Assembly (NCBI GenBank): GCA_026397955.1
Contig: JAPLTV010000031.1
Location: 1-35,874 of the forward strand
DNA length: 35,874 bases
Source of the DNA: Verrucomicrobiota bacterium
GTDB lineage: Bacteria; Verrucomicrobiota; Verrucomicrobiia; Opitutales; UBA953
Direction of reading: 5' to 3'
Below are positions 1 through 35,874 of this stretch, piece after piece. The position numbers were made by a program, and so were the translations under genes. Within the stretch, counting starts at the first letter, position 1; every line of letters begins with the position of its first letter. Below the pieces are notes generated by a model. That model made no database searches and was not told where the DNA came from. It saw nothing but the letters and a program-made list of their open reading frames with translations.

Positions 1-1
1 G

Positions 2-1198
2 CCCGGCGCCTGGAATCTCCATCGCATGCTCGAGGCGGCGGAATCCTATCCGGTCCATTTCGGCTTCCTCGGCAAAGGCAACTGCTCGACACCCGATCCG
101 CTCCGCGAGCAGGTCCGCGCGGGCGCCATCGGCCTGAAGCTTCACGAAGACTGGGGCACGACGCCGGCCGCCATCGATACCTGCCTCGGCGTGGCCGACG
201 AACTCGACGTCCAGGTTGCGATCCACACCGACACGCTTAACGAAGCGGGTTTCGTCGAGACGACGCTGGCGGCGTTCAAGGGCCGCGCGATCCACACCTA
301 CCACTCCGAAGGCGCCGGCGGCGGCCACGCCCCCGACATCATCCGCGTCTGCGGCGAGCCGAACGTCTTGCCGTCGTCGACCAATCCGACGCGCCCATTC
401 ACGGTCAACACGATCGATGAGCACCTCGACATGCTGATGGTCTGCCATCACCTCGACGCGCGTATCCCCGAAGACGTCGCCTTCGCCGAGTCGCGTATCC
501 GCCCCGAGACCATCGCCGCCGAAGACCGCCTGCACGACCTCGGGGCGATCTCGATGATGTCGTCCGACTCCCAGGCGATGGGACGTATCGGCGAAGTGGT
601 GTGCCGCACCTGGCAGACCGCCCATAAGATGAAGGAGCAGTTCGGTGCCCTCGCCGGTGGCTCACATCCGGCGGCCGACAATTTCCGTATCCTCCGTTAC
701 CTCGCCAAGTATACGATCAACCCCGCGATCACGCACGGCATCGCCCACGTGGTCGGCTCGCTCGAGGTTGGTAAGGCCGCGGACTTCGTGGTCTTCAAGC
801 CGGCGCTCTTCGGCGCGAAGCCGGAGATGGTCCTGCGTGGCGGTTTCATCGCTTGGGCCAACATGGGTGACCCGAATGCCTCCATCCCGACTCCGCAGCC
901 GACATTTTACCGTCCGCAGTGGGGCGGCACGGGCAAGGCGATGAATCGCACGAGCATGACATTTGTCAGCGCGGCGTCCCTTGCCGATCCGCTCGGCCCC
1001 GCCTCGATCGGACTTTCCCGCCGCCTCGAAGCCGTCCGTCACTGCCGCCAGATCGGGAAGGCGGACATGGTGCTCAACGCCGCGATGCCGCGGATCGTCG
1101 TCGACCCGGAGACCTATCGTGTCACCGCTGATGGCGTTCACCTGACGTGCGAGCCGGCCAAGATCTTGCCGCTCGCGCAGCGCTACCACCTTTTCTGA
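2..1198 (+). CDS. ureC: Urease subunit alpha, C-terminal part (5' end outside window)
   Basis: This is the catalytic, nickel-binding subunit of urease, which hydrolyses urea to ammonia and carbamate in the cytoplasm. The frame is open from base 2, and about 170 N-terminal residues lie upstream, including the first two nickel-ligand histidines. Counting from base 2, visible active-site residues match the Klebsiella enzyme: the carbamylated lysine in GLKLHEDWG (fragment residue 46), the next histidine (48), the ligand histidines in AIHTD (75) and TYHSEG (101), the flap Cys-His in MVCHHLD (148-149), the arginine of ESRIR (165) and the ligand aspartate of SSDSQAMGR (189). All are intact, so this part of the enzyme looks functional. 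The accessory genes ureE, ureF, ureG and ureD follow with almost no spacing. Confidence 0.97.
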
Positions 1199-1199
1199 G

Positions 1200-1670
1200 A
1201 TGACTATCCTCTGCCTCGTCCGCGGTCCCGTCATTACGCCCGATCTCTCCCTGCAGGAGGTGCCGGTGCGCGCGGAGCGTCGCGACGTGGCGAAGCGGAT
1301 CTGGCGTACGACGGCCGAAGACGGCACCCCTTTCGGCTTCGAGCTCGAGAAGCCGTTCAAGCACGGCGACACGCTCCTGCAGGCCGCCGAGGTCCGCTAT
1401 GTCATCCGGCAGATCCCGGAGCCGGTGCTTTGCGTCTCGCTCGATATGGCAGGATCCGCCGCCGCTGGCCTCGGCTGGGCGTTTGGCAACCTCCACCTCG
1501 AAGCTTCCACCGAGCCCGGACGATTGATCGTCGCCGATTCGCCCGTCGCCCGTCGCCTACTCGAGAAACTCCGCCTGCCATTCTCCGCCGACATGCTCGT
1601 CTTCCGCCCCGGGCATTTCGCCCGCGGACCTCTTCCCGCCCATGAGTTCGGCCCCAGCCACCAGCACTGA
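1200..1670 (+). CDS. ureE: Urease accessory protein UreE (nickel metallochaperone)
   Basis: UreE delivers Ni(II) to the apo-urease/UreDFG complex. The 156-residue product has the family's usual length. Its N-terminal half carries the substrate-mimic fold (KPFKHGDTL) and its C-terminal half the metal-binding segment GNLHLE, whose histidine corresponds to the conserved interfacial Ni ligand; the usual arginine of GNRH is leucine here. The tail ends in HEFGPSHQH, a short histidine-containing extension rather than the long His run of Klebsiella UreE. The ATG lies one base after the ureC stop, and the 3' end overlaps the ureF start by 29 bases, so the genes are probably translationally coupled. 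Confidence 0.93.
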   Translation: MTILCLVRGPVITPDLSLQEVPVRAERRDVAKRIWRTTAEDGTPFGFELEKPFKHGDTLLQAAEVRYVIRQIPEPVLCVSLDMAGSAAAGLGWAFGNLHLEASTEPGRLIVADSPVARRLLEKLRLPFSADMLVFRPGHFARGPLPAHEFGPSHQH

Positions 1671-2299
1671 CACCGGTTGGCTGCTCGGATTGCTCCAGGC
1701 TTCCGATGCGCTTTACCCGACGGGTTCGTATGCGCACTCCTTCGGGCTCGAAGGGATGATCGACGCCGGCGCGGTCCGCGACCGCGCGACCTTGCGGGCT
1801 TTCTTGCTAAACTCCGTGCTGCCCTCGTTACGCAACGTGGACCTACCGCTCGCCGCCCATGCCTGGAAGGCCTTTGGCGCCTGCGATTGGTCCGCCGTGG
1901 CCGAGGTTTGCGTCTTGGCTTCCGCGCTGCGTGCTCCGCGCGAACTGCGTTCCGCCGCGGAAGCCATCGGCCGTCAGCGCGCCGAGCTCCTGGCCAACGT
2001 GCACGAAGCCGAACTCGCCCGGGAGTTCCTGCGTCGCGCCGGCGAAGGGTCCTGGCCTCATTGCACCGCGGTCGGTCTGCTATGCGTCCGTCGCCGGCGT
2101 GATCGCCGCGGCCACGAAGCTCCTCCGCTTGGGCCAGAACGCCGCGCAAAGCCTGCTCACTGAGATGGTGTCGCTCTGCCCCGCGATGGTCGGTCCGGCC
2201 TGCGAGCTGCCGCTCGACGAGATCGGCTGGTTCAATCCTTGGCTCGACGCGGCTTCGGCCCGCCACGAGACCGCCAACGCCCGCCTCTTTATTTCCTGA
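1642..2299 (+). pseudogene. ureF: Urease accessory protein UreF, internal deletion with frameshift
   Basis: UreF is part of the UreDFG complex that loads nickel into urease and acts on the GTPase UreG. The first frame, from ATG 1642, reads as normal UreF (LLGLLQASDALYPTGSYAHS, then a helical region) to about WPHCTAVG near 2076. The rest continues in a different frame from about 2078 (YASVAGVIAAATK, LRLGQ, and the C-terminal [10 protein letters not shown]) to the stop at 2297. Compared with the family layout, about 16 residues between HCTAVG and YASVAG are absent, so a non-multiple-of-three segment of roughly 50 bases appears lost. As written, the gene yields a 173-residue product with a nonsense tail. 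Flanking ureE and ureG are intact. It could be a true recent deletion or an assembly error. Confidence 0.85.
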
Positions 2300-2304
2300 C
2301 GTCC

Positions 2305-2934
2305 ATGACTCCTCCACGCTCTCCTCGCATCGGCATCGGCGGCCCAGTCGGCTCCGGCAAGACGATGCTCTGCCTCCGCCTCTGTCAGACGTTGCGCGAG
2401 CGCTACTCGATGGCGGTCGTGACGAACGATATCTACTGCTCCGAGGACGCGGAGTTCCTACGCAAGCATTCCGCGCTGCCCGAAGGGCGTATCCTCGGTG
2501 TCGAGACCGGTGGCTGCCCGCACACGGCTATCCGCGACGATACGACGATGAACGAGCAGGCCTGCCAGCAGCTCGAAGCGGCGATTCCCGACCTCCAGCT
2601 CCTACTGGTCGAGAGCGGAGGCGATAATCTCACCGCGACGTTCTCGCCCGAACTCGTCGACGCCTTCATCTACGTGATCGACGTCGCCGAAGGGGAGAAG
2701 ATCCCACGCAAGGGCGGCCCGGCCATCCGCCATAGCGACCTGCTCATCATCAACAAGATCGACCTCGCCCCGCTCGTTGGCGCCGACCTCTCGGTCATGG
2801 ACCGCGACGCCAAGGTCCAGCGCGGCGAACGGCCATTCGTCTTCTGCGACCTCAAGCGCCATCACAACCTCGATCAGGTCATCGCCTGGATCGAACGCGA
2901 AGTGCTCTTCGCCCGTCAGGCCCGCGCCTCGTGA
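2305..2934 (+). CDS. ureG: Urease accessory GTPase UreG
   Basis: UreG is the SIMIBI-class GTPase that powers nickel insertion into urease. The ATG at 2305, 5 bases after the ureF stop, gives 209 residues, the usual length; an upstream in-frame ATG at 2239 lies inside ureF and would add a non-homologous extension. Visible motifs are the P-loop GGPVGSGKT (residues 12-20), the metal-binding CPH in [13 protein letters not shown], the ESGGDNL switch region and the guanine-specificity NKID motif. All key residues are present. Its last bases overlap the GTG start of ureD. Confidence 0.96.
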
Positions 2935-3758
2935 ACGCGCTCGACGGACATCTCCACCTGCGCGCCGTCCGGGCTTCTGACGGCAGCACGGCGTTGTCCG
3001 CCCAGTCCTTCCGCGCGCCGTTCCATCTCAGCAAGCCAAACTGGGATCCGGACGCCGAAGTCTTGCACGCCCAGGTCGTGAACCCGACCGCCGGCATCCT
3101 TGAAGGCGATCGGCTCGAATCGTCGATCTCGGTCGACGTCGGCGCGGCGTTGCTCGTCACCACGCCAAGCGCGAGCCGGCTGTTCCGCATGACCGAGGGC
3201 GGCCATGCGACCGGCCGCCAGCATTTCGCCGTCGCGCGAGACGCCACGCTCGAGGTCTTCCCCGAGCCGATTGTCCCGCACCGCGGCTCGACCTACTTCC
3301 AAGAGACCACCATCGACGCAGCGGAAGGCTCGACGCTACTCTTCATCGACCAATTGATGCCGGGACGTCTCGCCCACGGCGAGGCCTGGTCCTGGGATCG
3401 CCTCGTGCTTGGCCTGACCGTGCGCCGTGCGGGTGAACTCATCCTGCGCGAACGCTTCGACCAGACCGGAGCCTCGCTTCGTTCGCTGGCGGAATTCTCG
3501 GGCACGGGCGCTGGCTCTTGCTTCGCCAATATCGTCTTCTTGCCGCCGACGATGGAAATAGACCCGAGCTGGCGCGCCGATATCGCTGCCTTGCATCGCG
3601 ACGGGGTCTGGCTGGGAGTTAGCCGCCTCCGCCAAATCGGCTGGAGCATCCGCATCGTTTCTCCTGATCCGATTCGCCTACGGGACACCTTGGCGAACCT
3701 TCGGGCGACACTTAGACTGTCTTATCCGCGACTGGGTTGCGGTCTGCGGCGGCCTTGA
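2931..3758 (+). CDS. ureD: Urease accessory protein UreD (UreH)
   Basis: UreD is the scaffold that binds apo-urease and recruits UreF and UreG for nickel insertion. The 275-residue product shows family hallmarks: an early [13 protein letters not shown] segment, [28 protein letters not shown], and the [17 protein letters not shown] block. The start is a GTG overlapping the ureG stop by 4 bases, which implies coupled translation. ureD is the last gene of the operon here. Its 3' end overlaps a small convergent gene by 47 bases. Nothing in the sequence looks damaged. Confidence 0.92.
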
Positions 3759-3972
3759 GCTGTCGTTGGGTCGCGGTAAAGAAACGGAAAGCACCCCAGG
3801 CGAGCAGGGCGACGACGGCCATGATCATAAGCGTCGCACCCGGGTGGCGGGCGAGATGATCAGCCGTCCAGACGAACTCGTCGCCGTCATGTCCGCCTTC
3901 GTGGCCCGGGTGGGCTTGAGCGGTGAGGCTCGTGAGGACGCAGGCCAAGATGATAATCCAGAATCGGAGCAT
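3712..3972 (-). CDS. Small secreted-end, His-rich membrane protein
   Basis: I do not recognise a named family. The 86-residue product starts at 3972 (MLRFWIII); a longer in-frame start at 4017 adds 15 residues but spoils the signal sequence. It has a typical signal peptide ending at TAQA, then a short His/Asp/Glu-rich segment (HPGHEGGHDGDEF) that could bind a transition metal, a linker, and a second hydrophobic helix (TLMIMAVVALLAWGAF) followed by a basic cytoplasmic tail. It is convergent with, and overlaps, the end of the nickel-dependent urease operon. A role in nickel or copper handling is conceivable but is only inference. Confidence 0.6.
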   Translation of the reverse strand: MLRFWIIILACVLTSLTAQAHPGHEGGHDGDEFVWTADHLARHPGATLMIMAVVALLAWGAFRFFTATQRQLKAAADRNPVADKTV

Positions 3973-4152
3973 CGGGAGGATGGTCGGCAGGTTTGTACCC
4001 ATGACTAATCTCAGCAATTCGCATGCCGAGAGGCCTTATTCAGGGCGCTTGCACAAAAACAGGCTCCGGCGTCCATCCCTTGTCCGAATCTGTCCAAGTT
4101 TAGGCATCGGCTTGCGGTTAAGGGACAAACGAGGTGCATTAAACATCCCCGC

Positions 4153-4968
4153 ATGCCCGAACTCGCCGAAGTCGAATATTTCCGTCGTCGCTGGCAGCCT
4201 GGCGTCAGCCGGAAGGTCACGAAGGTCTTCTTGAATCCTAAGGCCCGAGTCGGACGAGGCGTGGATGCGAAGGCGATGATCAAGGCGCTCACGGGCGCGA
4301 AGCTGATCGAATCTTTCGCTGCGGCGAAGCAGATGGCTTTCTGTTTTTCGGGTAATGTCTGGATCGGCGTGCACCTCGGGATGACGGGTCGCCTTGAAGC
4401 CGGCGACGATGATCGTGAGCCGACTCCCTACGATCACTTCAAGCTGACGATGACCGGCGGCAAGGAACTCGCTTTCGTCGACCCTCGGCAGTTCGGCCGC
4501 ATCCTGTTCTGGCAAGGCGAAGGGGTGCCGCCTTGGTGGGAAAAGATCCCGCCAGCAATCCTCTCGCCCGAATTCACCGTCGGGGTCGTCGAGGTCTTCC
4601 TGCGTCGTCGTGCGCGCACGGCCATCAAGGCGGTGCTGCTGATGCAGGAGCGCTTTCCGGGCATCGGCAATTGGATGGCCGACGAAGTGCTCTGGCGTGC
4701 GGGCTTTCATCCGCAGGCCAAGGCCGGCTCGTTCGGGCCGAAGTCGGTGCGCAAACTGCACGCGACCTTACGCGAGGTCTGCGCGGAGGCGATGGAGGTC
4801 ATCGGCAAGGATTGGTCCGATCCGCCTGATAGCTGGCTCTTCAACCATCGATGGAAAGACGGCGGACGTTGCCCGCGTTCAAAGAAGCCTCTGGTCCGTG
4901 AAGACGTCGGGGGTCGCACCACGTGCTGGTCGCCCGAGCGCCAGGTGCTGGGCTCCGAACGCCGTTGA
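4153..4968 (+). CDS. Fpg/Nei-family DNA glycosylase with degenerate zinc finger
   Basis: This is a bifunctional glycosylase/AP lyase that excises oxidised purines in base excision repair. It begins with the catalytic PELAEVE (Pro2, Glu3), has the GVHLGMTGRL strand, a conserved lysine region, and the helix-two-turn-helix GIGNWMADEVLW that contacts DNA. At 271 residues it is standard length. The C-terminal zinc finger is not intact: where the family has CxxC...CxxC, this protein has CPRS near residue 239 and TTCWSPERQ near residue 257, so at least two of the four cysteines are lost. Zinc-less members are known and can stay active. I therefore leave fpg/mutM unassigned, although it is the likely symbol. 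Confidence 0.88.
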   Translation: MPELAEVEYFRRRWQPGVSRKVTKVFLNPKARVGRGVDAKAMIKALTGAKLIESFAAAKQMAFCFSGNVWIGVHLGMTGRLEAGDDDREPTPYDHFKLTMTGGKELAFVDPRQFGRILFWQGEGVPPWWEKIPPAILSPEFTVGVVEVFLRRRARTAIKAVLLMQERFPGIGNWMADEVLWRAGFHPQAKAGSFGPKSVRKLHATLREVCAEAMEVIGKDWSDPPDSWLFNHRWKDGGRCPRSKKPLVREDVGGRTTCWSPERQVLGSERR

Positions 4969-4998
4969 CCTTCCGCGCGCCCGCGCGAATTTGAACCC

Positions 4999-5565
4999 AT
5001 GCGCGTCACCGGCGGCATCGCCCGAGGTATCCAGCTCCGCGTCCCCACGCAGGGCGGAGTACGCCCGGCCACGGATTACATCCGCGAGGCGGTCTTCAAC
5101 TCGCTCGCGGCGTTCGTCCCCGGCACCGCCGTGCTCGATCTCTTCGCCGGTACCGGCGCCTACGGACTCGAATCACTGAGCCGAGGTGCCCTGCGCGCGA
5201 CGTGCGTCGACCAGCGTATCGGTGCGGAGCTCACGGCCAACGCCGCCGCGGTCGCGAAGTCGATGGGCCTTGCCGAACTTCCTTTCACCAAGGTCACTGG
5301 CGACGCGACCAAGCCCGGCGTGGCCGAAGGCCGCTTCGACCTGGTCTTCGCCGATCCGCCCTGGGAGCTGTGGCAGACGAAGGGCGCGGAAATCGCCGCG
5401 ACGGCGGTGAGCTATGCCGAAGACGGCGCCCATGTGCGCGTGATCCTCGAGGCCCCCGGCGGTTACGAAGTCCCAGTGCCCGAAGGTTGGAAGCTGCGCA
5501 AGGTCATCGGCAAAGGCAAAGGCCAGCCCGCCGCGTCGGTCCTTGTCCGCCAGGCCGCGGAGTGA
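4999..5565 (+). CDS. rsmD: 16S rRNA (guanine-N2)-methyltransferase RsmD
   Basis: RsmD methylates G966 of 16S rRNA using S-adenosylmethionine during 30S assembly. The 188-residue product has the N-terminal RVTGGIARG strand, the RPATDYIREAVFNSL region, the SAM-binding VLDLFAGTGAYGLESLSRGA motif (about residues 45-65), and the catalytic DPPW motif (DPPY in most homologues). It follows fpg by 30 bases on the same strand. Its TGA stop abuts the stop of the convergent rsmE, the two forming the palindrome TGATCA, so two 16S rRNA methyltransferases sit tail to tail. Confidence 0.93.
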   Translation: MRVTGGIARGIQLRVPTQGGVRPATDYIREAVFNSLAAFVPGTAVLDLFAGTGAYGLESLSRGALRATCVDQRIGAELTANAAAVAKSMGLAELPFTKVTGDATKPGVAEGRFDLVFADPPWELWQTKGAEIAATAVSYAEDGAHVRVILEAPGGYEVPVPEGWKLRKVIGKGKGQPAASVLVRQAAE

Positions 5566-6300
5566 TCAGCCGCCGACGGGACGGTGTTTCTCCCAGGCGC
5601 GCAGCTGCGAAAGCATCAACGCCCCGCCGACGAGCGCGGCGGCTTCGACGCGTAGGATGCGATCGCCGAGGTGCGCGAAGGCGAAACCGGCGTTCCGCAA
5701 CGCCGCGCGCTCCTCATCGGCGAAGCCACGCTCGGGCCCGATCGCGAGCACGGCGGCTTTCGCCGGTGCGGAAATTTCCGGAGAGCCCGTCGCTTCATAG
5801 GGATCGAGCGCCAGCTTCCACGCGTTCGCGTCGAGGCCGACGAGGGCTTCGCCAAGCGAACTGACGCGCGTCACTTCGGGCACGAGCGTCGAGCAGGCTT
5901 GCTCGGTTCCCTTGAGGACGTGCTCGCGCCACTCGCCGTCTTTCCAGAGCGAGCTGGTGAGATAACCCGGGTCGCCTTTCGCGGATTCGAAGAAGACGAT
6001 TCGGGCGGCGCCGAGGCTCGCGAGGTCGTGCAGGACTTTTTTCGCGGTCTGCGGACGCGGCAGGCCGATGAGCACGGTCAGCGGTAGACGCGCTTGCGGA
6101 GATTTTTCCCAGGCGACAGTGAAGGTGAGCTGCGGTGCGATCGACGTGATCGTGGCGATTCCGCGCAGTCCGTTCTCGACGCCGACGTGGAACGTCCCGC
6201 CGACCGCGAGGCCGACCGTCTCGCGCAGGTGTCGGGCGCGGGCGTCATCGGGGGGGAGCCCGATCTTGGCTTCGTCGACGGTTATGAGCACCAGATTCAC
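5566..6300 (-). CDS. rsmE: 16S rRNA (uracil(1498)-N3)-methyltransferase RsmE
   Basis: RsmE is a SPOUT-class methyltransferase that modifies U1498 of 16S rRNA. The 244-residue product has an N-terminal PUA-like part (HLRETVGLAVGG), the central strand LIGLPRPQTAKKVLHDLASLGA and FFESAKGD, and the C-terminal trefoil-knot motifs AIGPERGFADEE and LGDRILRVEAAAL that bind S-adenosylmethionine. Length and motifs are normal. The start at 6300 is divergent from pdxH with an 88-base gap that should hold both promoters. Confidence 0.94.
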   Translation of the reverse strand: MNLVLITVDEAKIGLPPDDARARHLRETVGLAVGGTFHVGVENGLRGIATITSIAPQLTFTVAWEKSPQARLPLTVLIGLPRPQTAKKVLHDLASLGAARIVFFESAKGDPGYLTSSLWKDGEWREHVLKGTEQACSTLVPEVTRVSSLGEALVGLDANAWKLALDPYEATGSPEISAPAKAAVLAIGPERGFADEERAALRNAGFAFAHLGDRILRVEAAALVGGALMLSQLRAWEKHRPVGG

Positions 6301-6388
6301 CTCTACTAAGGTGAGTGGCCGGTCTGGGCTGGCGAGAGGGAAGGGTGCTAACGCTTGCAGGTCTGGCCTCCTTATTTATCATGTCGGC

Positions 6389-7024
6389 ATGGACCTTTCG
6401 GAATTCCGTAAAGAGTACGCGGCGCACGGCATCGACCGGCATGAGCTGCTCGATCAGCCGTTGGCCCAATTCAAGGCGTGGTTCGAACAGGCTAAGACCG
6501 CCGGGGTAATCGAGCCTAACGCCATGGTTCTCTCGACCCTTGGCCTGGATGGCTTCCCCTCTTCCCGGACCGTCCTGCTCAAGGCTGCCGACGAGCGCGG
6601 GTTCTCCTTCTTTACTAACTACGACAGTAAGAAGGGGGAGGAAATCGCCGCCAACCCGCGGGTGACTCTGCTTTTCCCGTGGTTTTCTTTGGAGCGACAG
6701 ATTCACATAACTGGTTCATTGATAAAGACTTCAGAGGAAGAGTCCGTGACCTATTTCGCGCGTCGCCCCCATGGTAGCCAGCTGGGGGCCTTGGCCTCCG
6801 ACCAGAGTGATATTATAGCCGATCGCGGGGTCCTAGAGGCCCGATTGGCGGAACTCAAAGCCAAGTACCCGGAGGGCCAGGTCCCGAAGCCCCCCCATTG
6901 GGGCGGGTACCGCCTGGTCCCGACCAGCTTCGAGTTCTGGCAGGGGCGCACTAATCGGCTCCACGATCGCTTCCATTACTCCCTAAATAAGGGCGTTTGG
7001 GACATCGTGCGCCTGTCTCCGTAA
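6389..7024 (+). CDS. pdxH: Pyridoxamine 5'-phosphate oxidase
   Basis: PdxH oxidises pyridoxine/pyridoxamine 5'-phosphate to pyridoxal 5'-phosphate with FMN. ATG 6389 gives 211 residues, close to the family length; the frame is open further upstream but without homology. Motifs include MVLSTLGLDGFPSSRTVLLK, GFSFFTNYDSKKGEE (FMN phosphate binding), the ERQIHITGSL strand, YFARRPHGSQLGALAS, and the C-terminal EFWQGRTNRLHDR that binds substrate and FMN. Base use differs from neighbouring genes: ATA, GGG, CTA, CGA and TCA codons occur repeatedly, and the flanks are less GC-rich. The enzyme itself looks complete. Confidence 0.95.
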   Translation: MDLSEFRKEYAAHGIDRHELLDQPLAQFKAWFEQAKTAGVIEPNAMVLSTLGLDGFPSSRTVLLKAADERGFSFFTNYDSKKGEEIAANPRVTLLFPWFSLERQIHITGSLIKTSEEESVTYFARRPHGSQLGALASDQSDIIADRGVLEARLAELKAKYPEGQVPKPPHWGGYRLVPTSFEFWQGRTNRLHDRFHYSLNKGVWDIVRLSP

Positions 7025-7146
7025 TCGGGCCTTAGGGATTAGTTTACCTAATAGGGGGGCCTATTGACCCTTACTCTGGGCATGGGGGTGCTCGCAGGGT
7101 TGACCATCCTGCTGGGAATCATTCACCAATCCTTTCCCGCGTCTAA

Positions 7147-7992
7147 ATGCGCCCTCTTTTCCTCCTCAGTCTCTTTGCCCCGGTCTTCGCTCTCGCGAAC
7201 GAAGAAGGCGTCAATCCGAAGGCAACCGACCTCTTTCAGATCGGCGGCATCCCGGTCTCCAACTCGATCCTGACCACCTGGATTCTCGCGGCCGTCATCA
7301 TCATCGCCATCCGTGTCCTCATCGGCACGCCGAAGATTGTTCCGAGCAAGGGCCAGGCCCTCGTCGAGAACATGGCTTCCGGCCTGCGTGACGCCCTCGA
7401 GCCGATCGTCGGCAAGAGCATGATCGGCAAGGTATTCCCGACCCTCTGCGGCTTCTTCATCTTCATCCTGCTGATGAACTGGAGCGGCCTCCTCCCCGGA
7501 GTCGGCACGATCAAGTACAACTCGGATGGCCACTGGCTCGACGCAATCCGCCCGGCGACCTCCGACCTCAACACCACCCTCGCGCTGTCGATCATCTCGT
7601 TCGTCGCCTGGACCTATTTCGTGCTGCGCTACGCGGGCTTCAAGGTGCTGATCTTCGACCTCTTCGGTAACAAAGCCGACAAGAAGGAGCTCAGCACCCC
7701 GATGTGGATCATGCTCAGCTTCATCTTCCTCGGCGTCGGTGGCATCGAAGTCGTCTCCATCGCCTTCCGACTCATCTCCCTTTCGTTCCGTCTCTATGGT
7801 AACGTCTTCGGCGGCGAGAACCTGATCCACGCGCTCGGTGGCATCGCCCCGTACGTCGTCCCAGCCGTCGCTGGTCTCCTCGAAGTCCTCGTGGGTCTCA
7901 TCCAGGCCTTCGTCTTCACGCTCCTCTCCGCCGTGTACATCGGCCTCATCTGCAACCACGAAGGTGGCCACGACGAGGAGCACGCCCACTGA
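7147..7992 (+). CDS. atpB: ATP synthase Fo subunit a
   Basis: Subunit a forms the two proton half-channels next to the c-ring in the membrane. The 281-residue product begins with a signal-like hydrophobic stretch (LLSLFAPVFALA), then has five or so membrane helices. The essential arginine is in SLSFRLYGNVFGGENL, at residue 215, and the following helices (AFVFTLLSAVYIGLI) are conserved. It is the first gene of the atp operon; I see no atpI upstream, only 122 bases with no supportable gene. The C terminus is a short His/Glu tail (NHEGGHDEEHAH). Confidence 0.95.
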   Translation: MRPLFLLSLFAPVFALANEEGVNPKATDLFQIGGIPVSNSILTTWILAAVIIIAIRVLIGTPKIVPSKGQALVENMASGLRDALEPIVGKSMIGKVFPTLCGFFIFILLMNWSGLLPGVGTIKYNSDGHWLDAIRPATSDLNTTLALSIISFVAWTYFVLRYAGFKVLIFDLFGNKADKKELSTPMWIMLSFIFLGVGGIEVVSIAFRLISLSFRLYGNVFGGENLIHALGGIAPYVVPAVAGLLEVLVGLIQAFVFTLLSAVYIGLICNHEGGHDEEHAH

Positions 7993-8043
7993 CCTTTCGC
8001 TTTCGAGGCGCGTGACATGCCGGGAATCCCCCGGCGGCGAGCC

Positions 8044-8068
8044 AAGAAAAAACCAAAAACAAAACAAC
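8044..8068 (+). promoter_or_regulatory. A-rich leader directly before atpE
   Basis: The 25 bases before the atpE ATG are mostly A with scattered C and no G after the first few, in a region otherwise dominated by G and C. There is no clear Shine-Dalgarno sequence. Unstructured A/U-rich leaders enhance initiation of atpE in other bacteria, where the c subunit is needed in many copies, so this is probably a translation enhancer. That function is inferred. Confidence 0.5.
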
Positions 8069-8209
8069 ATGATCATCGCTGAAATCACTGGTTCCCTCCC
8101 TGCCGCTGCCGGCTGTCTCGCTGCCGCTATCGGCGTGGGTCTCGTTGGCGCCAAGGCCGTCGAATCCGTGGGTCGCAATCCGGATGCTTCCGGTAAGATC
8201 CTCGTCTAA
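8069..8209 (+). pseudogene. atpE: ATP synthase Fo subunit c, truncated after the polar loop
   Basis: Subunit c forms the rotating membrane ring and normally has two helices joined by a polar loop, about 70-90 residues. This one is 46 residues: helix 1 (glycine/alanine-rich AAAIGVGLVGAKAVE) and the signature loop GRNPDASGKILV are well conserved, then a TAA follows directly. The second helix, which carries the Glu/Asp that binds the transported ion, is absent. It is not found in any frame of the next 84 bases, which form a GC hairpin and the atpF leader. As written, this subunit cannot transport ions. Either a deletion removed helix 2 up to the original stop, the consensus is wrong, or another atpE exists elsewhere. 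The position between atpB and atpF is canonical. Confidence 0.85.
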
Positions 8210-8219
8210 CCGGTCACGT

Positions 8220-8244
8220 GGCGCGGCCCCGCAAGGGGCCCGCC
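8220..8244 (+). promoter_or_regulatory. Intercistronic hairpin between atpE and atpF
   Basis: A 10-pair stem (4 + 6 pairs with one bulged C) closed by a GCAA tetraloop starts 10 bases after the atpE stop. No T run follows, so it is not a classical terminator. It could stabilise the upstream message or limit read-through into atpF, helping set subunit ratios. The structure is visible; the role is inferred. Confidence 0.45.
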
Positions 8245-8293
8245 ACTTCTCTTTCCCAGCGCTGAAACCCACATCTATTTCAAAGTCCTCACC

Positions 8294-8899
8294 ATGACCT
8301 TCCTCTCCGCCCTCCTCGCCGCCGAACCCGCGCACGAAGCCGTCAAGGCCGCTGCCCACGGCGCCGCTCCTGCCGAATCCCACGGCCCCCTCGGCGATAT
8401 CATCAAGCTCTTCGGCTCCTTCGGCGTCGATGCCCCGCACCTGATCGTCCAGGTCATCAACTTCGCGATCCTCGCCTTCGTCCTCTACAAGTTCGCCATC
8501 AAGCCGGCCCTCGGCCAGCTCGAGGAACGCATCCGCCAGGCCGAGCAGCTCCAGAAGGACCGCTCTGCTGCCGAAGCCCAGCTCGCCTCCGCGCAGAAGA
8601 CCGCCGAAGCCAAGCTCGTCGCCGCCTCCGACGAAGCCGCCAAGATCCTCGCCGACGCCCGTAACTCCGCCAAGGCCGCCATCGAGGCTTCCCGTGCCGA
8701 AGCCCAAGCCGCTCAGACCGAAGTCATCGCCAAGGCCAAGGCCGCCATCGAAGCCGATCGCGTGAAGATGATGAATGAAGTCCGCGGCGAAGTTTCCCGC
8801 CTCGTGGTCGAGACCGCCGCCAAGGTGCTCGAGCAGAATCTCGACGACGCCCAGCGCGGCCGCCTCAACGAGGCTGCCGTCAAGCAGCTCGCCCGCTAA
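8294..8899 (+). CDS. atpF: ATP synthase Fo subunit b
   Basis: Subunit b is the peripheral stalk that holds the F1 head against subunit a. The 201-residue product has an Ala/His/Pro-rich N-terminal segment, one membrane helix around residues 50-70 (LIVQVINFAILAFVLYKF), the typical basic turn IKPALGQLEERI, then a long charged Ala/Glu/Lys coiled coil to the end. The N-terminal extension of about 45 residues is longer than in E. coli. Codon bias is extremely GC-rich, as in the other atp genes. Confidence 0.93.
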   Translation: MTFLSALLAAEPAHEAVKAAAHGAAPAESHGPLGDIIKLFGSFGVDAPHLIVQVINFAILAFVLYKFAIKPALGQLEERIRQAEQLQKDRSAAEAQLASAQKTAEAKLVAASDEAAKILADARNSAKAAIEASRAEAQAAQTEVIAKAKAAIEADRVKMMNEVRGEVSRLVVETAAKVLEQNLDDAQRGRLNEAAVKQLAR

Positions 8900-8914
8900 G
8901 CCTTTCCTCTTCCG

Positions 8915-9310
8915 ATGTCCGCCGCCTCCGTCCGAGCCGAAGCCAAGCGCCTCCTCGCCATGTCCCTTGAGGGCGGCGTGGTCTCCGCCGACCTGGTCGG
9001 TGCCGTGCTCGCCGCGCTCACGAAGTCACGCGCGGCCCACCAGCTCCGCCCGCTCCTCCGCGCCTACCTCGCGAACATCCGTCGCGAGCTCGCCCGGGGC
9101 GAAGCCCGCATCGAGCACGCCGGTCCTCTCTCCGCTTCCGACGCTGATGCGATCGCTGCGCACTTCTCAAAAGTGCTCGGTCGCGCCGTCCGCCCGGTCG
9201 CCCGTCGCAATGACGCACTCCTCGCCGGCTTCCGCGTGCGCGTCGGCGACGACGTCACCGACCTCACGGCCTCGCTCCGCCTGGCCAACCTCGCCAAGTC
9301 CCTTTCCTGA
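8915..9310 (+). CDS. atpH: ATP synthase F1 subunit delta, short form
   Basis: Delta connects the F1 head to the b stalk. The position between atpF and atpA and the C-terminal pattern (EHAGPLSASDADAIAAHFSKVLGR, then GFRVRVGDDVTDLTASLRLANL) identify it. At 131 residues it is about 45 shorter than the usual 175-180; the N-terminal helical domain that binds alpha is reduced to about 65 residues. The reading frame is clean and begins with a plausible ATG 15 bases after atpF, so this looks like a compact lineage variant rather than a broken gene, though an internal loss cannot be excluded given the damage in atpE. Confidence 0.82.
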   Translation: MSAASVRAEAKRLLAMSLEGGVVSADLVGAVLAALTKSRAAHQLRPLLRAYLANIRRELARGEARIEHAGPLSASDADAIAAHFSKVLGRAVRPVARRNDALLAGFRVRVGDDVTDLTASLRLANLAKSLS

Positions 9311-9347
9311 ACTCCTCCCCCAACCTTAACCCGATTTACTAAACACA

Positions 9348-10874
9348 ATGAGCAACGCGATCGACCAGATCCAGAAAGCCATCGCCGGCCTTGATACCCG
9401 CGCCGGCAAGTCCAACGTCGGCACCATCGTCTCCCTCGCGGACGGCGTCGCCTCCATCGACGGCCTCTCGGGCGTCATGATGAACGAGATGATCGAGCTA
9501 CCCGGAGGCCTTCAGGGCGTCGCGCTCAATCTCGCCGAAGACACCGTCGGCTGCGTGATCATGGGCGACATCTCCAGCCTCAAGGAAGGCATGGAAGCCA
9601 AGACCACTGGCCGCCTCCTCTCCATCCCTGTCGGCAAAGGCCTCCTCGGCCGCGTCGTCGACGCCCTCGGCAACCCGCTCGACGGCAAGGGCCCCATCGT
9701 CTCCAGCGAACGCTACCCGGTCGAGAAAATCGCCCCTGGCATCATCCCTCGCAAGTCCGTCGACCAGCCCATGCAGACCGGCATCATGGCCATCGACGCC
9801 ATGATCCCGATCGGTCGCGGCCAGCGCGAACTCATCATCGGTGACCGCGCCACGGGCAAGACCACCATCGCGATCGACACGATCATCAACCAGGCCAACG
9901 CCAACCGCGTCGGTCTCGCCTCCGGCGACGCCAACTTCCGCCCGGTGTACTCGATCTACGTCGCCATCGGCACGAAGAACTCCTCCATCGCCCGCACGAT
10001 CGGCACCCTCGAGAAGGCCGGCGCCATGGAATTCACCGTCGTCGTCGCCGCCTCGGCCGCCGATAACGCCGCTAACCAGGTCTTCGCTCCTTTCTCCGGC
10101 ACCGCCATCGGCGAGTGGTTCATGGAAAACGGCCAGGACGCACTCATCGTCTACGATGACCTTTCCAAGCACGCCGCCGCCTACCGCCAGATCTCGCTCA
10201 TCCTGAAGCGTCCGTCCGGCCGCGAAGCCTACCCGGGCGACGTGTTCTACCTCCACTCCCGCCTTCTCGAGCGCTCCGCTCGTCTCGCCGGAAAGGGTTC
10301 CCTCACCGCTCTGCCGATCATCGAGACGCAGGCCGGCGACGTGTCCGCGTACATCCCGACCAACGTGATCTCGATCACCGACGGCCAGGTGTTCCTCCAG
10401 ACCGACCTCTTCAATCAAGGCATCCGCCCCGCCGTCTCCGTCGGTCTCTCCGTCTCGCGCGTCGGTTCCGCCGCGCAGATCAAGGCCTTCAAGCAGGTCG
10501 CCGGCAAGGTGAAGGGCGAGCTCGCCAACTACCGCGAACTCGCGGCGTTCGCCCAGTTCGGCTCCGACCTCGACGCGCAGACCAAGGGCATCCTCGATAA
10601 GGGCGACCGCTTCGTCGAACTCTTCAAGCAGCCTCCGACCGCCCCGAAGTCCGCCGATATCCAGTGCGGTATCATCTGGGCCATGCAGAACGGCTTCTTC
10701 AACGACATGCCGGTGAAGTCCGTCCAGGCTGCCTCCGCCTCCCTTCAGGCCCATCTCGAAACCGCCAAGCCCGCGATCCTCACGAAGATCCGCCTCGGCA
10801 ATAAGATCGAGAAGGACGGCGAAGCCGAGCTGAAGTCCGCCTGCGAAACCTGGCGCCGCAGCTTCAAGGCCTAA
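9348..10874 (+). CDS. atpA: ATP synthase F1 subunit alpha
   Basis: Alpha is the regulatory nucleotide-binding subunit of the F1 hexamer. The 508-residue product is full length and carries the N-terminal beta barrel, the P-loop GDRATGKT near residue 165 (GDRQTGKT in most species; the glutamine is alanine here), the DDLSKHA Walker B region, the HSRLLERSA segment with the arginine finger region, and the C-terminal helical domain. Nothing is missing. It is transcribed with atpH and atpG. Confidence 0.97.
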
Positions 10875-10917
10875 GCCTCGAAGCCTTCCTCCTTCTTCCT
10901 AATCACCGCCACGCCAC

Positions 10918-11796
10918 ATGCCTAAGGGACTCCGCGAGATCCGTAACCGAATCAAATCGGTTAAGAGCACCGGCCAGATCACCCGAGCCATGCAGCTCGT
11001 GGCGTCGTCGAAGATGAAGCGCGCGCAGGACTCTGCCCGCGCCGGTCGTGCCTACGCCGAGCTCCTCGGCGAGATCCTCGACACCGCCCAGTCCAAGGTC
11101 GGCGAATTCTCCCACCCGCTCCTCACCAAGCGCGACGTCAAGGTCCGCGGCATCCTCCTCGTCACGCCCGACAAGGGCATGGCTGGAGCGCTCAACGGCA
11201 ACCTGATCCGCCTTGCCGCCGAGCAGAAGGACGCCGTCTTCGTGTGCATCGGTCGCAAGGGCGCCCAGGCTCTCGCCCGCTCTGGCCGCAAGGTCCTCGC
11301 CGACTTCCCCGTCACCGACCGCGCGAATTTCTCCGAAGTCCGCCCGGCCGCCGAATACCTGATCAAGGCCTTCACTGAAGGCACCGTCGACACCGTCGAG
11401 GTCCTCTTCGCCCACTTCAAGAACACGATGGTGCAGACCCCGCGCGTCCAGCAGCTCCTGCCGGCCGACACCCTGGTCAACCAGGCCCGTGAGTTCCGCG
11501 CCAAGCTCGGACTGCCTGAGCCGAAGATCGAAGACGACGAACGCGACATGCTCTTCGAGCCTTCCGCCGCCGCGATCCTCAACGAACTGCCCGCCCTCTT
11601 CTTCAAGCAGGCCGTCCACCAGGCCGTCCTCGAGTCCAAGGCTTCCGAGTTCAGCGCGCGTATGGTCGCCATGAAGGCCGCCACCGACAACGCCAAGAAG
11701 ATCAGCGCCGCCCTCTCCCTTGAATATAACAAGGCCCGTCAGGCTGCGATCACCCAGGAAATCCTGGAGCTCACCGCCGGCGCCGCCGCCCAGTAA
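10918..11796 (+). CDS. atpG: ATP synthase F1 subunit gamma
   Basis: Gamma is the central rotor shaft that couples c-ring rotation to catalysis. The 292-residue product has the conserved N-terminal helix (RIKSVKSTGQITRAMQLVASSK), the GILLVTPDKGMAGALN strand and the C-terminal helix ending in LEYNKARQAAITQEILEL. Length and termini are normal. It sits 43 bases after atpA and 30 bases before atpD. Confidence 0.97.
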   Translation: MPKGLREIRNRIKSVKSTGQITRAMQLVASSKMKRAQDSARAGRAYAELLGEILDTAQSKVGEFSHPLLTKRDVKVRGILLVTPDKGMAGALNGNLIRLAAEQKDAVFVCIGRKGAQALARSGRKVLADFPVTDRANFSEVRPAAEYLIKAFTEGTVDTVEVLFAHFKNTMVQTPRVQQLLPADTLVNQAREFRAKLGLPEPKIEDDERDMLFEPSAAAILNELPALFFKQAVHQAVLESKASEFSARMVAMKAATDNAKKISAALSLEYNKARQAAITQEILELTAGAAAQ

Positions 11797-13254
<1,458 letters not shown>

Positions 13255-13260
13255 GACCCC

Positions 13261-13692
13261 ATGTCCCTTACGGTCGAAATCGTCACCCCTGACCGCCGCG
13301 CCTACGAAGGCACGGCGGACAAGGTGACCCTGCCCACCGCTATGGGCAGCATCGGCATCCTGCCCGGCCACCAGCCTATCACCGCGATCATCGCCGCCGG
13401 CGAAGTCATCCTCACGGTGGACGGCAAGATCACCCGCCTCGCCATCGACCAGGGTTTCGTCCGCGTCGTCTCCGACAAGGTCTCCGTCGTCACCGAAGCC
13501 GCCATCGACGAATCGAAGATCGACCTCAAGGCCGTCGAGACCGCCGAAGCGCGTGCACGCGAAGCCGTCGAAGCCGCCCGCGGTCAGAAGGATATCGACC
13601 CAGTTGAGATCGCGAAGATGGAGCAGATTCTCCGCTTCGCCTTGGTGCAGCGCCTCGTCAAGGGCCGCACTTCGCAGGGAATGACGGAGTAA
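13261..13692 (+). CDS. atpC: ATP synthase F1 subunit epsilon
   Basis: Epsilon caps the rotor at the c-ring and can inhibit ATP hydrolysis. The 143-residue product has the N-terminal beta sandwich (VEIVTPDRRAYEG, GSIGILPGHQPITA) followed by a helical C-terminal region (AVETAEARAREAVEAARG). It begins 6 bases after the atpD stop and ends the operon. Both domains are present. Confidence 0.95.
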   Translation: MSLTVEIVTPDRRAYEGTADKVTLPTAMGSIGILPGHQPITAIIAAGEVILTVDGKITRLAIDQGFVRVVSDKVSVVTEAAIDESKIDLKAVETAEARAREAVEAARGQKDIDPVEIAKMEQILRFALVQRLVKGRTSQGMTE

Positions 13693-13744
13693 GTTGCCGC
13701 TTCTCGGCATCTTCGCTCCGTTTTTCGTTTAAAGTCATTTAAGC

Positions 13745-13781
13745 GGAACTTGCCCCTCCTTCGCGGGAAGGGCAGAGTTCC
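13745..13781 (+). promoter_or_regulatory. Hairpin abutting the start of the sugar-oxidation operon
   Basis: An imperfect inverted repeat (ggaact...agttcc outer arms, gccc...gggc inner arms) ends 3 bases before the GTG at 13785. It would hide the ribosome-binding region of the first sugar gene. No T run follows, so a terminator for atpC is unlikely but possible. A leader or translational-control role is inferred. Confidence 0.35.
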
Positions 13782-13784
13782 CTC

Positions 13785-14603
13785 GTGATTAAATCTGCGA
13801 TCACGGTTTCTCTCGTCGCCCAAGCCAAGGGCGGCCCGTTCGTTTATTGGGACGGCCTCGAGTCCGCTGCGGCCTCCGCCGCGAAGCTCGGCTACGACGC
13901 CATCGAGATCTTCGCCCCTTCGGCCGCCTCCATCGACCGTCTGGCGCTCCACGCGCTGCTTAAGCAGCACCATCTCTCGGCCGCGGCCTTCGGTACCGGT
14001 GGCGGCTGGCTCGTCCACAAGTGGCACCTGACCCATGCCGACCCTTCCATCCGCCAGCAGGCCCGCGAGTTCATCCGCGCGATCATCGATGTCGCCGGCG
14101 AATTCAAGGCGCCCGCCATCATCGGTTCAATGCAGGGCAAGGCCGAGGGTGACGTCTCCCGCGACCAGGCCCTGACCTGGCTGGCCGAAGCGCTCACCGA
14201 TCTCGGCGCCCACGCCGCGCAATACGGAGTGCCGCTCCTCTTCGAGCCGCTCAACCGCTACGAGACGAATCTCCTGAACCGCCAGCTCGACGCCGCCCAG
14301 TTCCTCGAAGCCCGCCAGGTCGGCAACGTGAAGCTGCTCTGCGACCTCTTCCACATGAACATCGAGGAGGTCTCGAACGCCGCCACGCTCCGCGCCTGCG
14401 GTCGCCACGTCGGGCACGTCCATTTCGCCGACAGCAACCGCCAGGCGATCGGCTTCGGCCACACGGACGCCGCTTCAGTCGTCGCTGCGCTCAAGGATAT
14501 CGGCTTCGCTGGGTATCTTTCCGGAGAAATCCTTCCTTTGCCTGATTCCGAAGCCGCCGCCGCGCAGACGATCAAGGCCATCCGCACCCACTTACCCCGC
14601 TAA
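13785..14603 (+). CDS. Sugar phosphate isomerase/epimerase-type TIM barrel
   Basis: The product belongs to the xylose-isomerase-like TIM-barrel superfamily (AP endonuclease 2 fold), whose members isomerise or epimerise sugars and keto acids using a divalent metal. The 272 residues include LGYDAIEIFAP, a strand ending LFEPLNRYETN (catalytic and metal-ligand glutamate), LLCDLFHMNIEE, HVGHVHFADSNRQAIGFGH and GYLSGEIL with a second conserved glutamate. The start is a GTG at 13785. It heads five tightly packed genes for oxidation of an L-fucose- or L-galactose-like sugar, so its substrate is probably a sugar or sugar acid of that path; I cannot name it. Confidence 0.8.
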   Translation: MIKSAITVSLVAQAKGGPFVYWDGLESAAASAAKLGYDAIEIFAPSAASIDRLALHALLKQHHLSAAAFGTGGGWLVHKWHLTHADPSIRQQAREFIRAIIDVAGEFKAPAIIGSMQGKAEGDVSRDQALTWLAEALTDLGAHAAQYGVPLLFEPLNRYETNLLNRQLDAAQFLEARQVGNVKLLCDLFHMNIEEVSNAATLRACGRHVGHVHFADSNRQAIGFGHTDAASVVAALKDIGFAGYLSGEILPLPDSEAAAAQTIKAIRTHLPR

Positions 14604-14607
14604 GACC

Positions 14608-14877
14608 ATGCTCAAGCACCAGCTCATCCATCCGAAGATTTCTGAAGTCCTCGCCCGCGCGGGCCATCACTCGGTCATCCTGATCGCCGACGGCAACTAT
14701 CCGGTCTGGGGCAAGAAGGGCCCGAACGCCGAGCTGGTCTCGCTCAATCTCTCGCCGGGTATCCCGACCGTCGCTCAGGTGCTGCGTGCCGTGCTCAGCG
14801 CCGTGCCGGTCGATGCCGTCAACACGATGGGCATCCCGCCTAACGTGCTCCTTACCGTCGGCTGCCGCACGGCCTGA
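14608..14877 (+). pseudogene. RbsD/FucU-type sugar mutarotase with missing middle
   Basis: RbsD/FucU proteins interconvert sugar anomers, here probably fucose, ahead of the dehydrogenase. The family runs to about 140 residues; this ORF has 89. The N-terminal half is well conserved (LIHPKISEVLARAGHHSVILIADGNYP with the catalytic His, then LNLSPGIPTVAQVLRAVLSAVPVDAVNTM). It then passes directly to NVLLTVG, which matches the last beta strand at the extreme C terminus of the family. About 50 residues, including the Phe-Tyr region that binds the sugar, appear deleted in frame. The other frames do not contain them. Flanking genes are intact. I judge the product non-functional if the sequence is right. 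Confidence 0.75.
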
Positions 14878-14888
14878 ACTTTCACACC

Positions 14889-15821
14889 ATGAAGACTCGC
14901 ACCCTCGGTAAGACCGGGATCGAACTCCCCATCCTCAGCTTCGGCGCCTCGTCGCTGGGCCAGGAATTCCGCAGCGTCGCCCTCGACGACGCCCTTAAGT
15001 CCGTCCAGGTTGCCCTCGACTGCGGCATCAACTTCATCGACACGTCTCCCTTCTACGGCCGCGGCATTTCCGAAGTGCTCCTAGGCGTCGCCCTCCGCGG
15101 CGTCCCGCGCGATAGCTACAAGCTCTGCACGAAGCTGGGCCGCTATGACCTGACGCATTTCGATTTCAGCGCGAAGCGCGTCGCGGAGAGCATCGACGTC
15201 TCCCTGCACCGCCTCGGCACCGACCACCTTGACATCATCCTCTGTCACGACATCGAGTTTGTCCCGATGCAGCAGATCGTCGACGAGACGATTCCGGCCC
15301 TCCGCAAGGCGAAGCAGGCCGGCAAGGTGAAGGCCATCGGCTTCAGCGGCTACCCGCAGAAGATCTTCAAGTTCATCTGCGAGCAGGCCGAGGTCGACTG
15401 CGTGCTGAGCTATAACCAGCACACCCTCCAGAACACCCGCTTCTCCGACGAGTCCGTGCCTTACCTGAAGGCTAAGGGCATCGGCGTCATGAACGCCGGC
15501 CCCTTCAGTGCCCGTCTGCTCACCAACGCCCCACTTCCGGCCTGGCTCAAGGAGCCGGAGGAAGTGAAGGCCGCCGCCCGCGCCGCCGCCGCCCATTGCG
15601 CCGCCAAAGGCAGCGACATCGCCAAGATTGCGTTGCAGTTCTCGCTCCAGCATCCCGACATCACCACGACGGTCTCGGGCAGCGCCAATCCGGTCAATAT
15701 CCGCAACTGGGCCAAGTGGGCCGTGGAACCGATCGACCAGCAGCTGCTCGCCGAAGTGCAGGCGATCTTCGCCCCGGTCAAGAACCTCGGCCACCTCGAA
15801 GGGCTGAAGGAAAACAACTGA
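14889..15821 (+). CDS. Aldo-keto reductase, L-fucose/L-galactose dehydrogenase type
   Basis: NAD(P)-dependent oxidation of an L-sugar at C1 to its lactone is the likely reaction. The 310-residue product has the aldo-keto reductase signatures: RTLGKTGIELPILSFGASSLG, the catalytic NFIDTSPFYGRGISEVLLG (Asp, Tyr), the lysine in LCTKLGRYDL, the histidine in ILCHDIEF, and the cofactor region GSANPVNIRNW. The HDIEF and DFSAKRV segments resemble plant L-galactose dehydrogenase and bacterial L-fucose dehydrogenases. It lies between the mutarotase and a zinc dehydrogenase, with a lactonase downstream, which supports a non-phosphorylating oxidation route. Confidence 0.88.
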   Translation: MKTRTLGKTGIELPILSFGASSLGQEFRSVALDDALKSVQVALDCGINFIDTSPFYGRGISEVLLGVALRGVPRDSYKLCTKLGRYDLTHFDFSAKRVAESIDVSLHRLGTDHLDIILCHDIEFVPMQQIVDETIPALRKAKQAGKVKAIGFSGYPQKIFKFICEQAEVDCVLSYNQHTLQNTRFSDESVPYLKAKGIGVMNAGPFSARLLTNAPLPAWLKEPEEVKAAARAAAAHCAAKGSDIAKIALQFSLQHPDITTTVSGSANPVNIRNWAKWAVEPIDQQLLAEVQAIFAPVKNLGHLEGLKENN

Positions 15822-15825
15822 GCCG

Positions 15826-16854
15826 ATGAAAGCTATCCGTCTCGACCAGCCGCAGCAGTTCACACGTATCGATATCCCTGAGCCGCCCGCGCCTGCCACG
15901 GGCGAAGCGGTCGTCCGCGTCCACCGCATCGGCATCTGTGGCACCGACTACGGAGGCTACCTCGGCAAGATGCCGTTCTATTCCTACCCGCGCATCCCTG
16001 GCCATGAACTCGGCGTCGAGGTCCTCGCCGTCGGCCCGGGCGTGACCAACGTGAAGCCGGGCGACCGCTGTTCGGTCGAGCCCTACATCAATTGCCAGAC
16101 CTGCTATAGCTGTCGCCGCGGTTTCACTAACTGCTGCGAGAACCACCAGACGCTTGGCGTGATGTGCGACGGCGGCATGGCGGAGAAGTTCCTGCTCCCG
16201 GCCCGCAAGCTGCACATCTCCACCAAGCTTTCCTATGACCAGCTCGCGCTCGTCGAGACGCTCGCCATCGGCTGCCATGCCGTCGACCGCGCTGCGCCCA
16301 AGGCTGGCGAGACGGTCCTCGTCATCGGTGCCGGCCCGATCGGCCTCTCGGCCGTCGAGTTCGTCAAGGTCTCCGGCGCGAAGTGCGTCGTGATGGACAT
16401 GAACGCGGACCGTCTGAAGTTCTGCGTCGACGTCATGAAGGTGGACGGCGTCATCCAGGCCAAGGGCGACGGTTCCGAAGTTGCCGCTCTCGCGGCCCTC
16501 ACGAACGGCCAGCTGGCTGACGTGGTCATCGACGCCACGGGCAGCAATAAATCGATGGTCGCTTGCTTCGCTTACGCAGCCTTCGCCGCCCGCGTGGTCT
16601 ACGTGGGCATCACGCAGCAGGATCTGACCTTCCCGCACGCGCCGCACCTCCACCGCCGTGAGCTGACCATCATGGCTAGCCGTAACGCTCTCTCGAAGGA
16701 CTTCGCCCGCATCATCAAGCTAATCGAGGACGGCGTGATCGACACGAAGCCCTGGATCACGCACCACGCGAAGTTCGACGACCTGATCGTGACCTTCCCG
16801 ACTTGGCTCAAGCCGGAGTCCGGCGTGATCAAGGCGATCGTCGACGTGGTCTGA
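15826..16854 (+). CDS. Zinc-dependent medium-chain alcohol/sorbitol-type dehydrogenase
   Basis: The 342-residue product is a medium-chain dehydrogenase using NAD(P). The catalytic zinc site is visible as GICGTDYGGY and PGHELGVEV, and the structural zinc site as the four cysteines in NCQTCYSCRRGFTNCCEN. The Rossmann motif VLVIGAGPIGLSAVEFV is near residue 165-180. In this operon it probably oxidises a hydroxyl of the sugar acid or keto-deoxy acid (as a 2-keto-3-deoxy-L-fuconate dehydrogenase would) or is an alternative C1 dehydrogenase. The ATG follows the upstream stop by 4 bases. Confidence 0.88.
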   Translation: MKAIRLDQPQQFTRIDIPEPPAPATGEAVVRVHRIGICGTDYGGYLGKMPFYSYPRIPGHELGVEVLAVGPGVTNVKPGDRCSVEPYINCQTCYSCRRGFTNCCENHQTLGVMCDGGMAEKFLLPARKLHISTKLSYDQLALVETLAIGCHAVDRAAPKAGETVLVIGAGPIGLSAVEFVKVSGAKCVVMDMNADRLKFCVDVMKVDGVIQAKGDGSEVAALAALTNGQLADVVIDATGSNKSMVACFAYAAFAARVVYVGITQQDLTFPHAPHLHRRELTIMASRNALSKDFARIIKLIEDGVIDTKPWITHHAKFDDLIVTFPTWLKPESGVIKAIVDVV

Positions 16855-16858
16855 CGCC

Positions 16859-17692
16859 ATGCGCCTCGACGCCCACCAGCACTTCTGGTCGTACGACGCG
16901 GCGCAATACCCGTGGATCCCGCCGGGCTCGCCGCTGCACCGCAGTTGGCTGCCTGACGATCTGGCCGCCTTGCAGAAGCCGCTCGGCTTCGATGGCTCGA
17001 TCGCCGTCCAGGCTCGTCAGGTGGTCGGTGAATCTGACTGGCTCCTCGGCCTCGCTGACAAGCACGCGAACGTGAAGGGTGTCGTCGGCTGGGTCGACCT
17101 CCGCTCCGATCGCGTCGAGGAAGACCTCGCCCGCCTCGCCGCGCACCCGAAGTTCGTCGGCGTCCGGCACGTCGTCCAGGAAGAACCCGAAGACGACTTC
17201 ATGCTGGGGAAGGATTTCCAACGCGGCATCTCGAAGCTCCACGCGCATGGACTGACCTACGATATCCTCATCTACCCGAAGCAGCTCGAGGCCGCCATCC
17301 GCTTGGCGGAGAATTTCCCGGAGCAGCCCTTTGTCCTCGATCACATCGCCAAGCCGCACATCAAGGACGGCACCATCGAGCCGTGGAAATCCCAGCTCCG
17401 CCGCCTGGCCAAGCTCCCGAACGTCCATTGCAAAGTCTCGGGTATGCTCACCGAGGCCGATCATCAGAATTGGCAGGCCGAGCAATTCCGTCCGTACCTC
17501 GACACGGTCTTCGAGGCCTTCGGTCCGTCCCGCCTGATGTTTGGCTCCGATTGGCCGGTCTGCCTTTTCGCCGGTAGCTACGAGCAGGCCTTCCGCCTCG
17601 TCGACGATTACGCGCGCGGACTGACCGCCGCCGAGAAGGTAGGCCTCTTCGGCGGCAACTGCGAACAGTTCTACTTCGCCGGCAAGCGCTAG
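16859..17692 (+). CDS. Amidohydrolase-family sugar lactonase (L-fuconolactonase type)
   Basis: This is a member of the COG3618 group of metal-dependent hydrolases, which open sugar lactones such as L-fucono-1,5-lactone. The 277-residue product starts with MRLDAHQHFWSYD, the HxH metal site, and continues with VGVRHVVQEEPEDDFML, FVLDHIAKPHIKDG, VHCKVSGMLTEAD and RLMFGSDWPVCL, which carries the catalytic aspartate. It ends the five-gene operon. Its stop overlaps that of the next, convergent gene within the tetranucleotide CTAG. Fuconate dehydratase, the next step in the known pathway, is not in the window. Confidence 0.88.
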   Translation: MRLDAHQHFWSYDAAQYPWIPPGSPLHRSWLPDDLAALQKPLGFDGSIAVQARQVVGESDWLLGLADKHANVKGVVGWVDLRSDRVEEDLARLAAHPKFVGVRHVVQEEPEDDFMLGKDFQRGISKLHAHGLTYDILIYPKQLEAAIRLAENFPEQPFVLDHIAKPHIKDGTIEPWKSQLRRLAKLPNVHCKVSGMLTEADHQNWQAEQFRPYLDTVFEAFGPSRLMFGSDWPVCLFAGSYEQAFRLVDDYARGLTAAEKVGLFGGNCEQFYFAGKR

Positions 17693-18981
17693 CGCAGGAC
17701 GGTGTTGGCGTCCTTCGTGACCTTGAAGATCCAGCCGTTGGCTTGCATGTCGATGTTCAGCCCGCGCTTGTCCCGGGCGATCTCGGCCGGTAGCGGTTCA
17801 GCGTTGCAGCGAAAAAGCTTTAGCTTCCCTTCCCCTACGTATTGTCCATCGACCTTGACGCCGGGCTTCGCGACCTCGATCGCGAGGTAGCAGTCGAAGA
17901 CGCCGCCCGGGGTCTCGCCCATGAGTACCTCGACCGGTACCTTCGTGCCCTTGGTCGCCTGGATCCACGGGCCGGCCTTGAGGCGATGCAGGCTCCCCGG
18001 CTTGCGGTCGATTTTGTATTCCTGGGTGACCTTGACGCCGAAGTCCTTGTAGTTGCCGCCGCCAGCGAGGTAGGTCTCGTAGCCATCATCGAGGGCGATC
18101 TTCCGATTCCAGCGGACGAGGAGGAAGTCGTCGCCCGAGCCCACGAAGCGGAAGGGGAGGGAGCTCGGCACCTCGACGTAGCAGCGGTAGTGGATGACCC
18201 AGCGAGACGGTTTGACCTCCTTCTCAACTTCGAAGGCCTTGGGCGCGTCATTGGCCGAGCGCCCAGTGATGAACAACTGGCCTGAGATGAGTGTGTCGGG
18301 CGCCTTGTAGAACTTGCTCAGCTTGCCAGGGCTCCAGCCGGCTTCGAGAAAGTCGCGCACGGCCCCACGATAGGGAGCTATCCCCGTCTTGCCGTCCATC
18401 ATCGCGGTGGGCTTGCGTTCGGAACTCTGCTTGAGGTCGTAGAAAGTGCCGATGAGGCCGCCGGTGCCGACGGATGTGCTGCCCTTCATTCCGAATAGGG
18501 AAACGAAATTCCGACCACCGCCGACGCCGGTACCCTTGCCTGCGCCGATGCCGCCGCCGGAGCCGCCGCCGAAGCCCTTGGAGCTGCCGCCGCCGACGGC
18601 GCCGGCCGTGGCCAGGGGGTTTGCCATCGTCGGCACGCTGCTGATGGACATCGAGGCGTTGGCGTTCTTGCTGGTGATGCGCGAATTGGTCTTGGTCAGC
18701 GCCTTCACGTTCTTGGGCTGGAGCTTGGTCTTATATTCTTTGGCCTTCGGTCCGCCACTCCCGCCGCCGGCGCCGGTCGCGAACGTGTTGGGGTCCTTCT
18801 TCCCGGAGAGATCCGTGACCGTCGAGACGACCCAGATGACCGCGATGATCACCAGTAACACGTGGATGATGATCGAAAGCGCCAAGCCTTCACCTCCCAG
18901 TCGTTGCCAGAGCGTACGATTGGGTCGATGCAGCGGCGTCGAGGGGGGCGCCTCCGCGGATCCGTCCTGGGGTGAGGACAT
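17689..18981 (-). CDS. Glycine-rich TonB-like membrane protein with PA14-like C-terminal domain
   Basis: The start at 18981 (MSSPQDG) gives 430 residues; a longer in-frame start at 19110 has no support. Order of parts: a proline-rich cytoplasmic N terminus, one membrane helix near residues 35-55 (LALSIIIHVLLVIIAVIWVV), a linker, a Lys/Asn/Ser segment (NSRITSKNANASMS), a glycine-rich tract around residues 125-160, then a beta-rich C-terminal domain with FRFVGSGDDFLLVRWN, which resembles a PA14 fold. The topology recalls TonB, but there is no TonB C-terminal domain. I associate this type with Verrucomicrobiota genes near exbB/exbD. No exb genes occur here. Function unknown. Confidence 0.75.
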   Translation of the reverse strand: MSSPQDGSAEAPPSTPLHRPNRTLWQRLGGEGLALSIIIHVLLVIIAVIWVVSTVTDLSGKKDPNTFATGAGGGSGGPKAKEYKTKLQPKNVKALTKTNSRITSKNANASMSISSVPTMANPLATAGAVGGGSSKGFGGGSGGGIGAGKGTGVGGGRNFVSLFGMKGSTSVGTGGLIGTFYDLKQSSERKPTAMMDGKTGIAPYRGAVRDFLEAGWSPGKLSKFYKAPDTLISGQLFITGRSANDAPKAFEVEKEVKPSRWVIHYRCYVEVPSSLPFRFVGSGDDFLLVRWNRKIALDDGYETYLAGGGNYKDFGVKVTQEYKIDRKPGSLHRLKAGPWIQATKGTKVPVEVLMGETPGGVFDCYLAIEVAKPGVKVDGQYVGEGKLKLFRCNAEPLPAEIARDKRGLNIDMQANGWIFKVTKDANTVLR

Positions 18982-19108
18982 ATAAGCATTCCACTGTGAG
19001 CCTGTAGGTATACAACCGCCAATCCGCACGTCCCGGGTAGGCGGTCGGTGAAATGCCATAATATTCCCCGAGTCTTGCCCCCGGAGCCTTGTTCCCCATC
19101 TTGGACCC

Positions 19109-19312
19109 ATGGATTCCCGGCTTCATGACCTCGAAGAACGTCTGACCTTCCTGCAGCGCCACGTGGAGCAGCAGGACCGCGTCATTCTCGAGCTCTCCCG
19201 CGAGGTGTCCAAGCTGTCCGATCGTCTGGCCCGCACCGAAGCCAAGCTGACCCAGTCCGCCGACGCCGGCGACCAGGCTCCGCCCGCCGACGAGCGTCCG
19301 CCCCATTGGTAA
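19109..19312 (+). CDS. slyX: SlyX-family coiled-coil protein
   Basis: A 67-residue protein made of one amphipathic coiled coil (LHDLEERLTFLQRHVEQQDR, then VILELSREVSKLSDRL) and ending in PPHW, like the PPHY terminus of SlyX proteins. The biochemical role of SlyX is not established. It is divergent from the TonB-like gene, with a 127-base intergenic region expected to hold both promoters. Confidence 0.85.
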   Translation: MDSRLHDLEERLTFLQRHVEQQDRVILELSREVSKLSDRLARTEAKLTQSADAGDQAPPADERPPHW

Positions 19313-19358
19313 GGGTTTTAGGAATTGAGGTCGTCCAGCTTTCGGGCAATCTCCGGGC

Positions 19359-19745
19359 ATGGACAACGATTCGCTGACCTACCTCGAATACGGCATCTAT
19401 CTCCTGGTTTCGCTCTCCGTCACGATCTGGGTCGGACGCACGCTGTTCCGCAGCGGACGCCCGTTCCTCCTCGAGGCCTTCCACGGCAACGAGACGATGG
19501 CCGACTCGGTCAACAATCTCCTGATCATCGGTTTCTACCTGGTGAACGCGGGCTTCATGCTCCTGTTCCTTTCGTCCAAGGAGCACCCGAAGACGGGCAT
19601 CGACGTCGTCGAGCATCTCAGTAAGTCGGTCGGCGTGGTGATCGTAGTCCTCGGCGTGATGCACCTCATCAACCTCGTCGTCCTGAACGCGCTGCGCACC
19701 GGTGGCAACGCGACCCGCCCGCCCTCCCTGCCCCCGAAGGCCTGA
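19359..19745 (+). CDS. Small integral membrane protein, unknown family
   Basis: The 128-residue product has three predicted membrane helices: around residues 9-30 (LEYGIYLLVSLSVTIWVG), 50-72 (NNLLIIGFYLVNAGFMLLFL) and 86-110 (VGVVIVVLGVMHLINLVVLN). Between helices 1 and 2 is FRSGRPFLLEAFHGNETMADSVN, a conserved-looking cytoplasmic loop. I do not recognise a named family. It lies 46 bases after slyX and 13 bases before the SRAP gene on the same strand. Confidence 0.7.
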   Translation: MDNDSLTYLEYGIYLLVSLSVTIWVGRTLFRSGRPFLLEAFHGNETMADSVNNLLIIGFYLVNAGFMLLFLSSKEHPKTGIDVVEHLSKSVGVVIVVLGVMHLINLVVLNALRTGGNATRPPSLPPKA

Positions 19746-19758
19746 GTCGACCGAACGC

Positions 19759-20460
19759 ATGTGCGGCCGCGTCACCCAGTTCTCGCGCTGGGAAGAAATC
19801 GTGAAGAGCCTGGCCGCGCCGCCGGCCGAGGTCTCGCCGCGTTATAACATTTCGCCTGGCACGTCGCTGGTCTCGGTCCGACGCGAGCAAGGCGTGCTCC
19901 GCACCGAAGCGCTCCCGTGGGGCTTCGTCCCGGCTTGGGCTCCGGCCGACGAACAGGAAGGCCACGCCAACGCCCGCGCCGAAGGAATCTTCGACCGCCC
20001 GACGTTCCGCGACTCGGCCCGCCATCGCCGCTGCCTCATCCCGATCGACGGCTATTACGAATGGAAGACGGAAGGGAAGCTGAAGTCCCCGTATTATTTC
20101 CGCGCGGCTGACGGCGGCCCGCTCGCGGTCGGCGGCCTCTGGTCGCTCCACCTCGCCGCCGACGGCACGCATCGCCGCACGCTCTGTCTGGTGACGGTTG
20201 CGCCGAATCGCGAAGCCGGCGAAGTCCATTCGCGCATGCCGGTCGTGCTCACCGGCGCCGACCGCCAGGCCTGGCTTTCCGAGAAGGCGTTCGCCGCCGA
20301 GGATTTCGCCCGCCTCGCCGTGACCGCTCCCGACCGGGCGCTGTCGATGCATCGCGTGTCGCCCGACGTGAATCGGGTCGCGATCGATGCGGAGCGTCTG
20401 GTGCTCCCGTTGGTCGGCGCGATGGACCAGCCGGACTTCTTCGGGGATTTGCTTGGCTAA
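19759..20460 (+). CDS. SRAP-domain (HMCES/YedK) abasic-site protein
   Basis: SRAP proteins crosslink covalently to abasic sites in single-stranded DNA through Cys2, shielding them from cleavage. ATG 19759 places the catalytic cysteine at position 2 (MCGRVTQF), which fixes the start; the first Met is removed. Other conserved residues are present: ASN in NARAEGIFDRPTFRD, the Glu of IDGYYEWK, the WGFVPAWA loop and the catalytic His in VHSRMPVVL. The 233-residue length is typical. Confidence 0.93.
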   Translation: MCGRVTQFSRWEEIVKSLAAPPAEVSPRYNISPGTSLVSVRREQGVLRTEALPWGFVPAWAPADEQEGHANARAEGIFDRPTFRDSARHRRCLIPIDGYYEWKTEGKLKSPYYFRAADGGPLAVGGLWSLHLAADGTHRRTLCLVTVAPNREAGEVHSRMPVVLTGADRQAWLSEKAFAAEDFARLAVTAPDRALSMHRVSPDVNRVAIDAERLVLPLVGAMDQPDFFGDLLG

Positions 20461-20487
20461 CGGGGCGTTTTTCGACAGACCTTGGGC

Positions 20488-20889
20488 ATGGCCGAGCCGA
20501 CGCACCTCCCGAAAATCGTGGAGAAGCCGTGGGGGCGTGAGATCTGGTACGCCGACCAGTCCGCCTACGCCGGTAAGGTACTCGAAGTGAAGCAAGGCCG
20601 CCGCCTCAGCCTCCAGTATCATGAGCGCAAGACGGAGACGCTTTATCTCCTTTCCGGCAAGGTGCTCCTGACCTTCCGGCCGATCGCATCCGGCGAGACT
20701 CCCTCCGCATCCCTCGTCACGGCGGCTGACCAGCGCACCTGGCTCCCGGGACAAGCCTTGCACGTGCCGGTGCGCACCATCCACCGCTTCGAAGCCCTCG
20801 AAGACAGCGTGCTGCTCGAAGTCTCCACGCCCGACTTGACCGACGTCGTCCGCCTGCAGGATGACTTCTCGCGTCCGGCTCGCGACTGA
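20488..20889 (+). CDS. Cupin protein like mannose-6-phosphate isomerase type II
   Basis: The 133-residue product matches the cupin domain of the bifunctional mannose-6-phosphate isomerase/GDP-mannose pyrophosphorylase family: EKPWGREIWY at the N terminus, the first metal motif SLQYHERKTETLYLLSGK (His, His-equivalent, Glu), and the second, ALHVPVRTIHRFEA, with the usual EVSTP end. It may isomerise a hexose 6-phosphate or act in nucleotide-sugar supply. An in-frame TTG six bases upstream (20482) could be an alternative start. It is followed 14 bases later by a ROK-family sugar kinase, which suits sugar phosphate metabolism. Confidence 0.82.
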   Translation: MAEPTHLPKIVEKPWGREIWYADQSAYAGKVLEVKQGRRLSLQYHERKTETLYLLSGKVLLTFRPIASGETPSASLVTAADQRTWLPGQALHVPVRTIHRFEALEDSVLLEVSTPDLTDVVRLQDDFSRPARD

Positions 20890-20903
20890 CCCTTTCTATT
20901 CCT

Positions 20904-21866
20904 ATGCGCAAAGTTTTGGCTTTTGACCTCGGCGGGACGAAATTCGCCTTCGGCGTCGTCAACCAGGACGGCACCGTGCTCGGTTCTGGCCGCGTCGAGA
21001 CGTTCGCCGAAAAGGGGCCGCAACAGGCCTGCGAACGCGTGGCCGAGGCCGCCCATCAGCTGCTCGCCGAACTGAAGCTCAAGCCCGTCGACTTCGTCGC
21101 CCTCGGTGTCGCTTCGCCCGGCCCGCTCGACATCGCCCGCGGCTGCGTCGACGGGTCCCCTAATCTCCCCGGTTGGACCGGCTTCTCGATCACGGATTTC
21201 CTGAGCAACTCCTTTGGTGGCCTGCCTGCGCGTATTGACAACGATTGCAATGCGGCCGCGCTCGGCGAGTACCGCTTCGGCGCCGGCAAGGGCAAGAAGA
21301 ACGTCGTCTATATCACGGTCTCTACCGGCATCGGCGGCGGCGCGGTCATCGACGGCCGCCTGATGCGCGGCTCCAACGGCAACGCGGCTGAACTCGGCCA
21401 TATCCCTCTGACGATGGACGGACCTCGCTGCGGCTGCGGTAATCCCGGCTGCTGGGAAGTCTACGCTTCCGGCACCGCCATCGCGCGTCGTACCCGCGAA
21501 GCCCTCACGGCCGGCCGCCCCTCGAGTATCGTCAAGTTCGCCGGCAGCATCGAGCAGGTCACCACGCACCACCTTTTCCAGGCGATGGCCGAAGGCGACG
21601 CGCTCGCCAGCGAAATCTGGGCGGAGTCCATTAATTATCTCGGACGTGGCCTTGGTGCGGTGATCAATACTTTCAACCCGGATGTGATCGTGGTCGGCGG
21701 CGGCGTCACCGCGGCCGGTGACGCGCTCTTCGTCCCGATGCGTAAGAGTGCTAGCAACTACGCCTTCCCGCGCCTCTCGGCGGTCTGCACGATTGTCCCG
21801 GCCGGACTAGGCGGCAACGTCGGCGTCGTCGGCGCGGCCGCCTGCGCCTTCGAGCACGTCAGCTGA
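20904..21866 (+). CDS. ROK-family sugar kinase (glucokinase-like)
   Basis: ATP-dependent phosphorylation of glucose or a related hexose is likely. The 320-residue product has the phosphate-binding DLGGTKFAFGVV, ASPGPLD, the sugar-binding DNDCNAAALGEY with the catalytic Asp, VSTGIGGGAVIDG, the ELGH motif and the zinc-binding cysteine cluster CGCGNPGCWE at about residues 176-185 that defines ROK proteins. No DNA-binding N terminus is present, so it is a kinase rather than a ROK repressor. It lies between the cupin isomerase and a glycosyltransferase. Confidence 0.92.
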   Translation: MRKVLAFDLGGTKFAFGVVNQDGTVLGSGRVETFAEKGPQQACERVAEAAHQLLAELKLKPVDFVALGVASPGPLDIARGCVDGSPNLPGWTGFSITDFLSNSFGGLPARIDNDCNAAALGEYRFGAGKGKKNVVYITVSTGIGGGAVIDGRLMRGSNGNAAELGHIPLTMDGPRCGCGNPGCWEVYASGTAIARRTREALTAGRPSSIVKFAGSIEQVTTHHLFQAMAEGDALASEIWAESINYLGRGLGAVINTFNPDVIVVGGGVTAAGDALFVPMRKSASNYAFPRLSAVCTIVPAGLGGNVGVVGAAACAFEHVS

Positions 21867-21885
21867 ACGTCTCGCCGCCGTCGTG

Positions 21886-22614
21886 ATGCGCGTCTCCGTC
21901 GTCATCCCGGCGTTCAACGAGGAGAAACTCCTGCCCGCGACGCTTGCGTCCGTGCAGGCGTCGGCCTCGGCTTTCCTTTCCCGAGGCTGGACCTGGGAGT
22001 GCGTGGTCTGCGACAACAACTCGACCGACGGCACCGCCGCCTGCGCCCGCGCGGCTGGGGCCACCGTCGTCTTCGAACCGGTGAACCAGATCGGCCGCGC
22101 TCGCGATGCCGGCGCCCGGGCGGCGACCGGCGAATGGCTGGTGTTCATCGACGCGGATTCGACGCCCTCGGCTGAGCTCTTCGCGGCCATTGCTGACCAG
22201 ATCTCGGCGGGCCGCGCGCTGGGCGGCGGTAGCACGGTCGAGCTGGAACCAGGGACGCCTCGCTCGGCCCGCTTCGTCTGCGGCTGCTGGAATCTTTGGA
22301 GCCGAATTGCCCGCTGGGCGGCCGGCTCGTGCGTCTGGGTCGAGGCCGCGGCCTTCCGCGAAGCCGGTGGCTTTGGGACGGAATACTACGCCGGCGAAGA
22401 GGTCTTCCTGAGCCGTCGGCTTAAGGCCATTGCCCGGCGCCGCGGCCGTCGATTCATCATTCTGGCCGACCACCCGCTGCGCACCTCTTCACGTAAGCTG
22501 AAGCTCTACACGGTCACGGAAGCGGCCCGTTTCTTCTTCCGCATGCTCTTCACCGCCGGACGTGCGGCGAAGCGACCGGAGAACTGCGATATTTGGTACG
22601 ACGGTCGGCGCTGA
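21886..22614 (+). CDS. Family 2 glycosyltransferase
   Basis: The GT-A fold is clear: RVSVVIPAFNEEKLLPATLASV, CDNNSTDGTAA, then IGRARDAGARAATGEWLVFIDADS, which contains the metal-binding DxD. A C-terminal half with GSTVELEPGTPRSARF, AAFREAGGFGTEYYAGEEVF (catalytic-base ED/EE region) follows. The start at 21886 gives 242 residues; GTG at 21883 would add one. No membrane helix is obvious. The sugar and acceptor cannot be read from sequence. Its stop lies 4 bases from that of the convergent neighbour. Confidence 0.88.
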   Translation: MRVSVVIPAFNEEKLLPATLASVQASASAFLSRGWTWECVVCDNNSTDGTAACARAAGATVVFEPVNQIGRARDAGARAATGEWLVFIDADSTPSAELFAAIADQISAGRALGGGSTVELEPGTPRSARFVCGCWNLWSRIARWAAGSCVWVEAAAFREAGGFGTEYYAGEEVFLSRRLKAIARRRGRRFIILADHPLRTSSRKLKLYTVTEAARFFFRMLFTAGRAAKRPENCDIWYDGRR

Positions 22615-22618
22615 GCGC

Positions 22619-23281
22619 TCAGAGCCGCTGGTGCTTCCACTTCGGAATCGGGAAGACCGTAATCTTATCCGCCCGCACCTCGACGTCGTCGCGGTGGCGC
22701 AAGGCCTTGGCCTCGGCTTCGGAGATAATCTCATAATGCCGCGTGGCGGTGATGAGGTCGGCAATCTCCCAGCAGTCCTTCGGATTATTCACCCATTTCT
22801 CCGGCGGCAGGCGGCTGAGGTCGTAGGGCTTGGAATAGCTGCGCAACGTCTTGCGCGGTCCCTTGGCGTATTCGTGGAAGTAGGACATCGCGAGCTCCCG
22901 GACGCTGCGGTAGACGGGGTCGCGCCAGCGCAGGCAGACGTAGTTGGTCTTGGAGATGGCGCCCCACTTGCCCTTCACCTGGAAAGGCGCGATGACATGA
23001 TCCATGTCCTGGTGGGCGCTGAAATCCAGGAGTAGGGGAGGGTGGCCTTGTAGCCAGAGCGCAAAGGCTGCGACCATGGCGCCCTCGATGCAATGGCCCC
23101 GGCGATGCTTCAAGGTCTGCTCGACGGACCGGGCGGTGTCGCCCTCGGGTTCGAAGTTCTGCGGGAAATCGACGAGGAAGTCCTGGATGGCCCGCGGCGT
23201 GGACAGGCGAGCGAGCGTGCGGGCCGCCGGGAGGCTGAGGCCGCGCTTCTGCGCGAGTCGGATCCGGGCGGCGAGCGACAT
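22619..23281 (-). CDS. Transglutaminase-like hypothetical protein
   Basis: The 220-residue product is soluble. It has a Cys in KHRRGHCIEGAMVAAFALW and a His in QDMDHVIAPFQVKGKWG, followed by ISKTNYVCLRWRDPVYRSV, an order that fits the Cys-His(-Asp/Asn) layout of the transglutaminase/papain-like fold. The KTNY residue could complete a triad. The N terminus (MSLAARIRLAQKRGLSLPAARTLARL) is basic and helical. I know no functional assignment. It is divergent from the M50 protease gene. Confidence 0.7.
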   Translation of the reverse strand: MSLAARIRLAQKRGLSLPAARTLARLSTPRAIQDFLVDFPQNFEPEGDTARSVEQTLKHRRGHCIEGAMVAAFALWLQGHPPLLLDFSAHQDMDHVIAPFQVKGKWGAISKTNYVCLRWRDPVYRSVRELAMSYFHEYAKGPRKTLRSYSKPYDLSRLPPEKWVNNPKDCWEIADLITATRHYEIISEAEAKALRHRDDVEVRADKITVFPIPKWKHQRL

Positions 23282-23385
23282 GCCTCAAGGTCTAGCCGGC
23301 TACGCCGATTGCTCAAGGAGCGAGTATGCCCCCCGCTTTCGGATTGGCTAACCCGCTGGCCTGCGTTTGCTCTCCTGCGTCCGCC

Positions 23386-23430
23386 ATGCCGATCTTCGAT
23401 AACACCTGCGCCGGCTGCGGCGGCAACTGA
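23386..23430 (+). pseudogene. 14-codon ORF resembling a cut-down FmdB-type zinc ribbon
   Basis: The ORF encodes MPIFDNTCAGCGGN and ends one base before the M50 protease ATG. FmdB-type regulators begin with the same pattern (MPIY/F-x-Y-x-C-x-x-C-G) but run to 60-110 residues with a second CxxC. Here the first CxxC is followed by two glycines and an Asn, then a stop. It may be a remnant after an internal deletion, a translated leader coupling to the protease, or coincidence. Confidence 0.35.
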
Positions 23431-23431
23431 C

Positions 23432-24079
23432 ATGGACGCCCAAACCCTCCGCGACGGGCTGCTCCAGCTCATCCTGCTGATCATCTCGATCGGCCTGCAT
23501 GAGTTCGGCCACGCCTGGATGGCCGACCTGCGCGGCGACCCTCTCCCCCGTATGCAGGGCCGCGTGACCCTCAACCCCTTCGCCCACACGGACCCCATTG
23601 GCACCATCGCGATCCCGGCGGTCATGATCTTTCTCAGCCCGGGCTTCGGCCTGATCGGCTGGGGTAAGCCCGTCCAGATCTCCCTGCCTAATCCGAAGAC
23701 CCGCCGGATGGACGACATCTATATCACCCTGGCCGGCCCGGCGATGAACTTGGTGCTCTGCCTCGTCTTCGCTGTCATCGGCGGCCTTGGGAATTTCGAC
23801 CCGAAGACACAGGAGGTCGTCATCCGTTTCCTCGTGGGTGGCATCTACCTTAATGCCGGCCTAGTGGTCTTTAACCTCATCCCGATTCCTCCCCTCGACG
23901 GCTCCCGCTTGGCACTCCGCCTTGGACTCTACTCGGAAGAGCTTTTCCTGACCTTGGCACGCTGGGGCTTCATCATTCTCATCATTCTCGTCAACCTGTC
24001 GCCGTTCCTCCGGAAGATGCGCGACGGCGTCAGTCTGCTTGCCTCCCCGTGGTTCGCTCTCTGGGACTTCCTGTCCTGA
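23432..24079 (+). CDS. Site-2-type M50 membrane metalloprotease
   Basis: Intramembrane zinc protease. The start at ATG 23432 gives 215 residues. The zinc motif HEFGH lies at residues 23-27 inside the first membrane helix, and the third ligand is the aspartate in PPLDGSR at residue 156. VTLNPFAHTDPIGTI and GWGKPVQI are typical of the compact M50B group that lacks PDZ domains. There are about six hydrophobic segments. The substrate is unknown. The neighbouring rodZ-like gene is a membrane cell-shape factor, so a cell-envelope role is possible but unproven. Confidence 0.92.
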   Translation: MDAQTLRDGLLQLILLIISIGLHEFGHAWMADLRGDPLPRMQGRVTLNPFAHTDPIGTIAIPAVMIFLSPGFGLIGWGKPVQISLPNPKTRRMDDIYITLAGPAMNLVLCLVFAVIGGLGNFDPKTQEVVIRFLVGGIYLNAGLVVFNLIPIPPLDGSRLALRLGLYSEELFLTLARWGFIILIILVNLSPFLRKMRDGVSLLASPWFALWDFLS

Positions 24080-24137
24080 GCGACGGTCCAGCCACGAGAG
24101 GCTTGCCTATTCGCCGCTTTCGGGCGAACTTAAGGGC

Positions 24138-24922
24138 ATGCAAACCCTCGGCGAACGTCTCCAAGAAGCCCGTCAGCGACTGGGCGTGACCCTCCGCGAA
24201 GCGGCGGAGTTCACCAAGATCCGCACCGATTACCTCCAGTCGATGGAGGCCAACCAATTCGAGTCCATCCCGCTCGCCGACGTCTACAAGCGCGGTTTCG
24301 TCAAAGTCTACGCGAAGTACCTGCGCCTCGACGACGAGAAGGCCGGCGCCGATTTCAATACGCACCACTCCGCTAAGGCTTCTCGCCGTCCGCTCGAAGC
24401 GGCCGCCGACGAAGACGCTCCGTTCGAGCCGGCTTCCGGGGTTAGCTCAATCACGTTGAGCCGGGACACGCTGGTCTATGCCATCATCGGTATCGCCGTC
24501 ATCGCGATCCTCTTGGCGTTTTTTATCTAAGCTCGTCCGCAGCTAAGCGGACGCAGCCTAAGCCGGCGACGGTGGTTGCGGTCCCGGCGCCGCCGGCGAG
24601 CCGCCCTCACCAGATCACGCTCACGTCAGTCAAGGCGGGGACCCGTTACCAGGTCATCGAACAGAACACGGGTGAGACACCCGGGCTCGGCATGCTTTCC
24701 CCGCGGGACAAACCGGTCGTCATCAACGTGAAAGGCCCGAGCGAACTGCGTTCCTCCGCGGTGGAGCACCTGCGCGTCCAGATCGACGGCATCCCGTTCC
24801 CCATCCCGTCCACCGTCACCGGGGCAATGTTCGTCGCGCTACCTGACACCTTTACGTCGCCGCCGGCGCCCAAGGCCGTGGCGGCTCCGGCCCCCGTTCC
24901 CAAGGCGAAGAAGGCCCGCTAA
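24138..24922 (+). pseudogene. RodZ-like cell-shape protein, frameshifted at a T6 run
   Basis: RodZ links the MreB cytoskeleton to the wall machinery. From ATG 24138 the frame encodes an N-terminal helix-turn-helix domain (LGERLQEARQRLGVTLREAA, DYLQSMEAN, YKRGFVKVYAKYL, residues 1-65), a linker, and a membrane helix at 111-130, then stops at 24528. The missing extracytoplasmic part is in another frame: an Ala/Pro linker and a beta-rich domain (HQITLTSVKAGTRYQV to the stop at 24920). One extra T in the T6 run at 24519-24524 joins both into a continuous protein of about 260 residues with AFFYLSSS at the junction. Mutation, homopolymer error or slippage all fit. Confidence 0.85.
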
Positions 24923-24969
24923 GTCGAGGGGGTTGACCGTCCGCCCGCCCGGGCTTATCAATCGGTATA

Positions 24970-25587
24970 GTGCCTCCGCGCCTCGAACAACGTGTCCTCG
25001 TCCTTAACCGTCTCTGGCAGCCGGTTAACATCGTGGGCGTCTTGCGCGCGATGAGCCTGCTCTTCCGCGGCCGTGCGTCGGCGATCCACGCCGATGCCTC
25101 CGGCCACCGCGTGATGAGCTCCGAGGAGTGGATGCGCTTCTCCGTGGAGGCCCCGCCGCCTAATGCCGAATCCGTCCGCACGACGCACATCGTGCTCCGC
25201 ATCCCGCGCGTACTCCTGTTGGGCGAATACGATCGCGTACCACGCCGCGAGATCCGCTTCTCCCGTCGCAATGTTTACCTGCGCGATACGAATACCTGCC
25301 AGTACTGCGGGCGTCAGTTCCGCGACGAGGAGCTCAATCTCGATCACGTCGTGCCCCGCGACATCGGCGGCAAGACCAACTGGGAGAATATCGTGACGGC
25401 CTGCATCCGCTGCAATTCCCGCAAGGCCAACCGCCTGCCCGAACAGGCCGGCATGACGCTCCGCCACGCCCCCACGAAGCCGAAGTGGCGCCTAGTGGTC
25501 GCGTCGTCCCTGTCCGCCGACGAAGTCGAGTGCTGGAAGGAATTCCTCGAGGTGACGCCCGCTGGTCAGCTCCCCTGGAGGAACTGA
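24970..25587 (+). CDS. HNH endonuclease-domain protein
   Basis: The 205-residue product starts with GTG 24970. The N-terminal half (RVLVLNRLWQPVNIVGVLRAMSLLFRGRA) is typical of a widespread housekeeping HNH family of unknown role. The C-terminal half holds the zinc-stapled HNH domain: CQYCG, LDHVVPRDIGG, NWENIVTACIRCNSRK. All metal and catalytic residues are present. No phage or restriction genes are nearby, so it is probably not part of a defence system. Confidence 0.9.
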   Translation: MPPRLEQRVLVLNRLWQPVNIVGVLRAMSLLFRGRASAIHADASGHRVMSSEEWMRFSVEAPPPNAESVRTTHIVLRIPRVLLLGEYDRVPRREIRFSRRNVYLRDTNTCQYCGRQFRDEELNLDHVVPRDIGGKTNWENIVTACIRCNSRKANRLPEQAGMTLRHAPTKPKWRLVVASSLSADEVECWKEFLEVTPAGQLPWRN

Positions 25588-25603
25588 GCGACGGCGCTTT
25601 CCT

Positions 25604-25677
25604 TGGTGCGGGTAACCAGATTCGAACTGGTGTATCCACTTTGGAAGAGTGGTGTCCTACCACTGAACGATACCCGC
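25604..25677 (-). tRNA. tRNA-Gly (anticodon UCC)
   Basis: On the minus strand the sequence folds into a complete cloverleaf: acceptor GCGGGTA/TACCCGC, D arm GTTCAGTGGTAGGAC, anticodon stem CCACT/AGTGG with loop CTTCCAA (anticodon TCC), and T arm ACCAG TTCGAAT CTGGT. Discriminator A and an encoded CCA follow, giving 74 bases. Confidence 0.97.
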
Positions 25678-25794
25678 GTGGCCAAGGACGCCCACTATTC
25701 CGAGCCGTTCGCCCGGGGTCAAGCCTCGCCCATCACCCGTCCGCCCGCCTTTGGGCGTAAAACCGGCCAGGGAAAGCAGGGTTTGCCGACCCGT

Positions 25795-26307
25795 TCAAGC
25801 CGGGCTGCGGTGGATGACGCTGATAGTGCCGTTGGTCTCGAGGATCACATCCTTGGCCTGCTCAATGTTCGCGAGGCCTGCCGAACGTAGCGCCGACATG
25901 AGTTCATGATGCGTGATCCGCTCGCGGTGCATGACCTTCTCCTGCACCGCTCCGTCGCGGACGAGGAACATGGGCCGGCCGACCAGCGCCCAATGCACGA
26001 ACCGGAAATGGCGCGAGAGCATGAGCATGCACCAATTGATGGTGATGAGCGTACCAGCCAAGAAGAGCCCTCCGCCCAGGCTGTTGTCGCCGCCATTCAT
26101 GGCGTTCTGCACGGTGTTGCTCAGGATGAGCAGGAGGATGAAATCAAAGGGCGTCAGCATCCCCGTCTGCCGCCGGCCGGTGAGGCGGATGAGGAATAGG
26201 AGAAAGCCGTAAACGATGATGCCCCGGATCAGGAGCTCCCACCAGGGAAGGACGGGGATGAGCATGGCCCCGAGGTCGAAGGGCTGGCGGACGGCTTGGG
26301 CGAGCAT
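25795..26307 (-). CDS. DUF421 (YetF/YcaP-like) membrane protein
   Basis: The 170-residue product has three membrane helices in its first half (LLIRGIIVYGFLLFLIRL, FDFILLLILSNTVQNAM, GGLFLAGTLITINWCML) and a small cytoplasmic domain beginning at about residue 105 (VGRPMFLVRDGAVQEKVMHRERI), as in DUF421 proteins. RLTGRRQTGMLTPFDFILLLILS contains the family signature. The function of the family is not settled. The start at 26307 is divergent from the M24 peptidase gene. Confidence 0.9.
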   Translation of the reverse strand: MLAQAVRQPFDLGAMLIPVLPWWELLIRGIIVYGFLLFLIRLTGRRQTGMLTPFDFILLLILSNTVQNAMNGGDNSLGGGLFLAGTLITINWCMLMLSRHFRFVHWALVGRPMFLVRDGAVQEKVMHRERITHHELMSALRSAGLANIEQAKDVILETNGTISVIHRSPA

Positions 26308-26388
26308 GCGGGCACGTTAGGCTCGGCCGCCGCGCAGGGCGATAGCGTTTGCGCTTCACGCAGGGCCGACTTCCGTCATCCTGCGCCC

Positions 26389-27573
26389 ATGGCTCGCTCC
26401 GCCCGCCCCTCCGCCCCAGCCGTCCGCGACGTGCTGATGATGGCGACTCCCTCCAAGAACGCCGACCTTCGCTGGTTCGGAGGCTTCCACGCCTCCGACC
26501 CGTTCCCGGCGTTCTCCGCTAAGGGACGCCGTATCGGCCTGCTGCCCGGCATGGAAGTCGGCCGCGCCAAGGACGAATCCGCCTTCGACGAAGTGCTCAA
26601 CCTCACCGCCATCATCGCTGACCTCCGCAAGACCAACCCGAAGGCGGGCGTCGCCGACGCGATCGTCTTCGCCGCCCTCCAAGAGGGCATCCACCGTTTC
26701 CGCGTGCCGGCCGATTTCCCGGTGGGACTCTACGAGCGCCTCCGTCAGCTCGGCCTCGAGCTCCATCCGGTCGGCGCCCAGCACAACGAACGCGGCTCGC
26801 CCGAACTCTTCCCCGAACGTCAGGTGAAGTCGAAGGCGGAGCTCGCCGGCATCCGTGCAGGCAACGCCGCCGCCGCCGCCGGCTTCAAGGCCGTCGAGAA
26901 GGTGCTCGCGGAATCCAAGGGCGATAAGAAAGGCATCCTGCAGTGGCAGGGTCAGACGCTCACGGCTGAGATTCTCAAAGAGGAAGCACAAGTCGCCATT
27001 CTCCGTAAGGGCGGCATGTGCGACATCGGCCTCATCATCGCTCCGGGCGACCAAGCGGTCGATTGCCATTGCTCTGGCTCCGGCCCGATCCGCGCCAACG
27101 AACTCATCGTCTGCGACATCTATCCGCGCCACATCGCCTCGCATCACTACGGCGACATGACCCGCACCTACCTCAAGGGGAAGGCCAACGCGAAGCAGCG
27201 TAAGATGGTCCACGCGGTACTCGAATCCCAGCGTCGCGCGATCAAGGCCATCCGCGCCGGCGTGACGGGCGCCAAGGTGCACGCGGTCGTGCAGGATTAT
27301 TTCAAGTCGCTGGGCTACAAGACAGGCCTAGTGAAGGGCGTCTACGTGGGCTTCTTCCACGGCACGGGCCACGGGCTCGGCTACGATATCCACGAAGAAC
27401 CGGCGCTCTCCATCCGCAACCCGCACCCGCTCACCGCGGGCAATGCGGTCACGGTCGAACCGGGGCTTTATTATCCCGGCATCGGCGGCTGCCGCTTTGA
27501 GGACTGTGTGGTGGTCACGAAGAAGGGCTGCGAATTCCTTTCCTCCCATCCTTACAACTGGGAGATCGCCTGA
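26389..27573 (+). CDS. M24 metallopeptidase (Xaa-Pro aminopeptidase type)
   Basis: Pita-bread-fold peptidase with a two-metal centre. ATG 26389 gives 394 residues. The N-terminal creatinase-like domain covers about 1-140. In the catalytic domain the five ligands are visible: Asp in IVCDIYPRH, Asp in YGDMTRTYL, His in FFHGTGHGLGYDIHEEP, Glu in TVEPGLYYPG and Glu in CRFEDCVVV. It probably removes N-terminal residues next to proline. It is the first gene of a tight operon with a DUF2103-like protein, pabB and pabC. Confidence 0.93.
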   Translation: MARSARPSAPAVRDVLMMATPSKNADLRWFGGFHASDPFPAFSAKGRRIGLLPGMEVGRAKDESAFDEVLNLTAIIADLRKTNPKAGVADAIVFAALQEGIHRFRVPADFPVGLYERLRQLGLELHPVGAQHNERGSPELFPERQVKSKAELAGIRAGNAAAAAGFKAVEKVLAESKGDKKGILQWQGQTLTAEILKEEAQVAILRKGGMCDIGLIIAPGDQAVDCHCSGSGPIRANELIVCDIYPRHIASHHYGDMTRTYLKGKANAKQRKMVHAVLESQRRAIKAIRAGVTGAKVHAVVQDYFKSLGYKTGLVKGVYVGFFHGTGHGLGYDIHEEPALSIRNPHPLTAGNAVTVEPGLYYPGIGGCRFEDCVVVTKKGCEFLSSHPYNWEIA

Positions 27574-27575
27574 GG

Positions 27576-27872
27576 ATGGCCAAAGGGCGGGGCAGGGCGG
27601 GGTCGCATACGTCGCTGACGGATGCCGCTCGTCCCGTGGCCGAAGCCCTCGAGCGTCATGGCCGTGTCTCCCGTGGCGTCATCAGCGCGCGCGTCCGCGC
27701 GAGCACGCTTTCGATCAAGGTGATGAAGCTCGGCGGCGGCCTCCGCATCACGGTGGTCTCGAAGGGCTCACGCCAGGAACTCCATGTCTACGGCCTCACG
27801 GCCGAACAAGTCGGCAAGATCCTCTCGGGTCCGGATTTTTCCGGCTACAAACTGAACTTCGCCGATGAGTGA
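27576..27872 (+). CDS. DUF2103-like small protein
   Basis: The 98-residue basic protein begins MAKGRGRAGSHTSLTDAARPVAEALERHG and continues VSRGVISARVRASTLSIKVMKLGGGLRITVVSK, the pattern I associate with DUF2103, described as predicted metal-binding. Here few metal ligands are present. It starts 3 bases after the M24 stop and overlaps the pabB start by 8 bases, so all three are probably translated together. Function unknown. Confidence 0.65.
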   Translation: MAKGRGRAGSHTSLTDAARPVAEALERHGRVSRGVISARVRASTLSIKVMKLGGGLRITVVSKGSRQELHVYGLTAEQVGKILSGPDFSGYKLNFADE

Positions 27873-29337
27873 GGTGCCAGTCATCATCGCCGAAGTCACG
27901 GCCGCCGACTGGACCGCCGCCGGCCAAGGTTGGACGCACCTGCCTTACCTCGCGCGCTTCCGCGCCGACCGGTTGCCGCTTTCCTGGGAAGGGTTTTTCA
28001 CAGGCCGCCACCACGCGGTACTCGAGAGTGGCCGTTCCGGCAGTTTCACGATCGCCGTCCCCGCCGCGGCCCGCGCGACGGTCTTCTTCGCCGACGGACG
28101 CGTGGTCATGCACGCCGCCGATGGCGCCCACGAAGAAACTTCCGAGAAACCCCTCGAATCCCTGCGTCGCTGGTCGCGCGAGGTCCGCGCCCCGCGCCTC
28201 GCCGGCTGGCCCGCTTTCCAAGGCGGCCTGATCGCCTTGCTGGGCTACGAGCTCGCCACGCAGTTCGAACCGGTGAAGTCCGCGCCCGCCGATGTCCGCG
28301 CCCCGCTCGCGAGCTTCCTCGAGGCACACGAGGCGTGCGTCTTCGACGCCGCGAAGCGCGAGCTGACCGTGGTCGTGCTTTGCCCAGTCGGTTCGCCGAA
28401 CTCCGCTCTCCGCGCCGCCCGCGCCCGGGCGCTTGACCTCGCCGCCCGCTGGGACGCGACCTGCGCCCAGCCTGCGCCAACCTTGCCTACATCGTCCGCG
28501 CCGGCGGTGCCAATCGCGCAGTCCTTCGACGAACCGGCCTTTGTCCGTGCGGTCGCACACTGCCAGGAATACATCGCCGCGGGCGATACGTACCAGGTCA
28601 ATCTCTCCACGCGCCTCGAGGTCGCACCCGTCGATCCGCTCCTCGCTTACGAGGTCCTCCGCTCCGCCAATCCGTCTCCCTACATGGGCCTGGTGCGTCT
28701 TCCGGGCGCGACGCTCGTCTGCGGTTCGCCGGAGCTGCTGGTCGAAGTCTCCGCCGGTAAGATCGCCTCGCGCCCCATCGCCGGCACGCGTCCGCGCGGC
28801 GCCGATGAGTCCGCCGACCTCGCGTGGGCGCAGGAACTTTCCGGTGATACGAAGGAGAAGGCGGAGCACCTGATGCTGGTCGACTTGCTCCGCAACGATG
28901 TCGGCCGCGTCTCGCGCCCGGGCACGGTCCACGTGCCGGAATTCATGGCGGTCGAACGCTACTCGCACGTGATGCACCTGGTCTCACAGGTCGAAGGCCA
29001 GCTGCAGGCTTCCGCGGGCGCGGCCGACGTCATTCGCGCGCTCTTCCCAGGTGGCACCATTACGGGCGCCCCGAAGGTCCGCACGATGCAGGTCATCGCC
29101 GAGCTCGAGCCAGTCGCCCGCGGTTTCTACACGGGTTCGCTTGGTTGGATCGGCGCCTCGGGCGACCTCTGCCTCAACATCATCATTCGCTCCCTGTGGT
29201 CCGTCGAAGGTCGCACGTTCGTCCAGGCAGGTGCGGGCATCGTCGCCGACTCGGTCCCCGCCCGCGAATACGCCGAGAGCCTGCGTAAAGCCCAAGCCCC
29301 TTTACTCGCCGCCGCCCGTGCGGCACTGCATCCATGA
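27865..29337 (+). CDS. pabB: Aminodeoxychorismate synthase component I (PabB-like)
   Basis: Chorismate-utilising enzyme that with an amidotransferase makes 4-amino-4-deoxychorismate for folate. The 490-residue product has an N-terminal TrpE/PabB domain and a C-terminal chorismate domain: YIAAGDTYQVNLSTRLE, SPELLVEV, PIAGTRPRGADE, EKAEHLMLVDLLRNDVGRVS, GTITGAPKVRTM and VQAGAGIVADS. The motif PIAGT has alanine where E. coli PabB has its active-site lysine; anthranilate synthase TrpE has alanine too. The overlap with a class IV aminotransferase gene (pabC-like) argues for PabB over TrpE. No glutamine amidotransferase (pabA) is in the window. Confidence 0.85.
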   Translation: MSEVPVIIAEVTAADWTAAGQGWTHLPYLARFRADRLPLSWEGFFTGRHHAVLESGRSGSFTIAVPAAARATVFFADGRVVMHAADGAHEETSEKPLESLRRWSREVRAPRLAGWPAFQGGLIALLGYELATQFEPVKSAPADVRAPLASFLEAHEACVFDAAKRELTVVVLCPVGSPNSALRAARARALDLAARWDATCAQPAPTLPTSSAPAVPIAQSFDEPAFVRAVAHCQEYIAAGDTYQVNLSTRLEVAPVDPLLAYEVLRSANPSPYMGLVRLPGATLVCGSPELLVEVSAGKIASRPIAGTRPRGADESADLAWAQELSGDTKEKAEHLMLVDLLRNDVGRVSRPGTVHVPEFMAVERYSHVMHLVSQVEGQLQASAGAADVIRALFPGGTITGAPKVRTMQVIAELEPVARGFYTGSLGWIGASGDLCLNIIIRSLWSVEGRTFVQAGAGIVADSVPAREYAESLRKAQAPLLAAARAALHP

Positions 29338-30191
29338 TTGGTTGGCGCCAAGGCGAATGGGTCACATTGCCCGACGGTGCCGAGGTCTCCGCCTTGGTCC
29401 CGGGTCCGTCGCTCTTCGAGACCTTCGCCGTGCGCGCAGGCCGCATCGCCTGCCTCGCCGATCACCTGGATCGCCTCGCCCTCGCCTGTCCGCGGCTTGG
29501 GCTTGATCCGACCCGCCTCATGCTCGGTGCCGATGCGACGGCCGCGCGCTGGTCGGTTCCGCTCGGCGGCCTGCTCGGCCGCAATACGCTGACGAACGCC
29601 ATCGTCCGCCTGCTCGTCGCGCCGCGCGGCGACGGCCTGGCCACGGAGTGGCTGACGGTCCGCCCGCTCCCGGCCACGCCTTCCGCGATCGACCTCTATC
29701 AGCTATCTCTCCGCCGTGATGCTCCAGAGTGGTTGCCGCGTCCGAAGAGCGGGCCGTGGCAGAATTCCTCGAAAGCCTGGCGCGAACTACGCGTCGTCGC
29801 CGATCGCCCTGATGCCGAAGGCGTCCAGTTCGATGCACGTGGTTGCCTGAGCGAAGGGTCTCGTAGCTCCTTTACGTGGTGGGATGGCGAGAGTTGGAAT
29901 TTCCCGGCGGTTGAGACGAGCCGTCTACCCGGCACGGCCTCGGCGCAGCTGCGCTCGGTGCTCGCTCAGGCCGGACGCCCGGTCCGCGATGTTTCCTGGC
30001 CCGGCTTCCCGAGCAGCGCGCAGTCGATGTTGGTGCTCCGTTCGACGTTCGATGGCGGCGCGGTCCTCGCGCGTTCGTATCACGCCGAGGGACGACTGAC
30101 CTGGCAGCCTAACGGACCGCAGGCCGAAGCGGCGCGCGCCCTGGCCTTGCTCGCCGCGTGGCGGGCTCAGCGCTGCATCAGCTTCGCGTAG
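29334..30191 (+). CDS. pabC: Class IV PLP aminotransferase (4-amino-4-deoxychorismate lyase, PabC-like)
   Basis: The enzyme would release 4-aminobenzoate and pyruvate from aminodeoxychorismate. The ATG overlaps the pabB stop by 4 bases. The 285-residue product has the fold type IV layout: GPSLFETFAVRAGRIACLADHLDRLALAC, RNTLTNAIVRLLV, the PLP lysine most likely in RPKSGPW, the glutamate in GCLSEGSRSSF, and the C-terminal SSAQSMLVLRST. The alignment around the lysine is loose, so the lyase activity is supported mainly by context. Its end overlaps a convergent membrane gene by 25 bases. Confidence 0.8.
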   Translation: MIGWRQGEWVTLPDGAEVSALVPGPSLFETFAVRAGRIACLADHLDRLALACPRLGLDPTRLMLGADATAARWSVPLGGLLGRNTLTNAIVRLLVAPRGDGLATEWLTVRPLPATPSAIDLYQLSLRRDAPEWLPRPKSGPWQNSSKAWRELRVVADRPDAEGVQFDARGCLSEGSRSSFTWWDGESWNFPAVETSRLPGTASAQLRSVLAQAGRPVRDVSWPGFPSSAQSMLVLRSTFDGGAVLARSYHAEGRLTWQPNGPQAEAARALALLAAWRAQRCISFA

Positions 30192-30547
30192 ACCGGCAGG
30201 GCCGTCGCGAGCACGAGCAGTCCGAGGAAGACGACGCTCACGAGCGCAGAGAAGCAAGTCGCGACGAGCAACTTAGCCATCCGTACGACCGGCTCTTCGT
30301 CCGCGCGAAGGTGCGCACGTGCGGCGAAGGCGGTGATGAGGAGTCCCACGACGAGTAGAATCACGAGCGCGCCGGTGAAATGGTTGAAGTAGAAGCCAGT
30401 CAGGCCGGGCAAGGTGCCGGGTTCGCCGTGCAGCGTGGCGGCGAGGATGGGCTGGGAACGGAAGGCGATCGCGCCGGCGGCCGCGGGGAGGGCGGCGGAC
30501 AGGAACACGGCCAGGGCGGAAACAATCCGGAGCTCGCGAGGGGACAT
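30167..30547 (-). CDS. Small membrane protein, unknown
   Basis: The start at 30547 (MSPRELRIV) gives 126 residues. Three membrane helices are visible: residues 8-30 (IVSALAVFLSAALPAAAG), 50-75 (TGALVILLVVGLLITAFAA) and 95-120 (ATCFSALVSVVFLGLLVLAT). The motif GFYFNHFTGALV precedes the second helix. I do not recognise the family. It is convergent with pabC and divergent from the CNNM gene. Confidence 0.65.
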   Translation of the reverse strand: MSPRELRIVSALAVFLSAALPAAAGAIAFRSQPILAATLHGEPGTLPGLTGFYFNHFTGALVILLVVGLLITAFAARAHLRADEEPVVRMAKLLVATCFSALVSVVFLGLLVLATALPVYAKLMQR

Positions 30548-30634
30548 GAACACATCATTTCGAGGCGGTTCCGCAGGGTCAACGCCGGGATTCTCCCTCG
30601 CCAACCGACGGGGTCAGCCCTATGCAGTCAGGAC

Positions 30635-31726
30635 ATGGATTCTGCGTGGTATCTTTGGCCGGTCTTCATCCTCCTTAACGGCAGCGCGGCGGGCATCTCC
30701 CTCGTGGCCGGGGTGGTTTCCGCCCTCTCCCATACGGAACTGGAGGACCTCCGCCGACAGGACGCCAAGGCCGCGGTCTCCATCGAGCGCTCGCGCAGCG
30801 ACCAGGGCAACACCCTCGCGGCCTTTGAAGTCCTCTCGGCCGCCTTCGTTGGGATGAGCGCCTTGCTCGGCGGCTTCCTTCTCCAGGCGCGCCTGCAGAA
30901 CGGGTTATCCGTGAGCTGGCAGGTAGGCGCACTCACGGCGCTATCCCTCATCGCCGTCTCCTTCGTGATGGCCTGGTTGACGATCATGCTGCCCCGCAAG
31001 GTGGGTATGCACTTCCGCGTCATGCTCGCCCCGCGGATCGCCTCTTCGCTTAAGCTCGTCCGCGGCGCCGCCAAGATCCTCCGCACCTTCGGTAAGCTTC
31101 ATGACTCGCTCGCTCCGCCTGAGGAGCCGGGCGTGGATCGCGCCGACGCCGACATCGGCAGCCTCGCTCAGGCCGCCGCTCGCGAAGGCAAGATTACCCA
31201 GGCGGAAAGCAATCTCGTCGCCAACGCTGTCCGCCTCGATGACATCCCGGTCTCACAGGTACTCACGCCCCGCCCGGTCGTCACGGCAATCGAAGCCGAC
31301 CTCACCGTGGCCGACGTGCTCCGTCTCTACCCCAGCGTCCCGCACGGCCGCATGCCGGTCTGGGAAAATAATCCTGACCGTATCGTGGGCGTCGTGCGCC
31401 GTCGCGACATCCTGAAGGCCGCCGGCGAGAACCGCCGCGAGGTCCGCATCCGCGAGCTCATGGGCAAGGCGCACATCGTGCCCGAGAACGCCACCCTTGC
31501 CGATGCGCTGCATGACCTCGTCCGCGCGCACCAGCACCTCGCGGTGGTGGTCGACGAATTCGGCGCCTTCGCCGGTGTGATCACGCTCGAGGACGTCTTT
31601 GAATCGCTCCTCGGCATCGAGATCTACGAGAAAGACGACCCGCACCCCGACATGCGCGAACTAGCCCGTCAGCGCGGTCACCGCGTCGGCCGTCGCCCTG
31701 ATCATCCGCCCAAGGCCGGAACATGA
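30635..31726 (+). CDS. CNNM/DUF21 membrane protein with CBS domain pair
   Basis: Proteins of this type are implicated in Mg2+/Co2+ transport or envelope homeostasis. ATG 30635 gives 363 residues. The N-terminal half is a DUF21 transmembrane domain with about three helices (FILLNGSAAGISLVAGVVSA, AAFVGMSALLGGFLL, ALSLIAVSFVMAWL). The soluble half starts near residue 165 and has an AREGKITQAESNLVANAVRL connector, VLTPRPVVTAIEADLTV and two CBS repeats, the second with LAVVVDEFGAFAGVITLEDVFESLLG. The C-terminal CorC_HlyC domain is absent. The stop overlaps the lgt start by 4 bases (ATGA). Confidence 0.88.
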   Translation: MDSAWYLWPVFILLNGSAAGISLVAGVVSALSHTELEDLRRQDAKAAVSIERSRSDQGNTLAAFEVLSAAFVGMSALLGGFLLQARLQNGLSVSWQVGALTALSLIAVSFVMAWLTIMLPRKVGMHFRVMLAPRIASSLKLVRGAAKILRTFGKLHDSLAPPEEPGVDRADADIGSLAQAAAREGKITQAESNLVANAVRLDDIPVSQVLTPRPVVTAIEADLTVADVLRLYPSVPHGRMPVWENNPDRIVGVVRRRDILKAAGENRREVRIRELMGKAHIVPENATLADALHDLVRAHQHLAVVVDEFGAFAGVITLEDVFESLLGIEIYEKDDPHPDMRELARQRGHRVGRRPDHPPKAGT

Positions 31727-32526
31727 TCGCCGCCGCGCTCGCTTACTGGACGCACGACCTCGATCCGGTCGCGCTCCACTTCCCGGAAAGCTGGGGCTTG
31801 CGCGGGGTGCATTGGTATGGGCTCGCCTACGCGGCGGGCTTCCTGGTCGCGGCTTATCTCCTTGGCCGCTGGCGCCGCGCTGGGATTACGCCCCTACGCG
31901 ATGCGATGGACGAATCCACGCTGATCACCGCGGTGATGGTCGGCGTCATCACCGGCGGCCGCCTCGGCCACGTCTTCCTCTATGCTCGCGACGAGTTCGC
32001 GGCCGATCCGATGATGGTCTTCCGCGTCTGGCAGGGCGGGATGGCTAGCCATGGCGGCTTTCTCGGCGTCCTGCTCGCTGGTCTCTGGTTCGCCCGCCGC
32101 GCGAAGGTCGATTTCTTCGCCCTCGGCGACTTGCTCTGCGCTTTGGCGCCCGCCGGCCTCCTCTTCGGCCGTCTCGCCAACTTCGTGAACGGCGAACTGG
32201 TCGGCAACCCTTCCTCTGTCGCCTGGGCGGTGATCTTCCCGCACGACGGCGCGATGCCTCGCCACCCGTCGCAACTCTACGAAGCCTTCGGCGAAGGCCT
32301 GCTCCCGCTGATCTGGGTGCTCGTCCGTTACCCCCGTCGCCTGCCGCCGGGCCGTCTCGCCGGCGAATTCCTGCTGCTCTACTCCGCCGGCCGGATTGTT
32401 TGCGAAATCTTCCGCTCCGCCGAAGACGGCCACGTGCTCGGACTCACGGCGGGGCAGTTCTGGACGCTCCCGCTTGCTGCGCTCGGCCTCTTCCTCGTCC
32501 TCCGCTCCCGTCGTGCGGCTGAATGA
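31723..32526 (+). CDS. lgt: Prolipoprotein diacylglyceryl transferase
   Basis: Lgt transfers diacylglycerol from phosphatidylglycerol to the lipobox cysteine of prolipoproteins, the first step of lipoprotein maturation at the cytoplasmic membrane. The 267-residue product has seven hydrophobic segments. Signatures visible: GVHWYGLAYAAGFL, TGGRLGHVFLYARDEF, VWQGGMASHGGFLG (essential His), FGRLANFVNGELVG (the Lgt signature with the essential Arg and Asn) and PRHPSQLYEAFGEG. Complete. Confidence 0.96.
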   Translation: MIAAALAYWTHDLDPVALHFPESWGLRGVHWYGLAYAAGFLVAAYLLGRWRRAGITPLRDAMDESTLITAVMVGVITGGRLGHVFLYARDEFAADPMMVFRVWQGGMASHGGFLGVLLAGLWFARRAKVDFFALGDLLCALAPAGLLFGRLANFVNGELVGNPSSVAWAVIFPHDGAMPRHPSQLYEAFGEGLLPLIWVLVRYPRRLPPGRLAGEFLLLYSAGRIVCEIFRSAEDGHVLGLTAGQFWTLPLAALGLFLVLRSRRAAE

Positions 32527-32568
32527 TGTTGCCCGTGCGGTCGGACGGTGGGAAAACTCCTTTGCGCC

Positions 32569-33732
32569 ATGACGAACGTCCCGCTCCTTGATCTCGGCCC
32601 GCAGAACCGCGCCCTCGAGGCTCAGTTCGAGGCCGCCTTCCGCGATGTCCTCCGCTCGAACATGTTCATCATGGGCCCGCGCCTCGAGGCCTTCGAGAAG
32701 GATTGCGCCGCGTTCCTCGGCGTGAAGCACGCCCTCGGTGTCTCTTCCGGTACCGACGCGCTGCTGCTCGCGCTCATGGCACTCGATATCGGCGAAGGGG
32801 ACGAGGTCCTCCTACCGTCCTTCACCTTCTTCGCCACGGCGGGTTCCGTGGCCCGCCTCGGCGCGACCCCGGTCTGGGTCGACGTCGATCCGCACTCCTT
32901 CAATATCAATCTCGTGGACGCCGCCCGTAAGGTCGGACCGCGCACCCGCGCCATCATGCCGGTGTACCTCTTCGGCCAGTCCCTCGACCTCGACGCCCTC
33001 CAGGCCTTCGCCTCCGCGCATAAACTCCGCGTGATCGAAGACGCTGCGCAGTCGATGGGCGCCCGCTGGAAGGGACGCAGCACGATGTCTTCCGGTGATT
33101 TCGGCGCTACGAGCTTCTTCCCGTCCAAGAACCTCGGTGGCATGGGCGACTCCGGCCTGGTCACGACGCAGGACGACGCGCTCGCCGAGCGAGCGCGTAT
33201 GCTCCGCGTGCACGGCATGCAGCCGAAATATTTCCACCGCGAGGTCGGCGCGAACTTCCGCATGGACCCGCTCCAGGCCGCGCTGCTGCACATCAAGCTG
33301 CCGCACCTGCCGGAATATAACTGCGCGCGCGCGGGTAACGCCAACTTCTACCATGCTTCGCTCAAGGGCCGTGCGGGTATCGCCGAGAATCGTTCGGGCG
33401 CCGACAAGGCCGCAAAGATTCTGCTGCCGGTCGACTTCTCCGGCCAAGGCATCTGGAACCAGTTCACACTCCGCGTGACCGGTGGTCGCCGCGATGCCCT
33501 CAAGGCCTTCCTCACCGCCCGCAAGATTGGCTGCGAGATCTATTACCCCATCCCGCTCCATCGCCAGCAGTGCTTCGCGGACGCCAAATATCGCGGTTTC
33601 GACAGCGTGCCCGTCTCTGAACAGCTTTCCGCCGAGGTGCTCAGCGTCCCGGTGTTCCCCGAACTGAGCGTCGAACAACGCCAGTGGGTCTCCGACTCGC
33701 TCGCCGATTTCGCCGCTGGGAAGAGTGAGTAA
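32569..33732 (+). CDS. DegT/DnrJ/EryC1 PLP aminotransferase for nucleotide sugars
   Basis: Enzymes of this family aminate or dehydrate nucleotide-linked keto sugars for surface polysaccharides. ATG 32569 gives 387 residues. Visible: DLGPQNRALEAQF, FEKDCAAFLGVKHALGVSSGTDALLLAL, FTFFATAGSVARLGATPVWVDVD, VYLFGQSLDLDAL, VIEDAAQSMGA, and the PLP lysine in SFFPSKNLGGMGDSG (Lys187), then MDPLQAALLHIKLPHL and YYPIPLHRQQCF. The family is complete in motif order. The substrate is unknown. No neighbouring O-antigen genes are in the window apart from the distant GT2. Confidence 0.9.
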   Translation: MTNVPLLDLGPQNRALEAQFEAAFRDVLRSNMFIMGPRLEAFEKDCAAFLGVKHALGVSSGTDALLLALMALDIGEGDEVLLPSFTFFATAGSVARLGATPVWVDVDPHSFNINLVDAARKVGPRTRAIMPVYLFGQSLDLDALQAFASAHKLRVIEDAAQSMGARWKGRSTMSSGDFGATSFFPSKNLGGMGDSGLVTTQDDALAERARMLRVHGMQPKYFHREVGANFRMDPLQAALLHIKLPHLPEYNCARAGNANFYHASLKGRAGIAENRSGADKAAKILLPVDFSGQGIWNQFTLRVTGGRRDALKAFLTARKIGCEIYYPIPLHRQQCFADAKYRGFDSVPVSEQLSAEVLSVPVFPELSVEQRQWVSDSLADFAAGKSE

Positions 33733-33742
33733 TAGGTTTTAG

Positions 33743-33770
33743 CGGTTAGCGGTTGGCGGTTAGCGGTTGG
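33743..33770 (+). repeat. Two tandem 14-base units (cggttagcggttgg)
   Basis: Two perfect adjacent copies of a 14-base unit make up the left end of the nested palindrome, and a diverged complementary version forms the right end (about 34007-34034). Confidence 0.85.
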
Positions 33771-33899
33771 AATTAACTTAAAGGGAAACCGGAGACCGGA
33801 TGATTAGCTGGGGTTTTTCGGGTGACGGAATCTGCATTCCCCAACCGCTATTACCTATCATGGGTAGGGTCGGGACCGCGTCACGACAGTGCTGTATCG

Positions 33900-33955
33900 G
33901 GTAGGGACGGTTCTCCGAACCGTCCGTTCGGCGGGCTCGGAGAGCCCGCCCTACC
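33900..33955. repeat. Double-hairpin core of the palindromic element
   Basis: Two perfect 9-pair hairpins lie side by side: ggacggttc/gaaccgtcc with loop tcc (33905-33925) and ggcgggctc/gagcccgcc with loop gga (33930-33950), bounded by ggtaggg (33900) and its inverse ccctacc (33949). A degenerate half copy (gggtagggtcggga) occurs at about 33862. This layout is typical of dispersed extragenic palindromes. Confidence 0.85.
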
Positions 33956-34049
33956 TTATGACGCCAGCATGCTTCTCCGGTCTCCGGTTTCCCTTTGTCG
34001 CGGAACTAACCGCCACCCGCTAACCGCCAACCGCCGATACCTTTGTCTC

Positions 34050-34385
34050 TCAGAAAAACCGAACCGTCTTCACCCGCATCTTCTCGTGCTCGGCGTCGGT
34101 GCAAGCAGCATCAATGGGCACAGAGGGGGCTTTGTCGTTCGGCACCACGAGCTTGTTCGCGAGCAGATACTGTTCGACCTCGGCGCCGGAGATGTCGGGC
34201 AGCATCACGCCGTCGATCTCGACGCACGGGGAGAGGCGCTGTCCAGTCTTCTCAACCATCTCGGCGTAGTTCGTCGGGCTGTTGATGATGTCCACGTCCT
34301 GGTAGTTGAGGGCGTACTTCGCCATGATAGCGCGGACGCCATTACTCCAGCCGCAGCTGGGTTTGAGGTAACAACGGATGTTCAT
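34050..34385 (-). CDS. Glutaredoxin-family protein with CGWS active site
   Basis: The 111-residue product has the thioredoxin-fold start NIRCYLKPSCGWSNGVRAIM, where the active site is Cys-Gly-Trp-Ser, i.e. monothiol (CxxS) rather than CPYC. The cis-Pro region is LSPCVEIDGVMLPDISGAEVEQYLL. A 25-residue C-terminal extension (VPIDAACTDAEHEKM) carries another cysteine. It could act in glutathione-dependent deglutathionylation or Fe-S handling. The start is at 34385; the next upstream gene, a response regulator on the same strand, ends 31 bases away. Confidence 0.85.
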   Translation of the reverse strand: MNIRCYLKPSCGWSNGVRAIMAKYALNYQDVDIINSPTNYAEMVEKTGQRLSPCVEIDGVMLPDISGAEVEQYLLANKLVVPNDKAPSVPIDAACTDAEHEKMRVKTVRFF

Positions 34386-34416
34386 GACCGTACCAATGCC
34401 GTCCGGCCGGGGTTAA

Positions 34417-35190
34417 TCAAGCCCGCCGGGGCTTTTTCCCAGATTTGTCGCTGCCGTTGGTGGTCGCAGGCTCATACCAGTAGCCGATGCCGTGGATAGT
34501 GCGTAGGCAGTCGAGCGCCCGGCCATGGTCGGCGTAGGCGTCGCGGATCTTCGCGATATATTGGTCGAGCGAACGGCTGCGGATGTCGGCATGCACGCCC
34601 CAGACGGCGTGGATTAGGCTGTGCCGGCTGATGATGACGCCGGGATTCGCGTGCAGGTGGTAGAGGATGCCGAGCTCTTTGCGGCCGAGCTTCCGCTTCT
34701 TGTTTCCGCCGAAGATGATCTCGAGCCGCTCGGGATGCACCTCGGCTCCGTTGAAGAGGAAGACGTCGGTGCCGAGCGCGGCATTGACGGTGAGGCGGCT
34801 GTCCCCGGCAGTTTCGCTACGGCGTAGGACGGCGCGGATGCGCGCGACGAGTTCGTCCGGGTGGTGGGGCTTGCCGACGAAATCATCTGCGCCCGCTTCG
34901 AGCGCCTGCGAGACGTGATACCCGTCGCGTTGCGCGGAAAGGAAGATCACCGCCGGCGAGTGGCTGAGGCGGCGGATCTTGTCGAGCACCGCGAGTCCGT
35001 CGAGATCCGGCAGGCTCGGGTCGAGCAGCACGAGATGCACATACGACTCTCCCACGAATTTCAGGGCGGTGGCGCCTTTGTGAAAGACTTGGGTAGAGAG
35101 GCCGGCGTTCAGGAGTTGATCGGCGAGCGTGGCGGCGAGGCTACGATCGTCTTCAATAATGACTACCAGGGGCTTCTGCTTGGGGCTCAT
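34417..35190 (-). CDS. OmpR/PhoB-type response regulator (orphan)
   Basis: Two-component regulator with an N-terminal receiver and a C-terminal winged-helix DNA-binding domain. The 257-residue product has the acidic pair IIEDD (Glu13-Asp15), the phospho-acceptor Asp57 in VLLDPSLPDLDG, the switch Ser in FLSAQ and Lys107 in FVGKPHHPDEL. The winged helix covers about residues 150-240 (KLGRKELGILYHLHANPGVI, RSRSLDQYIAKIRDAY, TIHGIGYWYE). No histidine kinase gene adjoins it. A terminator-like hairpin lies about 50 bases upstream of its start. Confidence 0.92.
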   Translation of the reverse strand: MSPKQKPLVVIIEDDRSLAATLADQLLNAGLSTQVFHKGATALKFVGESYVHLVLLDPSLPDLDGLAVLDKIRRLSHSPAVIFLSAQRDGYHVSQALEAGADDFVGKPHHPDELVARIRAVLRRSETAGDSRLTVNAALGTDVFLFNGAEVHPERLEIIFGGNKKRKLGRKELGILYHLHANPGVIISRHSLIHAVWGVHADIRSRSLDQYIAKIRDAYADHGRALDCLRTIHGIGYWYEPATTNGSDKSGKKPRRA

Positions 35191-35233
35191 GCAGAATCAG
35201 GGAGGGGGTAAGACTAGGGGTATTCACTTATGT

Positions 35234-35251
35234 AAAAAACCCCGCGGGGTT
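35234..35251 (-). terminator. Hairpin plus T run, minus strand, in the leader of the response regulator
   Basis: The perfect palindrome AACCCCGCGGGGTT (35238-35251) is followed on the minus strand by four further T, making a six-T run. That is a compact rho-independent terminator for minus-strand transcription, placed about 47 bases before the regulator's start codon. On the plus strand no T run follows. It could end upstream antisense transcription or act as an attenuator. Confidence 0.5.
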
Positions 35252-35276
35252 GCCAAGCCTCATTAAATCCTTCTCT

Positions 35277-35468
35277 ATGATTGAAATGAGCGATGCCCCC
35301 GAGCCATCCCCCCGGCGCAAGCTGACCGTCCGGATCTTCTTGGTCCTGTTCGTGGCCTCCGCGCTCTTCATGTCCTGGTTCGGGGTGAAGCAGCAGCGGC
35401 TGCATGGCCCGAAATCCGACGGCAAGGCCAAGGACCCCTACGAAGACCGTAGCCTGTTCGGCCGCTGA
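35277..35468 (+). CDS. Small single-pass membrane protein
   Basis: A 63-residue product from ATG 35277 (ATG 35286 is also in frame). It has an acidic/proline-rich cytoplasmic N terminus (MSDAPEPSPRRK), one membrane helix (LTVRIFLVLFVASALFMSWFGV) and a basic-to-acidic tail (KDPYEDRSLFGR). I do not recognise a family. It is divergent from the response regulator and upstream of tRNA-Glu. Confidence 0.6.
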   Translation: MIEMSDAPEPSPRRKLTVRIFLVLFVASALFMSWFGVKQQRLHGPKSDGKAKDPYEDRSLFGR

Positions 35469-35509
35469 CCTGCCTGGCAGGGGGGCTGGTACGGGACTTT
35501 CCAAAAATC

Positions 35510-35537
35510 TTGACCAGTGGGACTTCGTTCCTAAGTT
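35510..35537 (+). promoter_or_regulatory. Candidate promoter of tRNA-Glu
   Basis: TTGACC at 35510 and TAAGTT at 35532 are separated by 16 bases, in a locally AT-richer gap, 17 bases before the tRNA. The -35 box is close to consensus and the -10 box is weak. Confidence 0.4.
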
Positions 35538-35554
35538 CCTCACTTCCACCGACC

Positions 35555-35632
35555 GCCCCCTTCGTCTAGCCCGGTCCAGGACACCTCGTTTTCATTGAGG
35601 TAACTGGGGTTCGAATCCCCAAGGGGGCGCCA
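35555..35632 (+). tRNA. tRNA-Glu (anticodon UUC)
   Basis: Complete cloverleaf: acceptor GCCCCCT/AGGGGGC, D arm with TAGCCCGGTCCAGG, anticodon stem CCTCG/TGAGG (one G-T pair) with loop TTTTCAT (anticodon TTC), T arm TGGGG TTCGAAT CCCCA, discriminator G and encoded CCA, 78 bases in all. Confidence 0.97.
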
Positions 35633-35767
35633 GGTGGAAGCTTTTAAGATCCGTACTCTCCCTAGGGGAGGGCGGACCCTTATTTCCGGGTTACTCACAT
35701 TGCCCCTTGCCTAAGTTCAAAATTTATTGAAACATCAGGAAGCCCCTGATCTTAGGCCCTGACCCTG

Positions 35768-35874
35768 ATGAAGCCCCCCTCTGAAAAGTCAGCCGGACGT
35801 CGTAAAAGCCGCCCGTCTTTCGAGCCCCTTCAACCTCACGAGATCGAGCTAGCTGATTTCTTCGTGCGCATGGC
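35768..35874 (+). CDS. Start of an unidentified gene (3' end outside window)
   Basis: ATG 35768 opens a frame that runs to the window end (35 codons). The visible part has a basic, serine-rich N terminus (KPPSEKSAGRRKSRPSF) followed by LQPHEIELADFFVRM, which could begin an amphipathic helix. Too little is visible to name a family. A candidate promoter (TTGCCC at 35700 and TTTATT at 35723, spacing 17) precedes it. Confidence 0.4.
   Translation, partial: MKPPSEKSAGRRKSRPSFEPLQPHEIELADFFVRM

Follow-up and report, generated by a model that had tools for sequence, protein, structure and literature searches.

F-type ATP synthases carry ions through a c subunit (Pfam ATP-synt_C, PF00137) that is recognised, in its functional form, by two transmembrane (TM) helices joined by a polar RxP loop, and whose gene, atpE, has its place in the operon order atpBEFHAGDC; an F-ATPase c subunit deprived of its second helix could not carry ions. 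The gene considered here lies in a window that is the whole contig JAPLTV010000031.1 (35,874 nt) of a metagenome-assembled Verrucomicrobiota bacterium (GCA_026397955.1, G000 in the following). It has the operon placement of a regular atpE and is like the c subunits of its genus relatives in helix 1, in the GRNP loop and in its position between atpB and atpF, but it differs from them in that the assembled sequence holds neither helix 2 nor the ion-binding carboxylate.

As the sequence comes from a metagenome, the second term of comparison is the body of errors described for metagenome-assembled genomes (MAGs). Chen et al. (2020; PMC7111523) describe local assembly errors as well as overlaps that persist as duplicated sequence where scaffolds are joined, and they caution that databases thereby receive protein-coding genes that are incomplete or incorrect. 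The present bin is alike in dropped sequence and in exact duplication, and differs in that the unmerged overlaps described there come with N, whereas no N was counted in the window or in seven further stretches of G000. Were the deletion true, an otherwise intact ATP synthase operon would be left without the ion carrier of its rotor, a most surprising state. If it is an artefact, the lesson is that a short and strongly shared gene such as atpE can lose a part cleanly and in frame in a MAG, with no N as a warning and with a result that resembles biology.

Genomes and Comparisons

The assembly to which the window belongs comprises 2,454,854 bases in 126 contigs, with 93.62% completeness and 4.3% contamination. 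The window was compared with seven relatives, among which G013 served as reference for the joint in atpE, as, among the relatives with one contig spanning the joint, it has the nearest a subunit (97% identity, like G024). Losses in the relatives themselves were scanned in the homologous stretches of six of them, where those of at least 50 nt relative to at least two others were counted. The c subunit was further surveyed in 55 genomes of the genus and, as a separate set, in 38 loci of the genome_contigs collection whose a subunit shows 75% identity or more.

The atpE Gene as Assembled

The atpE open reading frame runs from an ATG at 8069 to a TAA at 8207-8209, i.e., 46 codons, and its product is MIIAEITGSLPAAAGCLAAAIGVGLVGAKAVESVGRNPDASGKILV (Table 1). 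Its match to the PF00137 profile covers positions 4-41 of 60 only, positions 42-60 being unmatched, and helix 1 and the loop are thus all that is left of the two-helix arrangement. The helix-2 carboxylate, which lies within GMALAEAVAFY in the relatives and is present in their full-length copies, is absent from the window. The preliminary description had stated that the c subunit ends after helix 1 and the loop and that helix 2 has been removed by a gap instead of being masked by a point mutation. Both statements are borne out. Relative to G013, the gene is short by exactly 63 nt, namely the codons QSILGMALAEAVAFYAIFLAK (helix 2, carboxylate and C-terminus), which are missing between GTC and the native TAA, in frame and at codon boundaries. 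It was also right that an Fo motor with such a subunit could not work, ion carriage being impossible from what is established of F-ATPases. The loss is visible against all seven relatives compared, with a length of 58 nt when the reference is G001, whose own copy has lost 5 nt.

Table 1. Features of the window that bear on the loss in atpE.
Feature	Position	Strand	Remarks
ureF	1642-2163	+	Frame shifted by the loss of 56 nt near 2072 (region 1642-2300), relative to both covering relatives (G063 and G001)
atpB (a subunit)	7147-7992	+	281 aa; full-length match to relatives
atpE, assembled form	8069-8209	+	Helix 1, loop GRNPDASGKILV and native TAA; gap of 63 nt (21 codons) at 8206/8207
Joint GTC/TAA	8206-8207		Zero microhomology relative to G013; presumed assembly join
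atpE-atpF spacer with GC hairpin	8210-8293	+	Conserved in genus relatives with intact atpE
atpF, atpH, atpA, atpG, atpD and atpC	8294-13692	+	Pfam match for each frame
RbsD/FucU-family gene	14608-14877	+	In-frame 177-nt loss at about 14840, relative to six of six relatives (179 by BLAST for G001 and G025)

The GC hairpin following the stop, to which attention had been drawn, is real (z -5.40), but it belongs to the ordinary atpE-atpF spacer and is also found 3' of the intact atpE of the aligned relatives. The mechanism put forward with it, i.e., that two short direct repeats, copies of 'atcctcgtc' located in the loop and near the stop, recombined and so deleted helix 2, found nothing to support it. 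Ahead of the stop, the relatives have ATCTTCCTCGCGAAG and not ATCCTCGTC, their gene ending in ATCTTCCTCGCGAAG-TAA, and the bases shared at the joint with the closest relative (G013) amount to zero, which makes such an exchange barely conceivable.

A full-length atpE located elsewhere, which had been named as what could make the window copy dispensable, was looked for in the incomplete assembly at hand and was not found, a search of the 126 contigs with the PF00137 profile returning the window gene only. When the 261-base DNA of an intact atpE (from G024) was used as query against the same assembly, the only matches were the sequences on either side of the gap and two weak ones. The weak match to the helix-2 part, C93:13640-13684 (83% over 45 nt), was rejected as a stray helix 2 as it lies inside a nitrite/sulfite reductase gene. 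A split or recoded gene, in which helix 2 would come from frameshifting, from a separate peptide or from another copy of atpE, is therefore highly improbable; incompleteness of the assembly (93.6%) is the sole point in its favour, against which helix-2 DNA was found neither between 8209 and atpF nor elsewhere in the assembly, and the relatives have one continuous gene. A narrow search of the literature on loss of subunit c returned nothing on point, from which absence from print is not claimed.

Subunit c in Related Genomes

A c subunit was matched in 36 of the 55 genomes of the genus, at full length in 34, the match stopping at profile position 41 in G000 and G001. Among the 19 genomes with no c match, four (G012, G014, G026 and G074) have an a subunit and 15 have no a-subunit match either; in the latter, the operon probably drops out of assemblies or bins. 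Some of these 15 genomes are rated >90% complete. Close relatives are likewise intact in the set of nearest loci, with a full c subunit in 35/38, the exceptions being L083 (G029), L105 (UBA8828) and L108 (G001). As for 42 more distant loci, 35 are full by pattern and L128, L147 and L151 are full on reading, which leaves L111, L113, L118 and L137.

In UBA8828, the contig stops 4 nt beyond the very point of atpE where the window has its joint; in G029, contig C131 turns into unrelated sequence in the middle of atpE and contig C88 begins 16 nt before the ATG. In G001, from Lake Pavin (C14, about 80308-80540; L032:8387-8537), atpE has undergone a 5-nt loss, namely of one GTCCA of the tandem GTCCAGTCCA, which shifts the frame after GKILV, i.e., at the same point as the window joint. 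G001 has no other loss of at least 50 nt in its 33 kb, and G025, with 97-98% identity to G001 over the main pieces of the alignment, has an intact atpE. The lesion of G001 could reflect a true mutation, an error in the consensus or a join made across 5 overlapping bases. A lesion common to the genus was considered and rejected, since the GTC/TAA junction pattern is found in one of the 55 genomes, the own assembly, and in none of the others, and since the lesion of G001 is a different one.

Other Joints in the Window and in the Bin

Altogether, three losses of at least 50 nt affect conserved genes of the window, in ureF (56 nt), atpE (63 nt) and the RbsD/FucU-family gene (177 nt). In the relatives, the same scan was blank for G001, G063, G024 and G070; G011 had a single loss (437-457 nt, relative to three of five), as had G025, where it is located at a run of N. 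At the ureF joint, about 1 nt is shared, as judged by eye from the alignment.

Other contigs of the bin carry joints of their own. On C95 (L180:534-771), positions 534-652 are repeated exactly at 653-771 (119 nt, 100%), a tandem duplication that is not in G063 and because of which FucT_N and Glyco_transf_10, the two parts of one fucosyltransferase gene, no longer share a reading frame. The figure of 119 corresponds to one of the k-mer steps of a common assembler, and we infer that the duplication is an unmerged overlap. On C49 (L182:1070-1897), about 220 nt are absent at 1519/1544 relative to the counterpart C38 and to G011 and G063, with the result that ribosomal protein S8 runs into L6, the first of whose two domains is missing. 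As C49 is a second copy of a region on C38, at 79-82% identity, it points to a probable mixture of two related genomes in the bin. On C65 (L181:3782-3806), about 1.02 kb are absent at 3782/3806 relative to G011, G063 and G070. In G011, this part falls outside the frames that we take to be dnaE-like and tyrS-like, and the loss was accordingly left out of the count of artefacts; the difference may be one of real gene content, or another joint. Damage across G000 is uneven, because C116 and C38 show no G000-specific loss over alignments with G011 of about 23 and 32 kb, where they carry 5.2 and 2.2 kb, respectively, absent from the relatives compared.

Sharing of the Missing DNA

Exact 41-mers of the missing 63 nt are found, on average, in 14.1 of 37 related loci. 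The corresponding means are 9.3 for the start of atpA, 7.5 for the remainder of atpE and 1.7-4.0 for atpB, atpF, atpH and the two spacers. As such, the missing piece has the highest mean exact sharing of the segments tested around atpE, the maximum being higher at the start of atpA (21) than in the missing piece (16). With 31-mers, sharing of the piece lost from the RbsD/FucU-family gene reaches 1.2 of 5 and that of its flanks about 0.5, and the values for ureF and C65 are 0. An argument from sharing thus fits atpE, fits RbsD/FucU weakly and does not fit ureF or C65. In a mixed sample, a strongly shared piece may be hard to place.

Assembly Error or Deletion

In all likelihood, the absence of helix 2 stems from a local error of assembly, and the c subunit underneath is an ordinary F-type one. 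We base this on the same contig having other genes cut alike, on close relatives carrying atpE whole, and on the assemblies of relatives also failing in atpE (UBA8828 and G029); further unexplained joints are found at ureF and RbsD/FucU in the window and, in the bin, at the S8-L6 fusion of C49 and on C95. The losses, the duplication and the fusion would all be joins made by software. At atpE, helix-2 DNA common to co-occurring relatives would have stopped the assembler, and the flanks of a stretch that it could not place would have been joined without N, so that 63 nt were dropped; at the other joints of the bin, sequence would have been dropped or duplicated in a comparable manner. Speaking against an error of assembly, the losses in atpE and in the RbsD/FucU-family gene are both in frame, the argument from sharing does not extend to ureF or C65, damage is uneven across the bin (C116 and C38), and the lesion of G001 is not accounted for by an artefact in the window by itself.

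The preliminary description had taken the truncation as a property of the organism, which the two further sharp losses on the contig and the glued joints on other contigs of the bin leave unsupported. A real deletion would mean that a population or strain lost the 63 nt by end joining and either has no oxidative ATP synthesis or relies on another rotary ATPase missed by the assembly. In keeping with it, the sequence is clean, in frame, cut at codon boundaries and free of N, no other PF00137 gene was found in the own assembly, and a second member of the genus, G001, has its own lesion at the same point. It is nonetheless improbable when set against three sharp losses in a single contig of 36 kb, glued joints on other contigs of the bin, 34 of 36 genus matches at full length, and a junction present in none of the other genomes of the 55-genome set. 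Besides, each of the remaining ATP synthase frames is there and has its Pfam match, which, as far as can be read from the frames, suggests that the operon is not decaying. More improbable again is the wider proposal of a real freshwater Opitutales population with a c subunit devoid of helix 2, in which G001, as a second species, would represent an independent loss by slippage of the GTCCA tandem repeat at the same codons, and Fo would have been switched off repeatedly at one mutable site.

Minor Features of the Operon

Apart from the loss in atpE, which we ascribe to assembly, two features of the operon may be recorded. At the level of DNA, and with synonymous sites included, atpE (8069-8206 in the window) is far more alike among these genomes than the adjoining atpB, for which codon choice, gene exchange or a constraint on the RNA may be responsible. 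The delta subunit (8915-9310) is short, with 131 aa matching positions 49-172 of 172 of the OSCP profile; since no loss of at least 4 nt relative to the relatives was reported in this region of the window, its shortness looks like a trait of the genus.
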